This document shows positions 1 to 64,000 of a stretch of DNA of 64,000 nt, piece by piece. Origin of the DNA: Flexivirga aerilata (lineage in GTDB: Bacteria > Actinomycetota > Actinomycetes > Actinomycetales > Dermatophilaceae); contig NZ_JABENB010000001.1 of assembly GCF_013002715.1 (NCBI RefSeq), forward strand, positions 806,001 to 870,000, in the 5' to 3' direction. Position 1 is the first letter of the stretch; every line of letters starts with the position of its first letter. Made by a program: the position numbers and the translations under genes. The notes under the pieces were generated by a model, which saw only the letters and a list, made by a program, of their open reading frames with translations, was not told the origin of the DNA and made no database searches.

Positions 1-32
1 ACGCCGCCGCCCGGACATCCCGGGCGGCGGCG
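1..32. terminator. Strong GC hairpin at window edge
   Basis: Two 14-nt arms (starting acgccgccgc) pair perfectly around an acat loop and are followed by gctctatt. It probably ends transcription of a gene lying before the window, or isolates the DnaA-box cluster that follows. Confidence 0.6.
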
Positions 33-61
33 TGCTCTATTCAATGTCCCTCGTCCATGCG

Positions 62-183
62 CTGTCCACAGGGTTGTCCACAGTCCGTGGATAACTACAT
101 CGATGTGACTTCGCATCTTCGTTCGTATGACGGCAGCCGCGTCCGCCCACTTGTCCACAGGGTTGTCCACAGCAGGTGGATAA
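62..183. promoter_or_regulatory. DnaA-box cluster in two direct repeats
   Basis: Three perfect TTGTCCACA boxes (74-82, 151-159, 163-171) and one CTGTCCACA (62-70) face one way; two inverted near-matches to TTATCCACA lie at 86-94 and 175-183. The boxes sit in two copies of a roughly 45-bp unit (about 61-108 and 150-198) that also share a tggataactacat tail. TTGTCCACA is the preferred actinobacterial DnaA box. Either oriC-distal DnaA titration or a local regulatory role is possible; the sequence does not decide. Confidence 0.6.
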
Positions 184-201
184 CTACATGGATGTGATTC
201 G

Positions 202-1086
202 TCAGGCGGTCGGCAGGTGCACCGACTCGAAGCGCACCGCGGCCAGCACCGCGAGCACCACGACGATCCCGGCGAGCGCGACCCACTGCCACTGCCGGCG
301 CTCGCGACCCAGCAGGGCGATCGCGCCGGCGCATACGCCGCCGGTGATGGCGCCACCGAGGTGGGCCTGCCAGGCGACGTTGGGCACCACGAAGCCGATG
401 ACCGCATTGATCGCGATCAGCGTGACCATCGGCCCGATCTCCCGGCCGAGGCGCCGGTTGAGCACGACCACCGCGAGGAAGAGCCCGAAGACCGCACCGG
501 ACGCGCCGACGGTCGGGGTGTTCCAGCCGGTCACCTGGTCCGACACCGAGCTCGGCGTCGAGGCCAGCAGCTCGTAGCCGACCGAGCCGCCGATCGCCGA
601 GATGAGGTAGAGGGCGAGGAACCGCGCGCGACCGAGCAGGGGCTCGAGGTACTGCCCGCAGATCCAGAGGGCGTACATGTTGAACAGCAGGTGGAACGGC
701 GAGTAGGGCGAGTGCACGAACGCCGCCGTGAGGAAGCGCCAGGGGTCCTCCTTGGAGAGGATCGGCGCGTAGAGCAGGTTGTCGGTGACGGTCGGGTCGA
801 GCCGTTGCGCGACCCAGACGACCGCGCAGATCGCGATCAGGCCGATCGTGACGACCGGCCGGCCCTGCGCCAGGCCTCCGCCGAAAACGGAGACCTGGCG
901 CGGGGTTTCGCGCTTGCCCTGGTTGACGCAGTCGACGCACTGGACGCCCACCGCGGCGGGCCGCTGGCACTCGGCGCAGGCCGGTCGGCCGCAGCGCTGG
1001 CACGACACCATCGCCACCCGGTCGGGATGACGAGGGCAGGTCGGTGCCTGCATGGCGGGCTGGTTCACGTCGGGTTCCTGCGTCAT
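202..1086 (-). CDS. Rhomboid family intramembrane serine protease
   Basis: 294 aa. Residues 17-53 form a small B-box-like zinc finger (four CxxC/CxxxC pairs, starting CPRHP). The rest is a six-helix rhomboid core: HLLFNMYALW with the conserved Asn near 136, the catalytic GASG serine near residue 196, and the partner histidine in AHLGG near 242. It should cleave membrane protein substrates within the bilayer; the substrate is unknown. Rhomboids with an N-terminal zinc finger are common near the actinobacterial gyr/crgA region. It converges on nothing within the window; the DnaA-box cluster follows its stop. Its start lies 24 bases from the cyclophilin stop, so the two may be co-transcribed. 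Confidence 0.92.
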   Translation of the reverse strand: MTQEPDVNQPAMQAPTCPRHPDRVAMVSCQRCGRPACAECQRPAAVGVQCVDCVNQGKRETPRQVSVFGGGLAQGRPVVTIGLIAICAVVWVAQRLDPTVTDNLLYAPILSKEDPWRFLTAAFVHSPYSPFHLLFNMYALWICGQYLEPLLGRARFLALYLISAIGGSVGYELLASTPSSVSDQVTGWNTPTVGASGAVFGLFLAVVVLNRRLGREIGPMVTLIAINAVIGFVVPNVAWQAHLGGAITGGVCAGAIALLGRERRQWQWVALAGIVVVLAVLAAVRFESVHLPTA

Positions 1087-1110
1087 ACCGTCATGCCGAG
1101 GTCAGTCCGG

Positions 1111-1629
1111 TCACTTCTCGACGGTGACCTTCTCGATCACGACCGGCTCGACCGGCTTGTCCTGCGCACCGGTCTGCACGCCCGCGATCTGGTCGACCAC
1201 GTCGCGGCTGGCCTGGTCGGCGACCTCACCGAAGATGGTGTGCTTGCCCTGCAGCCAGGTGGTCGGGCCGACGGTGATGAAGAACTGCGAGCCGTTGGTG
1301 CCCTTGCCGCCGCGCTTGCCGGCGTTGGCCATCGCGAGCATGTAGGGGGCCGAGAAGTTCTTGTCCGGCGAGATCTCGTCGTCGAACTCGTAGCCCGGGC
1401 CGCCGATGCCAATGCCCTGTGGGCAGCCGCCCTGGATCATGAAGCCGGGGATGATGCGGTGGAAGGTCAGGCCGTCGTAGAACGGCGTCGGGCTGGTGCG
1501 CCCGGCGTCGTCGCGGTAGTCCTTGGTGCCCTCCGCGAGGCCGACGAAGTTGTCGACCGTCTTGGGCGCGTCGTGGGGGAAGAGGTTCAGCTTGATGTCG
1601 CCATGATTGGTGTGCAGCGTTGCGATCAT
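1111..1629 (-). CDS. Peptidyl-prolyl cis-trans isomerase, cyclophilin type
   Basis: 172 aa, single-domain cyclophilin without signal peptide, so cytoplasmic. The core motifs are present: FHRIIPGFMIQGG near residues 56-68, GTNGSQFFI near 109-117, and the W of TTWLQGKHTIFG (cyclosporin-binding position) near 124. It catalyses proline isomerisation and may assist folding. A cyclophilin gene (ppiA) sits next to gyrA in mycobacteria, and this position fits that syntenic block loosely. It probably heads a two-gene transcript with the rhomboid gene. Family assignment is secure; a specific role is not visible. Confidence 0.95.
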   Translation of the reverse strand: MIATLHTNHGDIKLNLFPHDAPKTVDNFVGLAEGTKDYRDDAGRTSPTPFYDGLTFHRIIPGFMIQGGCPQGIGIGGPGYEFDDEISPDKNFSAPYMLAMANAGKRGGKGTNGSQFFITVGPTTWLQGKHTIFGEVADQASRDVVDQIAGVQTGAQDKPVEPVVIEKVTVEK

Positions 1630-1782
1630 GCGTCAAGTCTCGCATTTCGTATGGCGGGAGCGACGCGCGAGCCGGAAGGTCGGTGCGAAGTTCCGCCACC
1701 GGCCTGCTGCGGGCCGGTGGCGTCGCCTGGCAGGATGAGCCGAAGCGCCATACCCAAGGCTTCTTTTCATAGGAGGGCACCA

Positions 1783-2535
1783 GTGCTTCGCAGGACCTCG
1801 CGCACCGACGCGGTCAAGGACAAGGCTTCCGACCTGCTGTCGGCCGCTTCCGACGCGGTCGAGGACGTCGCCGGCACCGTCAAGGAGAAGGTCGCCCCGG
1901 TGGTGGACGACCTCGCCGAGAAGCTCGACGACGCCAAGGGCTCGGCGGCCGACGCTGCGGCCCCGCACGCCAAGGACCTCGGCAAGCGGGCCAAGAAGGT
2001 CAACAAGCAGGCCAACAAGCAGCTCAAGAAGGCCAACAAGCGGGCCCAGCAGGCGGCCGCTCCGCACCTCGCACGGGTGCAGGATGCCGGCCTCACCCGC
2101 GAGCAGGCGCACAGCCTGTTCTCCGAGGAGTGGATGCCGCGCATCCAGCAGGCGATCCAGTCGGCCTCCGCGACCGGTCAGCAGGCATATGCCGCGCTGC
2201 CCGCGCAGGCCCGCGAGACCGTCGAGACCGTGGCCCCGGCGGTGAAGAAGAAAAAGAAGAAGGGCGGGCTGCTGATCGCGCTCGGCCTGCTCGCCGGTGC
2301 CGGCGCGGTGGCGCTGATCGTGTCGAGCAAGAAGGGCGGCGCCGCGCCGGCCGGCCCGGGCACCCCGGAGCAGCTGGTCGAGGTGGAGCAGGTCGACATC
2401 ACCGAGGTGCGCGGCGCCAACTCCTCCGCGGACCTGGTCGGCGAGGTCGAGACCACCGTCGACAAGACCATCGCCGGCGGCAGCCGTCCGGCCGGCAAGG
2501 ACCAGCCCCGCGGGCGGCACGCCGCGCGCGACTGA
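1783..2535 (+). CDS. DUF5324-like / YtxH-like single-pass membrane protein
   Basis: 250 aa from a GTG start preceded by AGGAGGG at 8-nt spacing; longer readings upstream are antisense to the cyclophilin and rhomboid genes. Residues about 10-90 are charged, Ala/Lys-rich and helical, with repeated NKQxNKQ-like steps and coiled-coil character. A KKKKKKGG stop-transfer patch precedes one membrane helix (GLLIALGLLAGAGAVALIV, about residues 160-180), and an acidic tail follows. It resembles actinobacterial DUF5324 proteins encoded near the origin. Function is unknown; the composition suggests a membrane-bound scaffold or stress protein. It ends at a bidirectional terminator shared with dinB. Confidence 0.75.
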   Translation: MLRRTSRTDAVKDKASDLLSAASDAVEDVAGTVKEKVAPVVDDLAEKLDDAKGSAADAAAPHAKDLGKRAKKVNKQANKQLKKANKRAQQAAAPHLARVQDAGLTREQAHSLFSEEWMPRIQQAIQSASATGQQAYAALPAQARETVETVAPAVKKKKKKGGLLIALGLLAGAGAVALIVSSKKGGAAPAGPGTPEQLVEVEQVDITEVRGANSSADLVGEVETTVDKTIAGGSRPAGKDQPRGRHAARD

Positions 2536-2553
2536 CCCGAGCGACTAGACGGA

Positions 2554-2579
2554 GGGACGTGCTCACCGGGCACGTCCCT
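2554..2579. terminator. Bidirectional terminator
   Basis: gggacgtgc ... gcacgtccc, 9-bp perfect arms around a 7-nt loop, with tt after it. It lies between the convergent membrane-protein and dinB genes and overlaps the last codons of dinB. Confidence 0.7.
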
Positions 2580-3774
2580 TCGGCGTGTCCGGCAGGAGCG
2601 GCGCCTCGAAGCCGCGGTCGCGCCCGACCAGCACGCCGCGGGTGATCGACGCGCTGCCGAATTTGTCGCGCACGGCGTCGAGCGCGCCGTCGAGCCGGGA
2701 CGGTTCGACGGTGTCGAAGGGCAACTCGAGCTGCTCGGTGTCGCTCTCGTCGAGCCCGCTGATGCTGATGCCGAGCAGGGTGAGCCCGCGGTCGGCGATC
2801 AGCGGCGCCGTCTCGGCGAGCAGCTCCCGGCCGGTGGCCAGCCACGCGTCGGTGCCGGCACCCGATCGGCGCACGGTGCGCGACCGGGTCGCCCGTGTCA
2901 TGTCCTCGAAGCGCAGCCGCAGGGTGAACGTGCGCCCGACCCGCTCACCCGCCCGCAGCCGCCGGGTCACCCGGTCGACCAGGCTGATCAGCGTCGCGTC
3001 CAGCTCTTCGGCGGTATGCCGGCCGCGGCCGATCGCCCGTTGGGATCCGATCGACCGCCGCCGCCTGCCGACCTCGACGCGTCGCGGGTCGCGGGCGTGG
3101 GACACCTCGTGCAGGTGCCGGCCCCCGGGTCCGACGATCGCGACGAGCGTCTCGCGATCCAGCCGGGCCAGCTCGCCGACCGTCCCGATGCCGCGGTCGT
3201 GCAGCTTGCCCGCGGTCACCTTGCCGACACCCCAGAGCGCCTCGATCGGCAGCGGGTGCAGGAAGTCGAGCTCGGCGCCGATCGGCACACTGAGCAGGCC
3301 GTCGGGTTTGCTCGCCGCGCTCGCGATCTTGGCCAGGAACTTGCTGGCCGCGATGCCGACCGAGATCGGCAGGCCCACCTCGACCTTGACCCGGCGGCGC
3401 AGCTCGGCCCCGATCTGACTGGGGGTGCGACCGGTCCGCCGCAGCCCGCCGACGTCCAGGAACGCCTCATCGATCGAGATGCCCTCGACGAGCGGCGTGA
3501 TGTCCCCGAAAACCTCGAACACGGCGTGACTGGCATCGACATACGCGGTGAAGGTGGGCGGCACCTCGATCAGGTCCGGGCACAGGCGGCGGGCGACGCG
3601 GGTGGAGATGGCGGTGCGCACCCCGTAGGCCTTGGCCTCGTAGCTCGCGGCGAGCACGATCCCGCCGCCGACCACGACCGGCTTCCCGCGCAGGCTCGGG
3701 TCGTCGCGCTGCGCCACGCTGGCGAAGAACGAGTCGAGATCGGCGTGCAGGAAGTTGCCCTCTTCCACGAACAT
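2563..3774 (-). CDS. dinB: DNA polymerase IV (Y-family translesion polymerase)
   Basis: 403 aa. Metal-binding acidic motifs are intact: HADLDSFFASV (Asp12, Asp14, with the Phe16-Phe17 steric-gate region) and GISIDEAFLD (Asp102, Glu103). Helix-hairpin-helix and little-finger regions follow, and the C-terminal beta-clamp motif appears to be QLELPF near residue 347. It performs error-prone bypass of damaged DNA. The chosen ATG lies inside a LexA-type palindrome; a GTG two codons later would put translation just beyond it. No Shine-Dalgarno sequence is visible, so a leaderless or short-leader mRNA is possible. The divergent neighbour is the ATP-grasp gene. Confidence 0.93.
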   Translation of the reverse strand: MFVEEGNFLHADLDSFFASVAQRDDPSLRGKPVVVGGGIVLAASYEAKAYGVRTAISTRVARRLCPDLIEVPPTFTAYVDASHAVFEVFGDITPLVEGISIDEAFLDVGGLRRTGRTPSQIGAELRRRVKVEVGLPISVGIAASKFLAKIASAASKPDGLLSVPIGAELDFLHPLPIEALWGVGKVTAGKLHDRGIGTVGELARLDRETLVAIVGPGGRHLHEVSHARDPRRVEVGRRRRSIGSQRAIGRGRHTAEELDATLISLVDRVTRRLRAGERVGRTFTLRLRFEDMTRATRSRTVRRSGAGTDAWLATGRELLAETAPLIADRGLTLLGISISGLDESDTEQLELPFDTVEPSRLDGALDAVRDKFGSASITRGVLVGRDRGFEAPLLPDTPKGRAR

Positions 3775-3781
3775 ATGTTCG
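3768..3781. promoter_or_regulatory. LexA/SOS-type box over the dinB start
   Basis: The palindrome CGAACATATGTTCG matches the central 14 bases of the actinobacterial SOS box TCGAAC-N4-GTTCGA exactly; only the outermost pair differs. It overlaps the dinB start codon and could also influence the divergent ATP-grasp operon. Confidence 0.7.
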
Positions 3782-3851
3782 CATATCCGGCAGGCGAATT
3801 CTGCCCGTCCGCGAGGCGTTACCCGGTGGTACGCCGTTAGCCTGGCGACCC

Positions 3852-5066
3852 ATGAACGTCGTCTTCGTCGAGCCTAACTTCCCGCGCAATCAGCGCGAGT
3901 TCGTGCGGGCGCTCAGCCAGGTCGGCGCCACGGTCTTCGCGGTCGGGGAGACGCCGTGGGAGTGGCTCGACGACGAGCTGCAGTCCTGGATCTCCCACTA
4001 CTACCAGGTCGGTTCGGTGACCGACGTCGACCAGTTGCGCACCGCGGTGCAGCATTTCCAGTCGCTCGCCTGGATCGACGGCATGGAGGCGACGATCGAG
4101 TCGCACACGCTGCCCGCGGCGGTGGTCCGGGAGGAGCTCGGCATCCCCGGCACCTCGGTGCACACCACCTGGCTGTGCCGGGACAAGCCGGCGATGAAGG
4201 AGGCGCTGCGCGCGGCCGGCGTGCCGACGGCCGCCTCGGCGGCCGCGCACGACCTCGACGACCTGCGCGACTTCGTCGACGAGCACGGCTACCCGGTGAT
4301 CCTCAAACCCCGCGACGGCGCCGGGGCGTCGGGCACCGTCCGTGTCGACTCCTATGCCGAATTGCGAGCAGCAGCAGAGTCTTTCGGTGGTGTCGACTCG
4401 ATCGCGGTCGAGGAGTTCATCGAGGGGCATGAGGGTTTCTACGACACGCTGAGCGTCGACGGCCGCATTGCGCTCGACTTCGCGTCGCACTACTACCCGG
4501 GTGTGCTCGAGGCGATGCGCACCCGCTGGATCAGCCCCGAGTACATCTCGACCAACCGGGTGGACGAGGCGCCGTTCTACGCGGAGCTGCGCGAGATGGG
4601 CGAGCGGGTCAACGAGGTGCTCGGCATCCACACCTCGGCGACGCACATGGAGTATTTCGTCAGCCCGAAAGGCTTGCGTTTCAGTGAGATCGGCGCCCGG
4701 CCGCCCGGTGTCGGCTGCTGGGACCTCTATGCCGCCGGCAACGATCTCGACATCTACCGCGCCTGGGCGGACGCGATCGTGCACCGTCACGTCTGGCACG
4801 TGCCGTCCCGGGCGTATGCCGCGGGCATCGTCGCGCTGCGCCCGGACCGCGACGGGCGCATCGTGGCGATCGACGGCATCGACGAGATCCAGCAGCGCTA
4901 TGGCGAGTGGGTGCTCGACTCCCACTTGCCGGTCGGCGTGGACACCCAGCCGGTCGAGGCGGGCTACATGGCCAACGCGTGGATCCGGATGCGGCACCCC
5001 GACTACGACGTGCTGCGCGAGATGCTCGACGACGTCGGACGGACGGTCCAGGTGCGCGCCGAGTGA
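3852..5066 (+). CDS. ATP-grasp ligase of unknown substrate
   Basis: 404 aa. The ATP-grasp fold is seen from YPVILKPRDGAGASGT (nucleotide-binding lysine and glycine loop, about residues 147-163), through VEEFIEGHEGF near 193, to the metal-binding RFSEIGARPPG near 276. Family members couple ATP hydrolysis to acylphosphate formation and ligate a carboxylate to an amine or thiol. A TAGCCT -10-like element 8 nt before the ATG suggests a leaderless mRNA. It is first in a tight three-gene operon with an S51-like hydrolase (7-nt gap) and a Fes-like esterase (overlap), which suggests synthesis and breakdown of one peptide- or ester-linked compound. The substrate cannot be read from sequence. Confidence 0.85.
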   Translation: MNVVFVEPNFPRNQREFVRALSQVGATVFAVGETPWEWLDDELQSWISHYYQVGSVTDVDQLRTAVQHFQSLAWIDGMEATIESHTLPAAVVREELGIPGTSVHTTWLCRDKPAMKEALRAAGVPTAASAAAHDLDDLRDFVDEHGYPVILKPRDGAGASGTVRVDSYAELRAAAESFGGVDSIAVEEFIEGHEGFYDTLSVDGRIALDFASHYYPGVLEAMRTRWISPEYISTNRVDEAPFYAELREMGERVNEVLGIHTSATHMEYFVSPKGLRFSEIGARPPGVGCWDLYAAGNDLDIYRAWADAIVHRHVWHVPSRAYAAGIVALRPDRDGRIVAIDGIDEIQQRYGEWVLDSHLPVGVDTQPVEAGYMANAWIRMRHPDYDVLREMLDDVGRTVQVRAE

Positions 5067-5073
5067 GAATCGC

Positions 5074-6051
5074 GTGAATTCTACTGTCAATGCTGACAGC
5101 CCGTCGATGGTGCTGCTCGGCCCGCAGCGTCGTCCCGGGCTCGACAAGGTGGTGGCCGCGCTGGGGCTGGACGGCCCCTTCGCGACGATCACCGCAGGCT
5201 GGCAGGAGCGCGAGTCCGCCGACGACGAACTGACCCAGCACCTCGGCGGCGCCGCGGTCAACCTGCGGTTGTGGGAGCGGCGTCAGGACGTGCTCGACCG
5301 TGACCCGGAGTTCGCCGCGGCCTGGCGCCACCGGCGCGCGGTCATCGACGAGATGCAGGAGCTCTACCTGCTCGGCGTGGGTCACACCGTCGCGGCGCTG
5401 GACGACATACGGGCTCAGGGTGAGGCGTCGGATCGGGTGCGGGACCTGGCGATTCGCGATGCGGAGGAGGTGTTGCGGTCGCTCGACCGGCGACACCTGG
5501 AGCGGGTGCGTGAGGTGCACGCGGACTTCTACGCGGCGGTCCGACCGCACGAACGCGACCTCATCGCCGGCCACCGGGCGGAGGTCGCCCAGATCCTCGG
5601 GCAGGCACAGGCGGTGGTGATCGCCGGAGGGCACGTCGCGGAGCTGCTCGACTCGCAGCACCTCTTCAACGTGGTGCCCGCCGGGCTGGACCGGCTGCCG
5701 ATCATCGCCTGGTCGGCGGGCGCGATGGCCCTCACCGAACGCGTGGTTCTCTTCAACGACAACGCTTCTCGCGGACCTCGGTCGCCGGAGATCTACGACG
5801 ACGGGCTCGGCCTTCTGCGCGAGACCGTGGTCTTCCCGTCGGCGCACCAGCGCCTGCACATGCACGACCTGCCCCGGATGGCGACGATGACCCGGCGGTT
5901 CGCGCCGGCGTGGTGCGTGCCGCTCGACCCCGGCACGCGCGTCACGGTCGACGCCGGCGGCCGGTTGGAGGCCGGCACCACGGTGATCGGCCCGGCCGGG
6001 TCGGTCGCCACTCTCGGACGGGGAGATGACGAGGGCGACCGCGATGGCTAG
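5074..6051 (+). CDS. Peptidase S51 / cyanophycinase-like hydrolase
   Basis: 325 aa from a GTG start 7 nt after the ATP-grasp stop. The C-terminal half carries the flavodoxin-like class I glutamine-amidotransferase-like fold: VVIAGGHVAEL, then IIAWSAGAMAL with the nucleophile serine in a WSAGA elbow, and a conserved SAHQRLHMHD with candidate catalytic histidines. These are features of the S51 family (dipeptidase E, cyanophycinase). The N-terminal 150 residues are helical and not recognised. It probably hydrolyses an isopeptide or Asp-X type bond. Its position between a ligase and an esterase suggests turnover of the ligase product. Confidence 0.75.
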   Translation: MNSTVNADSPSMVLLGPQRRPGLDKVVAALGLDGPFATITAGWQERESADDELTQHLGGAAVNLRLWERRQDVLDRDPEFAAAWRHRRAVIDEMQELYLLGVGHTVAALDDIRAQGEASDRVRDLAIRDAEEVLRSLDRRHLERVREVHADFYAAVRPHERDLIAGHRAEVAQILGQAQAVVIAGGHVAELLDSQHLFNVVPAGLDRLPIIAWSAGAMALTERVVLFNDNASRGPRSPEIYDDGLGLLRETVVFPSAHQRLHMHDLPRMATMTRRFAPAWCVPLDPGTRVTVDAGGRLEAGTTVIGPAGSVATLGRGDDEGDRDG

Positions 6052-7189
6052 ACAATTGGCGATCCACCGCCTCCGCGCTCGGAAACCCTTGGACGAGAAC
6101 GCCGTCGACCGTTTCCTCGAGCGACACGACGTGCCGATCGTCGAGGGCGAGAAGTGCACCTTCCTCTTTCGCGGTGCGGCGGACGAGGTGTGGGTGCGCC
6201 GCCGCATCGTCGGCCAGCCGCAGCGGGTCCCCATGCGCCGCCTCGGCGACACCTCGCTCTGGTACGTCATCCTCGAGCTGCCGGCCGGTTCGCGCGTCGA
6301 ATACCAGCTGGAGGTACGCCGCGGCGACCACTACGAGCAGGGCAACGACCCGCTCAACCCCCGGGTCGCCAACAGCCCGGTGGGGTCTTCGTCGGTGTGC
6401 CAGGCGACCGGTTACGTCGTGCCCGACTGGATCCATCCCGACCCCGACGCGCGGCCCGGCGAGATCGTCGACCTGGCCGTGCAGTCACGCGCGCTGCGCC
6501 GCGAAAACGTCTGTCGGGTCTACCTTCCCGCGAGGTTCCGCAGCACGCACAGCTATCCGTTGCTGATCGTGCACGACGGCGACGATTACCTGGGCTACGC
6601 GTCGATGAAGCCGGTCCTGGACAACCTGATCCACCGGCTCGACGTCGCCGAGACGGTCGTGGTCTTCACCAGTCCCGGTGACCGCAACCGCGAATACGCC
6701 AACTCGGCCCAGCACGCCCGGTTCGTCGCCAAGGAGCTGGTCCCGCGCCTGGAGTCCGAATTTCCTTTGCTGTCAAGGCCATCCGGCCGATGTCTGATGG
6801 GTGCGTCGTTCGGCGCGGTGGCGAGCCTCACCACGGCATACCGCTATCCGGACGTGTTCGGGTCGCTGCTGCTGCAGTCGGGGTCCTTCGTCTTCACCGA
6901 CATCGGCAACGAGCACGGCGGAGGTGAGGTCTTCGATCCGGTCGTGCGCTTCATGAACCGCTACCGCGCGGCACCGCGCAAGGTCGCCGACCGGCTCTTC
7001 GTCTCGTGCGGCATCTACGAGCCGCTGATCGTGCCGAACCGGTCGATGATCCCGGTCTTCGAGGGCGCCGGCATGCAGGTGCGCTATGTCGAGGCCCGCG
7101 ACGGCCACTCCTGGGAGGACTGGCGCGACCGGCTCCGGGACGGGCTGTCCTGGATCTACCCCGGTCCGCAGAAGTACGTCTACGAGTAG
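6026..7189 (+). CDS. Fes-like alpha/beta-hydrolase esterase
   Basis: 387 aa. It has an N-terminal E-set/carbohydrate-binding-like domain (about residues 30-125) followed by an esterase-D fold like enterochelin esterase: YPLLIVHDGDDY, the nucleophile elbow GASFG near residue 259, and a C-terminal catalytic DGHSWEDW histidine near 363. There is no signal peptide, so it acts in the cytoplasm. It overlaps the S51-like gene by 26 bases from the first ATG; a second ATG at 6044 gives an 8-base overlap and is equally plausible. Siderophore biosynthesis genes are absent nearby, so enterochelin should not be assumed as the substrate. Confidence 0.82.
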   Translation: MTRATAMARQLAIHRLRARKPLDENAVDRFLERHDVPIVEGEKCTFLFRGAADEVWVRRRIVGQPQRVPMRRLGDTSLWYVILELPAGSRVEYQLEVRRGDHYEQGNDPLNPRVANSPVGSSSVCQATGYVVPDWIHPDPDARPGEIVDLAVQSRALRRENVCRVYLPARFRSTHSYPLLIVHDGDDYLGYASMKPVLDNLIHRLDVAETVVVFTSPGDRNREYANSAQHARFVAKELVPRLESEFPLLSRPSGRCLMGASFGAVASLTTAYRYPDVFGSLLLQSGSFVFTDIGNEHGGGEVFDPVVRFMNRYRAAPRKVADRLFVSCGIYEPLIVPNRSMIPVFEGAGMQVRYVEARDGHSWEDWRDRLRDGLSWIYPGPQKYVYE

Positions 7190-7233
7190 CGCGCGAGCGG
7201 CGCCCCGCACCCGGGGTCCCGGCAACCGCGAAA

Positions 7234-7301
7234 ACTCACCGACAGGGGGAGCTGGCCGCCGCGGTGCTGATCGCGGCGACCCTCCGCCCGTGTCGGTGAG
7301 T
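7234..7301. repeat. Inverted repeat between convergent genes
   Basis: Perfect 11-bp arms ACTCACCGACA / TGTCGGTGAGT are separated by 46 bp that can form an inner GC stem. It lies between the convergent esterase and osmC genes, so it can act as a two-way terminator, but the long spacer resembles the other intergenic inverted-repeat elements of this window. Confidence 0.55.
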
Positions 7302-7329
7302 CTCGTCGCCGCCCTGGGCTTTTCGGGGC

Positions 7330-7770
7330 TCAGCCCTCCAGCGCGGCGTCGAGGGTGATCTCGACCCCGGTGAGCGCCTTGCTGACCGGGCAGCCCGCCT
7401 TGGCGTCCGCGGCCGCCTTGGCGAAGCCGTCGGCGTCGAGGCCGTCGACCTCACCGCGCACCTTGAGGGTGATGCCGGTCAGGCGGAAGCCGCCGGCCGG
7501 GTCGGCGCCGAGCGAGACGTCGGCCTGCACGTCGAGCGCCTGCGGGGTGCCGCCGGCCTCGGCGATCAGCGCGGACAGCTGCATCGCGTAGCAGGCGCTG
7601 TGCGCAGCCGCGAGGAGCTCCTCCGGGCTGGTCGTGCCGTTCGCGTCCTCGGCGGCGCGCTTGGGGAAGGACACGTCGAACGTCGCCAGCTTGGAGCTGG
7701 TCAGCTCCACCTTGCCCGCGCCCTCCTCCAGGCTGCCGGTCCAGTCGGTGCGTGCGGTGCGTGTGGGCAT
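7330..7770 (-). CDS. OsmC/Ohr family peroxiredoxin
   Basis: 146 aa, the usual length for an OsmC single-domain protein that works as a dimer. The two redox cysteines are in HSACYAMQLSAL (near residue 60) and AGCPVSKAL (near 129), which are the OsmC-type contexts; the conserved Glu of SPEELLAAAHSA is also present. It reduces organic hydroperoxides in the cytoplasm. The adjacent upstream gene on the same strand encodes a MarR/OhrR-type repressor, the common partner of these enzymes, so peroxide-induced expression is likely. Confidence 0.9.
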   Translation of the reverse strand: MPTRTARTDWTGSLEEGAGKVELTSSKLATFDVSFPKRAAEDANGTTSPEELLAAAHSACYAMQLSALIAEAGGTPQALDVQADVSLGADPAGGFRLTGITLKVRGEVDGLDADGFAKAAADAKAGCPVSKALTGVEITLDAALEG

Positions 7771-7817
7771 GCGAATCTCCTTGTTTTTCAGGGCTATTCA
7801 GGGCTATTCAGGGGTTA

Positions 7818-8312
7818 CTACTGCGCTCTCGGTGCTCTCGGTGCTCTCGGTGTACCGGCATTCTCGGCCGGTATGGCGCTGCGCACCCGATCGGCGATGC
7901 CCTGCACCTCGTCGCGCAACTGCATCAGGTGCGCGTTGTCCAGGCCGGTCGCCTCGGAGACGACCGCCGGCACCGGCACCGCCTGGGCGCGCAGCGACCA
8001 GCCACGCGTCGTCAGCGCGACGAGCACGACCCGCTCGTCGTCGGTCGCGCGCTCCCGGGTGACCAGACCGAGCAGCTCCAGCCGCTTCAGCAGCGGCGAG
8101 AGGGTGCCCGAGTCGAGCTGGAGCTGAGCGCCGAGCTCGCTGACGGTCTGCGGGGACTGCTCCCACAGGGCGAGCAGCACCAGGTATTGCGGGTAGGTCA
8201 CCCCGAGCGGTGCCAGCAGCTCCCGATAGAGCGCTGTCAACGCCCGGGAGGCGCTGTAGAGCGAGAAGCAGAGCTGGTTGTTCAGCCGCAGGCTCTCCGA
8301 TGAGTCCGTCAC
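7818..8312 (-). CDS. MarR family regulator, OhrR-like
   Basis: 164 aa from a GTG start (VTDSSESLR). The MarR winged helix is clear: TYPQYLVLLALWEQ, SELGAQLQLDSGTLSPLLKRLELLGLVTR and the wing DERVVLVALT. A single N-terminal cysteine in NQLCFSLYSASR occupies the peroxide-sensing position of OhrR. It most likely represses the downstream osmC gene until oxidised by organic peroxide. Upstream, AGGTTG ... CAACCT half sites and repeated ttgtg/attgt words around 8330-8360 are plausible operator material. The C-terminus is a short Pro/Arg-rich tail. Confidence 0.88.
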   Translation of the reverse strand: MTDSSESLRLNNQLCFSLYSASRALTALYRELLAPLGVTYPQYLVLLALWEQSPQTVSELGAQLQLDSGTLSPLLKRLELLGLVTRERATDDERVVLVALTTRGWSLRAQAVPVPAVVSEATGLDNAHLMQLRDEVQGIADRVRSAIPAENAGTPRAPRAPRAQ

Positions 8313-8347
8313 GTCATACAACGTATCAGGTTGTGCGCGATTGTATT

Positions 8348-8869
8348 GTGCCCAACCTAAAAGCGTGTCGTAGTCTGCGTCACATAGCATCTGGGGGAAC
8401 GGATCGGGCGGCAGCACTACGGCGCACCTACCTGAGTCTTGGCCTGGGCGAGTTGTGCGCGACGGCGGTGTTCGTCGGCGTCCCCCTCACCGGCGTGGTC
8501 CCGTCAAGCGCCGCGCTCTGGTCCGCGCTCATCCCGTTGGTGCTGGTCCTGCTGCAGGGCGGCGTCTACTGGCTGCTGGCACGCCGATGGCTGGCGCGGG
8601 GTGTGATGCCGCGTGCGGTGGCCTCCGCCTACCGCAGCTTTCGGCTGCTCGACCCGCTGGTCATCGCAGCCGGACTCGTCGGCGTGCTCGTCACCCAGGT
8701 CTCAGCCGAGCAGCGCGTGCTGGCGCTGATGGTCTGGTTGCTCGCGGTCGTCGAATACGTCAACTATTTCGTGGTTCGGCTTGCCTACCCGGCCACAAGC
8801 TGGCTCAGCAAGGTCGGTGAGCGCCGAATCCCTCGACTGGTCATGGACATTCGGGCGAGCGGCAGCTGA
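8348..8869 (+). CDS. Small multipass membrane protein, unknown
   Basis: About 173 aa; the GTG start (VPNLKACRS) is uncertain because no ribosome binding site decides it. At least four hydrophobic stretches are seen: LGLGELCATAVFVGVPL, SALIPLVLVLLQGGVYWLL, LLDPLVIAAGLVGVLV and VLALMVWLLAVVEYVNYF, followed by a basic cytoplasmic tail. No catalytic motif is visible and I do not recognise the family. It is divergent from the MarR gene, and its last 168 bases overlap the 3' end of the convergent PAP2 gene, where this strand's protein looks the more natural one. Confidence 0.6.
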   Translation: MPNLKACRSLRHIASGGTDRAAALRRTYLSLGLGELCATAVFVGVPLTGVVPSSAALWSALIPLVLVLLQGGVYWLLARRWLARGVMPRAVASAYRSFRLLDPLVIAAGLVGVLVTQVSAEQRVLALMVWLLAVVEYVNYFVVRLAYPATSWLSKVGERRIPRLVMDIRASGS

Positions 8870-9703
8870 ACCGGCGGCGCGCTGACGCTCGGACGTCACC
8901 CGATCGACCAGCCACCAGGCAAGACCCACGATGACCCAGCCGACGAGCACGTCGAGCACCCAGTGGTTGGCGGTGCCGACCACGACGAGGGCGGTGACCG
9001 CGGCATACGCAAAGCCGAGCGTGCGCAGCCACCACGCACCGCTGACCGCTGCGACCGCGAGCGCCACCCAGAGCGCCCAGCCGGCGTGCATCGACGGGAA
9101 CGCGGCGAGTTCGTTGGTGCTGCCCGCGAAGGCGCGCGGCGCCGACGCGTCCCCGCCCCACCAGCCGTCGTCGGAGTGCACGCTCAGCACATCGGTGAGG
9201 CCGGCCATCCGGGGCGGCGCGGTCGGCATCGTGAGATAGAAGCCCAGCGCGACGAAGGTGGCGAGCGCGAGCGCGTTGCGGGCGCGCCGGTAGACCTCGC
9301 GGTGGCGGGCGAAGAGCCAGCCGAGCACCGCGAGCGTCACCACGTAGTGCGCCGTCGCATACCAATAGCTGCCGAAGAGCCCGAGCCAGTCGTGCTCGAC
9401 GAAGAGTTCGTTGAGCGACTGCTCCAGGTCCAGGTCCAGCACCGTCTCGACGTGCAGCAGGTCGGCGGCGCGGCCCACCGCAACGTCCAACCGGTCGCTG
9501 GCGAGCAGCCGGCTGCCGGTGTAGGCGACATACAGCGCCGCCACCAGCAGCAGCTCCCTTATGACGGGGCTCGCGTGCGCGAACAGCCGCGAGTGCGAGC
9601 CGGGCCGCTGCGAACCGGCCCGCTGCGAACCGCGCCGCGGCCGGTCTGCCGCGGGCCGCAGTCGCGCGCCGCCGTGGGGGTGAAGGGTGTGTCCGATGCT
9701 CAT
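8702..9703 (-). CDS. PAP2 superfamily phosphatase / inositolphosphotransferase-like
   Basis: 333 aa with about six membrane helices. The PAP2 signature is present: APPRMAG, FPSMHAGWALW (SMHAG, near residue 204) and ANHWVLDVLVGW (HxxxxD, near 250). It should dephosphorylate or transfer a lipid-linked phosphate at the membrane. The last about 55 residues are hydrophilic, lack family character and are antisense to the convergent membrane-protein gene, so they are probably a run-on tail. The gene is divergent from a TetR regulator across a long imperfect inverted repeat and is probably controlled by it. Confidence 0.85.
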   Translation of the reverse strand: MSIGHTLHPHGGARLRPAADRPRRGSQRAGSQRPGSHSRLFAHASPVIRELLLVAALYVAYTGSRLLASDRLDVAVGRAADLLHVETVLDLDLEQSLNELFVEHDWLGLFGSYWYATAHYVVTLAVLGWLFARHREVYRRARNALALATFVALGFYLTMPTAPPRMAGLTDVLSVHSDDGWWGGDASAPRAFAGSTNELAAFPSMHAGWALWVALAVAAVSGAWWLRTLGFAYAAVTALVVVGTANHWVLDVLVGWVIVGLAWWLVDRVTSERQRAAGSAAARPNVHDQSRDSALTDLAEPACGRVGKPNHEIVDVFDDREQPDHQRQHALLG

Positions 9704-9726
9704 CGTTCTCGCTCAACGCACTAAGT

Positions 9727-9782
9727 GGAGGTTTTCTTCCAGATAACCTCCAGCCTACCGCGCTATCCGGAAGGAAAACTCC
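9727..9782. promoter_or_regulatory. Inverted-repeat operator between PAP2 and TetR
   Basis: GTTTTCTTCCAGATA on the left is mirrored by TATCCGGAAGGAAAAC on the right with few mismatches, within the 103-bp divergent intergenic space. This is the arrangement expected for autoregulation by the adjacent TetR protein. Confidence 0.6.
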
Positions 9783-9806
9783 AGTTAGCTCGTTAGACTG
9801 TGTGAC

Positions 9807-10454
9807 ATGCCGAACACCTCGCACCCGGAAGCCTGCGCGCCACTGCGCGCCGACGCCGCGCGCAACCGCACCAAGGTGATCGAGGCGGCCTGCGAACAGT
9901 TCCGGCAAGGCGGCCTGGACATCCCGCTCGAGGACGTCGCGAAGGCGGCCGGCGTCGGCATCGCGACGCTCTACCGCCGGTTCCCGACCCGCGAGGAGTT
10001 GATCGCGGCCGTCTTCGAGGAGCTGTTCGCGTCATACCGCCCGGTGCTGGAGGACGCGGTCGGGCAGGACGATCCGTGGACCGGAGTCGTGCGGCTGGTC
10101 AACGGCCTCTGCGCGCTGCAGGCCGCCGGCGCCGGGCTCGGGGACCTGGTGGCGCTGCGCTTTCCCTCGAGCCCCGCGATGGAGCAGTTGCGCCTGCACG
10201 TCGAGAGCCAGCTGGAGGGGCTGCTCGACCGGGCGCGTGCGTCGGGGCAGCTGCGGCCCGACGCCGACCTGTCCGACCTCATGCTGATCTTCCTCGGCAA
10301 CGCCGAGGTGGTGCGCCGCACGGCGCAGCACGCGCCTGACGCCTGGCAGCGCTACGCGGCACTGCAGCTGGAGTCGCTGCGCGCCCGCCCCGACGCCGCG
10401 CCGCTGCCCGCACCGCTGACCGCGGAGCAGCGGGTCGCGGTGCTCAAGCGCTGA
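9807..10454 (+). CDS. TetR/AcrR family regulator
   Basis: 215 aa. The N-terminal helix-turn-helix is typical: RNRTKVIEAACEQF, then LEDVAKAAGVGIATLYRRFPTREELI (about residues 20-65). The C-terminal ligand domain resembles the SCO-type TetR_C_33 regulators. A TAGACT element sits 7 nt before the ATG, so the mRNA is probably leaderless. It faces the PAP2 gene across an inverted-repeat operator and most likely represses both genes until an unknown ligand binds. Confidence 0.9.
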   Translation: MPNTSHPEACAPLRADAARNRTKVIEAACEQFRQGGLDIPLEDVAKAAGVGIATLYRRFPTREELIAAVFEELFASYRPVLEDAVGQDDPWTGVVRLVNGLCALQAAGAGLGDLVALRFPSSPAMEQLRLHVESQLEGLLDRARASGQLRPDADLSDLMLIFLGNAEVVRRTAQHAPDAWQRYAALQLESLRARPDAAPLPAPLTAEQRVAVLKR

Positions 10455-10562
10455 GCGCAGTCAGCAGAAAAATCTTCCGCACGCGATGTCGAGCAGGCCG
10501 CCGGCCGTTCGACGTACGGGTGGCAAGCAACCGACAACCAACGAAAAGCAGGAGTGATCGCG

Positions 10563-10964
10563 ATGCCACGGTTCATGGGATTCGTGCGGATGGAAGAAGG
10601 CGTCGGCACCCCGCCGAAGGCGCTCTTCGAGGCGATGGACAAGTACATCAGCGAGCTGGCGGCCAAGGGCGTGTTCGTCGACGGAGGCGGGCTCTACGGC
10701 ACCGAGGACGCGGTCAACTTCGTCGCGCGCCAGGGTGAGGTGAGCCGGGTCGACGGCCCGTATGCCGAGGCCAAGGAGGTCGTCGGAGGCTGGGCGATCC
10801 TGCAGTACGACACAGTCGAGGAGGCGGTCGCCGGCCAGCAGGAGTTCGCCGAGCTGCATGCCAAGCACTGGCCGGAGGTGACGGTGGTCGCCACGCTGCG
10901 GCAGATCTCCGACGGCCCCGAGAACCCCGAAAACCCTGAGAGCTCAGACGCGCCCACCGGCTGA
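10563..10964 (+). CDS. DGPF-domain (YciI-related) protein
   Basis: 133 aa; the ATG at 10563 is chosen because AGGAGT lies 8 nt before it. A ferredoxin-like YCII fold is indicated by PRFMGFVRMEEG, the central VDGPYAEAKEVVGGWAIL (DGPF-like motif) and the AELHAKHWPEVTV tail. Genes of this family are regularly placed just before ECF42 sigma factors, as here (23-nt gap). Their biochemical role is unsettled; a sigma-controlled target or accessory factor is the usual suggestion. The last 15 residues are a Pro/Glu-rich tail. Confidence 0.88.
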   Translation: MPRFMGFVRMEEGVGTPPKALFEAMDKYISELAAKGVFVDGGGLYGTEDAVNFVARQGEVSRVDGPYAEAKEVVGGWAILQYDTVEEAVAGQQEFAELHAKHWPEVTVVATLRQISDGPENPENPESSDAPTG

Positions 10965-10987
10965 GCCGGAGTCACTACGCTGCCCCC

Positions 10988-12259
10988 GTGCCGGCGCCTT
11001 CCAGTGCGGATGATCCGAACGGGGCGATAGTCGCCGCGTGGCGGGCCGAATCGGCCCGCCTCGTCGGCGCACTCACCCGGATGACGCGGGACGTGGCGCT
11101 CGCCGAAGACCTGGCGCAGGACGCCCTGGTCGCGGCTCTCGAGCAATGGCCGGTCACCGGCATCCCGGGCAACCCGAGTGCGTGGCTGATGACCACCGCG
11201 AAGCGGCGCGGCATCGACCACTTCCGCCGCGCGGAGGTGCTGCGCCGCAAGGTCACCGAGTTGGCGCACGCCGACCGGGAGAGCGAGACCCAGATGCCCG
11301 ATCTCGACGCGCAGGTCGACCACATCGAGGACGACGTCCTGCGCCTGATCTTCCTGTCCTGCCACCCGTCGCTCACCCCGGAGTCGCGCGCCGCACTGAC
11401 CCTGCGGCTGGTCGGCGGCCTCACCACCGCGGAGATCGCGCGCGGCTTCCTGGTGCCGGAATCCACCATGGCACAACGCATTTCGCGCGCCAAGAAGACG
11501 TTGTCGTCGCGTCGTGCGGAGTTCGAGCTGCCGACCGGGCCCGCACGCACGGAGCGGCTCGACGACGTGATGGCGGTCGTCTACCTGATCTTCAACGAGG
11601 GGTATGCCGCCACCTCCGGCGCCGACTGGATGCGGCCCGACCTGGCGCACGAGGCGATGCGCCTGGCGCGGATGCTCGCCGCGCTCGCACCGGACGAGGT
11701 CGAGGTGCTCGGGCTGCAGGCGCTGCTGGAGCTCCAGGGATCCCGGATCCCGGCGCGCCTCGACGCCGACGGCACGCCGGTGCTGCTGGAGGCACAGGAC
11801 CGGACGCGCTGGGACCAGTTGCTCATCCGGCGCGGCCTCGCGGCGCTCGCCCGGGCCGAGACGATCGCGGAGCGGGGCACACCGGTCGGGCGCTACTTCC
11901 TGCAGGCGTCGATCGCCGCGCAACACGCCCGCGCCGGGCGGCCGGAGGACACCAACTGGCGACGCATCGCCGCGCTGTATGACGTGCTCGCCTCCGCCGC
12001 GCCGGGGCCCGTCGTCGAGGTCAACCGGGCGGTCGCGCACGGTCGCGCGTTCGGTGCGGACGCGGGTCTCGTCATACTCGACGAGCTGGGGGAGGACGCG
12101 CTCGGCGACTCACCGCTCATGCCGAGTGTCCGCGGCGACCTGCTGGAGCGGGCCGGGCGCCGCGACGAGGCACGGGCGGCGTTCACCGAGGCGGCGGCCC
12201 GCACTCGCAACGACGGCGAGCGTGCGATCCTGCGCCGCAGGGCGGGCGCGCTCGGTTAG
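10988..12259 (+). CDS. RNA polymerase sigma factor, ECF42 group
   Basis: 423 aa from a GTG start with TACGCT 6 nt ahead (leaderless type). Sigma region 2 (ALAEDLAQDALVAALEQWP ... MTTAKRRGIDHFRR) and region 4 (LTLRLVGGLTTAEIARGFLVPESTMAQRISRAKK) occupy the first 180 residues. A long helical C-terminal extension (DUF6596/TPR-like, starting DDVMAVVYLIFNEGY) defines the ECF42 group. These sigma factors have no anti-sigma gene and the extension is thought to control activity. The upstream DGPF gene is the expected partner and probable target. The stop codon overlaps that of the convergent VOC gene. Confidence 0.92.
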   Translation: MPAPSSADDPNGAIVAAWRAESARLVGALTRMTRDVALAEDLAQDALVAALEQWPVTGIPGNPSAWLMTTAKRRGIDHFRRAEVLRRKVTELAHADRESETQMPDLDAQVDHIEDDVLRLIFLSCHPSLTPESRAALTLRLVGGLTTAEIARGFLVPESTMAQRISRAKKTLSSRRAEFELPTGPARTERLDDVMAVVYLIFNEGYAATSGADWMRPDLAHEAMRLARMLAALAPDEVEVLGLQALLELQGSRIPARLDADGTPVLLEAQDRTRWDQLLIRRGLAALARAETIAERGTPVGRYFLQASIAAQHARAGRPEDTNWRRIAALYDVLASAAPGPVVEVNRAVAHGRAFGADAGLVILDELGEDALGDSPLMPSVRGDLLERAGRRDEARAAFTEAAARTRNDGERAILRRRAGALG

Positions 12260-12651
12260 CTGCCCGCCGGCAGCTGCACGATCTGGATCAGGTTGCCGCA
12301 GGTGTCGTCGAAGACCGCGATCGTCACGCCGCCCATGTCGGTCGGGGGCTGGGTGAAGCGAACACCCTTGTCCTGCAAGCGATCGCACTCCGCCCGCACG
12401 TCGTCGACCGCGAACGACGCCGCCGGTATGCCGTCGGCCACCAGCGCCCTCGTGTAGGGACCGACGGCCGGGTGGCCGTTCGGCTCGAGCAGGAGCTCGG
12501 TGCCGTCCGGTGCGTCGGGCGAGACCACGGTCAGCCACCGCGCGTCACCGAGCGGGATGTCGTGCTTGACCCGGAAGCCGAGCACCTCGGTGTAGAACTT
12601 CTCGGCCGCGGCCTGGTCCTCGACGAAGACCTGGGTCAGGTAGATCCGCAT
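12256..12651 (-). CDS. VOC/glyoxalase-fold protein
   Basis: 131 aa, one pair of beta-alpha-beta-beta-beta modules: FVEDQAAAEKFYTEVLGFRVKHD at the N-terminus and MGGVTIAVFDDTCGNLIQIVQ at the C-terminus, the canonical glyoxalase/bleomycin-resistance layout. A metal-binding glutamate is not clearly retained in the last strand (LIQIVQ instead of xxEx), so the activity could be binding rather than catalysis. It overlaps the end of the ECF42 gene by 4 bases. An 18-bp minisatellite lies directly upstream of its start. Confidence 0.85.
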   Translation of the reverse strand: MRIYLTQVFVEDQAAAEKFYTEVLGFRVKHDIPLGDARWLTVVSPDAPDGTELLLEPNGHPAVGPYTRALVADGIPAASFAVDDVRAECDRLQDKGVRFTQPPTDMGGVTIAVFDDTCGNLIQIVQLPAGS

Positions 12652-12661
12652 GCGTTCACCT

Positions 12662-12733
12662 CGTGGTGGAGTCGGTCGATGTGGTGGAGTCGGTCGATGG
12701 CGTGTGCCCGGTCGATGGCGTGGGCTGATCGAT
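12662..12733. repeat. 18-bp minisatellite, about four units
   Basis: gtggtggagtcggtcgat occurs twice in exact tandem, followed by two degenerate 17-18-bp units that keep the ggtcgat / gatcgat end. It fills the space between the divergent VOC and 44-aa genes and is likely to vary in copy number. Confidence 0.65.
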
Positions 12734-12866
12734 GAAGGACAGGATCTCGGTCACCAGCCGCCCCGGCGGGATCGCCGCGGTGATCCTCGTCGGCGTCGCG
12801 GTCTTCGCGGGAATCACGCTGCGCGGTGTCTCCGCCCAGGCCGACCTCTCCGACGCGGAGCACTGA
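12732..12866 (+). CDS. Candidate 44-aa single-pass membrane protein
   Basis: Predicted MKDRISVTSRPGG followed by one hydrophobic helix (IAAVILVGVAVFAGITL, residues 14-30) and a short acidic tail ending DLSDAEH. The basic N-terminus, single helix and acidic end are typical for a small inner-membrane protein. No good ribosome binding site is visible, which lowers confidence. In its favour, a strong terminator in the same direction follows 38 bases after its stop, where no other plus-strand gene would need one. It has no recognised family. Confidence 0.4.
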   Translation: MKDRISVTSRPGGIAAVILVGVAVFAGITLRGVSAQADLSDAEH

Positions 12867-12904
12867 ACCGCGCGCACTGAGCTCGACCCCCGAGACCGAA
12901 CACC

Positions 12905-12940
12905 GAAGATCCCGAGCCCCCCATGCGGCTCGGGATCTTC
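12905..12940 (+). terminator. Terminator before the MMPL gene
   Basis: GAAGATCCCGAGCC pairs with GGCTCGGGATCTTC (14-bp perfect arms, 8-nt loop) and is followed by tgt. It would stop plus-strand transcripts entering from 12.7-12.9 kb. Confidence 0.7.
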
Positions 12941-12994
12941 TGTCGGTGGCTCCGGTGCTGACCGCGGTCACCTCGCGGACTTCACCCGAGCCTA

Positions 12995-13016
12995 TTTCCG
13001 TACTATCGTACTGAAA
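12995..13016. promoter_or_regulatory. Probable TetR operator for the MMPL operon
   Basis: TTTCCGTACTATCGTACTGAAA is an imperfect palindrome with matching TTTC/GAAA ends and two GTAC cores. It lies about 80 bases before the MMPL start, and a TetR gene is downstream in the same operon, so autoregulation is likely. Confidence 0.6.
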
Positions 13017-13094
13017 GATTGGGAGCGCCCACCGCCGGCGTCGATGTGCTTGTCGGTGTGGTTATCGGTGTGGTTGTCGTGTTCGGGAGGCACA

Positions 13095-15296
13095 GTGTCC
13101 AAATACCTTGCAAACATTGCCCGTTGGTGTTTTCGCCACCGCAAGACGGTCGTCGCGCTCTGGATCCTCGTCGCTGCTGCGGTGATCGCCACCGCCCAGC
13201 TGAGCGGCGGCAAGACCAACGACAACTTCACGATCCCGGGCACCGAGTCCCAGCAGATGCAGGACCTGCTGGCCAAGGACCTGCCTGCGGCCGGCGGCGC
13301 CCAGACCCGGGTGGTGTTCGCCACCCACGGCAGTCAGAAGCTGACATCCCCGACCAACGTGCAGGCGGTCAAGGAGACGATGGCCCAGCTGGCCAAGGTC
13401 CCGGGGGTGGTCGCGGTGACCGATCCCTTCTCGACAAAGCAGGTGTCGCCGTCCGGCCAGGTCGGGCTCGGCACCATCCAGTACAAGGACGCCGCGCAGG
13501 ACGTCAGCAGCTCGACTCTCGACCGGGTGAATGCGGTCTCCGACACCGCTCGCAACGCGGGCGTCCAGGTCGAGTACGCCGGATCGGTCTATCCCGGCTC
13601 GGAATTCACCATCAGTGAGATCCCCGAGATCATCGGCATCGTCGTCGCGTTCATCGTGCTGCTGGTGACCTTCGCGGCATTCGTCGCGGCCGGCCTGCCG
13701 ATCATCAACGCGATTCTCGGCGTGATCGTAACGGTCATGTCGGTCACCGCGCTGGCCGCTGTCGTCGACATCGCGTCGACGTCGACCACCGTCGCACTCA
13801 TGCTCGGCCTGTCCTGCGGCATCGACTACGGGGTCTTCATCCTCTCCAGGCATCGCAACAACCTCATCGCCGGACTCGACGTGGAGGACTCGGTCTACCT
13901 CGCCGTCGGGACGGCGGGCAGCTCGGTGGTGTTCGCCGGCCTGACGGTCATCGTCGCCCTCTGCGGTATGGCGGTTGTCGGCATCCCGTTCCTCACGGTG
14001 ATGGGGCTGGCCGCCGCCGGCGCCGTCCTGATCGCACTGCTGATCGCGCTCACCCTGCTGCCCGCGTCGTTGGGGTTCGCCGGCCGCAAGGTCATCAGCT
14101 TCATCCCGTCGCCCGGGATGCCCGGGCACCACGAGGCGATCGCCCGGCAGGCGGTCGAGGCTCCGGAGAAGAGCGCCGGCGGCGTCTGGGCGCGGTTCGT
14201 CGTCCGCTTCCGGGTGCCCGTGCTGATCGTCGGTGTGCTGGGTCTGCTCGTCATGGCGTCGCCGGCGCTCGACATGCAGCTCGGCCTGCCGAGCGGGTCG
14301 TCGCAGTCCAAGGACAACACCGCCCGCAAGGCGTACGACCTGACCACCGAGGGCTTCGGTGTCGGGTTCAACGGCCCGCTGCTGGTCACCGCGCAGAACG
14401 TCGACAGCCCCGCCGACGTGCAGCAGCTCGTCGGCGCCCTGCAGAAGCAGGACAACGTGGTGACCGCGGTCCCGACGGTGAGTCAGGGCAAGCTCGCGAT
14501 CATCTCGGTGATCCCCAAGACCGGGCCCAACGATCCGAAGACCGCTGATCTGGTCACCCACCTGCGCGACAACCGCAGTCAGATCGAGGGCACGACGGGC
14601 ACCAAGATCCTGGTGGGCGGCCAGACCGCCTCCAACATCGACGTCTCGACCAAGCTCACCGATGCGCTGCCGATCTTCCTGATCGTGGTGGCGGCGCTGG
14701 CGTTCGTGCTGCTGACGTTCGCGTTCCGGACCATCCTGATCCCGATCAAGTCGATCGTCGGCTTCCTGCTGTCGGTCGGAGCGGCGTTCGGCCTCGAGGT
14801 CGCGATCTTCCAATGGGGTTGGGGTGCAAGCCTGTTGGGCGTCACCAAGGGCGAGATCATCAGCTTCCTGCCGCTGATCATGCTCGCGATCATCTTCGGC
14901 CTCTCCAGCGACTACGAGGTTTTCGTCGTCTCGCGCATCAAGGAGGACTACACCAAGACCGGTGACGGTCGGGGCGCCGTCGAGCGCGGCACCACCTCCT
15001 CCGCCCGCGTGGTCACCGCGGCGGCGCTCATCATGTTCTCGATCTTCGTCGCGTTCATGGTCACCGACGACCCGACCATCAAGGCGATCGGATTCGGTTT
15101 CGCCGCAGGCGTTTTCATCGATGCCTTCGTCGTACGGCTGACGCTCGTGCCGGCCCTGATGGCGATCGTCGGCTCGAAGGTCTGGTATCACCCGCAGTGG
15201 TTCGCCCGGCACATTCCGGACCCCGACATCGAGGGTGAGAAACTCAGCAAGGAGTTCGAGGACCGCCTCCACCCCGCCGAAGCACCGCAGACCTAG
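13095..15296 (+). CDS. MMPL family RND transporter
   Basis: 733 aa from a GTG with GGGAGG at 5-nt spacing. Membrane topology is that of MMPL: a first helix (VALWILVAAAVIATA), a large extracytoplasmic loop, five helices including the SSD-like block with GLSCGIDYGVFILSRHR, a second extracytoplasmic loop, then a matching block with GLSSDYEVFVVSRIKEDY. The two Asp-Tyr pairs are the proton-relay positions of the family. It exports lipids or hydrophobic drugs by proton motive force. It is followed 38 nt later by its probable TetR repressor. No mycolate or polyketide genes are adjacent, so the cargo is unknown. Confidence 0.93.
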   Translation: MSKYLANIARWCFRHRKTVVALWILVAAAVIATAQLSGGKTNDNFTIPGTESQQMQDLLAKDLPAAGGAQTRVVFATHGSQKLTSPTNVQAVKETMAQLAKVPGVVAVTDPFSTKQVSPSGQVGLGTIQYKDAAQDVSSSTLDRVNAVSDTARNAGVQVEYAGSVYPGSEFTISEIPEIIGIVVAFIVLLVTFAAFVAAGLPIINAILGVIVTVMSVTALAAVVDIASTSTTVALMLGLSCGIDYGVFILSRHRNNLIAGLDVEDSVYLAVGTAGSSVVFAGLTVIVALCGMAVVGIPFLTVMGLAAAGAVLIALLIALTLLPASLGFAGRKVISFIPSPGMPGHHEAIARQAVEAPEKSAGGVWARFVVRFRVPVLIVGVLGLLVMASPALDMQLGLPSGSSQSKDNTARKAYDLTTEGFGVGFNGPLLVTAQNVDSPADVQQLVGALQKQDNVVTAVPTVSQGKLAIISVIPKTGPNDPKTADLVTHLRDNRSQIEGTTGTKILVGGQTASNIDVSTKLTDALPIFLIVVAALAFVLLTFAFRTILIPIKSIVGFLLSVGAAFGLEVAIFQWGWGASLLGVTKGEIISFLPLIMLAIIFGLSSDYEVFVVSRIKEDYTKTGDGRGAVERGTTSSARVVTAAALIMFSIFVAFMVTDDPTIKAIGFGFAAGVFIDAFVVRLTLVPALMAIVGSKVWYHPQWFARHIPDPDIEGEKLSKEFEDRLHPAEAPQT

Positions 15297-15334
15297 CAAC
15301 GACCCCCCGAAGACCCAGCAAGGACCGACCTCTC

Positions 15335-15946
15335 ATGATCGACGGCCGCCGCGCCCGCAGCGCACGCACCCGGGCCGCGCTCATCGACGCTGCTCTGGAG
15401 CTCATCGTGCGCGAGGGCGCGGGGTCGGTCACCCAGCGGAAGGTGGCAGCGGCGGCGGGCACCTCGCTCGCCTCGACGACCTACCACTTCCGCACCGCCG
15501 AGGACCTGGTCATCGCGGCATTCGAGGAGAGTGCGCGGCGCACCAGCGACCAGCTGGAGACGATGGCCGAGAACGTCGTGTCCGGGCGCAGCGACCTCAT
15601 CGACGCGGCGATGGCGTTCGCGGCCAGGGCGCCGTACGGCGTGGACTTCCCGTCCGACGCGATCCCGCAACTGGTCGCCGCCGCGGCCCACAACCCTCGA
15701 CTGCGCGCGGTCAGCGAGAGCTACTTCGCCGGTATGGCGCAGCTCTTCGCCCCGTGGACCACGCCGCCGGACGCCGGCAGCACGGTTGCGCATGCCCTCA
15801 CCGGACTGCTGCTGCACGAGCTCGAACGCGGCGAGCACCGCCCGACGGCCGCCTTCCGCACCGACGTCACGCGGTTGTTCGACGCGTTCGGGATCACCGA
15901 GCGGGTGGCCGACGCCGCCCGCCGGTCGCGCGCCGCAGCCGAGTGA
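15335..15946 (+). CDS. TetR family regulator of the MMPL operon
   Basis: 203 aa. Helix-turn-helix: RTRAALIDAALELIVREGAGSVTQRKVAAAAGTSLASTTYHFRTAEDL written across residues about 8-50 in the usual TetR layout. The C-terminal ligand-binding domain is generic. It is second in the MMPL operon, and a palindrome upstream of the transporter gene is the likely operator. The inducing ligand is probably a transporter substrate. It is followed by a long inverted-repeat element and a terminator. Confidence 0.88.
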   Translation: MIDGRRARSARTRAALIDAALELIVREGAGSVTQRKVAAAAGTSLASTTYHFRTAEDLVIAAFEESARRTSDQLETMAENVVSGRSDLIDAAMAFAARAPYGVDFPSDAIPQLVAAAAHNPRLRAVSESYFAGMAQLFAPWTTPPDAGSTVAHALTGLLLHELERGEHRPTAAFRTDVTRLFDAFGITERVADAARRSRAAAE

Positions 15947-15980
15947 CGGCGAGCGCGCCGCGATCAGCGGCCGGTCGCAC

Positions 15981-16062
15981 GCAAAAGTCGACCCTCGGCA
16001 TACGAACACGCCGACGATCCGCGCAGACGCGGCGCGTTGCTCTGCCGAGGGTCGACTTTTGC
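15981..16062. repeat. 82-bp element with perfect 20-bp terminal inverted repeats
   Basis: GCAAAAGTCGACCCTCGGCA at the left end is matched perfectly by its reverse complement at the right end (16043-16062). The 42-bp interior contains a further cgccg/cggcg stem. There is no ORF in it. It looks like a small non-autonomous intergenic repeat rather than a terminator, since a proper terminator follows 43 bases later. Confidence 0.75.
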
Positions 16063-16104
16063 CGGCAACCCGCCGCGCTACGACGACGGCCGCCTCACCA
16101 CGAC

Positions 16105-16138
16105 GAAGGCCGCCTCCCACGGATGGGAGGCGGCCTTC
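16105..16138. terminator. Bidirectional terminator
   Basis: GAAGGCCGCCTCCCA and TGGGAGGCGGCCTTC form 15-bp perfect arms with a cgga loop. It separates the plus-strand TetR gene from the minus-strand tRNA-Ala gene. Confidence 0.8.
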
Positions 16139-16151
16139 GATCACACACCAG

Positions 16152-16224
16152 TGGAGCCAAGGGGACTCGAACCCCTAACCCCCTGCTTGCAAAGCAGGTG
16201 CGCTACCAATTGCGCCATGGCCCC
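16152..16224 (-). tRNA. tRNA-Ala (TGC anticodon)
   Basis: The 73-nt minus-strand sequence begins GGGGCCATGGCGCAATTGG and folds as a normal cloverleaf. The anticodon loop is CTTTGCAAA, the T-loop is GGTTCGAGTCC, and the acceptor GGGGCCA pairs with TGGCTCC. CCA is not encoded. Confidence 0.96.
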
Positions 16225-16258
16225 TGGACCACCAGCGCCGCGTGTTCGCGGCGGTGGG

Positions 16259-16387
16259 TCAGCCCTGCTTGGGCTGGTCGGCGGCCTGCGCCCAGAGGTC
16301 CTTGGTCGACTTCTGCTGCTGCATCTTCTGCTTAACGACGGCAGCACCGGCGGCGACGCCGACGAGCAACAAGAGCTTCTTGACCAT
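16259..16387 (-). CDS. DLW-39 family small protein
   Basis: 42 aa: MVKKLLLLVGVAAGAAVV forms a short hydrophobic N-terminal segment, followed by KQKMQQQKSTK and the family hallmark DLWAQAAD near the C-terminus. DLW-39 proteins are short actinobacterial proteins encoded next to the gyrA-proximal tRNA genes, exactly as here between tRNA-Ile and tRNA-Ala. Function is unknown. It is probably membrane-associated by its first helix. Confidence 0.9.
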   Translation of the reverse strand: MVKKLLLLVGVAAGAAVVKQKMQQQKSTKDLWAQAADQPKQG

Positions 16388-16422
16388 GTGCGGGCTCCGA
16401 TCCGACGAGGACGGTGCGGTGG

Positions 16423-16496
16423 TGGGCCTAACTGGACTTGAACCAGTGACCTCTTCCTTATCAGGGAAGCGCTCTAACCGACTGAGCTATAGGCCC
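16423..16496 (-). tRNA. tRNA-Ile (GAT anticodon)
   Basis: 74 nt on the minus strand, beginning GGGCCTATAGCTCAGTCGG. The anticodon loop reads CTGATAA, the T-arm GGTTCAAGTCC, and the acceptor stem GGGCCTA/TAGGCCC is perfect. CCA is not encoded. tRNA-Ile and tRNA-Ala after gyrA are conserved in Actinomycetes. Confidence 0.96.
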
Positions 16497-16616
16497 GTGC
16501 ACCGTTCGAACGCCCCGGCAGAAATCCGCCGTGGGCGCCGAACGAGGCTACCTCACCGAGGGGCGCCACACCAAAACGAGCCGGTATGACGGGAGCCCCG
16601 GTGGGGCGAGGTGTCG

Positions 16617-17224
16617 CTACTCGTCCGACAGCGTCATCTGCACGCCGCCGACGAGCGAGGCGCAGATGTTGTAGAGGAACGCGACCAGCGTGGCCAGCGC
16701 GGTCATCAGCACCACGTCGATCACCGCGATCACCACCGACAGGGAGACGACCCGGCCGAAGCCGATGTAGTCCATGATGTCGAAGGTCGAGCCGTTCTTG
16801 TCGAGCGTGCGCAGCACGTCGTTGAGGTTGCCCCAGACGCCCATGCCCTGCAGCACCGTCCACAGCACGGCGACCATCACGACCATCGCGATGCCGAGCG
16901 CCACCGACAGCAGGAAGGCGATCTTCATCACCGACCACGGGTCGACCCGGGAGAGGGTCAGCCGCACGCGGCGCGGGGTCGAGCGGGCCGGGCGCCGGCC
17001 CTGCGGACCACCCGGTCGCGGGGCGGGACGCCGCGGCTGACCGGGTCGTCCCGGCGTACGGACCGGAGCCTGCTTGCCACCGGGCCGGGGAGCGGTGCGC
17101 GTCGACGAACCGCCCTTGCCGTCACCGGACCCGCTGGATCCGGCTGCGCCCGGCAGCTTGGCTGCGGGCACTTCCGCGGTGCGGGCGGAACCGCCCTCGC
17201 CGCGGCCGTCGGATGCGTCGCTGC

Positions 17225-17228
<4 letters not shown>
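16617..17228 (-). CDS. DUF3566 transmembrane protein
   Basis: 203 aa. The first about 95 residues are disordered and Gly/Pro/Arg-rich. The C-terminal DUF3566 domain has [25 protein letters not shown] leading into one membrane helix, an extracytoplasmic segment ending [20 protein letters not shown], and a second helix. The gene directly follows gyrA with a 4-base ATGA overlap, a conserved arrangement (Rv0007-like), so it is translationally coupled to gyrase. Function is unknown; involvement in envelope growth has been suggested by synteny only. Confidence 0.9.
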
Positions 17229-19921
<2,693 letters not shown>

Positions 19922-19940
19922 TGTCCTTGTCGATCAGCAT

Positions 19941-19954
19941 GTTTCACGTGAATC
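19941..19954. promoter_or_regulatory. parS-like site upstream of gyrA
   Basis: GTTTCACGTGAATC differs from the 14-bp parS core GTTTCACGTGAAAC at one position. It lies 20 bases before the gyrA start, about 18 kb from parAB, within the usual origin-proximal parS domain. Confidence 0.6.
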
Positions 19955-19959
19955 GCTTG

Positions 19960-20198
19960 GCTGGTTGAGTTGCGGAGTCGCTCCGCTGGTTGAGTAGCCG
20001 GAATCGCTTCGCTGGTTGAGTAGCCGGAGGAGCGCAGCGGGGGAGGCGTATCGAAACCAGCCCCTCCTCGGTGAAGCCTTCGCACCTCGCACTCCGCTGC
20101 GCGCATCATCAGATGTCAAGCCCTCGGACCTCTTCCTCGCACTCCGCTTCGGCCGGCGGCTCGCTACGCTTCGCCGCCAACCTCCGCTGCGCGCTTCG
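19960..20198. repeat. Repeat-filled gyrB-gyrA spacer
   Basis: gctggttgagt occurs three times (19960, 19985, 20011), the last two as gctggttgagtagccgga, and ggcgtatcgaaaccagcc at 20047 is the matching inverted end. This is the 'ggttgagtagc...gtatcgaaacc' intergenic repeat seen widely in Micrococcales. Further on, ccgctgcgcgc-tc-tcagatgtcaag occurs at 20094-20120 and again at 20184-20210, where it contains the gyrB stop codon. No gene or promoter is clear. Confidence 0.7.
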
Positions 20199-22304
<2,106 letters not shown>

Positions 22305-22545
22305 TCACGCAGCATGGTGGTCGCATCCGGGCACACAGGCGGCCCGCCGACGTCGCGGCGAGCCGTCAATCGATCGTGTATGCCGAATCAGACTTCCATG
22401 ATAGCTGTTGGTAGCCCGTCAGTGGCGCGTGGCACGCCCTGAACGCCGATGTGAGCCGCGAACCCACCCTCCGCCGACTCCCCACACCTGACCTGGTCCG
22501 GAAATCGGCTCACGCAACGCTCAGCGCACCCGTCCGGTGCCGGTC

Positions 22546-22770
22546 CACTTGTCCATCTTCTGCGCACTTGTCCACGGTTGGCCGACTTGTCCGCTGGGTG
22601 CGGACTTGTCCACGGTTGGCCGACTTGTCCGCTGGGTGCGGACTTGTCCACGTTTGGCGGACTTGTCACGTGCTACAGCACGTGACAAGTCCACCCACTA
22701 CGTGACAAGTCGACGTCAACGTGACAAGTGCGGGTCCGACGTGACAAGTCCGCCCGCAACGTGACAAGTC
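22546..22770. repeat. Convergent array of 12 ACTTGTC words at 19-20-bp spacing
   Basis: Seven direct copies of ACTTGTC begin at 22547, 22566, 22585, 22604, 22623, 22642 and 22661, each exactly 19 bp apart. Five inverted copies (GACAAGT) begin at 22684, 22704, 22723, 22743 and 22763, 19-20 bp apart. Copies 2-3 and 4-5 form a perfect 38-bp higher-order repeat. The halves meet at a 34-bp palindrome. The array fills the 491-bp space between gyrB and the Ser-rich membrane-protein gene; the rest (22296-22545) shows only the gyrB ribosome binding site. Confidence 0.85.
22659..22692. repeat. 34-bp central palindrome of the array
   Basis: Perfect 16-bp arms (GGACTTGTCACGTGCT and its complement) flank a 2-bp centre at 22675-22676. 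Each arm holds a CACGTG core. It is where the direct and inverted halves of the array meet. Confidence 0.85.
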
Positions 22771-22786
22771 CGCGCCGGTATGGCGG

Positions 22787-23641
22787 CTACTTGCGCAGCA
22801 TGTAGACCGTGGCGTTGGTGGTCGTCACGCAGGTGACGATCTGGCCGGCGGTGCAGGTGACGTCGTAGCTCTGGTGCGTCTCGGGCGAGGTCGCCGAGAA
22901 CGACGCGTTGCCGTCGGCGTCCTTGGCCGACTGGTAGCGGGACGCGACGACGCCGGCGAAGGCGCAGGTGGTGCGCGGGCCGGTGCCGTAGTCGGCGCCG
23001 CCCGGGCACGGACTCGCCGACGCGGGCAGGTCGGTGGCGTAGCTGGTGCTGGGGGACGCCGAGCTCGACTCCGACGACGGCGACGAGGATGCGGAGGACT
23101 CCGACGAGGACGACGGCTGTGACTCGGACTGTGTCGGCGACTGCTCGGTCGGCGAGTGGGTCTGGGTCTTGGTCACCGTCTGGGTCGGCAGCGGGGAGTT
23201 GGCCTGCGAGCTGCCGTTGTTGTTCGACCGGGTCAGCGCGATCGCGGCGACCACGCCGACGACCAGCAGCGAGGCCACGATGACCAGCACCGGCGCCCAC
23301 GCATTGCCGCGCCGCCGCTGCTCCTGCTCCTGCCCGTAGTAGGGGCCGCCGCCCTGCTCGTAGCCGTAGTAGTCCTCGTCCGGGCGCGGCGGCTGCACGT
23401 AACTGTGCTGGTCGCCATACCCCTGCCCGCCCGCACCGTATGACGGGGGCTGCGCCGCCTGGGTGCGGTCGTCATAGGGGTCGGTGCCGGCCCGGTCGTC
23501 GTAGGGCGCCTCGCCCCACGCCGTGGCGTCCGGATCGCGCTGCTCGGGCCGTCGGGCGTTCCGGTCGGTGAAGAAATGGTCGAACTCGTCCCGGCCCCCG
23601 CGCGGGTCTTTCCCGTCCTGACCAGGCTGGTCATGACTCAC
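22787..23641 (-). CDS. Ser-rich single-pass membrane protein, unknown
   Basis: 284 aa. The first about 115 residues are hydrophilic and rich in Asp, Arg, Tyr, Gly and Pro (YGYEQGGGPYYGQEQEQ). One membrane helix follows (WAPVLVIVASLLVVGVVAAIAL, near 120-141), then a 65-residue Ser/Thr/Pro linker (SSSSESSASSSPSSESSS) and a small C-terminal domain with four cysteines (PCPGG, TTCAF, DVTC, IVTC) likely to form two disulfides outside the cell. It looks like a type II surface or wall-spanning sensor. I do not recognise a function. It is transcribed toward the repeat array. Confidence 0.75.
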   Translation of the reverse strand: MSHDQPGQDGKDPRGGRDEFDHFFTDRNARRPEQRDPDATAWGEAPYDDRAGTDPYDDRTQAAQPPSYGAGGQGYGDQHSYVQPPRPDEDYYGYEQGGGPYYGQEQEQRRRGNAWAPVLVIVASLLVVGVVAAIALTRSNNNGSSQANSPLPTQTVTKTQTHSPTEQSPTQSESQPSSSSESSASSSPSSESSSASPSTSYATDLPASASPCPGGADYGTGPRTTCAFAGVVASRYQSAKDADGNASFSATSPETHQSYDVTCTAGQIVTCVTTTNATVYMLRK

Positions 23642-23754
23642 GTGTCTACTGCTTCCTGCCGGTGCCGGTGTGCAAAAACGCCTTCACTGTAAGCGCATCA
23701 CGCGGTGCCCGGCCAAATGTTCGCGGTCGTCCTCAGCGACTTCTCATCGACTTC

Positions 23755-24336
23755 TCATCCGTAGGTGTCGCGCGGTCCGCGGCCACCGTGCGCCTTGCGC
23801 GGACCCTTCGCCCAACTCGGCGCGTTGGGTCCGACGACCCGCAGTTCCTGCACCACGTCGGGTCCGACGGCCTGTTCCATCTTGCCGAGGAGCGTCGAGC
23901 TGAGCAGCCGCAGCTGGGTGGCCCACGCGGTGGATTCGGCGCGCACGGTCAGCACCCCGTCGGTGAAGGTCACCGGCCGGGCGTGGGCCGCGACGTCGGG
24001 CCCGACGATCTCCTCCCACCGGCCCATGACCGAGCCGGCCGCGACGTCGACCTGCCAGCCGCGGTCGACCAGCAGCTTGTCGAGTTGGTCGCCGAGCACT
24101 CCGGGGTCGCGGCCGTCGTCGCGGGCGCGTCCGGTGCCGAGGTCGCCGGCCTTGCGGGCCCGGCGCCGCACGGGCGCGCCGGGCCGAAAACCCTTGTCCC
24201 GTGCGCTCAGTCGGGCGCGGCGCAGCGCATCGCGTGCCGCGTCGAGCGCGTCGGTGCCGTCGTTCTCCGAGGCATCGTCCGCAAGATTCCCCGGCGTGTC
24301 CGGCTCCTGCCCGTTCCGGCCGTCCTCAGTCGTCAT
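23755..24336 (-). CDS. dciA: DciA family replicative helicase loader (DUF721)
   Basis: 193 aa. The C-terminal DUF721/DciA domain is clear: DRGWQVDVAAGSVMGRWEEIVGPDVAAHARP and ESTAWATQLRLLSSTLLGKMEQ with the conserved tryptophan, followed by a basic tail. The N-terminus is disordered. DciA is the ancestral helicase operator that helps load DnaB at the origin in bacteria without DnaC/DnaI. Position between recF and gyrB (Rv0004-like) is conserved. It overlaps recF by 11 bases, so the two are translationally coupled. Confidence 0.92.
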   Translation of the reverse strand: MTTEDGRNGQEPDTPGNLADDASENDGTDALDAARDALRRARLSARDKGFRPGAPVRRRARKAGDLGTGRARDDGRDPGVLGDQLDKLLVDRGWQVDVAAGSVMGRWEEIVGPDVAAHARPVTFTDGVLTVRAESTAWATQLRLLSSTLLGKMEQAVGPDVVQELRVVGPNAPSWAKGPRKAHGGRGPRDTYG

Positions 24337-25474
24337 CGGCCTTCACCTGCCCGAGAGTGACGGTGAAGGTGCGGCCGGTCAGCGAGTCGGGCACGTCGTC
24401 GCCGACCGCTGCGGTGATCAGCACCTGTTCGCAGTCGGCGACCATCAGCGCGAGGCGGCGCCGGCGGCCGGCGTCGAGCTCGGCGAAGACGTCGTCCAGC
24501 ACCAGCACCGGGTCGGTGCCGAGGTCGTGCCGCAAGAGTTGGAAGGCCGCGATCCGCAGGCCGAGCGCGAAGGACCACGACTCGCCGTGACTGGCATACC
24601 CCTTGGCCGGCAACGAGCCGAGCTGCAGCACGACGTCGTCGCGGTGCGGGCCGACCAGCGTCTGGCCGCGCTCGACCTCGGCGCGGTGCTGCTGCTCGAA
24701 CGTCTTGGCAAATCCCGCCTCGAGCTCGCCGACGTCCGGCACCTCCCCGGCGGCGAGCTGGTCGGCCAGTTCGTCATACATCGAGCTCTTGTATGACGTC
24801 CGCGCGTCCGACTGGCCGGCGCTGACCTCGTCATACGCCAGCTGGAGGTAGGGCTGCAGGTCGCGCAACAGCCGCAACCGGGCGTAGACGAGGTTGGCAC
24901 CCACCTTCGCCAGATGGCTGTCCCAGACCGGCAGGGTCGCGAGCGCGGCCTGCCGATCCGCAGCGGTACGAGCGGTTTTCAGCAACGCGTTGCGTTGCTT
25001 CAGGATCTTGTCGTAGTCGGCGCGCGCCCCCGCCCAGCGCGGTTGCCGGGCGACGAGCAGATCGTCGAGGAACCGGCGGCGTTCGCTCGGGTCGCCCTTG
25101 ACCAGGGCAAGGTCCTCCGGCGCGAAGAGCACGGTGCGCAGCTTGCCGAGCAGGTCGCGCGGGCGGGTGAGCGGCGACCGGCCGAGGCGCGCCCGGTTGG
25201 CGCGGCCGGGGTTGATCTCGAGCTCCAGCTGCTGCTCGCGGCCGTCGCGCAGGACCGCGGCCCGCACGATCGCCTGCCCTGCGCCGGCGCGCACCAGCGG
25301 CGCGTCCTGCGCGACCCGGTGCGAGGAGAGGCTCGCCAGGTAGCCGAGCGCCTCGACGATGTTGGTCTTGCCCTGCCCGTTCAGGCCGACGAACGTCGTG
25401 ACGCCGCTCGTGAGTTCGAGGTCGGCCGACTCGTAGGACCGGAAGTCCTGCAAGGTCAGGTGACGCACGAACAC
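24326..25474 (-). CDS. recF: DNA replication and repair protein RecF
   Basis: 382 aa from a GTG (VFVRHLTLQDFRSY), chosen because RecF proteins start with this block. The Walker A loop is GLNGQGKTN (near residues 31-39), the ABC signature region lies near FALGLRIAAFQLL, and the Walker B is LVLDDVFAELD. It is an SMC-like ATPase that helps load RecA at gapped DNA. Gene order dnaN-gnd-recF-dciA-gyrB is actinobacterial, but here an antiporter, DUF3422, methyltransferase and esterase genes lie between gnd/dnaN and recF. Confidence 0.96.
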   Translation of the reverse strand: MFVRHLTLQDFRSYESADLELTSGVTTFVGLNGQGKTNIVEALGYLASLSSHRVAQDAPLVRAGAGQAIVRAAVLRDGREQQLELEINPGRANRARLGRSPLTRPRDLLGKLRTVLFAPEDLALVKGDPSERRRFLDDLLVARQPRWAGARADYDKILKQRNALLKTARTAADRQAALATLPVWDSHLAKVGANLVYARLRLLRDLQPYLQLAYDEVSAGQSDARTSYKSSMYDELADQLAAGEVPDVGELEAGFAKTFEQQHRAEVERGQTLVGPHRDDVVLQLGSLPAKGYASHGESWSFALGLRIAAFQLLRHDLGTDPVLVLDDVFAELDAGRRRRLALMVADCEQVLITAAVGDDVPDSLTGRTFTVTLGQVKADDD

Positions 25475-25572
25475 GTCCGCAAGTCTAGGAGCCGTTTCGC
25501 CGGGGGCCGCCCGCACGCGGCATACAGCAAACGTCCAGCAGACGTTCGGCGGCGGTGCCTAGCGTGCGGCGG

Positions 25573-26628
25573 GTGAGCCTGACGGGGGACGCGTTCTACT
25601 ACGCCTTGATCGCGGGCACGGTGCTGATGGCCGTGCTGTCGCTGCTGCTGTGGGGCCGGGTGCGGGGCCCGGGAGTGGTGCGCGTCGCCCAGCGACTGGT
25701 GCTGCTGGTGCTCTGTCAGGTGTGTGCGATCGCGGTCGCCGGCACGTGGGTCAACAACCACTACGGCCTCTATGCCTCGTGGTCGGACCTGCTCGGCACC
25801 AACTCCTCGTCGCACCTGGTGATGTCCGGACCGCCCCCGCAGACCGCCGACTTCACCCGTTACGAGGGCGGCACGGTCAGCACCTTCTTCCGCGGTCCGC
25901 ACTCACGGCTGGCCGGTCAGGTGATCGTCTGGACGCCGCCGCAGTATGCCGAAAAGGCCTACCGCCACACGAATTTCCCGGTCATCGAGTTGCTGCACGG
26001 TGACCCGGGCGAGCCGCAGGACTGGATCACCCGGGGCGGCATGCCGGGCCGCCTGGCGCAGTTCATGGCCGACGGGAGGATAAAACCCGCGCTTGTGGTG
26101 ATGCCGCAGATCTATCCCGGCGGCGTCGAGACCGACTGCTCGGACACCTCGCAGTCGAAGGTCGCGACCTGGATGGCGCAGGACGTCCCGGCACTGCTCG
26201 ACCGGCACTTCCGGGTCGAGCACACGCCGCGGGCGTGGGCGCTGGTCGGCATCTCCACCGGCGGCCTGTGCGCGATCAAGCTGCCCATGCAATATCCGAA
26301 GGTGTTCGGGATCGGGGCCGGCATGGACGCCGACCCGTTCGCCGGGGACCCGTCGGTGCTGACCGACACCGCCGAGCGGGTGCGCAACGCGCCGCTGGAG
26401 CTGGCCACGAAGCGTCCGCCGGTGCAGCTCTACGCGGCGACTAGCGCACAGGACACGTGGAGTCCGCCGTCCAACATCGCGGCGCTCGCCGCGGCGGTGC
26501 GGCCGCCCACCGTGCTCGCCCCGGCATACATCGAGCGCGACGGTGGGCACAACTGGCAGACCTGGGCCCGCATGGAACCGGCGTTGTTCAGCTGGCTGGA
26601 CGGGGTGCTCGCCCCACCGGCGCAGTGA
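25573..26628 (+). CDS. Membrane-anchored esterase (Fes/antigen-85-like fold)
   Basis: 351 aa from a GTG with TAGCGT 7 nt before it (leaderless type). Two N-terminal hydrophobic helices (FYYALIAGTVLMAVLSLLLW and LVLLVLCQVCAIAVAGTWV) anchor an extracytoplasmic esterase-D domain: FPVIELLHGDPGEPQDW, nucleophile elbow GISTGG, a later Asp region and DGGHNWQTW with the catalytic histidine. Proteins of this shape are related to mycolyltransferase/antigen-85 folds; mycolate genes are not evident here. It probably acts on envelope lipids or glycans. It is divergent from recF, and its end overlaps the convergent methyltransferase gene by 41 bases. Confidence 0.82.
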   Translation: MSLTGDAFYYALIAGTVLMAVLSLLLWGRVRGPGVVRVAQRLVLLVLCQVCAIAVAGTWVNNHYGLYASWSDLLGTNSSSHLVMSGPPPQTADFTRYEGGTVSTFFRGPHSRLAGQVIVWTPPQYAEKAYRHTNFPVIELLHGDPGEPQDWITRGGMPGRLAQFMADGRIKPALVVMPQIYPGGVETDCSDTSQSKVATWMAQDVPALLDRHFRVEHTPRAWALVGISTGGLCAIKLPMQYPKVFGIGAGMDADPFAGDPSVLTDTAERVRNAPLELATKRPPVQLYAATSAQDTWSPPSNIAALAAAVRPPTVLAPAYIERDGGHNWQTWARMEPALFSWLDGVLAPPAQ

Positions 26629-27400
26629 GTCGCGCGAGGTGCACGATCAGGTCGGCCCGCAGCGTCACCCGCGCGGGCAGGACAGCGCGGACCTGTTCGA
26701 GGACCTCGGCCCGATCACGTTGGGGCAGTTGCAGATAGGCCGAGATCGTGCCGAGGTGTCCGATGAAATCGTCGCGGCTCAGCGGCACCGCTCGCGCGAT
26801 CGTCTCCTGCCGTATGTCGGTGAACCCGCTCACCGTCAGCAGCTCGCTGCCGGGCCACTGCATCGCACTGTCGGCCGCGGTGCCGTCCGGCGCGGGGATG
26901 TGGTGGTCGCCGCCGAGGTAGGGGCGGGTGATGTCCGCAACCGTGGCGTCGAGGTCGGGGTCGGCGAGATCCATCGGTCCACCGAAGGACGCGAAAACTC
27001 CTCTGCTGCCAAGCAATCGGGAAATTCTGCTCCACCGGGTCGCCGGATCGGTCCAGTGCAACGCCGCGGCGGCGAAAACCAGATCGAAGCCGCCGGCCGG
27101 GTCCAGGTCGTCGGGTTGGTCCAGCTGTTCGAGCGTGCCCTGCCGGACCGTGACGGTGTCCGGCACGTGCCGACGCAGCTCGGTCAGCATGGCGGCGTCG
27201 GGATCCGTTGCGGTGACAGCGATTCCGCGGGCGGCGAAGGCGCGGGTGGCCTTGCCGGTGCCCGCCCCGATCTCCAGCGCGGTGCGCACCGGTTGTCCGG
27301 CGTAGTCGAGCACCAGGTCGACCAGCTCATCCGGATAGCCCGGCCGAAACCGCTCGTATGCCGCGGCGACCGCGCCGAAACTGGTGGCCCGGCTCGTCAT
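26588..27400 (-). CDS. Class I SAM-dependent methyltransferase
   Basis: 270 aa. The SAM-binding motif I is ALEIGAGTGKATRAF (near residues 38-52), with VTATDPDAAML as the acidic post-I segment and FDLVFAAAALHWTDP as motif II. The family is that of UbiE/Trans-aconitate-like small-molecule methyltransferases; the substrate is unknown. It follows the DUF3422 gene by 4 bases and is probably co-transcribed with it. Confidence 0.88.
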   Translation of the reverse strand: MTSRATSFGAVAAAYERFRPGYPDELVDLVLDYAGQPVRTALEIGAGTGKATRAFAARGIAVTATDPDAAMLTELRRHVPDTVTVRQGTLEQLDQPDDLDPAGGFDLVFAAAALHWTDPATRWSRISRLLGSRGVFASFGGPMDLADPDLDATVADITRPYLGGDHHIPAPDGTAADSAMQWPGSELLTVSGFTDIRQETIARAVPLSRDDFIGHLGTISAYLQLPQRDRAEVLEQVRAVLPARVTLRADLIVHLARLTAPVGRAPRPAS

Positions 27401-27404
27401 ACGC

Positions 27405-28703
27405 TCACCGGCTGTCGTGGGGGTGGGTCATCCGGCGATGGATGCGTCCCCGGATCATCCGCATGCCGCACCAGGTGAGGGCGATCACGACCGGCACGCA
27501 ACAGGCGAGCACCCAGGCCTTGTTCAGCCCGTGCTCCTCGGCGAACGGCGCGAGGACATAGGAGAGCAGCGCGATCGCGTAGTAGCTGATCGCGATGACC
27601 GACAGGCCCTCGACCGTCGTCTGCAGTTGCAGCTGCATCTCGCCGCGTTCGTCGAGCGATCGCAGCAGCTCCTGGTTCTGGGCGGTGCGGGAGACGTCGA
27701 CGCGGGTGCGCAGCAGGTCGCCGGCGCGGCTCGCGCGGCTCAGCATCCGGTCCAGCCGCGCCTCGCCGGCGAAGGCGGTCCGGATCGAGGGTTCGTAGCG
27801 CCGGGCGAGGAAGTCGCGCAGCGTCTGCCGGCCGCGGAAGCGCTCGTCGCCGAGGGCGTCCAGCCTGCTCTCGACGATGGCGGCATACGCCTGGGTGGCA
27901 CCGAGGCGGAAGTCGTTCTGCATCGCGAGGGCTTCCAATTCGCCGGTGAGAGTGAGCAATTCGTGCAGCACCTCCTCGGCGTTGCGCTCCTCGGAGTCGA
28001 CGTGCTCGACGAGGGTGCGCAGTTTCGGGTCGAGCTGGTTGAGCCGCGAGGTCAGCTCCCGGGAGCTGAGGAAGCCGATCATCGCCAGCGCCCGGTAGGT
28101 CTCGAGGTCGAGCAGCCGCTGGACGGTGTAACCGGTGCGGCCGGGGCCGGTCTCGGGGGAGACGAAGACGACGAAACGGGTGTACCCGTACTCGTCGCGG
28201 CGGAAGTCGCCGGCAATGACCGCGCCGCCGTCGAGCACCCGCATGACGATGGTGCGACGCGGATCGAGCCACTGCTCGAGTTGCGCGACGAGCTGCGCGT
28301 CGTCGGCCGGCATAGGCAGCACCTCGATGACGACCGCGGCGATGCGCCGGGCGTTGCCTGACGCCTCCCATTCGGGCGGGAAGAGCGCGGCCGGGTCGGC
28401 CGAGAACGGCGCGGACCGGTTGTTGCGCAGCAGCGCGGTGTACCCGGCGTACTCGGTGTGGTTCTCCCAGTCGATGGTGTAGCCGCGCCGCTCGAACTCG
28501 AAGCTGCGCCGGTCCGGCACCGGCTCGCCGGCGAGCTCCGACAGCATCCGCCGGTCCTCGGCACGGTCGCGCGCGACGGAGTCGCCGGGGTCCTTCAGGG
28601 CCAGGTGCACCACCCGCGCCGGCGCGCTGAAGCGCGGCGCCGCCCGGGCGTGGAGCTCATCGAGCAGTGGCCGCCGCAGCGGGTGTTCGACCTCGGTAGT
28701 CAC
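27405..28703 (-). CDS. DUF3422 family membrane protein
   Basis: 432 aa. The start HPLRRPLLDELHARAAP and the internal NNRSAPFSADPAALFPPEW segment match DUF3422. A helical region follows, ending in two C-terminal hydrophobic helices (SVIAISYYAIALLSYVLAPF and WVLACCVPVVIALTWCGM) with basic tail, so it is anchored at its C-terminus with a large cytoplasmic domain. The layout resembles CorA-like or membrane-fission coiled-coil proteins, but no function is established. Its promoter must read from the repeat-rich region upstream. Confidence 0.85.
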   Translation of the reverse strand: MTTEVEHPLRRPLLDELHARAAPRFSAPARVVHLALKDPGDSVARDRAEDRRMLSELAGEPVPDRRSFEFERRGYTIDWENHTEYAGYTALLRNNRSAPFSADPAALFPPEWEASGNARRIAAVVIEVLPMPADDAQLVAQLEQWLDPRRTIVMRVLDGGAVIAGDFRRDEYGYTRFVVFVSPETGPGRTGYTVQRLLDLETYRALAMIGFLSSRELTSRLNQLDPKLRTLVEHVDSEERNAEEVLHELLTLTGELEALAMQNDFRLGATQAYAAIVESRLDALGDERFRGRQTLRDFLARRYEPSIRTAFAGEARLDRMLSRASRAGDLLRTRVDVSRTAQNQELLRSLDERGEMQLQLQTTVEGLSVIAISYYAIALLSYVLAPFAEEHGLNKAWVLACCVPVVIALTWCGMRMIRGRIHRRMTHPHDSR

Positions 28704-28784
28704 GGCGAAACCCTAGCGACGATCACGTCCCCCGGCGGCTCAAGCCGCCGACCCGATCACCACACATCGAGCGGCCCACAACGG

Positions 28785-29125
28785 CATCGAGAGGTACACG
28801 AAAGCGGGCCGCTCTCGTGTGCCTCTCGATGCGGGAGTGTGCCTCTCGGTGAGGGGCGGCGCGGAGACGACCTGCGAGGAGTCGGAGCAGAAGGCGTGGT
28901 GATGACAACCAACGGTGGGCGGCGCGAGGAATGCCACAGAGGACCGCTGCGACGACGACCAGGTCACGCAGGGACTCGAGCGAACGTAGTGAGCCGGGTC
29001 CCTGCGTGACCTGCGAGGAGTCGGAGCAGAAGGCTCCGTGGCGATGACAACCAACGGTGGGCGGCGCCGATGGAGGACGAAGTCCGATCTCGGCCCCGCC
29101 CACCGTTGCGAGGAATGCCACAGAA
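28785..29125. repeat. Composite of inverted and direct intergenic repeats
   Basis: Within the 430-bp gap between DUF3422 and gnd: (i) 17-bp arms 28785-28801 / 28815-28831 with one mismatch (core cgagaggtacacga) plus a third copy of gtgtgcctctcggt; (ii) a direct repeat starting acctgcgaggagtcggagc at 28870 and 29009, both running on to gaggaatgccacaga; (iii) a perfect 15-bp inverted repeat CAGGTCACGCAGGGA at 28960-28974 / 28999-29013; (iv) caacggtgggcgg / ccgcccaccgttg inside the second copy. No ORF is supported here. Confidence 0.75.
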
Positions 29126-29133
29126 GATTCAGC

Positions 29134-30045
<912 letters not shown>

Positions 30046-30129
30046 GCCGCGCCTTTCCTTGATGCCCAAAAGTTCGTCGCCCTGACGCTACTCGCGCTGC
30101 CCGGACCTGCGCTGCCCGGGCCGGGCAAA

Positions 30130-31371
30130 TCATTCGGTCGCCGGCTCCTGCTCCGGTATGCCGGGCCGGCGGCGCCTGCGGTAGCGGTCGAACAGCAACG
30201 CCGCGAGCAGGCTGCCGGGCCCGTGCAGCAGCAGGCTCAGCACGACGGTCGCCACGGTCAGCTGCAGCGCGACCGACGCCTCCTCGCCGGACATCCCGTT
30301 GAACGCGAGCAGCCCGAAGACGATCGTGGCGATGCCCCGCGGCCCGAGCAGCCCGGCGAGCACGCGCTCGGGCAGCGTGACGTCGGTGCGCCACAGCGCG
30401 ATGAGCACCGGCACGACCCGGACCACGGTGAGCATCAGCAGCGCGAAGAGCACGCTGCGCCATTCCAGGAGGGCGAAGCCCACCACGACCGCCACCCCGC
30501 CGAGCACGAACCACAGGAAGTTACCGGCCGTGGTGGCCACGTCCTCCAGCAACTGCGCCCGGTGATGGGTGGCGTCCGGGCCGCGGGCGAGGCGGAACGC
30601 GATGCCGCAGACGAAGGCGGCCACGAAGCCGTTGCCGTGGATCAGCACGGTGGCGGTGTAGGCGAGGATCGGCACCGCGACGATGCCGATGCGCTCGGCC
30701 CGATCGGTGGTCAGGCCGCGGGCGTCGGCGCCGCGCAGCAGGTAACCGGCGAGCACGCCGATGACGATCCCGCCGAGCACCGCCTTCACCGACGCGGGTA
30801 TGGCGTCACCGAGCGCGGCCCCGGCCGACTCCTCGCTCCCGCCGGTGGCGATCCACGCCATCCCGAAGGCGAAGATCGGCGCGACGATGCCGTCGTTGTA
30901 GCCGCTCTCCAGGTTGAGGATGCCGCGCAGCCGGTGTGGCACCCGCTCGTCGCGCATCATGTCGGTCGCGGGCGCCATGTCCGTCGGGCTGACCGCGCAG
31001 ACGATGACCAGCACGGCGGCCAGTTGCAGGTCCGGGAAGAGCCCGACCCCGACGACGACGCCGGCGAGGATGGTGAGCGGCAGGCCGATCAGCAGCAGCC
31101 GGGTGGCCGGCCGCGAGCGCCGCCCGAGCAGCCCGTCGCGCACCTCGAGCGCGTCGACGAAGAGCACCAGCGACAGGACGTATTCGGCCGCCTTCTCGGC
31201 GATCTCGGTGTTGAGATCGTCGGTGAGGCCGTATGCCGGCGTCACCAACAACGCCACCGCACCGGCCAGCGCGAAGAAGACCGGCGCGGTGATCCAGGAC
31301 CGCAGCAGCCACCGGTCGATCAACGACCACAGGACGAAGACGCTCGCGACGACGAGCAGGGTGGCCGTCAT
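30130..31371 (-). CDS. Cation/proton antiporter, CPA1 type
   Basis: 413 aa with about 12 membrane helices. Conserved charged residues of the Na+/H+ exchanger core are seen in VCAVSPTDMAPATDMM (the TD in the discontinuous helix) and LESGYNDGIVAPIF (the ND ion-binding pair). It exchanges Na+ or K+ for protons at the cytoplasmic membrane. The C-terminus is a short basic tail rather than a regulatory domain. It lies between dnaN (7-nt gap) and gnd, interrupting the more common dnaN-gnd adjacency. Confidence 0.9.
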   Translation of the reverse strand: MTATLLVVASVFVLWSLIDRWLLRSWITAPVFFALAGAVALLVTPAYGLTDDLNTEIAEKAAEYVLSLVLFVDALEVRDGLLGRRSRPATRLLLIGLPLTILAGVVVGVGLFPDLQLAAVLVIVCAVSPTDMAPATDMMRDERVPHRLRGILNLESGYNDGIVAPIFAFGMAWIATGGSEESAGAALGDAIPASVKAVLGGIVIGVLAGYLLRGADARGLTTDRAERIGIVAVPILAYTATVLIHGNGFVAAFVCGIAFRLARGPDATHHRAQLLEDVATTAGNFLWFVLGGVAVVVGFALLEWRSVLFALLMLTVVRVVPVLIALWRTDVTLPERVLAGLLGPRGIATIVFGLLAFNGMSGEEASVALQLTVATVVLSLLLHGPGSLLAALLFDRYRRRRRPGIPEQEPATE

Positions 31372-31378
31372 ACCGGCG

Positions 31379-32509
31379 CTAGCTGGCGAACCGCACCGGC
31401 ATCAGCACGTAGCGGTAGGACTCGTCGGCATCGCCGTCGGCCTCGGCCTGCCCGGAGAGCACCGCCGGCCGGGACGGCTGGGTGAACGACATGCGGGCGT
31501 AGGACGTGCCGAGCGCGCCCAGCCCGTCGAGCAGGAACTGCGGGTTGAACGCGATCTCCAGCTCCGGGCCGGTGAGCGTCGCCTCGACCGCTTCCGACGC
31601 CTGCGCATCGTCGCCCTGGCCGGCCTCGATCGCGACCTGGCCCTCGGAGAAGCGCAACCGGACGGGGGTGTTGCGCTCGGCGACGAGCGAGACGCGCTTG
31701 ACCGCCTCGGTGAGCGCCGCGGTCTCGATCACCGACACGCTGTCGACGCTGGTCGGGAAGATCGAGGTGACCTTCGGATATTCGCCGTCCAGCAACCGGG
31801 TCGTCGTACGACGCTGACCGGCCTCGAAACCGACGAGGCCCTCACCGCCGGCGGCCGAGCCGAGCGCGATCTGCACCGCGCCCGAGGCGCCGAGTGCCTT
31901 GGCGGTGTCGGACAGCGTGCGCGCCGGGATCAGCGCGACCTGGGAGGCGTCGGACGCGGTGGGGTTCCAGGTGAGTTCGCGCAGGGCGAGCCGGTAGCGG
32001 TCGGTGGCGAGCAGGCTCAGCTTGTCGCCCTCGATCTGCATCCGGACGCCGGTGAGGATCGGCAGGGTGTCGCTCTTGTCGGCGGCGATTGCCACCTGCG
32101 AGACGGCCTGGGTGAAGACGTCACCGGCGATGGAGCCGGTGGGTTCGGGGGCGGTCGGCAGCGTCGGATAGTCGGCGGTCGGCATCTGCTGCAGCGAGAA
32201 CCGGCTCGAACCACACGTGACCTCGACCTTGTGGCCGTCGGCGTTGACGGTGACCGGCTTGTTCGGCAGCGACCGGGAGATCTCGGCGAGCAACCGGCCG
32301 AGCACCAGCACCTGACCGGGCTCGTCGACCTGCGCGTCGACGGTGACCTTGGCCGACACCTCGTAGTCGAAGGCGCTGAGGGTCAGTCCCTCGTCGTTCG
32401 CGTCGAGCAGCACACCGGCCAGCACCGGCACCGGCGGCCGGTTGGACAGGCCGCGCACCGCCCAGGTGACGGCCTCGGCCAGGACATCGCGATCGACGAC
32501 GAGCTTCAC
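31379..32509 (-). CDS. dnaN: DNA polymerase III sliding clamp (beta subunit)
   Basis: 376 aa from the GTG at 32509 (VKLVVDRDVLAEAV), with AAGGA 10 nt upstream; a TTG two codons earlier is less well spaced. Three clamp domains are seen, with LLATDRYRLALRELTW in domain 2 and the C-terminal YRYVLMPVRF that forms the partner-binding pocket. It is the processivity ring for replication. It is transcribed away from oriC. Confidence 0.97.
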   Translation of the reverse strand: MKLVVDRDVLAEAVTWAVRGLSNRPPVPVLAGVLLDANDEGLTLSAFDYEVSAKVTVDAQVDEPGQVLVLGRLLAEISRSLPNKPVTVNADGHKVEVTCGSSRFSLQQMPTADYPTLPTAPEPTGSIAGDVFTQAVSQVAIAADKSDTLPILTGVRMQIEGDKLSLLATDRYRLALRELTWNPTASDASQVALIPARTLSDTAKALGASGAVQIALGSAAGGEGLVGFEAGQRRTTTRLLDGEYPKVTSIFPTSVDSVSVIETAALTEAVKRVSLVAERNTPVRLRFSEGQVAIEAGQGDDAQASEAVEATLTGPELEIAFNPQFLLDGLGALGTSYARMSFTQPSRPAVLSGQAEADGDADESYRYVLMPVRFAS

Positions 32510-33199
32510 GTGCAAACCATCCTTGTAGCTGGGGGCTTCGCGGTATGACGAGCCGGCCGTCTCGCGCGACGGCGCGGGGTGACGGCAGGACGACCCTAAT
32601 GCCCCGAGTCGGCAATAGGCGAGCGGGACGGCAGTGGGCAATGCGCGAAACGCATCGTTTTCTTGGTTGGTAGGAGTAGTAGCACCTGTGGATTCTGTGG
32701 ATAACCCCGTCGGGCGCCGGGTTCGAGCCGAAGAGGGTTGTGCACAGCCGGTGGGTTGCGCTGTGGACAACCTGGCGGGGTTGGGGACGTGCCGCGGCCG
32801 TCCCCAGGTCGTGCACCGTCGCGGCCTGCGTCATACCGCGGAATGCACAGGTGCGGGCGGCGAAACCACAACCGGCGTGTGGAGGACCGACCGGACGGGT
32901 GTGCGTGACGCGGGCTCATCGAACGCACGTTGCACACAGGGTTATCCACAGGCTGGGGACAACGCGGGGCCTCCGCAGGCGCGGCACCGTCGGTGAACGA
33001 CTCGTGAACGCGGCGGATCCGGCGCGCTGCCGCGGATGGTACGGGGTCCGGCGGGCACCTGTGGACGACGTCATCCGTCACATCCGCCACAGCAGTTGTC
33101 CACAGATTTCTGTGGGGGACGCTGTGGAAACGACAAACCCCCGCGGCGACGGATCGCGCGCGAGGGCTTGTGAAGGACGTGCCGGCAGCCGCCCCGGGG
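32510..33199. other. oriC: Chromosomal replication origin, oriC
   Basis: The 690-bp dnaN-dnaA spacer holds multiple DnaA boxes in both orientations. Perfect ones are TGTGGATAA 32696-32704, TGTGGACAA 32762-32770, TTATCCACA 32942-32950 and TTGTCCACA 33096-33104. Near-matches lie at 32738 (TTGTGCACA), 32954 (TGGGGACAA), 33060 (TGTGGACGA) and 33124 (TGTGGAAAC). A relatively A/T-rich stretch at 32630-32690 next to the dnaN side could be the unwinding element. Position and box content are those of actinobacterial origins. Confidence 0.9.
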
Positions 33200-34651
33200 T
33201 CAGGTGGTCGCCCGGCGGATCTGGGTGGTGAGCTCGCTGATCTGCTCGTAGAGGTTGGCCCGTTCGCCCATCAGCTGCTTGATCTTGCGCTCGGCGTGCA
33301 TGACCGTCGTGTGGTCGCGTCCGCCGAACTGCTGACCGATCTTGGGCAGCGACAGGTCGGTGAGTTCGCGGCACAGGTACATCGCGATCTGGCGGGCGTT
33401 GACGAGCGTGCGCGAGCGGGACGACCCGCACAGCTCCTCGACCGACAGGTCGAAGTACTTGGCGGTCTGGCTCATGATCGTCGCCACGGTGATCTGGCCG
33501 GCGCTCGCGCTCGGCACCAGGTCCTTCAGCACGTGCGCGGCAAGCTCCTCGGTCACCCGCTGGTTGGACACCGAGGCGTATGCCGTCACCCGGATCAGCG
33601 CTCCCTCGAGCTCGCGGATGTTGCTCGGCACCTTGCTGGCGATGAGGCTCAGCACCTCGTCCGGGGTCTGCATCGAGTCGGCGATCGACTTCTTGCGCAG
33701 GATCGCGATGCGGGTCTCGAGGTCCGGCGGCTTCACGTCGGTCGTCAGCCCCCACTCGAACCGGGACCGCATGCGGTCCTCGAGTCCGGAGAGCATCTTC
33801 GGCGGCTGGTCGGAGGTCAGCACGATCTGCTTGTCGCTGTTGTGCAGCGCGTTGAAGGTGTGGAAGAACTCCTCCTGCGTGCCGTCCTTGCCCTGCAGGA
33901 ACTGCACGTCGTCGATCAACAGCACGTCGACGTTGTCGCGGTAGCGCTTCTGGAAACTCAGCGCGTTGTCGTCGCGGATGGAGTTGATGAAGTCGTTGGT
34001 GAACTCCTCGGAGTTCACGTAGCGGACCCGCATGTGCGGGTAGTAGTTGCGCACGTAATTGCCGATCGCGTGCAGCAGGTGGGTCTTGCCGAGACCGCTG
34101 TCGCCATACACGAAGAGCGGGTTGTAGGAGCGGGCCGGCGTCTCGGCGACCGCCTGGGCGGCGGCACACGCGAAGCGGTTGCCGGCGCCGATGACGAACG
34201 TGTCGAAGGTGTACTTCGGGTTGAGCCGGGCGTCCTGCAGGTTGACCACCGATGCGGGCGCGGTCTGCTCGGCCGGGCGCGGCCGGGGCGTCTGCGACGC
34301 GGCGAAGAGATCGTCGCCCGCGTCGTCGGGGGCCGGCGCCGTCGGTGCCGGGCGGGCCGGTTCGGCCGGTTCGTCCTCGGGCGGGCGCAGGCTCTCGTCG
34401 ACGGTGACCGCGAGGCGCACGTCCTTGCCGAGGCCGTGGCCGAGGGCACGGCACACCGGCTCGTTCAAGGTGGTCTCGACGAACACCTTGGTGTGGTCGA
34501 ACGGCACGGCGAGCAGCGCGGTGTCGCCGACCAGGCCGACCAGCCGGGTGAGGCGCAGATAGGCGCGGTCCCGCGCGGGTATGCCGGAATCCTCGATCGC
34601 GAGCAATGCTCCGTGCCAGACGTGGGCCAGGTCGATCTCGGAGTCGCTCAC
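33200..34651 (-). CDS. dnaA: Chromosomal replication initiator protein DnaA
   Basis: 483 aa from the GTG at 34651, supported by AGGAGGACC 9 nt upstream; earlier in-frame starts lack this. Domain I (IDLAHVWHGALLAIED) is followed by an acidic/proline linker (about residues 85-150), the AAA+ domain with GDSGLGKTHLLHAIGNY (Walker A) and VDVLLIDDVQFL (Walker B), and the C-terminal DNA-binding domain with the signature GGRDHTTVMHA. It binds DnaA boxes and opens oriC. The boxes upstream of the gene suggest autoregulation. Confidence 0.98.
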   Translation of the reverse strand: MSDSEIDLAHVWHGALLAIEDSGIPARDRAYLRLTRLVGLVGDTALLAVPFDHTKVFVETTLNEPVCRALGHGLGKDVRLAVTVDESLRPPEDEPAEPARPAPTAPAPDDAGDDLFAASQTPRPRPAEQTAPASVVNLQDARLNPKYTFDTFVIGAGNRFACAAAQAVAETPARSYNPLFVYGDSGLGKTHLLHAIGNYVRNYYPHMRVRYVNSEEFTNDFINSIRDDNALSFQKRYRDNVDVLLIDDVQFLQGKDGTQEEFFHTFNALHNSDKQIVLTSDQPPKMLSGLEDRMRSRFEWGLTTDVKPPDLETRIAILRKKSIADSMQTPDEVLSLIASKVPSNIRELEGALIRVTAYASVSNQRVTEELAAHVLKDLVPSASAGQITVATIMSQTAKYFDLSVEELCGSSRSRTLVNARQIAMYLCRELTDLSLPKIGQQFGGRDHTTVMHAERKIKQLMGERANLYEQISELTTQIRRATT

Positions 34652-35154
34652 GGGGCTTGGTCCTCCTGCTGCAGGCGGTGGGTCGTGCGGTGGAGGGTCG
34701 CTCCGAAGAGACATGCTAAGCCGTTCGTCCACAGAGTTATCCACAGCCTGTGTATAGAGGGAGGCCAAAGAAGTCGCCGGGGCAGCGGCCCGGCGCGGAA
34801 GATGCGACGCTAACAACTTCCCGCCGCCGTCGGCAAGCCGAGGCGTGAGGAAATTCGTGCCGGCCCGGCGTGTCGAGTGGCGGTGGTGCCGGATGTGACT
34901 CTTGAATCGTCGATTCGGTACCGGCGTCCGAGCGTCGGCCGGTCGTCGGCCGGAGCGGCGCGCTCAGTTTGACCCTGCCACGCCGCCGCCCGTATCGTGG
35001 ATCGGAACTTCCTTGCTTCCGCCTGCCCTGGCGCAGCCGCTGACCGGTCGAAAATCCGGTCGAGTCGAGTCGACTCGAGTCCGGCGGGCGGCGAGGACCC
35101 ATGACCCTGCACCACCGGGCGATGTGCCCGGAGAAGTTTCGACGGAGACGACCA
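34652..35154. promoter_or_regulatory. dnaA/rpmH divergent control region
   Basis: In 503 bp: DnaA boxes TCGTCCACA (34725-34733) and TTATCCACA (34737-34745), with a third weak match starting at 34750, upstream of dnaA; a plausible rpmH promoter TTGACC (34969-34974), 18-nt spacer, TATCGT (34993-34998); and a 14-bp perfect palindrome tcgagtcgactcga near 35065-35080. No ORF is supported. The long rpmH leader is typical of Actinomycetes. Confidence 0.65.
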
Positions 35155-35292
35155 GTGAGCAAGCGCACCTTCCAGCCGAACACCCGCCGCCGCGCCAAGA
35201 CGCACGGCTTCCGTCTGCGTATGCGGACCCGCGCCGGCCGCAGCATCCTGTCGGCCCGTCGCGCCAAGGGCCGCGCCAAGCTCTCGGCCTGA
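35155..35292 (+). CDS. rpmH: 50S ribosomal protein L34
   Basis: 45 aa from a GTG with GGAGA upstream. The sequence [19 protein letters not shown] and the basic [19 protein letters not shown] are diagnostic of L34. It is the smallest conserved large-subunit protein and starts the rpmH-rnpA-yidD-yidC-jag-rsmG run that leads to parAB. Confidence 0.98.
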
Positions 35293-35321
35293 GGGCCACC
35301 GGCCACGCTGCGGCTTCGAGC

Positions 35322-35678
35322 ATGCTGCCGGTCGACCACCGACTGCGCGACAGCGCGGATTTTTCCGCGGTGTTGCGCAGTCGTCGTTCCGGCCGGGCCG
35401 CCAGCAAGCTGCTGGTGGTGACGGTTTCGGGGAGCGGATCGAGCACCAGCCGCGCCGGTTTCGTGGTCTCCAAGGCCGTCGGCAACGCGGTGTTGCGTAA
35501 CCGCACCAAGCGGATCCTGCGGCACCTCATGGCCACCCGCCTCGCCGCGCTGCCCGCGGGCACCGACGTCGTCGTCCGGGCCAATCCCGCCGCGGCCGGG
35601 CAGTCGTCGGCCCTGCTCGGTGCCGAACTCGACCGCCTGCTCGCGCAGGCGGTGCGCACCGCCGGACGGCGCCGATGA
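35322..35678 (+). CDS. rnpA: Ribonuclease P protein component
   Basis: 118 aa from an ATG 29 nt after rpmH. The family block is present: [18 protein letters not shown] at the start and the RNA-binding RNR motif in [16 protein letters not shown] (near residue 65). It helps RNase P RNA process tRNA 5' ends. Its stop overlaps the yidD start by 4 bases. Confidence 0.96.
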
Positions 35679-35953
35679 CTGCCGGCGGGCTTTTCGCGCT
35701 GCCGCTGATCCTGCTGGTGCGCGCCTACCAGTTGGTGTTGTCACCGCTACTGCCGCAGACCTGCCGGTTCACCCCGAGTTGCTCGGCCTACGCGATCACC
35801 GCCCTCACCCGCTTCGGCCCGCTGAAGGGCAGCTGGCTCGCCATACGCCGCTTGGCCCGGTGCCACCCCTGGAACCCTGGCGGCGTCGATCACGTTCCGC
35901 CTAAGGCCCCCGCGGGCTCCGCCGGCACGCACACGCCGGCCCCGCTCAACTGA
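35675..35953 (+). CDS. yidD: Membrane protein insertion efficiency factor YidD
   Basis: 92 aa. It has an N-terminal amphipathic/hydrophobic segment ([21 protein letters not shown]) and the YidD signature [20 protein letters not shown] with HPWNPGG. It is thought to assist insertion of membrane proteins by YidC, whose gene follows directly. The tail of about 18 residues is Pro/Ala-rich. Confidence 0.96.
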
Positions 35954-35966
35954 GAAGGACAGCGCC

Positions 35967-37046
35967 ATCTTCGACTTCTTCGACACGATCCTCTACCCAC
36001 TCGAATGGTTCGTCGCATTCGTCATGGTGGGGTTCCACAAGGTCTTCACCGCCATCGGCATGCCGTCCGACGGCGGCTGGACCTGGGCGCTGTCCATCGT
36101 CGGACTGGTGATCGTCCTCCGCATCCTGCTCATCCCGCTCTTCTTCAAGCAGATCAAGTCCTCCCGGCGGATGCAGCTGATCCAGCCGGAGATCCAGAAG
36201 ATCCAGCAGAAGTACAAGGGCAAGAAGGACGCCGAGTCTCGTCAGAAGATGTCTGAGGAGACGATGGAGCTCTACCGGCGCACGGGCACCAACCCGTTCT
36301 CGTCGTGTATGCCGATCCTGTTGCAGTCCCCGTTCTTCTTCGCGCTCTTCCGGGTGCTCAACCGGCTGAAGGACATCGGCTCGGGCAAGCACGACGCGAT
36401 CGGCTGGATGACGCAGGATCTGGCCAGTCAGGCCGAGAAGTCGACGCTCTTCGGCGCGCAGCTGTCGTCGTCCTTCATGCACCCGGGCGACTCGCCGATC
36501 GGCGCGGTCCGCGTGCTCACCGTCGTGCTGATCATCATCATGTCGGTCACGGTGTTCACCACTCAGCACCAGCTGATGCGCAAGAACATGCCCGCCTCGG
36601 CGCTGGACAACCCGCTGGCGAAGCAGCAGAAGTACATCATGTACATCATGCCGGTCTTCTTCGCGATTTCCGGTGTGAACTTCCCGATCGGTGTGCTGCT
36701 CTACTGGGTCACCACCAACCTGTGGACGATGGGCCAGCAGTTCTACACGATCCGCCGCATGCCGGCGCCCGGCTCCGAGGCCGAGAAGGCGCTCGAGGCG
36801 CGCCGCGCCGCCAAGGGCAAGCCGATCACCAAGCTCAGCATCCCGGGCCTGCACAAGGACGACAACGCCACCGACGACGCCACGGGTGATGCCAAGAACG
36901 GCGCCAAGAGCGACGCAGTCGACCTCAGCAAGGCCAAGACGCCCGCGGGCTCGCCCGGCCTGGTGACCGCCGACGGCGGCACCGCGGGCAAGGCGGGCGG
37001 CCAGCGGGTGCAGCCCAAGCGCAACAACAAGAAGCGCAAGCGCTAG
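35967..37046 (+). CDS. yidC: Membrane protein insertase YidC/Oxa1, apparent ATC start
   Basis: 359 aa if translation starts at the ATC codon at 35967. AGAAGGA is 8 nt before that codon, and the 19 residues between it and the first ATG (36024) read FFDTILYPLEWFVAFV, matching the conserved N-terminal membrane helix of Micrococcales YidC. Beginning at 36024 would delete this helix. Further motifs are the hydrophilic-groove arginine in VLRILLIPLFFKQIKSSRRMQ and the FALFRVL helix. It inserts proteins into the cytoplasmic membrane. The C-terminus is a Lys-rich tail. The ATC start is either a true rare start codon or a sequence error for ATG. Confidence 0.92.
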   Translation: MFDFFDTILYPLEWFVAFVMVGFHKVFTAIGMPSDGGWTWALSIVGLVIVLRILLIPLFFKQIKSSRRMQLIQPEIQKIQQKYKGKKDAESRQKMSEETMELYRRTGTNPFSSCMPILLQSPFFFALFRVLNRLKDIGSGKHDAIGWMTQDLASQAEKSTLFGAQLSSSFMHPGDSPIGAVRVLTVVLIIIMSVTVFTTQHQLMRKNMPASALDNPLAKQQKYIMYIMPVFFAISGVNFPIGVLLYWVTTNLWTMGQQFYTIRRMPAPGSEAEKALEARRAAKGKPITKLSIPGLHKDDNATDDATGDAKNGAKSDAVDLSKAKTPAGSPGLVTADGGTAGKAGGQRVQPKRNNKKRKR

Positions 37047-37137
37047 CGCTCGCGCGACACCGGCGGATGGGCGGGCACGACGGCCTGCACCGTCGCCGGG
37101 AGACTTCTGATCCACCCTGATGCAACTGGAGAAGTGA

Positions 37138-37671
37138 ATGACTGACGTGACCACCGAGCCGACCGGCGAGGACACGACGACGGACATCGCCGAGGCGCCG
37201 GCCGTCGATCTGGACCGCGAGGGCGAGATCGCCGCCGACTTCCTGGAGACGCTGCTCGACATCGCCGACCTGGACGGCGACATCGACGTCGACGTCGACG
37301 GTGACCGCGCGTCGGTGTCGATCGTCGACTCCGACGAGGGTCGCGTCCCGCGCCGCCTGGTCGGCACCGACGGCAAGGTGCTCGACGCCCTCCAGGAGTT
37401 GACCCGGCTCGCCGTACAGGCCGAGACCGGTGTGCGCACCCGGCTCATGCTGGACATCGCCGGCTTCCGCGCCGAGCGGCGCGCCGCGCTGGTCATGCAG
37501 GCCGAGGAAGCCGTGGCGTCGGTCAAGGAGACCGGCGAGCGGGTCGAACTCGAGCCGATGAGCGCGTTCGAGCGGAAGGTCGTGCACGACGCCGTTCTCG
37601 CCGGTGGCCTGACCTCGGAGTCCGAGGGCGCCGAACCGCGCCGCTACGTCGTCGTCCTGCCGGTCGGCTGA
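37138..37671 (+). CDS. jag: Jag/SpoIIIJ-associated KH-R3H RNA-binding protein
   Basis: 177 aa. An acidic N-terminus (about 35 residues) precedes a KH-like domain ([22 protein letters not shown]) and the R3H motif region [17 protein letters not shown] near the C-terminus. The Jag-N domain of Firmicutes is absent, as in other Actinomycetes. It is an RNA-binding protein tied by position to YidC. GGAGAAG precedes the ATG closely. Confidence 0.93.
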
Positions 37672-37674
37672 GGC

Positions 37675-37688
37675 GTTTCACGTGAAAC
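37675..37688. promoter_or_regulatory. Perfect parS site at the rsmG start
   Basis: GTTTCACGTGAAAC is the exact 14-bp parS palindrome. It spans the rsmG start codon GTG (37682), so the site is used both as centromere and as coding sequence (start codon and next codons). Confidence 0.9.
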
Positions 37689-38416
37689 CGGAGCCCGCGG
37701 CGGCGCCGGAACCACCACCCGCGTCGCCGGCTGTTGCCGCCGAGATCTTCGGTGACCGTCTGCCCGTCGCGGTGCGGTATGCCGAACTACTCGCGGATTC
37801 AGGGGTGGTGCGAGGCTTGATCGGCCCGCGCGAGACGCCGCGCCTGTGGGACCGGCACATCCTCAACTGCGCGGTGCTCACCGAACTCCTCGAGTCGTCG
37901 GCGACCGTGACCGATGTCGGTAGCGGCGCGGGGCTCCCCGGCCTGGTCGTCGCCATCCGTCGCCCGGACCTGGAGGTGACGCTGGTCGAGCCGCTGCTGC
38001 GCCGGGTCACCTGGCTGACCGAGGTCATCGAGGAGCTCGAACTCCCCAACGTCACCGTGGCGCGCGGCCGCGCGGAAGAATTGTGGGACAAGCTCCCGCC
38101 GTCGGACGTGGTGACGTCGCGCGCGGTGTCCGCACTCGATAACCTCGCCAAGTGGTCGGTGCCGCTGCTGCGACCGGGCGGGGTCTGGCTGCCGATGAAG
38201 GGCGCCTCGGTCGGCGAGGAGATCGAGCAGAGCATGACCGTGCTGCGTGCGGTCGGCGTCGACCGGATCGACGTGGTGGAGTGCGGTGTCGGCCTGCTGG
38301 CCGAACCGACTACCGTGGCCAGGTTGCAGGTCGGCACCCCGCGACGGGTCCGCGGTCGCAGCGGCGCGAAGTCGAAGGCGAAGGCACAGCGAGCGCGCGG
38401 CAAGGCCCGGCCCTGA
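37682..38416 (+). CDS. rsmG: 16S rRNA (guanine527-N7)-methyltransferase
   Basis: 244 aa from a GTG lying inside a parS site. RsmG motifs: [13 protein letters not shown], the SAM-binding [12 protein letters not shown] and the [15 protein letters not shown] segment. It methylates G527 of 16S rRNA; loss gives low-level streptomycin resistance in other bacteria. The C-terminal 25 residues are Arg/Lys-rich ([17 protein letters not shown]). Confidence 0.96.
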
Positions 38417-38458
38417 TCGCGCTCCCGCCCATCCGAACGAAGAAGGAAACGACAACCC

Positions 38459-39691
38459 GTGACCAGCACTTCGCAGCCCACTGGGTGGCCCGCCCAGCAG
38501 CAACAGGCCTCGCCCGAGCCGGTGGGTTGGCGTAACGCGGCCACCCGGGAACCGACGGTGACGATCGGGCCGTTGGCGCCGGTGCCGGCGGATGAGGCCG
38601 GTGCGGTCGACCACGATGTTTCACGGGAAACAGCGGCCGACGGCGAGTCCTCAGACGACGTGTCGCGGGAAACAGCCGGCGCGAGTGAACCGTCGGCTGA
38701 GGTTTCACGGGAAACAGTGGATGCTGTCGAGCCCCATGGGGATCCGGCGGATCCGGCCCCGGGTCAGGATGGTCCGCCCGACAGCGCGCCACTCGCGGCG
38801 GCACTGCTCGCCGAGGCGCAGCGCCGCGACCGGGTGCAGCAGACCGAGGTGCGACCGCCGCAGCAGCCTCGGGTGCTGACCGTCGCCAACCAGAAGGGCG
38901 GTGTCGGCAAGACCACGACCACCGTCAATGTCGCCGCCGCGCTCGCCCAGTCTGGTTTGCGGGTGCTGGTGATCGACATCGACCCGCAGGGCAATGCCAG
39001 CACCGCCCTCGGCATCGACCATCACGCCGAGGTGCCGAGCATCTACGACGTCGTGGTCGAAGGCGACGAGCTGGCCACGGTGCTGCAGGAGTGCCCGGAC
39101 GTGCCGGGCCTCTGGTGTGCGCCGGCGACCATCGACCTGGCCGGCGCCGAGATCGAACTCGTCTCGCTGGTTGCCCGCGAATCCCGCCTAAAGCGCGCCA
39201 TCGATCACTACCAGCAGACCCCGGGCGCACCCGGCGTCTTCGACTACATCCTCGTCGACTGCCCGCCGAGCCTCGGGCTGCTCACGGTCAACGCATTCGT
39301 GGCCGCCACCGAGGTCTTCATCCCGATCCAGTGCGAGTACTACGCACTGGAAGGGCTCAGCCAGCTGCTCAACAACATCGAGCTGATCAAGGCACATCTC
39401 AACCCGGTGCTGCACGTCTCCACCATCCTGATGACCATGTATGACGCCCGGACGCGCCTGTCCGCGCAGGTGGCTGATGAAGTGCGCACCCATTTCCCGG
39501 ACCAGGTGCTGAAGACCTCCGTGCCGCGGTCGGTGCGCATCTCCGAGGCACCGAGTCACGGCCAGACCGTGCTCACCTACGACCCATCGTCCAGCGGTGC
39601 GCTGTCCTACCTCGAGGCGGCGAAAGAACTGGCGAGCAGAGTGCCTAAGATCGAGGATGCACAGTCCGGCAGCCCCGCCGGCCGGCCGTAG
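38459..39691 (+). CDS. parA: Chromosome partitioning ATPase ParA/Soj
   Basis: 410 aa. The ATPase core has the deviant Walker A KGGVGKTTTTVN (near residue 145), Walker A' PQGNASTALG and the DCPPSLGLLTVNA switch. The first about 140 residues are a low-complexity extension in which the peptide VSRET occurs three times; each copy is encoded by a parS-like sequence. ParA binds the nucleoid and pulls ParB-parS complexes apart. It is followed 19 nt later by parB. Confidence 0.96.
   Translation: MTSTSQPTGWPAQQQQASPEPVGWRNAATREPTVTIGPLAPVPADEAGAVDHDVSRETAADGESSDDVSRETAGASEPSAEVSRETVDAVEPHGDPADPAPGQDGPPDSAPLAAALLAEAQRRDRVQQTEVRPPQQPRVLTVANQKGGVGKTTTTVNVAAALAQSGLRVLVIDIDPQGNASTALGIDHHAEVPSIYDVVVEGDELATVLQECPDVPGLWCAPATIDLAGAEIELVSLVARESRLKRAIDHYQQTPGAPGVFDYILVDCPPSLGLLTVNAFVAATEVFIPIQCEYYALEGLSQLLNNIELIKAHLNPVLHVSTILMTMYDARTRLSAQVADEVRTHFPDQVLKTSVPRSVRISEAPSHGQTVLTYDPSSSGALSYLEAAKELASRVPKIEDAQSGSPAGRP
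38617..38716. promoter_or_regulatory. Three parS-like sites inside parA
   Basis: TGTTTCACGGGAAACA (38617-38632) and GGTTTCACGGGAAACA (38701-38716) differ from parS by a single central base (G for T), and GTGTCGCGGGAAACA near 38660 is weaker. All three are in the same frame and encode VSRET. The spacing is about 42 bp. Confidence 0.7.
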
Positions 39692-39710
39692 ACGAAAGGC
39701 ATGACCACTG

Positions 39711-40967
39711 ATGAGTGACAAACGGCGGGGACTGGGACGCGGACTGGGCGCACTGATCCCGACCGCTCCTCCTCCCGACGGCGCGGCACGCCCCTCGGAC
39801 GTGTTCTTCCCCGACGGCAGCCGCAAACCGGACGCGTCGCAACCGGAGCCGGACGGTTTCACGGGAAACACGCCCTCCGATGCCGGGACGTCGGAACCGG
39901 CGACCGCTCGAGCTGGGCAGACGCCGGCCGAGACTGACGGATCTGCGGCTACGACGACTGCCGGTGCCACCAGCAGCTCTGCGGATGGCACGGACACAAC
40001 GCACGCCGCGGACCCCTCCCCGACGGGCAGTGTCGGCGCCGCGACAGGCGATGCAACCGGCAAGACGGCGGACGAGAAGTTCGACGGTCAGGCCGCGCCC
40101 GGTGACGCCGCCGACCCCGACGAGGGCTCGGGCCTGCGCGCGGTGCCGGGGGCCGCGTTCGCCGAGCTGGACGTCACCGAGATCCGCCCGAACCCGCGGC
40201 AGCCACGCACCGTCTTCGACGAGGACGAGCTTGCCGAGCTGGTGCACAGCATCTCCACGATCGGCGTCCTCCAGCCGATCGTCGTCCGGCCGCTCGACGC
40301 CGACGCCGCCGCCGAGGCCGGGGTTGCCTACGAGCTGATCATGGGCGAGCGCCGGCTGCGCGCCAGCCGCGAGGCCGGGAAGCAGACGATCCCCGCGATC
40401 GTGCGCAGCACCAACGACGACGACATGCTGCGTGACGCGCTCCTGGAGAACCTGCACCGGGCGCAACTGAACCCGTTGGAGGAAGCCGCGGCATACCAGC
40501 AGTTGCTCGACGATTTCTCCTGCACTCACGACGAGCTCGCCGGCCGCATCGGGCGGTCGCGGCCGCAGATCACCAACACCATGCGGCTGCTGAAGCTGCC
40601 TGCGCTGGTGCAGCGGCGGGTCGCCGCGGGTGTGCTGTCGGCGGGTCACGCGCGGGCCCTGCTCGGTCTGCCCGACGCCGCCGCCATGGAGCGACTCGCT
40701 CAGCGCATCGTCGCCGAGGGCCTGTCGGTGCGCAGCACCGAGGAGATCGTCGCGCTCGGCGGTGACAAGGAGAAGGTGTCGCGCCGTCGCGCCGGCTCGG
40801 CCGCGGCGCACCCGCAGCTGGACGACTGGGCGGCGTCGCTCTCGGATCGGCTGGACACCCGCGTGAAGATCGCGATGGGCAAGCACCGAGGCAAGGTGAC
40901 GGTGGAGTTCGCCGGGGTCGACGACCTCAACCGCATCATGGACCAGCTCGGCGTTCAGCGTGACTGA
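39711..40967 (+). CDS. parB: Chromosome partitioning protein ParB/Spo0J
   Basis: 418 aa. The N-terminal about 135 residues are low-complexity, starting with the ParA-stimulating basic segment [14 protein letters not shown]. The CTPase/N-domain follows ([44 protein letters not shown]), then the helix-turn-helix parS-binding domain ([23 protein letters not shown]) and a C-terminal dimerisation domain. It loads on parS and slides as a CTP-dependent clamp. One parS-like sequence lies within its own N-terminal coding region. Confidence 0.97.
39855..39870. promoter_or_regulatory. parS-like site inside parB
   Basis: GGTTTCACGGGAAACA, identical to one copy in parA, here read in a different frame (GFTGNT). 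One central mismatch to parS within the 14-bp core. Confidence 0.65.
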
Positions 40968-41043
40968 CCGACGCGAGTGACCGACGCGACCGAGCTGCCG
41001 GCCGAGAAGAGCGACCGGGCAACGCCCCCGAAGAACTAACGCC

Positions 41044-41081
41044 GAAGCCCGGCGTGTTTCCCGTGAAACACGCCGGGCTTC
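41044..41081. terminator. parB/sodA bidirectional terminator built around a parS-like core
   Basis: Perfect 17-bp arms (GAAGCCCGGCGTGTTTC and complement) with a 4-nt ccgt loop lie between convergent parB and sodA. The central TGTTTCCCGTGAAACA (41055-41070) is the reverse complement of the parS-like sequence found in parA, so one palindrome can serve as RNA terminator and as DNA site for ParB. Confidence 0.8.
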
Positions 41082-41096
41082 AGTGTTGGCAGCGGC

Positions 41097-41723
41097 TCAG
41101 GCGGGCAGGATCAGCCCGCGCGTCTGCTGCCGCGCACGGTCGAACCGCTCCTGGACGTCGGCCCAGTTGGCGATGTTCCACCACGCCGTGACGAACGACG
41201 CCTTGTCGTTCTTGTAGTCCAGGTAGTAGCTGTGCTCCCACATGTCGAGCATCAGCAGCGGCGCGATGCCGGTCGGCAGGTTGCCCTGGTGGTCGTAGAA
41301 CTGGAAGATGAACGGCCGGCCACCGATCGAGTCCCAGCCGAGCACGGACCAGCCGGAGCCCTGGATCGCCAGCGCGTTCGCCTCGAACTGCGCCCGGAAG
41401 GCATCGAACGAGCCGAAGTATTCGTCGATCGCGGCGGCGAGCTCGCCGGTGGGCTTGTCCCCGCCGTCCGGGGACATGTTCGGCCAGAACACGCTGTGGT
41501 TCACGTGTCCGCCGAGGTGGAAGGCCAGGTTCTTCTCCAGCGTGCCGATCGCACCGAACGAGCTCTTGTCGCGCGCATCCGCGAGCTGTTCGACGGCGGT
41601 GTTGGCGCCGGTGACGTAGGCCTGGTGGTGCTTGTCGTGGTGCAACTCCATGATCGCGCCGCTGATGTGCGGCTCGAGCGCGGCGTAGTCGTACGGAAGG
41701 TCCGGGAGCGTGTAGTCAGCCAT
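41097..41723 (-). CDS. sodA: Superoxide dismutase (Mn/Fe family)
   Basis: 208 aa. Metal ligands are at His28 ([12 protein letters not shown]), the histidine of NHSVFWPNM, and the Asp and His of [13 protein letters not shown]. It converts superoxide to peroxide and oxygen in the cytoplasm. Sequence of the active site (GGDKPTGE, Gln in [12 protein letters not shown] placement) fits the Fe/Mn type, and metal preference cannot be fixed by eye. A near-perfect 23-bp palindrome sits just upstream of the start and probably controls it. Confidence 0.95.
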
Positions 41724-41733
41724 GCCGTCAGCC

Positions 41734-41756
41734 TATATGCGACTACGTCGCATATA
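41734..41756. promoter_or_regulatory. 23-bp palindromic operator upstream of sodA
   Basis: TATATGCGAC-TAC-GTCGCATATA: perfect 10-bp arms with 3-bp spacer, ending 11 bases before the sodA start codon and likely overlapping the -10 region or leader. The binding protein is not known. Confidence 0.7.
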
Positions 41757-41847
41757 AAGCAGGCGGCCGAATTCGGTTGTGGGGAAACGAAATAGGCGCC
41801 CCGCCATACCGAGTTGGTATGACGGGGCGTCCGATGAAGCGACAGGG

Positions 41848-42177
41848 TCAGCCGATGAACGGCTCCAGCTCCTTGACCAGCTTCGGCTTCGGCATCACGC
41901 CGACGATGGTCTTGACGACCTCGCCGCCGGAGTAGACGTTGAGCGTCGGGATGCCGGTGATGCCGTACTTGGCGGAGGTCTGCGGGTTGTCGTCGGTGTT
42001 GAGCTTGACGACCTTCAGCTTGTCGGCGTTGGCGGCCGCGATCTCGTCGATGATCGGGGCGATCGCCTTGCACGGACCGCACCACGGAGCCCAGAAGTCG
42101 ACCAGCACCGGCTTGTCGCTCTTGAGAACGTCGGCCTCGAAGGTCGCGTCGGAGGTGTCGGTGGTGTTTGCGCTCAT
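41848..42177 (-). CDS. trxA: Thioredoxin
   Basis: 109 aa from the ATG MSANTTD. The active site is WAPWCGPCKAIAP and the cis-proline is in GIPTLNVY. It is the disulfide reductase substrate of the TrxB gene located directly upstream on the same strand (64-nt gap). The trxB-trxA pair next to parB is conserved in Actinomycetes. Confidence 0.97.
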   Translation of the reverse strand: MSANTTDTSDATFEADVLKSDKPVLVDFWAPWCGPCKAIAPIIDEIAAANADKLKVVKLNTDDNPQTSAKYGITGIPTLNVYSGGEVVKTIVGVMPKPKLVKELEPFIG

Positions 42178-42241
42178 GACTGGAGTCCTTTCGTCATACT
42201 TTTGGGCGCTGAATTGCGTTGGTATCTCTTGGAATTGACGA

Positions 42242-43219
42242 TCAGGCGTCGACAGTTTGTGCAGCGTCGACGGCCGGGCGGCCGGCGGCTTCCTGGCTGG
42301 CCAGGAAGCGTTCGGCGTCGAGAGCGGCCGCGCACCCGGTGCCGGCAGCGGTGATCGCCTGCCGGTAGGTGTGGTCGACCAGGTCGCCGCACGCGAAGAC
42401 GCCTTCGACGTTGGTCGCGGTGGTGCCGTCACCGGTCAGCACGTAGCCCTCGGCGTCAGTCTTCACCTGACCCACGACAAGCTCGCTGCGCGGGATGTGC
42501 CCGATCGCGACGAACACCGCGGAGGTGTCCTGCTCGCGGGTGTCGCCGGTGCGGGTGTCGCGCAGCGTCACCGAGGAGACCTTCGGGTCACCCTGGATGC
42601 CGGCGATCTCGCTGTTCCAGGCGAAGTCGATCTTGTCGTTGGCAAGGGCGCGGTCGGCCATGATCTTGGAGGCGCGCAGCTCGTCGCGGCGGTGCACCAG
42701 CGTGACGTTGCGGGCGAAGCGGGTGAGGAAGGTCGCCTCCTCGATCGCGGAGTCGCCGCCGCCGACGACGATGATGTCCTGGTCGCGGAAGAACGCGCCG
42801 TCGCAGGTGGCGCACCAGGAGACGCCGTGCCCGGAGAGGCGCTTCTCGTCCTCCAGGCCGAGCTCGCGGTAGGCCGAGCCCATCGCGAGGATGACCGCGC
42901 GGGCCTCGTGCACGTTGCCTTCGCCGTCGGTGACCTTCTTGATCGGGCCGTCCAGCTCAACCTCGGTGACGTCGTCGCGGACCAGGTCGGCGCCGAACCG
43001 CTCGGCCTGCTCCCGCATCTGCATCATCAGCTCGGGGCCCATGATGCCGTCGGCGAAACCGGGGTAGTTCTCCACCTCGGTGGTGTTCATCAGGGCACCA
43101 CCCGCGGTGACCGAACCCTCGAAGACCAAGGGGTGCAGGTTGGCTCGCGCGGCATACACGGCCGCGGTGTAACCGGCCGGGCCGGAGCCGATGATGATCA
43201 GGTTGCGAGGCTCGCTCAC
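42242..43219 (-). CDS. trxB: Thioredoxin-disulfide reductase
   Basis: 325 aa from a GTG with AAGGAC upstream. FAD-binding [16 protein letters not shown] at residues 10-25, redox centre [11 protein letters not shown] near 140, NADPH-binding [14 protein letters not shown] and the C-terminal [23 protein letters not shown]. It reduces thioredoxin with NADPH. A SigR-type promoter is visible upstream, in keeping with redox control of trxBA in Actinomycetes. Confidence 0.97.
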
Positions 43220-43273
43220 AGAATGTCCTTCGAGGTCGACCGATAGGGCCCGCTCCTCGGGCCTCATGCAGCA

Positions 43274-43300
43274 CAACAGATCGTAGGCGGCAGATGTTCC
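43274..43300 (-). promoter_or_regulatory. SigR/SigH-type promoter for trxBA
   Basis: On the minus strand GGAACA (43300-43295), a 17-nt spacer and GTTG (43277-43274) match the GGAAYA / GTT pattern of disulfide-stress sigma factors. The -10 lies about 55 nt before the trxB start. Confidence 0.6.
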
Positions 43301-43361
43301 GTGGGCGAGCGGCGGCTCGCGCGGCCCGCCTCAGGCGGGTTTGGTGTCAGACGGCGCTCTC

Positions 43362-44087
43362 TCAGACGGTGCGCGGGGCGGCGTAGGGCGCGGTGTCCTT
43401 GCTGCAGGTGGTCGAGACGGCGAACGCGGTCTCGGTGGCGCCCTTGCGGACGACGACGATGACGGCCGTCTTGCCCTCGAAGCTCGCCAGGTCGACCTTG
43501 ACGTCGTCGGGGTCGTCGAGCAGCGAGCCGCCGATCGACCGCGCGCAGGCGGCGATGCCGTCGGGCGTGGCGAGCGACCCCAGCTGGGTGACCTTCGCCG
43601 GGTCGGGCGTGCCGGACGCGGAGCTCGATGCCAGACCGGCCGCCTGGGCGTTGAACGAGGCGCCGGTGTAGTCGGTGCCGGTGGAGGTGACGTGCACCTT
43701 CCCGGCGAGCTGGGTGGTGCTGAGCGAGGTGGTGGCGCCCGCGGACGGCACCGCCGAGGTCGGCGCCTTGTCGTCGCGCAGAGAGTCGATGCCGACCACC
43801 GCGACGGCGGCGACGGCGGCTGCGGCGACCAGGCCGCCGACGACCTGCATCGGACGGCGTGAGCCCCGCGTGCGGGGGGCTCCCGTCATACCCGACGAGG
43901 TGGGGCGGGCGAGCGGCGTCACGTTGGTGTGGTCGTCGCCGGCGCGGGCCTGTTGCTCGCGGGCGAGCGCGGCGGAGATCCGGTCGGTGACGGCAGGCGG
44001 CATCGGCCCGGGGTCGGGCAGGGAGCGCAGCAGGTCGCGCATGCCGGTCGGGTCTTGGTCGAAGTCCTCAGGCGGCGGTGTCGTCAC
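43362..44087 (-). CDS. SigM-associated anti-sigma-like membrane protein
   Basis: 241 aa. A cytoplasmic N-terminus of about 85 residues (MRDLLRSLPDPGPMPPAVTDRISAAL) is followed by one membrane helix (VVGGLVAAAAVAAVAVVGI) and an extracytoplasmic domain with two cysteines (IAACARS and STTCSKD). The gene directly follows sigM, the position of the RsmA/Rv3912-type anti-sigma factor in mycobacteria. It most likely sequesters the ECF sigma factor. The zinc ASD HxxxCxxC motif is absent. Confidence 0.78.
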   Translation of the reverse strand: MTTPPPEDFDQDPTGMRDLLRSLPDPGPMPPAVTDRISAALAREQQARAGDDHTNVTPLARPTSSGMTGAPRTRGSRRPMQVVGGLVAAAAVAAVAVVGIDSLRDDKAPTSAVPSAGATTSLSTTQLAGKVHVTSTGTDYTGASFNAQAAGLASSSASGTPDPAKVTQLGSLATPDGIAACARSIGGSLLDDPDDVKVDLASFEGKTAVIVVVRKGATETAFAVSTTCSKDTAPYAAPRTV

Positions 44088-44246
44088 GGCATTCCTCCGA
44101 TCGAGTCAGGAAGTGGGACGACAAATGCCAGGCGTGGGTTCCGCATCGCCGTGCGGCGATCCGGTGTCAGGGGGTCCAACATCAGTCGTGGGTAGGACGA
44201 CCCGGGGCGCACCGAGGTTCCATGGGTTGCGGCGGTCACCGAAAAC

Positions 44247-44810
44247 TCAGTCCTCGACGGCCGGCGCGTAGCCGTCGCCGTGCTTGTCGCGCAGGAGTTC
44301 GGCGAGCGCGGCGCGGCCGCGGGCGCACCGGGACTTGATCGTGCCCTCGGCGACACCGAGCACCTGGGCGGCCTCGGAGACGGGCAGGCCCTGCATGTCG
44401 ACGAGGGTGAGGGCGAGTCGCTGGCCCTCGGGGATCTTGCCGAGGGCTTCCTGGACGTCGAGGCGTACGACGGTGCTGCCGTGCACGTCGTGCCGGTCGG
44501 CTAGGTCGTACTCGGGCAGCTCGGAGGTCGGCTTGATCCGGCGCAGCCGGTCCAGGCAGGCGTTGACGATGATCCGGTGCAGCCAGGTCGTCACCTGTGC
44601 GTCGCCGCGGAAGGAGTCGGCCCGCCGGAAGGCCGAGATGAAGCCGTCCTGCACGGCATCCGCTGCGAGCTCGGGGTCGCGCGTGGTGCGCAGCGCCACC
44701 GCCCACATCCGGTCCTTGTGCCGCCGGAAGAGCTCCCCGAACGCGTCAGGGTCACCGGCGCAGTGAGCCGCGAGCAGCTCGCGGTCGTTGCGCTCGGCGG
44801 GGTCGGTCAC
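44247..44810 (-). CDS. sigM: ECF RNA polymerase sigma factor SigM
   Basis: 187 aa from a GTG that overlaps the stop of the pseudokinase gene (GTGA). Region 2 is AFGELFRRHKDRMWAVALRTTRDPELAADAVQDGFISAFRRA split over residues about 22-62, with WLHRIIVNACLDRLRR; region 4 is GLPVSEAAQVLGVAEGTIKSRCARGRAALAE. Synteny with trxB, the anti-sigma gene and murJ-linked genes supports SigM. It should respond to envelope or oxidative stress. Confidence 0.92.
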   Translation of the reverse strand: MTDPAERNDRELLAAHCAGDPDAFGELFRRHKDRMWAVALRTTRDPELAADAVQDGFISAFRRADSFRGDAQVTTWLHRIIVNACLDRLRRIKPTSELPEYDLADRHDVHGSTVVRLDVQEALGKIPEGQRLALTLVDMQGLPVSEAAQVLGVAEGTIKSRCARGRAALAELLRDKHGDGYAPAVED

Positions 44811-46549
44811 GACAGCACCTGGATCTCGTTGATTCGCTCGCGGTATTCGCCGGTGTCCTGCTGGCTCAGCTGGGTCACCCACACCGTGATGTATTTGCCG
44901 GTGGCGTCGTTCAGGGTAGCGGTCTGGGTGCCGGAGCCGGTCAGCGTCGCGGCCGGCTGCTTGGTGCTCACCGGGCCGACCTCGTCGGTGACGTAGAAGT
45001 TGATCGTCGACGGCCCACCGGTGGTGGTGATCTTGATGCTGCCGACCTTCTGGCTGGAGCCGAGATTGAGCAGCAGGCCGGTGCCGCTCTTGACTCCGCC
45101 GAGGGCGGCCGAGCCGTAGCGGAAGCTCTGCCAGTAGGTCGAGGGGTCGCCGTCGATGACGTTGCGCATCATCTGCGGGTTCTCGGAGCTGCCGGTGCCG
45201 TAGTAGCCGACGTAGGTGATGTCGATCGGCGTGGCCGAGGGGGATGGCGAGCTGCTCGGGCTGGCCGATCGGGAGGCGGAGGCGGACGCTGATGGCGACG
45301 CCGACTGCGAGGTCGCCCCTGCTGCGGCCTTGTCGCTACCGCCGCCGATGCCGCGCAGGCCGATGAAGGCGAACACGACTGCGACCAGGACCAGCAGCGC
45401 CACGAGCAGGAGCGCGAGCTTGCTGCTGCTGCGGTCGGGCTCGAAGCGCCCGGTCAGTCCGGGGACCGGCGGTTCGAGTTCGGTGAACGACGGGTCGTAG
45501 TCGTCGTCGTGCGCGGCCGGCGGCCGGGCGGTGCGCTCGCGCGCCGCGTCGAGGACCGACCGGGAGATCTGGGCCGTCTCGTCGGCGTCGTGGTCCGCCT
45601 GGGGCACCGGTGCCGTGGCCCGCGAATCCGTTGCGGCGTCGGTGTTTTCGCGATCGTCGGGGGCTTTCGCGAGAGCGGGTCGGCCCGGCATACGGGTGGC
45701 AGAGGGGGCGCCGCCGGGCACCGACTGCAGTGCTGCCGCGGGGCCGGCGGATGCCGGACGGGACGGGCGGCGGCCGCTGTCGGAGACGCGCTCGGAGGAC
45801 CAGGGTGCGAGCTGCCGGGCGAGTTCGCCGGGAGTGCGTGGTCCCTCGTCGGCGCCGAGCGTGGTGCGGCAGAGCGTGTCGAGGTCGCCGGGGACGCCGG
45901 GGGCGAGTTCGCTCGGGGCGGGTAGTTCGCCGTCGGCGCGGCGTTCGGCGTCGAGGAGGCCGGGCACCGGCTCGTCGCCGGGCCAGCGGGAGGTGAGTCC
46001 GGCATACGCGATCTCGACGAGGGCGACGGTGTCGATGCGGGACGCCTCGTCCGAGGAGACATCGTCGGTGCCGGCGAGCGCGGCGTCGGTGGGCAGGCCG
46101 AGCACGGAGACCGCGCCGTCGGGTGAGCGCACGATGTCGTGCGGGGTGAGGCGCAGGTGGTGCAGGCCGCGCGCGGCGGCGGCACCGAGCCCGCTTGCCG
46201 CTTCGCCGATGAGCCGGCGTACCTCCTCGGCGGGGAGGCGGTCGAACTGCAGCAGTGACGCCATCGACTCCGCGCCGTGCAGCGCCTCGGTGATGACGTA
46301 TGCGGTGCCGTCCTGCACCCCCACGTCGAGCACGCGCGGCAGGTGGTGGTCCTCGACGCCGGCCGCGCGGCGGGCGCTGTCGAGCGCGGCGTCGGCGTGT
46401 GCCGAGGTCGCCCGGAACACGGTTGCGGTGACTTCGCGGTCGAGGGTGGAGTCGAAGGCGATCCACAACTCCTGGTCGTCGCGTTGCGCGAGCATCCGCG
46501 TCAGCGTGTAGCGGTCCGCCAGCACGGTGTCTTCGCCGATGCCCTGCAC
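44807..46549 (-). CDS. MurJ-partner pseudokinase with C-terminal discoidin-like domain
   Basis: 580 aa. Residues about 10-270 have a kinase fold without catalytic residues: the VAIK lysine is missing (TLDREVTATVF), the HRD loop reads LRLTPHDIV, and there is no DFG. A Pro/Ala/Asp-rich linker follows, then one membrane helix (LALLLVALLVLVAVVFAFIGL, near 390), a Ser/Pro linker and an extracytoplasmic F5/8-type beta-sandwich (FWQSFRYGSAA-like region to INEIQVL). This is the layout of the C-terminal half of mycobacterial Rv3910 (MviN). It probably recruits FHA proteins to control peptidoglycan precursor flipping. Here it is separated from murJ by 5 kb of accessory genes. Confidence 0.85.
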   Translation of the reverse strand: MQGIGEDTVLADRYTLTRMLAQRDDQELWIAFDSTLDREVTATVFRATSAHADAALDSARRAAGVEDHHLPRVLDVGVQDGTAYVITEALHGAESMASLLQFDRLPAEEVRRLIGEAASGLGAAAARGLHHLRLTPHDIVRSPDGAVSVLGLPTDAALAGTDDVSSDEASRIDTVALVEIAYAGLTSRWPGDEPVPGLLDAERRADGELPAPSELAPGVPGDLDTLCRTTLGADEGPRTPGELARQLAPWSSERVSDSGRRPSRPASAGPAAALQSVPGGAPSATRMPGRPALAKAPDDRENTDAATDSRATAPVPQADHDADETAQISRSVLDAARERTARPPAAHDDDYDPSFTELEPPVPGLTGRFEPDRSSSKLALLLVALLVLVAVVFAFIGLRGIGGGSDKAAAGATSQSASPSASASASRSASPSSSPSPSATPIDITYVGYYGTGSSENPQMMRNVIDGDPSTYWQSFRYGSAALGGVKSGTGLLLNLGSSQKVGSIKITTTGGPSTINFYVTDEVGPVSTKQPAATLTGSGTQTATLNDATGKYITVWVTQLSQQDTGEYRERINEIQVLS

Positions 46550-46752
46550 TCCCCAGCGCTCCCGTCGGCACCGGGGTGTGGTCCGGTGCGCCTCGTTCGT
46601 CCGATGGGCCGACCCGCGTGGCGGCTCGGCATGTCCCGGGTCATCCTAAGAGGCCGGGCGGCGGACACCGGTGACGTGACGCGGTGTGCCGGGCTCGGGT
46701 TGTGCAGCGGGGTTGTGCAGCGGGGTGGTGCGTATGGCGGGTGCGTCCGTGC

Positions 46753-47148
46753 TCAGGGCAGTGGTGCGTCGCTGTGCAGCATCGAGGTGACGACCGCGCG
46801 GAGCGCGGTGGCTTGGCCGATGGTGCGTTGTTCGGCGCCCCAGTGCGCCCAGGCGCCGGCCGGCAGTCGGACGTGGCCGGAGGGTGCGGTCGGGGCAGTG
46901 TTGATGAGGTGGTCCGCGCGACGGCGGGCGAGTCGGGCGAGCAGGTCCAGTCCGGCGACGAGTTGTGACAGGTGCAATCCCCTGATCTGCAGGTGGCCTT
47001 CCTCCAGCTTCGCATCGACCGCCTGCTGGTCGAGCAGGCCGGAGATCTCGTGCACCAGGTGCAGGCACAAGTCGTGGTCCCACCGCTCGGCAAGCGGGAC
47101 GTGGATGACCGCCGGGCGTCCCAACCGCAGACCGGACTGCTTTTCCAT
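46753..47148 (-). CDS. Unknown 131-aa protein, copy A of a duplicated family
   Basis: 131 aa from the ATG MEKQSGLRLG, which has GAGG 6 nt upstream; this matches the 130-aa length of copy B at 49860. Shared features with copy B: a GLR start, an LxxLLxGL-like segment (HLSQLVAGLDLLARL), then VRLPAGAWAHWGAEQRTIGQATALRAVV, i.e. LP-x3-W-x2-W and an ALR helix. It looks like a small soluble alpha/beta or helical protein. No family is recognised. It is divergent from XRE regulator A, with a 20-bp palindrome in the spacer. Confidence 0.75.
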   Translation of the reverse strand: MEKQSGLRLGRPAVIHVPLAERWDHDLCLHLVHEISGLLDQQAVDAKLEEGHLQIRGLHLSQLVAGLDLLARLARRRADHLINTAPTAPSGHVRLPAGAWAHWGAEQRTIGQATALRAVVTSMLHSDAPLP

Positions 47149-47182
47149 GGTGACCTCGAATCGGTGTTTGAAGCTGTCACCA

Positions 47183-47202
47183 ATGTCCTCTCTAGAGGAC
47201 AT
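47183..47202. promoter_or_regulatory. Operator A1
   Basis: ATGTCCTCTCTAGAGGACAT: perfect 9-bp arms with a 2-bp centre, 35 bases before the 131-aa gene start. It shares the RTGTMCTS-N4-SAGKACAY pattern with the palindrome upstream of copy B. Confidence 0.8.
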
Positions 47203-47257
47203 CGTGAGGTGGTGTTCCAGCTAAACACCACAACGACCCGTATGTCCTTTGTACTTG

Positions 47258-47305
47258 TTACAGACTTCTCAAAGATTTCGTAAAGATGTCCTCTGTAAAG
47301 GACAT
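47258..47305 (+). promoter_or_regulatory. Promoter of XRE regulator A with operator A2
   Basis: TTACAG (47258-47263), 17-nt spacer, TAAAGA (47281-47286), directly followed by the second operator ATGTCCTCTGTAAAGGACAT (47286-47305), which would cover the transcription start. A third half site atgtccttt begins at 47242. The arrangement fits autorepression. Confidence 0.65.
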
Positions 47306-47313
47306 ATGCGGCG

Positions 47314-47661
47314 ATGATGGGGTCGATGGCCGCGATCGATGACCTGACACCAAACCTCGCGCTGCGAGCGTCCCTCGCAGCCGAGCGGCTCGACCTCACT
47401 CCTGGCGCGACTCGGTCGAGGCTTCAAGAGGTTGGGCTTCCAGTCGCTCGGAGTTTCATCTACGCGATCTTCGACGGCAGTGCACGCAACCCGAACTATC
47501 GCGTCGTCATCGGACTGGCCGCCGTGCTGGGTGTCCGACCCGCCTGGTTTCTCGATGCTTTTGAAGACGGGGTAACGGACGAGGAGATGCTGCCGCTATA
47601 CGTTTTAGGCTCGAAGGACGACGCCTCGGCTGTTTCGCCAGACGGCGATGAAGCACCCTAG
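47314..47661 (+). CDS. XRE-type regulator A (EspR-like HTH)
   Basis: 115 aa; the ATG at 47326 is an alternative start. A five-helix XRE DNA-binding domain is seen: SRLQEVGLPVARSFIYAIFDGSARNPNYRVVIGLAAVLGVRPAWFLD split over residues about 36-85, reminiscent of EspR/SinR-type domains in Actinomycetes, followed by a 25-residue acidic tail. It is a paralogue of regulator B at 51330. It lies divergent from the 131-aa gene with two operators between them, and its last 57 bases overlap the convergent MFS gene. Confidence 0.85.
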   Translation: MMGSMAAIDDLTPNLALRASLAAERLDLTPGATRSRLQEVGLPVARSFIYAIFDGSARNPNYRVVIGLAAVLGVRPAWFLDAFEDGVTDEEMLPLYVLGSKDDASAVSPDGDEAP

Positions 47662-48855
47662 GCATGCCGCCGTGGCAATGGCGCCGAGCACTTCCGCGGT
47701 GTGATTGATACCCAGCGCGGCCGCAACGAGCCCAGTGATGAGCGAGCCGACCGGCTCGATGCCACCGGTTGCGACCGAAATGACTGAGAATACGCGCCCG
47801 GTAAGGGATTCGGGCACGTCCTCTCTGGCGAACCCGCTCAGCATCGGCGCGACCGGTCCGATGGTGAGGCCCATGACGAATGCACAACCGATCGTGAGGG
47901 CTTGACTGGTCGCCAGACCAATTCCGATGACGGCGGCGGAAGACAGGGTGGCGCCACCGACCCCGATCAGGAGTCCGCCACGGGTAGAAATATTCGTGAG
48001 GCGCAGGGTCATCGCTGTACCAAGGGTGATCCCTATGCCGTAGGCCCCGAACGAGCCTCCATATGCCCCTGCATCCCAGCCGGCATGGCGCGCCTTCAGC
48101 GGCAGGATGGCCATTACAGCTGCAGCGCTGATGAGGTTCACGACGCCTTGTGTCGTGATCGTCCACCGCAAAATCGGGTGCTTCTTGACGTAGTCGAGGC
48201 CTTCTCTGACGGAGGAGTCGTCGGCGTCTGCGACGACGATCTCCTTCTCCGGCGTACGTGCAAGACGCCCGAGTATTGCCAAGGTCACGAGGAGAGCGGC
48301 ACCAGCAGCCAGTGACGCTGCCGATACGCCTCCATGCCCCAGCAGCCATCCGCCCGCGAAAGCGCCCGCAGCTTGGGCGAACCGGGACGAGACACGTTCG
48401 ATTTTGATCGCGGTGCCGCGACCGCTGCGGGGCAGAAATTCCGTCGGATACTTCTGCAGCGCAGGGTCGTGATACCCAGCGACCGCCCCAATTGCAAAGG
48501 TAACTGCCAGGACCACCACGAGACGCCATGCCCCGATCACCGACGTTGCGACCGCGGCCCAGAGCAAGAACAAGGCCATTCGCAACGGCATCGTGCGGCG
48601 CAGCACCTTGCCGGCGCCGACCCGATCTGCCGACAAGCCACCGTGAAAGAGGAACAACACGTGAGGGATCGAGCCAGCAGCGAGTACGAGACCTGTGTAC
48701 ACGCTGCTATGTGCGCCGGACGCTACCCATCCAAGTGTCACCAGCCAGAGCGCGTCGGCCGCGACGTCAAGAACGTAAACAGTCAGGAACGCGCGAAAGT
48801 TCGGAACGGCGAGCACCTGGCTCGCTGACCATCGGGTCGCCCGCTCAGTATTCAT
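47605..48855 (-). CDS. MFS transporter A
   Basis: 416 aa from MNTERATRW, which aligns with the start of its paralogue at 58138. Twelve membrane helices in two halves; conserved blocks shared with the paralogue are ALWLVTLGWVASGA, GAVAGYHDPALQKYPTEFLPRSGRGTAIKIERV written in two neighbouring segments, and MGLTIGPVAPMLSGFAREDVP. It probably exports a drug-like compound or peptide. It follows winged-helix regulator A with an 11-base overlap, so regulator and transporter are one operon. Confidence 0.9.
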   Translation of the reverse strand: MNTERATRWSASQVLAVPNFRAFLTVYVLDVAADALWLVTLGWVASGAHSSVYTGLVLAAGSIPHVLFLFHGGLSADRVGAGKVLRRTMPLRMALFLLWAAVATSVIGAWRLVVVLAVTFAIGAVAGYHDPALQKYPTEFLPRSGRGTAIKIERVSSRFAQAAGAFAGGWLLGHGGVSAASLAAGAALLVTLAILGRLARTPEKEIVVADADDSSVREGLDYVKKHPILRWTITTQGVVNLISAAAVMAILPLKARHAGWDAGAYGGSFGAYGIGITLGTAMTLRLTNISTRGGLLIGVGGATLSSAAVIGIGLATSQALTIGCAFVMGLTIGPVAPMLSGFAREDVPESLTGRVFSVISVATGGIEPVGSLITGLVAAALGINHTAEVLGAIATAACLGCFIAVWRNSRGVVLRA

Positions 48856-49438
48856 CGGGGTACGGGAAGGCATGCGTGATGGCGACGACTGGGCGATACC
48901 TCGGATCGTCCACTGCTCTTCCCTCCGCCATCTCCTCGACCTTCCTCATGAGTGCCCGCATCTCCTCGGCGATCTCTCGCAACTCGTCAACGGTGAGCCT
49001 GACGATTGCATCGGAATTCTCGGCCGCGGAGCGCCACTCCTTCGGCCACCTCGGTGCGACGTCCACCCAATCCACCGCCAACTCAGCTTCGGCAGCCAGC
49101 AGGACTTTCATCCATCCGGACGCTGCCTGGGCATAAGACTCGGTCCGGTCAAACTCGTCTAGGTCGACGCCGCCGAGAACCGCGGCCCATTGGAGACTGC
49201 GTGGCTTCGCGGGATCACCCTCGGCCGTCACATAGCCGATCGCCTTCATCTCACGAAGGTGCACCGACATGCTCGCCTCTTTGACGCCAACGCGTTTGGC
49301 AAGCTCACGCGAGGTGCACGGGCCGAGTGTCCGGAGGGATTCGTACGCGCGCCATCGAACGCTGACCGAAAGCTTCTTCAGAGCTTCAATGGACGGCGGA
49401 TTTGGTGTTCGGTTAACTGCTGCTGGCTCGTCGGACAC
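48845..49438 (-). CDS. Winged-helix (ArsR-like) regulator A
   Basis: 197 aa from the GTG at 49438. TAGGCT lies exactly 7 nt before this codon, the same distance as in paralogue B, so a leaderless start is favoured over the ATGs at 49504-49507. The winged helix is VRWRAYESLRTLGPCTSRELAKRVGVKEASMSVHLREMKAIGYVT over residues about 25-70. The rest is a helical C-terminal domain ending PVVAITHAFPYP, as in actinobacterial ArsR-family MFS regulators. It heads the operon with MFS transporter A, and a 13-codon peptide gene diverges from it 118 bp away. Confidence 0.88.
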   Translation of the reverse strand: MSDEPAAVNRTPNPPSIEALKKLSVSVRWRAYESLRTLGPCTSRELAKRVGVKEASMSVHLREMKAIGYVTAEGDPAKPRSLQWAAVLGGVDLDEFDRTESYAQAASGWMKVLLAAEAELAVDWVDVAPRWPKEWRSAAENSDAIVRLTVDELREIAEEMRALMRKVEEMAEGRAVDDPRYRPVVAITHAFPYPDEY

Positions 49439-49556
49439 AGCGTGCAGCCTAGTGACTTGCACGAGCACTACCGCTAACCTTGGAGAGTCGTCTCTGTGCC
49501 CCATCACAGTGGACCCGCTGCAGGAGTCGAGATCTCACGTGAAGGAGTCGCTCGTT

Positions 49557-49598
49557 ATGCGCACTTGTGAAAACGTCAAGGGTGGCGGAGGCGGCTGA
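49557..49598 (+). CDS. Micropeptide A, MRTCENVKGGGGG
   Basis: 13 codons plus stop. GAAGGAG lies 9 nt before the ATG. A possible promoter (gtgact 49452-49457, 18 nt, taacct 49475-49480) gives a leader of about 70 nt, and a terminator hairpin begins 24 bases after the stop, so the whole transcript would be about 165 nt. The gene is head-to-head with winged-helix regulator A. The same arrangement, with a 14-codon peptide, recurs beside regulator B. There is no homologous protein family I can name. It could be a signalling peptide, a regulator of the MFS system, or a leader peptide. Confidence 0.6.
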   Translation: MRTCENVKGGGGG

Positions 49599-49621
49599 CC
49601 GCCTGCGACCCACCAGCGAAG

Positions 49622-49650
49622 AGCCTCGGCGCCGTTTGGCGGCCGGGGCT
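49622..49650 (+). terminator. Terminator after micropeptide A
   Basis: A 12-bp stem with one bulge (agcctcggcgcc / ggc-ggccggggct, tetraloop gttt) is followed by ttct. Confidence 0.65.
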
Positions 49651-49767
49651 TTCTCGTCGGCAGCGTCGGGTGGTTCGGCCGCTCGCGGTACTTGCGTCAC
49701 AACTCAGACAGTAGTGAGCCACCCGACCGAATAGCGGTTATCCACAAGCGCATCTTCGAAGCATGTT

Positions 49768-49797
49768 GAAGGCCCTGGGCTGACGCCCAGGGCCTTC
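49768..49797. terminator. Terminator after the 130-aa gene B
   Basis: GAAGGCCCTGGGC / GCCCAGGGCCTTC, 13-bp perfect arms with a tgac loop, 62 bases beyond the stop of the minus-strand 130-aa gene. A perfect but isolated DnaA box TTATCCACA lies just before it at 49738-49746. Confidence 0.75.
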
Positions 49798-49859
49798 ACG
49801 TCCCCCAACCCCCCCCACGACCGCGTCCTGCACTCCCCTGAGCTGCAGGCGCTGCCGGG

Positions 49860-50252
49860 TCAGGCTGTCTTCGCGAATTCGAGTGCGTCGCGCAGCGCTG
49901 CGATCTGGTCGAGCTTGCGCTGGGCGTCCTCCCACCGGTGCCAGAGGAACTCCGGCAGCTGGACCACGCCCTCGTCGTTGATGATCGCGGCGTCCTCCAC
50001 CCGCGAGACGGTGGCGCGGGCGTCGTCGTCGACTGCCTCCAGCCCGTGCAGCAGATCCGGCAGATCGATGCCGTCCACGTCGAGCACCTCGTCGTGCAGT
50101 GCGACCGCGACGGTCCGGCGCCGGTCGACGGCATAGGCGGCGCTCTCCACCAGCGAGATGCACGCGCCGGAATCGACCTTCGAGCCCAGGTTGGCGTGGA
50201 TCCGGTCCCAGCCGCCACGAAGCCCTGCCGTGTCCTCAACGACGTAGGTCAT
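49860..50252 (-). CDS. Unknown 130-aa protein, copy B of a duplicated family
   Basis: 130 aa from an ATG with AGAGGAAG upstream. It aligns along its length with the 131-aa copy A: GLRGGWDR start, DLPDLLHGLEAV, an AII segment, then VVQLPEFLWHRWEDAQRKLDQIAALRDAL (the LP-x3-W-x2-W motif and ALR helix). It is acidic and lacks signal peptide or membrane segment. No known family is recognised. It stands alone with its own upstream palindrome (operator B); the presumed cognate XRE regulator B lies 1.1 kb away in the murJ operon. Confidence 0.78.
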   Translation of the reverse strand: MTYVVEDTAGLRGGWDRIHANLGSKVDSGACISLVESAAYAVDRRRTVAVALHDEVLDVDGIDLPDLLHGLEAVDDDARATVSRVEDAAIINDEGVVQLPEFLWHRWEDAQRKLDQIAALRDALEFAKTA

Positions 50253-50370
50253 GTCACTTCCTCTGTACTCGTGCCAATACAGACTGTGCCGCTGAGATCT
50301 AGTGAACCACGCGAATGCGTCGGTGAAGCCCTGATCAGCGTAATGTTTTGGTAAGGGAACGGTAAAAAGT

Positions 50371-50390
50371 GTGTACTGTGTTCAGTACAC
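50371..50390. promoter_or_regulatory. Operator B
   Basis: GTGTACTGTGTTCAGTACAC: perfect 8-bp arms with a 4-bp centre, 118 bases before the 130-aa gene B. In register it matches operator A1 as RTGTMCTS-N4-SAGKACAY, suggesting recognition by the paralogous XRE protein. Confidence 0.75.
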
Positions 50391-50400
50391 CCACCCGGGA

Positions 50401-50478
50401 CGTATGGCGCGACAGCTCTGCGCCATACGGCCCCGGACATGCAACAAGGCTCCACGGACAACTCCGTGAAGCCTTGTT
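50401..50478. terminator. Double hairpin after micropeptide B
   Basis: Hairpin 1, 50443-50478: aacaaggct-c-cacgga pairs with tccgtg-a-agccttgtt around a caac loop. Hairpin 2, 50401-50429: CGTATGGCGC / GCGCCATACG with a 9-nt loop. Hairpin 1 begins 38 bases after the micropeptide B stop and should end its short mRNA before the operator of the 130-aa gene. Confidence 0.7.
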
Positions 50479-50515
50479 TCGTACGGGGGTAGACGTCTCT
50501 ACCGCTCACTCACCA

Positions 50516-50560
50516 TCAACGGCGGCGACGTCCCCCGATGACACTCTTCTTGTCGCGCAT
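50516..50560 (-). CDS. Micropeptide B, MRDKKSVIGGRRRR
   Basis: 14 codons plus stop on the minus strand, with GAGGAG 6 nt before the ATG. A good promoter lies upstream (TTAACG, 17 nt, TATACT), giving a leader of about 75 nt that can fold through ggaacc/ggttcc and actctgggg/cccccagagt pairings. A strong hairpin follows the stop. It is head-to-head with winged-helix regulator B, as micropeptide A is with regulator A. Both peptides begin MR, have a Val at 6-7 after charged/polar residues, and end in a Gly-Gly run. Function is unknown. Confidence 0.6.
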   Translation of the reverse strand: MRDKKSVIGGRRRR

Positions 50561-50641
50561 CGCATGCTCCTCGGTCAGGGGACTCTGGGGGGAGGGAGGA
50601 ACCCTCAGCACAGACAGCGGATCGGTTCCGCCATTCCCCAG

Positions 50642-50670
50642 AGTATAGGGACTGAGCAGTCGTCCGTTAA
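50642..50670 (-). promoter_or_regulatory. Promoter of micropeptide B
   Basis: On the minus strand TTAACG (50670-50665), 17-nt spacer, TATACT (50647-50642). This is one of the best sigma-70-type matches in the window. Confidence 0.7.
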
Positions 50671-50742
50671 CACATCGGTGCGGTGGAAATGCGCTGAATC
50701 CGTGCCTGGCTGCCGCCCAGATCGACGGATAGGCTCGCGGCG

Positions 50743-51318
50743 ATGACTGCCGAGACCCCGCTGCCCACCGCGGAGATCCTGCGAACCCTCGCGGTGCCCG
50801 CCCGCTGGCGCGCCTACGAAGCCCTGCGCAACTTCGGATCGATGCGTGGCCGTGACGTCGCCAAGCTGGTCAAGGTCTCCGAGGGGTCGATGCTCGCCCA
50901 CCTGCGCGAGCTGGAGCGGATCGGCTTCGTCACCTCCACCGGCGACGCGAGCAAGTCCCGGGCGCAGGTCTGGTCCGCGGTCGCCGGCGGCGTCCGGCTC
51001 ATGGAGTACGACCGCACCGAGGACTACGCGGTGGAAGCGGACGCATGGCTCAAGGTGCGCCTCGAGGCGCAGGCCGACGTCCTCCAGGACTGGGTCACGG
51101 TCGCCGGGAACTGGCCGCGGGACTGGCAGTCGGCCGCCGAGATGTACGACAGCTTCCTGCACCTCACCCGCGACGAACTCGTCGAGCTCGGCAACGAACT
51201 GCACGAGCTGATGGACCGCTGGCACAACGCACACAGCGCCCCCGGGCCCGGCACCAAGCCGGTCGCCGTCTCGACCAACGCCGTGCCCTACCCGCACAGC
51301 TACGACCCGCCGGAGTGA
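50743..51318 (+). CDS. Winged-helix (ArsR-like) regulator B
   Basis: 191 aa. TAGGCT ends 7 nt before the ATG, so the mRNA is probably leaderless, as for paralogue A. The winged helix is seen at ARWRAYEALRNFGSM, DVAKLVKVSEGSMLAHLRELERIGFVT (residues about 20-65), with a helical C-terminal domain and the ending KPVAVSTNAVPYP. It is clearly a paralogue of the regulator at 48845. No transporter follows; the related MFS transporter B is 7 kb away. A 14-codon peptide gene diverges from it. Confidence 0.88.
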   Translation: MTAETPLPTAEILRTLAVPARWRAYEALRNFGSMRGRDVAKLVKVSEGSMLAHLRELERIGFVTSTGDASKSRAQVWSAVAGGVRLMEYDRTEDYAVEADAWLKVRLEAQADVLQDWVTVAGNWPRDWQSAAEMYDSFLHLTRDELVELGNELHELMDRWHNAHSAPGPGTKPVAVSTNAVPYPHSYDPPE

Positions 51319-51329
51319 CCCTGCCGCGC

Positions 51330-51674
51330 TCAGGGCTCCCGGAGGTCGTCGACCTGTTCGGCCGCGGGCGCCCCGTCCTCGGGCCGGATGCGGTATTGCC
51401 CGAGCAGCAGCGCGTCGCGGGCCGGTGAGTCGGTCAGCACGAAGAACCACCGCACGTCCACCTGCAGCACCCGGGCGAGCCCGGCGATGAGCTCGTGCCG
51501 CGGGTCGGCGACCTCGCCGCGCATCAGCGTGTAGATGTAGTTGCGGCTCACCGGCAGCCCGAGCGCCTGCAGCCCGCGCCAGATGTCCGGCGCGGTCAGG
51601 CCGATCGCGTCCGCGGCGAGGTTGAGCCGGAAGTGGAAGTCCGGCACCAGCGGGGAGTGGCCCGTCGCCGTCAT
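51330..51674 (-). CDS. XRE-type regulator B (EspR-like HTH), coupled to murJ
   Basis: 114 aa; start overlaps the murJ stop by 4 bases (ATGA), so it is translationally coupled to murJ. The HTH aligns with regulator A: IWRGLQALGLPVSRNYIYTLMRGEVADPRHELIAGLARVLQVDVRWFF over residues about 30-78. The tail has AAEQVDDLREP. A dedicated regulator inside a lipid II flippase operon is unusual. By paralogy it should bind operator B and control the 130-aa gene B. Confidence 0.85.
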   Translation of the reverse strand: MTATGHSPLVPDFHFRLNLAADAIGLTAPDIWRGLQALGLPVSRNYIYTLMRGEVADPRHELIAGLARVLQVDVRWFFVLTDSPARDALLLGQYRIRPEDGAPAAEQVDDLREP

Positions 51675-53557
51675 CGCGACACCAGCCGGCGCACCCCGCC
51701 GAGCTTGCTCAGCACGACGCTGACCAGCTCCTCCACCTCACGCACGTGCAAGCGGCGGGCGATCACGACGTACAACGCCATGAAGCTGACCGCCGCACCG
51801 ACGAGGATGACCAGGTTGGCGGTGCGGGTGGAGTCGCCGAGGACGAACGACAGCGCATAACGCACCGCGAAGGCCACCACCAGGGCGAGCACGCCGGAGA
51901 CGGCGAGGCGCACCCAGGTCTGCATCACGTCGACGATGTGCAACCGCGGCAGGCGCCGCTGCCGCAGCCACCGGAAGCCGAAGTAGGCCTCCACGACGTA
52001 CGCGATCGAGCCGGCGAGCGCGACGCCGACGCCGACCCAGGCCCCCGGCAGCAGCAGCGACGGTATGGCGAAAATCGCGGTCACGATCGTGCACACGACC
52101 TGCATGACGAACGGTGTGCGGGCGTCCTCGTAGGCGAAGAACACCCGCTGCACCACCACGATCACGGTGAACGGCACGATGCCGAGCATCATCGCGATCG
52201 TCTGCCGCTCGACCGCGGTGCCGAGCTCGGCGCCGTAGAAGAAGTGCGCCAGTGGACCCGCGGCGACCAGGGCGCCGAAGGTGGCCGCGATCGTCGCCAC
52301 CGACGACAGCCGCAGACTGAGGCGCGCGTCCTCGGTCACCGCGCGGGTCGAGCCGGCGTGCGCGGCCCGCGACATACGGGTGAAGAGGGCGGTGATCAGG
52401 CTCAGCGTGACCAGCGAGTGCGGCAGCATGAAGAAGAGGAACGCGTAGCTCTGCGCCTGGTTGGCGGTCGGCTGCGAGTTGAGCACGTTGTTGTTGACGA
52501 TCTGCACGCCGATCTGCTGCACCACCACCGCGGCGGACGCCCAGCCGGCGATCTTGGACGTGGCGCGCAGGCCGACCCCGCGGAAGGTGAAGTTGGGCCG
52601 CCAGCGGTAACCCGACCGGCGCAGCGGCACGATCAGCACCAGGGCCTGCGCGACGATGCCGAGGGTCGCGCTGCCGGCGAGGATCAACGTCTGCGTGGTC
52701 GTCCAGTCGCCCGGGTCGCGCACCGGCCGGTGGTCCGCGGTGACCAGCAGCCAGACGATGCCGGCGATCGCGAAGATGTTGGCAAGCGCCGGCGCCCACA
52801 TCAGCGCCCCGAACCGGCTGCGCGCGTTGAGCACCTCGCCGAACAGCGTGTAGAGGCCGTAGAAGAACAGCTGCGGCATACAGATCAGCGTGAAGACGAC
52901 GCCGAGCTTGAACGTGTCGCCGCTGGAGGCGACGTAGCCGATCTTGAACACCAGCGGCGACGCCGCGGTGAAGACGATCGTCGCGCCGAGCAGGATCGTC
53001 ATCGCGAGCGTGAGCAGCCGGTCGGTGTAGGCCTGGCCGCCGTCCTTGTGGGTCAACGCCCGGGTGATCTGCGGCACCAGCACCGCGTTGATCACACCGC
53101 CGGCGAGCAGCAGGTAGATCGCGTTGGGCAACTGGTTGGCGGTGGTCCAGACGTTGCCGACGGTGTCGAGGATCAGCGCGCCGAGCAGGATGGTGCGCAC
53201 GAAGCCGAGCATCCGCGACACCAGCGTGCCGGCCGCCATGATCGCGCTCGCCCGGCCGATGCCGCCGCCCGCCGACTGCTCCTGCCCGGGTATGGCGGTG
53301 CCCGCGTCCGGACCGGCCGCGCCGGTCGCGGCGTCGGTCGGCACACCGGACCCGGCGGCGGCGTCGGCCTCGAGCTGCGCACGCCGGGCGGCGACCACCT
53401 CCGGGTCGGCGACGGGCAGGTAGCCGGAGTCCTCGCCGATCCACTCGGCGTAGAGCGCGCCGAGGCTCGCGCCCGACTCCGGCGCCTGCGGCGGACGGGG
53501 CGGGGCGGCGTGCTGCGAATACAGCTGTCCCAGGCTCGGGCGGCTGTCGTCAGTCAT
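51671..53557 (-). CDS. murJ: Lipid II flippase MurJ
   Basis: 628 aa from MTDDSRPSLGQ; upstream in-frame starts are antisense or overlap the DUF6049 gene. An N-terminal cytoplasmic extension of about 95 residues carries two copies of a SLGxLY motif (SLGQLYSQ and SLGALYAEW). The MurJ core follows with 14 membrane helices, starting GIGRASAIMAAGTLVSRMLGFVR with the essential arginines. It flips lipid II for peptidoglycan synthesis. It overlaps the DUF6049 gene by 8 bases. The kinase-like partner domain is encoded separately 5 kb away. Confidence 0.93.
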   Translation of the reverse strand: MTDDSRPSLGQLYSQHAAPPRPPQAPESGASLGALYAEWIGEDSGYLPVADPEVVAARRAQLEADAAAGSGVPTDAATGAAGPDAGTAIPGQEQSAGGGIGRASAIMAAGTLVSRMLGFVRTILLGALILDTVGNVWTTANQLPNAIYLLLAGGVINAVLVPQITRALTHKDGGQAYTDRLLTLAMTILLGATIVFTAASPLVFKIGYVASSGDTFKLGVVFTLICMPQLFFYGLYTLFGEVLNARSRFGALMWAPALANIFAIAGIVWLLVTADHRPVRDPGDWTTTQTLILAGSATLGIVAQALVLIVPLRRSGYRWRPNFTFRGVGLRATSKIAGWASAAVVVQQIGVQIVNNNVLNSQPTANQAQSYAFLFFMLPHSLVTLSLITALFTRMSRAAHAGSTRAVTEDARLSLRLSSVATIAATFGALVAAGPLAHFFYGAELGTAVERQTIAMMLGIVPFTVIVVVQRVFFAYEDARTPFVMQVVCTIVTAIFAIPSLLLPGAWVGVGVALAGSIAYVVEAYFGFRWLRQRRLPRLHIVDVMQTWVRLAVSGVLALVVAFAVRYALSFVLGDSTRTANLVILVGAAVSFMALYVVIARRLHVREVEELVSVVLSKLGGVRRLVSR

Positions 53558-55988
53558 CGGTGGTGCTTTCGGTCGTTCGGGTCGGGCCGTCGGGCAGTTT
53601 GGCGACGCGCTCGCCGGCGTCGACGATCGCATCATCGCGTGCGGGCGAACCCGCGGGTGCGGGCGCCGACGCGGTGCGCGGGCCGCGGCGCAAGGCGCGG
53701 CGCAGCCCGAAGATCAGCACCAGCACCGCCAGCGCGCCGAGCACCCACATGATCCACCCCGACGTGGGCCGGACGTTGACGGTCAGCTCCGCGGGCGCGT
53801 CGGAGCTCGGCAGCGTGGTGCCCTGCGGGGTGCTGAGCAGTACGTCGATCGGGACGTTGCCGCTGCCGACCGCCTTGATCCCGAACTTCGCGGCGCCACG
53901 GGAGTTGGCGCGGATCTGGACCGTCGTCGACGGGCTCTCGACCTTCAGCTGGTACTTGCGGGGTTGCAGGGTCAGGGTCACGTCGTGGACGGCGCGGTTG
54001 AGGTCGTTGATGACCGTGACGGTCACGTCGCCGGAGTTGGCGAAGAAGTTGATCGTCGAGTCGCGCACCGACACCTTGTCGAGCAGTGCGGTCACGGCCA
54101 TGTCGCCGCGGTCGGCCACCGAGGTCGCCGCCGACGCGTTGCCGCGCCACCGGGTCGACCCGATCACGTCGAGCGCCCGGCGCCGGTCGTCCATCAGGGC
54201 GTTGCTGTCGACCAGGATCGACTGCAGGGCGGTGAGGCGCCGCCGCGCGTCCGGCAGGCCGTCGAGCAGCGCGGCGGTCGCGGCCGGTGCCTCCGGGCGC
54301 GGGTATGGCGGGCCGGGCCGCGGCGTGCCGAGCAGGGTCGTCACCGGCGCGGACCGCAGTGCCGTGGTCGTGTCCGATCCGGTGCGCAGGTTGACCCAGG
54401 GCGCGGCATTCATCGCGCGCACCTGCGCGGCCAGCACCTGGGGGTCCGCGCCGCCGGTGCGGGGCGCGAGCAGCGCCAGCGAGCGCGCGGTGCCGGGCGA
54501 CTGCTGGTAGGTGGCCATCAGCTCGGCGAGCAGCAGGTTGGCCTGCTGCCCGGCGGAGCTCGACGGGGTGCCGAACGTCGCGGAGAGACTCTCGTCATAC
54601 GCGAGGACGCCGGAGGTGCCGGCGACGCGCGCGGTCGCCGACGGCTGGTCGCGGACGGGCAGGGCCCGTGACGGCAACAGCGCGATCGGGGCTGCCTTGT
54701 CGGTGCCGGAGAGCTTGCGGGCGGCGGCGGTCACCGCGGCGCCCGGCACGGTGCCGACCGGTGCGAGCACCCGCTGCGTGCTTACCCCGCGCAGGTCGGT
54801 GAGTATGCCGCGGGACAGGTCGCGGGTGGCGAGGGCCTGCCCGGCCGAGCCGGCCGTGCGCAGTGCGCCGAGGTCGGGGTCGTCCCACGGCAGCCACCAG
54901 ACCGACTGGGCGGAGTCCAGGCCGGTGAGCCGCTGCTTCAGGCCGGCGACCAGGCCGTCGACGCTGTCGGTCGAGGCGGGCGGCGCGGAGCTGCTGGACG
55001 CACTCGACGGGCTCGACGAGCTGGACGAGCCGGACGAACTCGGCGAACCGGACGAACCCGATGCATTCGAGGAGTCGGAGGCGGCGGGCCCCGTGCTGGT
55101 CGCCGCGCCCGAGGACGTCGGCCGCGGTGACTCGGTCGCGCTGGGCGCCGCGGACGACGAGGCGCTCGGGGCCGGGGTGTTCGGGGTCGGAGTGCTCGGC
55201 GGCGCCGTGGTGGCGGCCGGGACGTTGTCGTCGGCGCCGACCGGCGGGTCGACGACCTCGGGGTCGATCGCCCAGGTGACCGGCAGACCGGCGAACGCGT
55301 CGAGGGTCTGCTGGATGCGCGAGTCCGGCCCGATCGCGCGCCGCCACGCGGCGACCCGGTCACCACCGCTCGGGCCGTAGAGCGCCGGGTCGGCCGGCAG
55401 TGTCAGCGGCACGACCACGCTCACCTGCAGCGGGGCGGTGACGGCGCCGTTGCGAAACTCCAGGGTGGTGCGGGTGGTGCCGCGCACCGCCGAGCCGGAC
55501 TGCGCCGCGTCGTCGGTGACCGCGACCGTCATCGGCAGTGAGGCGAGTCCGTAGCTGAAGCGCAGGCGTTCGGCGGGGATGGTCACGCTGAAGGTGACGG
55601 TCTGGCCGGCCGCGATGGCGGCGGGCTGCCCGGACGCGACCTGTGCCGTCGCGATGCGGCTGCGCCCCTCGCTCCACGCGTCGACCTCGGCATGGGTGTC
55701 GAGCAGCTGATCGGCGAGCGACACCCGCACCACCGGCTGCTGGATGTCGCTCCCGCCGGTGTTGGTGATCGAGCCGGAGACGGTCACCGGGCTGTTGCGG
55801 GCGGCGACGACGGGGTCATTCGCGGCGAGCCGGATGTCGGCCGAGGTGGAGAGGTCGGTCGCCGCGTGCGCGGCTCCCGGCATACCGAAGGGGAGAAGGA
55901 CGAGCAGTGCCGTCAGGACGACGGCGAGCAGGTGGCTACGCAGTGCCGGCGAGATGCTGCCATGCGGTCTGGACGATGCGGCGCTCAT
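53550..55988 (-). CDS. DUF6049 secreted membrane-anchored protein
   Basis: 812 aa (Rv3909-like). A signal peptide (LLAVVLTALLVLLPFGMPGAAHA) starts a large extracytoplasmic region: an Ig-like beta domain, a Ser/Pro/Ala low-complexity insert (about residues 215-330, SSGSPSSSGSSSSSSPSS), a long alpha/beta domain and a C-terminal beta domain, ending with one membrane helix (WIMWVLGALAVLVLIFGL) and a basic tail. Function is unknown; constant linkage to murJ suggests an envelope-assembly role. It overlaps murJ by 8 bases and the NUDIX gene by 53 bases. Confidence 0.88.
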   Translation of the reverse strand: MSAASSRPHGSISPALRSHLLAVVLTALLVLLPFGMPGAAHAATDLSTSADIRLAANDPVVAARNSPVTVSGSITNTGGSDIQQPVVRVSLADQLLDTHAEVDAWSEGRSRIATAQVASGQPAAIAAGQTVTFSVTIPAERLRFSYGLASLPMTVAVTDDAAQSGSAVRGTTRTTLEFRNGAVTAPLQVSVVVPLTLPADPALYGPSGGDRVAAWRRAIGPDSRIQQTLDAFAGLPVTWAIDPEVVDPPVGADDNVPAATTAPPSTPTPNTPAPSASSSAAPSATESPRPTSSGAATSTGPAASDSSNASGSSGSPSSSGSSSSSSPSSASSSSAPPASTDSVDGLVAGLKQRLTGLDSAQSVWWLPWDDPDLGALRTAGSAGQALATRDLSRGILTDLRGVSTQRVLAPVGTVPGAAVTAAARKLSGTDKAAPIALLPSRALPVRDQPSATARVAGTSGVLAYDESLSATFGTPSSSAGQQANLLLAELMATYQQSPGTARSLALLAPRTGGADPQVLAAQVRAMNAAPWVNLRTGSDTTTALRSAPVTTLLGTPRPGPPYPRPEAPAATAALLDGLPDARRRLTALQSILVDSNALMDDRRRALDVIGSTRWRGNASAATSVADRGDMAVTALLDKVSVRDSTINFFANSGDVTVTVINDLNRAVHDVTLTLQPRKYQLKVESPSTTVQIRANSRGAAKFGIKAVGSGNVPIDVLLSTPQGTTLPSSDAPAELTVNVRPTSGWIMWVLGALAVLVLIFGLRRALRRGPRTASAPAPAGSPARDDAIVDAGERVAKLPDGPTRTTESTTDD

Positions 55989-56421
55989 TGGGGAAGGTCA
56001 GCCTGCGCTGCACCCGGTCGAGCCGGAACCAGCGCGCGTCGACGGCCTCGTGATCGGGGTCGCCGTCGATGCTGATCTCGCCACCGAGTGCCTCCAGCAT
56101 GTAGTGATGCACCCGCTTGTGGATGCGGAACTGCGGGGTGCTGAACCAATAGTCGATCGTGCCCAGCGTGAGCAGGGCACGTCCGATGATGCCTGTTTCT
56201 TCTCTGACTTCACGCACCGCGGTCTCGACCAGCGTTTCGCCGGGCTCCACGTGACCCTTCGGCAGGCACCACTCCAGCCGGCCGGCCCGGTTGTGCCGCG
56301 CGATGAGGGCGATCCAGCCGTAACCGCCCGCGACGTCGATGATCACGCCGCCCGCCGACGTCTCCTCCACGGCCGGCAGCCGTCGCACGGGGCGACCGGC
56401 GCGGGGGGTGTGGAGCGTCAT
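55936..56421 (-). CDS. NUDIX hydrolase (MutT4-like)
   Basis: 161 aa. The Nudix box is complete: GHVEPGETLVETAVREVREETGI (Gx5Ex7REUxEExGU; residues about 55-77). The substrate is not predictable from sequence; the syntenic mycobacterial protein is MutT4 (Rv3908). It overlaps the 5' end of the DUF6049 gene by 53 bases, so the two are probably coupled, and it is divergent from pcnA. Confidence 0.92.
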   Translation of the reverse strand: MTLHTPRAGRPVRRLPAVEETSAGGVIIDVAGGYGWIALIARHNRAGRLEWCLPKGHVEPGETLVETAVREVREETGIIGRALLTLGTIDYWFSTPQFRIHKRVHHYMLEALGGEISIDGDPDHEAVDARWFRLDRVQRRLTFPNERRIVQTAWQHLAGTA

Positions 56422-56493
56422 TCGAACACTGTAAACCGCTCTTGCTGTCACGCCGTCCGGTTCGGCCGATTCGCTGACCTACCCTTGACTCTC

Positions 56494-57990
56494 GTGCCCA
56501 TGTCCGACCCCACCACTCCCACCGCCTCGTATGACGCGCTGCGCCGGCGCGCCGTCAGCCGGCTCGCGCCGTCCCTGCCCCTGCTGCAGGAGCTCGGCGA
56601 CCTGTTCGCCGGCGCCGGTCACGAGCTCGCACTCGTCGGCGGACCGGTGCGGGACGCGTTCCTCGGGCGCAGCTCGCACGACCTGGACCTGACCACCTCC
56701 GCCACCCCGGAGCAGACCGAGGCGCTCCTCGCGCCCTGGGCGTCGGCGACCTGGGACATCGGGCGCGACTTCGGCACGATCGGCGCGCGCAAGGGCACCG
56801 ACATCGTCGAGGTCACCACCTACCGCTCCGACGTCTACGACCGCAAGTCCCGCAAACCCGTCGTCGCCTTCGGCGAGTCGCTCGAGGACGACCTGGTGCG
56901 CCGCGACTTCACCGTCAACGCGATGGCGCTGCGGCTGCCGACGCTGGACTTCGTCGACCCGTATGGCGGGATCGCCGCGCTCGCGGCCCGCACGCTGATG
57001 ACACCGTCGGCGCCCGAGGTGTCCTTCGGCGACGACCCGTTGCGGATGATGCGGGCCGCGCGGTTCGCCGCGCAGCTCGGCTTCGACGTGGACCCGCGGG
57101 TGCGGGCCGCGATGAGCGAGCTCGCCGGCTCGATCGAGATGATCTCCGCCGAGCGGGTGCGCGACGAGCTGGTGAAGCTGCTGCTCTCGCCGGACCCGCG
57201 GGCCGGGCTCACGCTGCTGGTCGACACCGGCATCGCCGACCACGTCCTGCCCGAGCTGCCGGCGCTGCGCCTGGAGGTCGACGAACACCACCGGCACAAG
57301 GACGTCTACGAGCACTCGCTGACCGTGCTGGAGCAGGCGGTGGCGCTGGAGGGGCCGCGGGTCGTGCCCGGGCTCGACGAGCCCGAGACCGTCGGCGGGC
57401 CGGACCTGGTGCTGCGGCTCGCCGCGCTGCTGCACGACGTCGGCAAGCCGGCCACCCGCCGTTTCGAGTCCGGCGGCGGCGTCTCCTTCCACCACCACGA
57501 GATGGTCGGTGCCAAGCTCGCCCGAAAACGACTGCGGGCGTTGCGTTTCGACAAGGCCACGATCAACGACGTGTCCCGGCTGACTGAGCTCCACCTGCGC
57601 TTCCACGGGTATGGCGACGCCCAATGGACCGACTCCGCGGTCCGGCGCTACATCACCGACGCCGGCCCGCTGCTGTCCCGGCTGCACCTGCTGACCCGCA
57701 GCGACTGCACCACCCGCAATCGCCGCAAGGCTGCGGCGCTGGCTGCGTCATACGACGGGCTGGAGGGGCGCATCGCCGCGCTGCGCGCGCAGGAGGAGCT
57801 GGACGCGGTGCGGCCCGAGCTCGACGGCAACCAGATCGCGCAGGTCCTGCAGATCAAGCCCGGCCCGGTGCTCGGCCGTGCCTACAAGCACCTGCTCGCC
57901 TACCGGCTCGACCAGGGCCCGGTCGGGCAGGAGGCGGCGCGCGCGGAGCTGCTGCGCTGGTGGGGCGAGCAGCCGGAGTCGAACGCCTGA
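56494..57990 (+). CDS. pcnA: CCA tRNA nucleotidyltransferase
   Basis: 498 aa from a GTG with TACCCT 8 nt upstream (leaderless type); an ATG two codons later is an alternative. The nucleotidyltransferase head has ELALVGGPVRDAFLGRSSHDLDLTTSA with the catalytic DxD, then RRDFTVNAMAL and the GDDPLRMMRAARFAAQLGF block. A C-terminal HD domain follows (LAALLHDVGKPATR). It adds or repairs the CCA end of tRNAs, and neither tRNA gene in this window encodes CCA. Adjacent order with NUDIX-DUF6049-murJ is conserved in Actinomycetes. Confidence 0.96.
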   Translation: MPMSDPTTPTASYDALRRRAVSRLAPSLPLLQELGDLFAGAGHELALVGGPVRDAFLGRSSHDLDLTTSATPEQTEALLAPWASATWDIGRDFGTIGARKGTDIVEVTTYRSDVYDRKSRKPVVAFGESLEDDLVRRDFTVNAMALRLPTLDFVDPYGGIAALAARTLMTPSAPEVSFGDDPLRMMRAARFAAQLGFDVDPRVRAAMSELAGSIEMISAERVRDELVKLLLSPDPRAGLTLLVDTGIADHVLPELPALRLEVDEHHRHKDVYEHSLTVLEQAVALEGPRVVPGLDEPETVGGPDLVLRLAALLHDVGKPATRRFESGGGVSFHHHEMVGAKLARKRLRALRFDKATINDVSRLTELHLRFHGYGDAQWTDSAVRRYITDAGPLLSRLHLLTRSDCTTRNRRKAAALAASYDGLEGRIAALRAQEELDAVRPELDGNQIAQVLQIKPGPVLGRAYKHLLAYRLDQGPVGQEAARAELLRWWGEQPESNA

Positions 57991-58053
57991 CGTCCGCCGC
58001 CCGGACCGCCGGTGAAAAATCTTGCCAACTCTTTGCCTGTGGAAACGTATATC

Positions 58054-58083
58054 CACCTGCCAGGCGTGTCAGGTTGGCAGGTG
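58054..58083. promoter_or_regulatory. Inverted repeat upstream of MFS transporter B
   Basis: CACCTGCCA (58054-58062) and TGGCAGGTG (58075-58083) form perfect 9-bp arms 12 bp apart; a further ttgccaac lies at 58022 and gtgga/tccac at 58040-58055. Likely an operator; the regulator could be one of the winged-helix proteins, which is untested. Confidence 0.5.
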
Positions 58084-58137
58084 TGAGCCGGGTGCGACCG
58101 GCCCCGCACTGTCGTCTGCACGGAGGATCACCGCCAC

Positions 58138-59382
58138 ATGAGCGCTGACGCGCCAATTCGCTGGACCCCGCGTCAGGTCATGCGTGTCGGATCCTTCCGG
58201 CTGTTGCTCGTCGTGAGCTTCCTCGACGTCTGCGCCGACGCCATGTGGCTGGTCACGCTCGGCTGGGTCGCCGCGTCCGCGCCCAACAGTTTCGTCACCG
58301 GCCTGATCCTCGCCGCCGCGGCGATCCCGCAGCTGGCGTTCGTGCTGATCGGCGGGCTGCACACCGACAAGTACGGCGCAGGCACCATCGCCCGGCGCAC
58401 CACCCCGATCCGGCTCGCGCTCTTCCTGCTCTGGGCCGGGGTCGCGGTGGTCACGCTCGGCCCGTCGCGGCTGGTCGGCGTGCTCGTCGTCTCGCTGCTG
58501 ATCGGTGCGGTCGCCGGCTTCCACGACTCGGCGATGGAGACCTACCCGACCGAGTTCCTGGTGCCCAAGGCACGCGGCACCGCGGTCACGGTCGAGCGGA
58601 TCGTGCTGCGCGCGGCGCAGGCGGCCGGCGGTTTCCTCGGCGGTCTGCTGCTCGGCAGCGGCGGCGTCTCCGCCCCGGCGCTCGGCGCGGCGGCCCTGCT
58701 CGCGGTGGCGCTCTTCACCCTCACCGTGCTGCGCCGGCGGCCGACCATCGTCGAGGAGCCCGAGCCCGACGAGGAGCCGGTCCAGCTCACGGTCCGGGCC
58801 GGCGTCGACTTCGTCGTGCGGCACCCGGTGCTGTCCAACACGATCTCGGTGCAGGGCGTGGTCAACCTGGTCACCGGCGGCGCCCTCATCGCACTGCTGC
58901 CGATCAAGGCGCAGCGCATGGGGTGGGGCGCGCAGGACTACGGCTCCGCCTTCGGCGCCTACGGGCTCGGCATCACCGTCGGCACGGTCATCTCGCTCAC
59001 GCTCACCGGCCTCACGACCCGGGCCCGCACCCTCCTCGGGGTCGCGATGTCGGTGGTCGCCTGCCTCGCCGTGGTGATCATCGGCCTCGCGGACACCCCC
59101 GGCGTCGCGACGGCCGCGGTCTTCCTGATGGGCCTGGCGCTCGGGCCGGTCGGGCCGATGCTCACCGGCTACGCCCGGGAGAAGACACCGACCCAGCTCG
59201 TCGGCCGCGTCATGGCGATCCTCGGGCTGGTGACCGCCGGCCTGGAGCCGATCGGGTCACTGCTCGCCGGTGTGCTCGCCGGCGTGTTCACCGTCGACCA
59301 GGCGGCGCTCGGCCTCGGCGGGGTCGGCGCGGTGGCCTGTGCGGTCGGGGCGCTGCGGCTGCTGCCGCTGCGGGACTACTAG
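58138..59382 (+). CDS. MFS transporter B
   Basis: 414 aa with GGAGG upstream of the ATG. It is clearly a paralogue of MFS transporter A: FLDVCADAMWLVTLGWVA, GAVAGFHDSAMETYPTEFL and MGLALGPVGPMLTGYAREKTP are the shared blocks. Twelve helices, no large soluble domain. Substrate unknown, probably export. It lies alone between pcnA and the F420-type gene, away from regulator B, to which it may still respond. Confidence 0.9.
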   Translation: MSADAPIRWTPRQVMRVGSFRLLLVVSFLDVCADAMWLVTLGWVAASAPNSFVTGLILAAAAIPQLAFVLIGGLHTDKYGAGTIARRTTPIRLALFLLWAGVAVVTLGPSRLVGVLVVSLLIGAVAGFHDSAMETYPTEFLVPKARGTAVTVERIVLRAAQAAGGFLGGLLLGSGGVSAPALGAAALLAVALFTLTVLRRRPTIVEEPEPDEEPVQLTVRAGVDFVVRHPVLSNTISVQGVVNLVTGGALIALLPIKAQRMGWGAQDYGSAFGAYGLGITVGTVISLTLTGLTTRARTLLGVAMSVVACLAVVIIGLADTPGVATAAVFLMGLALGPVGPMLTGYAREKTPTQLVGRVMAILGLVTAGLEPIGSLLAGVLAGVFTVDQAALGLGGVGAVACAVGALRLLPLRDY

Positions 59383-59403
59383 CCCCGGTGTCCCGGCGGC
59401 CGG

Positions 59404-59847
59404 TCAGCGCGGGGTGAGCTCGACGATCGGGATCGTGCGGTCGGTCCGGCGCTGATAGGCGGTGTAGCGGTCGGCGTTGACCTTGTTGACGATGTCCCAC
59501 CGGCGGGCGTAGTCGGGGTCGTCGGGCAGGGTCGCGCGGGCGTGCACCGGGATCCGCCGGCGGCCGACCTGCAGCTCGACCTCGGGGTCGGCCTTGAGGT
59601 TGGCGAGCCAGCCGGGAGCCCTGCGGGATCCGCCGTTGGAGGCGACCACCAGGTATGCCGCGCCGTCACGCCCATACGTGAGCGCGTTGGTGCGGGCCTT
59701 GCCGGTCTTGGCGCCGGTGGTGCGCAGCAGCAGCGTCGGGTTGCCGAAGAGCAGCTTGTGGCCGAGGGCGCCCCCGGACTTCTCGTAGATCCACTGGTGT
59801 GCCTGCAGCACCTTGCGGCCGATCTGCTCCACGCGCGAAGAAGCCAT
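59404..59847 (-). CDS. Deazaflavin (F420)-dependent nitroreductase family protein
   Basis: 147 aa, the size of single-domain FDORs such as Ddn. Family motifs: LLLRTTGAKTGKARTNALTYGRDG near residues 37-60, YLVVASNGGSRRAPGWLANLKADPEVELQVG split around 65-95, and a C-terminal RRWDIVNKVNADRYTAYQRRT. It should bind F420H2 and reduce an unknown substrate. It sits 20 nt upstream of the dxs stop on the same strand, after the hopanoid operon. Confidence 0.93.
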   Translation of the reverse strand: MASSRVEQIGRKVLQAHQWIYEKSGGALGHKLLFGNPTLLLRTTGAKTGKARTNALTYGRDGAAYLVVASNGGSRRAPGWLANLKADPEVELQVGRRRIPVHARATLPDDPDYARRWDIVNKVNADRYTAYQRRTDRTIPIVELTPR

Positions 59848-59867
59848 GACCGCACCGTAGGTGCCAA

Positions 59868-61757
59868 CTACATCTGTAGCAAGGGGTCCGGTAGCAGCGG
59901 ACGTTCCCCACCGTCAGGTGCTGACCAGTGCGCTCCGCGCCAGAGCGCATCGGTCACCGTGTGCAGCACGCCCTCGACATCGAGCCCGCAGGCGCGCAGC
60001 AGCTCGTCGCGCTCGCCGACCGGGAGGAAGTCCACCGGCAGCCCGAGTGGTATGACGCGAGTCCCGAGCCCGGCACGGTGTGCGGCGACCGACAGCGCCG
60101 CACCGAGCCCGCCGCCGATCGCGTTGTCCTCCAGGGTGATCACCAGGTCGTGCTCGGACACCAGGCTCATCAGGTCGGCGGTGATCGGGTGGGTCCAGCG
60201 CGGATCGACGACGGTCGCCGGGACGCCGAGCTCTGCCAGGCGCGCCGCGGCGGCGACCGCGACGGTCGCCATCGGGCCACTGGAGACGAGCAGCACCTGG
60301 GAGTGCAACCGCCGCGGGGTGAGGACGTCCAGCGACCCGACCCGGCTGTGCAACGGGACGGGCGCCGGGGCCGACCCCTTCGGGTAACGCAGCACGGTCG
60401 GCCCGGACTCGTGCGCGAGTGCCTCGCGCAGCAGCTCGCGCAGGCGCACCGCGTCGCGCGGTGCGGCGAGCCGCAGACCGGGCACGCCCTGCAGCAGGCT
60501 GACGTCCCACATGCCGTGGTGGGACGGGCCGTCCGGCCCCGTGACTCCGGCCCGGTCCAGCACGAAAGTCACTGGCAGCCGGTGCAATCCGACGTCCATC
60601 AGCACCTGGTCGAACGCGCGGCCGAGGAAGGTCGAGTAGACCGCGACCACCGGGTGCAGGCCGACGCTCGCCAGTCCGGCGGCGCAGGTGACCGCGTGCT
60701 GCTCGGCGATGCCGACATCGACCAGCCGGTGCGGAAAGCGGTCGCCGAACGCGCCGAGGCCGGCGGGCAGGCGCATGGCCGCGGTGAGCGCCACGACATC
60801 GGCACGCTCCTCGCCGATCGCGACGAGCTCGTCGCCGAAGACGTCGGTCCAGGCCTGCTTCGGGGCAGGAGGTGGATCACCAGTAACCGCAGTCGGTTTC
60901 GGCGCCGGGCTGACCGTGTGCATGCGGTCGGCCGGGTCCTGCTCGGCGGGTGCATAGCCGTTGCCCTTGCTGGTCACGACGTGCACCACGACCGGCCCGT
61001 GAGCGTCGTGTGCCCTGCGGAGGGCGGTGTCCAGCGCCCTCAGGTCGTGACCGTCCACCGGCCCGACGTAGCCGAAACCGAGGATTCGCAACAGATTCGG
61101 GGCACTGCCGTCCGCGTCGCCGGCTGTGTTGCCATCCGTGCTGTGGTCCGTGTTGCCGGCCGCGTCCTGACGCAGGGCGGTCAGGTGGGCGTGCAGCGCG
61201 CCGACGGTCTCGTCATACGACCGGCCGTTGTCGTTGAGGACGATCACGACCCGCCGGCGCGCGGCACCGATATTGTTGAGCGCCTCCCACGCCATGCCGC
61301 CGGTGAGTGCGCCGTCGCCGACGACCGCCACCGTGTGCCGGCGCTGACCGGTCAGCTCCAGCCCGCGGGCGAGACCGTCGGCATAGGACAAAGCCGTTGA
61401 GGCGTGGGAGTTTTCGACCAGATCGTGGGGGCTCTCCGCCCGGCACGGGTAGCCGGACAGGCCGCCTGCCGTGCGCAGCGTCCCGAGCCGGTCGGCGCGC
61501 CCTGTGAGCATCTTGTGGACGTAGCTCTGGTGGCCGGTGTCCCAGACGATGCGGTCGCGCGGGGCGTCGAACACCCGGTGCAGGGCGATCGTGAGCTCGA
61601 CGACTCCGAGGTTGGGGCCGAGGTGGCCGCCGGTGCGGGAGACCACGTCGATGAGGCGCCGCCGGATCTGGGCCGCGAGCTCGGGCAGTGCCGCCGGTGG
61701 GAGCGCCTTGACGTCGGCCGGACCCGCGATCCGGCCGAGCAGATCCGGCGCCGACAT
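59868..61757 (-). CDS. dxs: 1-deoxy-D-xylulose-5-phosphate synthase
   Basis: 629 aa from an ATG overlapping the hpnH stop (TGATG). Thiamine-diphosphate binding GDGALTGGMAWEALN with downstream NDN, the SRTGGHLGPNLGVVELT start, and the transketolase-like DVGIAEQHAVTCAAGLA with catalytic Glu-His. It makes the first MEP-pathway intermediate. Linkage to hpnH and an ispH fusion suggests a second, hopanoid-dedicated dxs copy rather than the housekeeping one. Confidence 0.95.
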   Translation of the reverse strand: MSAPDLLGRIAGPADVKALPPAALPELAAQIRRRLIDVVSRTGGHLGPNLGVVELTIALHRVFDAPRDRIVWDTGHQSYVHKMLTGRADRLGTLRTAGGLSGYPCRAESPHDLVENSHASTALSYADGLARGLELTGQRRHTVAVVGDGALTGGMAWEALNNIGAARRRVVIVLNDNGRSYDETVGALHAHLTALRQDAAGNTDHSTDGNTAGDADGSAPNLLRILGFGYVGPVDGHDLRALDTALRRAHDAHGPVVVHVVTSKGNGYAPAEQDPADRMHTVSPAPKPTAVTGDPPPAPKQAWTDVFGDELVAIGEERADVVALTAAMRLPAGLGAFGDRFPHRLVDVGIAEQHAVTCAAGLASVGLHPVVAVYSTFLGRAFDQVLMDVGLHRLPVTFVLDRAGVTGPDGPSHHGMWDVSLLQGVPGLRLAAPRDAVRLRELLREALAHESGPTVLRYPKGSAPAPVPLHSRVGSLDVLTPRRLHSQVLLVSSGPMATVAVAAAARLAELGVPATVVDPRWTHPITADLMSLVSEHDLVITLEDNAIGGGLGAALSVAAHRAGLGTRVIPLGLPVDFLPVGERDELLRACGLDVEGVLHTVTDALWRGAHWSAPDGGERPLLPDPLLQM

Positions 61758-62761
61758 CAGGCCACCGCCGCCCGGATGGTCTGTTTCAGCGAATCCATCG
61801 TCGCCAGAACGGCGGTCGGCTCGTAACCGCAGTGCGCCATACAGTTGGCGCAGCGGTCGTCCTTGCCCCGGCCGAAGGCCTCCCAGTCGGTGTCCTCGAT
61901 CAGCTCCTGGTAGGTCGACACGTAGCCGTCGTCGAGCAGATAGCAGGGTCGCTGCCACCCCTTGAGGCTGTATGACGGGATCGCCCACGGCGTGCACTCG
62001 TAGTCGACCTTGCCCTCGAGGAAGTCGAGGAACAGCGGCGAGTGGTTGAGCCGCCACTTGGCCCGGCGGCCGTCGCCGAACGCCTTCGCAAAGAGAGCGC
62101 GGGTCTCCTCGACGCCGAGGAAGCCCTTCTGGTCGGGCGCCTTCCAATAGGCGTAACCGGGGGCGATCTGCATGTTGTCGACCTTGATCTCGTCGTTGAG
62201 GTAGTCGAGCACGTCGATCACATCCTGCGGCGAATCACTGTTGAACACAGTGGTGTTCGTCATCACCCGGAAGCCGCGCGACTGCACCAGCTTGATCGCG
62301 TCGATCGCGGCCTCGAAGCCGCCCTCCTTGCTGACCGACGCGTCGTGGCGTTCCTTCATCCCGTCGACGTGCACCATCCAGGCGAAGTTGCGGTGCGGGG
62401 TGAACTTGTCGATGTGCCGGGCCATCAGCAACGCATTGGTGCACAGGAAGACGATCTTCTTGCGGTGCAGCAACTCCCGCACGATCTCGTGGATCTGCGG
62501 GTGCATCAACGGTTCCCCGCCGGCGATCGAGACCATCGGCGCACCGCACTCCTCGATCGCGGCGACCGCCTGCTCGACCGGCATGCGCTGCTTGAGCATG
62601 GCGGCCGGCTCCTGGATCTTGCCGCAGCCGGTGCACTTGAGGTTGCACGCGAAGAGCGGTTCGAGCTCCACCAGCAACGGGAACTTGTCGCGCCGGGCGA
62701 TCTTCTGCTTCACGAGGTACTGACCGAGCCGAAGGGACTGGCGAAGTGGCATGTGCGGCAT
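61757..62761 (-). CDS. hpnH: Adenosyl-hopene transferase (radical SAM)
   Basis: 334 aa. The radical-SAM cluster is CNLKCTGCGK (CxxxCxxC, near residues 39-46), followed by GGEPLMHPQI, and a C-terminal cysteine group CANCMAHCGYEPT of the SPASM-like/HpnH type. It joins 5'-deoxyadenosine to diploptene to make adenosylhopane, the first C35 hopanoid. A squalene-hopene cyclase is not in the window and should lie beyond its end or elsewhere. Confidence 0.94.
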   Translation of the reverse strand: MPHMPLRQSLRLGQYLVKQKIARRDKFPLLVELEPLFACNLKCTGCGKIQEPAAMLKQRMPVEQAVAAIEECGAPMVSIAGGEPLMHPQIHEIVRELLHRKKIVFLCTNALLMARHIDKFTPHRNFAWMVHVDGMKERHDASVSKEGGFEAAIDAIKLVQSRGFRVMTNTTVFNSDSPQDVIDVLDYLNDEIKVDNMQIAPGYAYWKAPDQKGFLGVEETRALFAKAFGDGRRAKWRLNHSPLFLDFLEGKVDYECTPWAIPSYSLKGWQRPCYLLDDGYVSTYQELIEDTDWEAFGRGKDDRCANCMAHCGYEPTAVLATMDSLKQTIRAAVA

Positions 62762-62768
62762 GGGATCT

Positions 62769-64000
62769 CTACACGACCTCTCGGGGCAGGGTGAATTGCA
62801 CGGTCTCGGTGACGCCGCCGTGGCGGGTCACCTCGATGTCGCCGAAGGCGGACAGTGCGGCGATGAGCTCGTCGACCAGCGTGGGGGGAGCGGATGCGCC
62901 CGCGCTGACGCCGATGCGGTGGACGCCGGTGAGCCACTCCAGGCGCAGGTCCGACGCGTCCTCGATCAGGTGGGCGTCGGTGCCGGCGGCGCGGGCGACT
63001 TCGACCAGGCGCATGGAGTTGGACGAGTTGGCCGAACCGACCACCAGCACGAGGTCGGTGTCGGCCGCGACCTGCCGGACCGCGTGCTGGCGGTTGCTCG
63101 TGGCATAGCAGATGTCGTCGCGGCGCGGCGCCTGCAGAGCGGGGAAACGACCGCGCAGGACAGTCGCGATCTCGTCGGCCTCCTCGACCGAGAGGGTGGT
63201 CTGCATGACGTAGGACACCCGCTCCGGATGGGCGACCTGCACGGACCGGGCATCGGCGACCGACCCGACGACCTCCACGTGATCGGGCGCCTCGCCCCGA
63301 GTGCCGACCACCTCCTCGTGATCGGCGTGGCCGATCAGGAAGACGGTGCGGCCGCTCCCGCTGAACCGGCGCACCTCCTGGTGCACCTTGGCTACCAGCG
63401 GGCAGGTCGCGTCGATCACGTGCAGCCGCCGCTCGATCGCCTGCCGCCGCACGGACGGCGCCACCCCGTGCGCGGCCAGCACGGCGGTCGCACCCTCGGG
63501 CACCTCGTCGAGCTCCTGCACGAAGACGGCGCCGCGCCGCTCCAGGTCGGCGACCACGTGGGTGTTGTGCACGATCTGCCGCCGCACGTAGACCGGCGCA
63601 CCGTGCCGCTCCAGCGCGCGCTCGACGATCTCGATGGCCCGCTCCACACCGGCGCAGAACGACTGCGGCTCCGCACGCACGACCGTGCGCGGGCCACACG
63701 CGTCCAGCCACTGCTGCAGCACGGGCGCCGCGCGGCGCAGCGAGCGCAGCGCGGCGACCCCGCGCCGCAGCGTGCCGGGGTGCAGCAACGGATCATCGGC
63801 GGTGTCGACGACCGCTCGGACGATCGCGAGCTGCTGAGGGTCCAACTTCGTTGCCAGGTATGCCGATTCGGTGTCGACCGCCAAGCCGCCCCGGGCGGCG
63901 AGGGCGTCGCGCTCGGCGCCGGTCACGACGTGGTCGGCGCTCTCGACCGTGCCGACGTGCACCGTCAGCCCGGCCGCACGCAGGGCCGCCGCGAGCGGGC
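62769..64000 (-). CDS. ispH: HpnG-like nucleosidase / IspH fusion, 5' end beyond window
   Basis: Partial, at least 410 codons and open to the window edge. The IspH part (from about 320 codons before the stop) is complete: the three cluster cysteines are in SFCAGVERA, DATCPLVAKVH and DDICYATSNRQ, with HNTHVV and AAHGV substrate contacts. It reduces HMBPP to IPP/DMAPP. Before it, the readable 95 residues (VHVGTVESADHVVT, GLAVDTESAYLA) look like the C-terminal half of a phosphorylase-superfamily nucleosidase of the HpnG type, which removes adenine from adenosylhopane. No stop or start codon separates the two, so they are fused. Confidence 0.85.
   Translation of the reverse strand, partial: PLAAALRAAGLTVHVGTVESADHVVTGAERDALAARGGLAVDTESAYLATKLDPQQLAIVRAVVDTADDPLLHPGTLRRGVAALRSLRRAAPVLQQWLDACGPRTVVRAEPQSFCAGVERAIEIVERALERHGAPVYVRRQIVHNTHVVADLERRGAVFVQELDEVPEGATAVLAAHGVAPSVRRQAIERRLHVIDATCPLVAKVHQEVRRFSGSGRTVFLIGHADHEEVVGTRGEAPDHVEVVGSVADARSVQVAHPERVSYVMQTTLSVEEADEIATVLRGRFPALQAPRRDDICYATSNRQHAVRQVAADTDLVLVVGSANSSNSMRLVEVARAAGTDAHLIEDASDLRLEWLTGVHRIGVSAGASAPPTLVDELIAALSAFGDIEVTRHGGVTETVQFTLPREVV

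Follow-up and report, generated by a model that had tools for sequence, protein, structure and literature searches.

The window, that is, the whole stretch of 64,000 nucleotides from Flexivirga aerilata analysed here (contig NZ_JABENB010000001.1, positions 806,001 to 870,000), contains two micropeptide genes, A and B, each divergent from the gene of an ArsR-like winged-helix regulator (wHTH). Together with their neighbours they form two mirror-image units: unit A consists of peptide, wHTH, MFS transporter and XRE regulator, unit B of peptide, wHTH and XRE, with no adjacent MFS gene. The features, in coordinates of the window, are as follows.

47314..47661, plus strand: EspR-like XRE regulator A, convergent with the MFS gene (aligned with XRE-B; EspR profile match)
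47605..48873, minus strand: MFS transporter, overlapping the end of wHTH-A (PF07690, 2.6e-23; PF05977, 2.3e-18)
48845..49438, minus strand: wHTH-A, ArsR-like winged-helix regulator with a leaderless GTG start (Pfam MarR_2/HTH_5 below cut-off, scanned from the upstream start)
49446..49451, minus strand: -10 element TAGGCT, 7 nt before the wHTH-A start
49475..49480, plus strand: -10-like TAACCT of peptide A, without a good -35 (read from the sequence)
49557..49598, plus strand: micropeptide gene A, MRTCENVKGGGGG, 13 codons, Shine-Dalgarno (SD) match AAGGAG at 9 nt spacing, divergent from wHTH-A, hairpin 3' of the stop
49617..49657, plus strand: terminator-like hairpin 3' of peptide A (folded; best 45-nt window -29.2 kcal/mol; weak U-tract)
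49860..50252, minus strand: ORF C, 130 aa, between both peptides (homologue in the Flexivirga meconopsidis cassette block, L031, 1.7e-45)
50443..50478, minus strand: strong hairpin 3' of peptide B (folded; best 45-nt window -28.3 kcal/mol; weak U-tract)
50516..50560, minus strand: micropeptide gene B, MRDKKSVIGGRRRR, 14 codons, SD match AGGAG at 6 nt, divergent from wHTH-B, hairpin 3' of the stop
50642..50670, minus strand: sigma-70-like promoter of peptide B, TTAACG-17-TATACT, -10 at 50647-50642 (promoter scan)
50730..50735, plus strand: -10 element TAGGCT, 7 nt before the wHTH-B start
50743..51318, plus strand: wHTH-B, ArsR-like winged-helix regulator with a leaderless ATG start
51330..51674, minus strand: EspR-like XRE regulator B, convergent with wHTH-B (aligned with XRE-A; EspR profile match)

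An initial annotation of this DNA had placed both micropeptide ORFs head-to-head with leaderless wHTH genes, behind well-placed ribosome binding sites and with TAGGCT at precisely 7 nt upstream of either wHTH start, all of which agrees with the checked sequence. It had also given each peptide gene a promoter with a leader of 70-75 nt and a terminator after the stop. The promoter holds for B, as a consensus match with a leader of about 75 nt, but for A there is only the -10-like TAACCT. A promoter scan of the 6-kb region returned one match, that of peptide B, where 0.7 would be expected by chance, and the promoter proposed for A was not among its matches. Strong hairpins indeed follow both stops and are plausible as terminators, but their U-tracts are weak and neither was among the matches of a terminator scan. 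Since the DNA is GC-rich and hairpins also follow 3 of 3 control ORFs and 3 of 3 wrong-strand ORFs, a hairpin behind the stop does not discriminate and was dropped as a criterion. Among the genomes searched, none was related closely enough for a codon-level test of A and B.

Further elements lie in the same region. The leader and promoter of peptide B contain a 16-nt inverted repeat (81%; 50588-50639), and an inverted-repeat search found no repeat common to four control regions of the short peptide type described below. Upstream of ORF C, for which Pfam, NCBIfam and PHROG gave no match, lies a hairpin or palindrome, GTGTACTGAACACAGTACAC (50371-50390), scored by a scan as terminator-like on the minus strand and possibly an operator. 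A GC-rich hairpin 3' of peptide A (49773-49795, plus strand) weakly matches Acido-Lenti-1; at E 0.063, under the family cut-off, this is the best match of an Rfam scan that returned no family at cut-off.

The block is flanked by what we take to be murJ (51671-53635, minus strand) and a kinase-like gene (44807-46549, minus strand). Between the latter and XRE-A lies a 149-aa ORF (46753-47202, minus strand) with no Pfam or NCBIfam match. Four congeners were compared. In two of them (G001 and G003) murJ directly adjoins the kinase gene, at a distance of about 160 and 210 bp, so the block either was inserted here or is ancestral and was lost elsewhere; in a third (G002) no kinase gene was seen in the 1.5 kb fetched. 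The fourth, Flexivirga meconopsidis (G004), carries a cassette block at the same site as the window and is the nearest named relative sharing the locus. Another MFS gene of the same subfamily lies at 58138-59382 on the plus strand (E 5e-110 to the cassette MFS profile); it was rejected as a cassette, with no wHTH or XRE gene alongside, and F. meconopsidis has two genes related to it near the same place.

Does this arrangement occur elsewhere? Defining a cassette as a small peptide gene with a wHTH and an XRE gene, often accompanied by an MFS gene, we found 19 cassettes in 14 genomes among the matches listed, all from the family of the window. Named by our genome handles, they are the two window copies A and B, two each in G004, G007 (Rudaeicoccus suwonensis), G027 (Branchiibius hedensis) and G502, and one each in G011 (an Intrasporangiaceae MAG), G440, G023, G014 (on a plasmid of Yimella sp. 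cx-51), G465, G583, G584, G500 and G029. A search with wHTH-B gave matches in 44 of the 58 genomes covered, for the most part general ArsR-type genes of low identity; the XRE partner was found in 6 of the 58, and eight of its ten places are cassettes. Profile searches with the XRE covered 186 genomes of the family (24 with a match) and 347 of the order (42), those with the MFS 184 genomes (61 with a match) and 179 (56). At most the best 30 or so loci were taken from each search, with the top candidates scored per genome, and within this scope no cassette was found outside the family of the window.

The XRE gene has a convergent orientation relative to the unit in all cassettes but G023 (18 of 19), where it is co-directional; its presence was a search criterion and is therefore no independent finding. 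A profile built from 17 cassette XREs matches EspR chains with E-values of 2e-16 to 2.7e-16. The MFS gene stands directly behind the wHTH gene in 14 of 19 cassettes and is missing from this position in window B, both G004 copies, G584 and one G027 copy. Among the matches listed, 18 of 56 XRE loci have a wHTH or MFS gene within 1.5 kb, all of them in the family of the window; of 58 MFS loci, 13 are accompanied by wHTH and XRE genes (again all in this family), 20 by the wHTH only and 25 by neither. Larger regions were annotated and dropped as non-cassettes at L140, L142-L148, L208, L209, L277 and L280-L284, as were earlier regions with a wHTH only (L034-L037). At L144, L145 and L146, from three genera, an EspR-like gene sits in a similar neighbourhood lacking wHTH and MFS. 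The two wHTH queries found no phage or virus copies; they returned five plasmid records and one, an MFS query none, and the Yimella plasmid NZ_CP072114.1 was examined.

The wHTH fold is supported by PDB profile matches to SrnR (8.5e-9), ArsR and SmtB, and structure-model matches agree with an ArsR/MarR winged helix; below the top match, the model alignments (ArsR, CzrA, MarR; VIA-align) span mainly the winged helix. Pfam gave matches below the curated cut-off for wHTH-A and none for wHTH-B, and no conserved Cys/His set was seen by eye in the wHTH alignment. The leaderless start with TAGGCT, which the initial annotation had taken as a mark of a special pair, proved to be a trait of the whole wHTH family and was discarded as evidence: TANNNT lies 6-7 nt before the start in 16 of 17 cassettes and likewise in 46 of 55 non-cassette homologues, with 0.19 of 17 expected in shuffles. 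As relatives without a peptide have the leaderless start too, the wHTH family would need no peptide ligand.

A candidate small peptide could be assigned in all 19 cassettes, in some of them weakly, and 18 of these are divergent from the wHTH gene. The exception, in G029, is co-directional and upstream of the wHTH gene, and was spotted on reading the sequence, after the divergent test had yielded nothing but an unrelated ORF. The candidates fall into three classes: eight short peptides, mostly ending in Gly or Arg, nine putative Sec-type precursors ending in CxxC, and two of an MDPAL type. Some are weak: G004a and G011 have a 4-nt SD match, G004b and G027b a GTG start, and G584 fails the SD criterion.

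The short class includes A and B, neither of which has a hydrophobic segment or signal sequence. Its other members are listed here.

G004: MKVRGSGG, and (V)VLLSGRGG from a GTG start
G011: M(M)PSMSTGGGR
G440: MHCSGRVGNGG
G023: MSTFDSSTGW
G007: three tandem genes, with a 66-residue peptide of eight NGTGR units

For the repeat precursor of G007, no sequence relatives were found at E 0.1. The Sec-CxxC peptides have 36-41 residues, an MK or MR start, a hydrophobic core and an A-x-A-like site, as judged by hydropathy (best 14-residue mean 2.06-2.85) and the A-x-A pattern. They end in CGWC, CWWC, CIMC, CTMC, CAICR, CGWC, CAVC, CSFC and CAVC. Three of the nine are called ORFs in public databases; that of the Yimella plasmid is annotated as WP_255427708.1, and a JGI-source protein matches the G500 peptide in all but one residue. 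The MDPAL peptides, both from cassettes without MFS, end in CSFR in G584 and in CAMR in G027, the latter read from a GTG start. Two further MDPAL-type ORFs (L137:4625, minus strand, and L139:6528, plus strand) are alike in two genera, with a longer ORF close behind each, and about 2 kb from the G440 cassette peptide lies a second SD-led peptide ORF with GTGR/GTGG motifs (L141:9835-9954, plus strand). The proposal to look for relatives that start with MR and end in a Gly run was thus partly fruitful: endings such as GSGG, TGGGR, NGTGR and GNGG fit, but one peptide ends in STGW and a second group is Sec-like with CxxC.

A strict test asked for an ATG start, an SD match of at least 5, 6-45 aa, a position within 380 nt and divergent orientation; its criteria were set after most cassettes were known. 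It is passed by 12 of 17 cassettes as against 3 of 55 wHTH controls, 3 of 17 on the wrong strand and 1.5 of 17 in dinucleotide shuffles (Fisher 1.4e-7), and by 10 of 15 with the window copies removed (Fisher 1.7e-6); these tallies include L031b, where the passing ORF is not the assigned peptide and is probably unrelated. With two later cassettes the count becomes 14 of 19, in which the passes at L031b and L278 are not the assigned peptide. Not caught by the test are G007, whose peptide is too long, G011 and G004a, with their 4-nt SD match, G584 and the second G027 copy. Among the 20 loci with wHTH and MFS and no XRE, none of the 17 usable ones passes. The shuffles put an SD-led divergent ORF at about 9% per locus, so that A or B alone would be weak evidence and it is the relatives that make the case.

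Two further comparisons concern the peptide ends. Among 154 SD-led ORFs in 17 cassette loci, ten end in CxxC and all ten are cassette peptides (one a nested start), as compared with a single further CxxC-ended ORF, at L277, in 1.09 Mb of other loci, many of which overlap cassettes. The four cassettes found last (G502 C1, G500, G502 C3 and G029) each have a CxxC precursor, in three of them divergent as predicted. Gly and Arg make up 29 of 40 positions in the last five residues of the eight short peptides, against a mean of 1.25 per ORF in the 154, some of which are the peptides themselves. For the six short peptides outside the window the enrichment has p=0.0002; this set takes in the weak G004 and G011 candidates, and two of its six members were picked by eye with weak starts.

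For the G007 repeat peptide the codons can be compared directly. Its eight NGTGR cores have five variable columns, all at third codon positions, where the unit offers 13 synonymous and 32 other possible changes, and the spacer residues are variable. Compared with one another, the three gene copies show 3/1, 7/1 and 6/0 synonymous/non-synonymous codon differences. This pattern of substitution shows protein-level constraint, for this peptide only.

In a tree of the 19 cassette wHTHs, a branch with support 99/98 separates the short type from the Sec and MDPAL types. On this tree the three peptide labels need two changes, the minimum, as against 7.9 in shuffles, of which 0 of 200 were as low; the short type thus goes with one regulator lineage. 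Sec and MDPAL are poorly separated (60/90), and G023 stands on a long branch. The two window proteins wHTH-A and wHTH-B group as sisters (99/95), so A and B diverged after a duplication. The conserved layout with changing peptide sequence, first noticed in the two window copies, therefore extends to 19 cassettes in 14 genomes, with peptide types that segregate with wHTH phylogeny.

Several cassettes have neighbours of the mobilisation type. A ribbon-helix-helix (RHH) gene adjoins 8 of 19, in seven of them just beyond the peptide and on its strand; five of these eight genes went into building the RHH profile. The Yimella RHH protein is similar to NikA, at an E-value (8.4e-6) that narrowly misses the curated cut-off, and its circular plasmid carries genes annotated as MobC, a TraM recognition domain protein and an SCO6880 family protein; the plasmid itself is typed as non-mobilizable. 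Genes with SLT, NlpC/P60 or M23 domains lie near three cassettes (G007 C5, G440 and G014). No mobilisation genes adjoin peptides A and B in the window. Such neighbours hint at a possible control of conjugation by the cassette.

What, then, are A and B? The cassette recurs, most copies carry an SD-led ORF at the predicted place, the peptide types differ, and several copies have mobilisation-type neighbours. A peptide facing a regulator, a type that tracks the regulator lineage, Sec-like precursors with a variable tail and a repeat-bearing precursor together make up the layout of peptide-receptor cassettes. In our preferred reading, to which we give a probability of about one half, A and B make up the variable part of a peptide-regulator cassette that recurs among relatives and is duplicated here, and that probably serves autoregulated signalling and perhaps controls plasmid transfer. 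The peptide would be made and then leave the cell, through Sec in the CxxC type and through the MFS protein or another route in the short type, and would act as an autoregulatory signal on the cytoplasmic regulators of its own cassette, whose promoter it faces. In plasmid copies the signal might time the mobilisation genes just beyond the peptide gene, while the two chromosomal copies in the window, having diverged after duplication, would represent two specificities. That A and B are translated, exported and bound is what we infer here. As to the earlier idea that the transporter exports the peptide, an MFS gene directly behind the wHTH in 14 of 19 cassettes fits a peptide-regulator unit with transport, but B has none adjacent, and since the CxxC type combines a Sec-like signal with an MFS gene, the latter need not be the exporter.

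The main rival, which we hold to be rather unlikely, is that the peptides are small exported antimicrobials of a bacteriocin-like kind, with the MFS protein for self-protection or export and the two regulators controlling production. Short Sec-like precursors with a C-terminal CxxC, an MFS gene beside most of them, the plasmid copy and fast sequence change would all fit; however, no recurring modification enzyme or immunity gene was noticed beside the cassettes, 5 of 19 lack an MFS gene directly behind the wHTH, and every copy has two regulators (XRE presence being partly a search criterion). It is improbable that the peptides are intracellular modulators, bound to the wHTH, XRE or MFS protein and never exported. 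The short type has no signal sequence and shares a control region with the wHTH gene, as such modulators might, yet Sec-like precursors occupy the corresponding position in nine relatives and the G007 repeats suggest processing. Metal-binding peptides working with an ArsR-type sensor and an MFS pump can be given hardly any credence: the regulator is ArsR-like and there are CxxC tails, whereas the short-type peptides, B included, lack CxxC, and the wHTH alignment, as described above, has no conserved Cys/His set by eye.

Two other explanations, each with a very small chance of being right, would take translation or A and B themselves out of the picture. If the RNA alone mattered, as a leader peptide or attenuator or as a small non-coding RNA ending in a hairpin, one might expect what is seen at the 3' ends, several Gly or Arg codons in a row right ahead of the stop and a hairpin behind it, and in 7 of 19 cassettes the RHH gene behind the peptide on the same strand. 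Beyond the hairpin of peptide B, too, lies ORF C on the strand of B. Peptide A, however, has no recognised gene 3' on its strand before the promoter of wHTH-B, the Rfam scan gave no family at cut-off, and the Sec-like precursors and the 66-residue repeat peptide with its synonymous variation point to translation. Alternatively, A and B could be chance ORFs in the intergenic region of a real cassette, even if other cassettes have peptides; the 9% per locus from shuffles allows for this, as does the fact that no conservation of A or B was seen in a close relative. Against it, both pass the strict test, both end in Gly/Arg like their relatives, and at 157 nt (A) and 203 nt (B) from the wHTH anchor they lie at distances similar to the 149-159 nt seen in three further copies of the short type.

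A wider version of the preferred reading is possible and somewhat doubtful: the cassette may represent an undescribed peptide communication in Actinomycetota, in which hypervariable ribosomal peptides (micropeptides with Gly/Arg ends, precursors with NGTGR repeats and Sec-CxxC precursors) would be sensed by the ArsR-like wHTH and/or the EspR-like regulator that their own cassette encodes. The system would govern the transfer of plasmids in Dermacoccaceae and related bacteria, and the window would have retained it as two copies next to murJ. Signals of Actinomycetota are typically small molecules made by enzymes, and peptides are the rule in Bacillota, according to PMC10075063. If true, ribosomal peptide signalling would be widened to another phylum and to unrelated receptor folds. 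The cassette occurs on actinomycete chromosomes and on a plasmid, its 19 peptide-regulator pairs in 14 genomes are directly testable, and genes of 8-14 codons can be found by their position beside a regulator. In the open-licence literature, no paper whose title or abstract start describes the cassette was found.

Several known systems share single traits with it. In microcin C7 the MccA heptapeptide starts with MRT, MccC is an MFS protein and MccB a ThiF-like modifying enzyme; the cassette has likewise a very small peptide starting with MRT and an MFS gene nearby, but no ThiF-like MccB was found by Pfam among the seven proteins of the window block. EspR of Mycobacterium tuberculosis (PDB 3qwg, 3r1f, 4ndw) matches the XRE partner by profile (E 2e-16), while the XREs of the window are shorter (114-115 aa), lie beside a wHTH unit and have a predicted DNA-binding role. 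Kfla_6221 of Kribbella flavida (PDB 4g6q) has no known function or peptide partner.

Compared with RRNPP systems, the cassette belongs to a different phylum and has an MFS gene in place of PptAB or Opp. In RRNPP systems, as described in PMC10075063, a propeptide of 10-100 aa adjoins the gene of a receptor of 250-500 aa with TPRs, and export is by Sec, in some cases by PptAB. With 13 and 14 aa and a position divergent from the wHTH gene, peptides A and B fall within this size and adjacency. The receptor candidates differ from the TPR protein of PMC10075063: the ArsR-like wHTH has 191 aa, the EspR-like protein 114 aa. Pfam gave no TPR match in the wHTH and XRE proteins of the window block, and judged by these predicted domains the cassette is not RRNPP, since the TPR receptor is missing. 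It resembles the RRNPP/RRNPPA systems of Bacillota in its small propeptide gene by a cytoplasmic regulator, its putative Sec precursors with a short variable C-terminus and its plasmid copies (PMC10075063), and also in propeptides with repeated units, as RRNPPA precursors with several pheromone units are known (PMC11343458). Closest in setting to a possible conjugation control are ICEBs1 with ImmR and RapI-PhrI and pLS20 with Rap-Phr. Unlike there, no Rap-like TPR protein occurs among the cassette genes scanned and conjugation control would here be read from the neighbours; as there, a repressor and a peptide cassette are found on a mobile element (PMC6540685).
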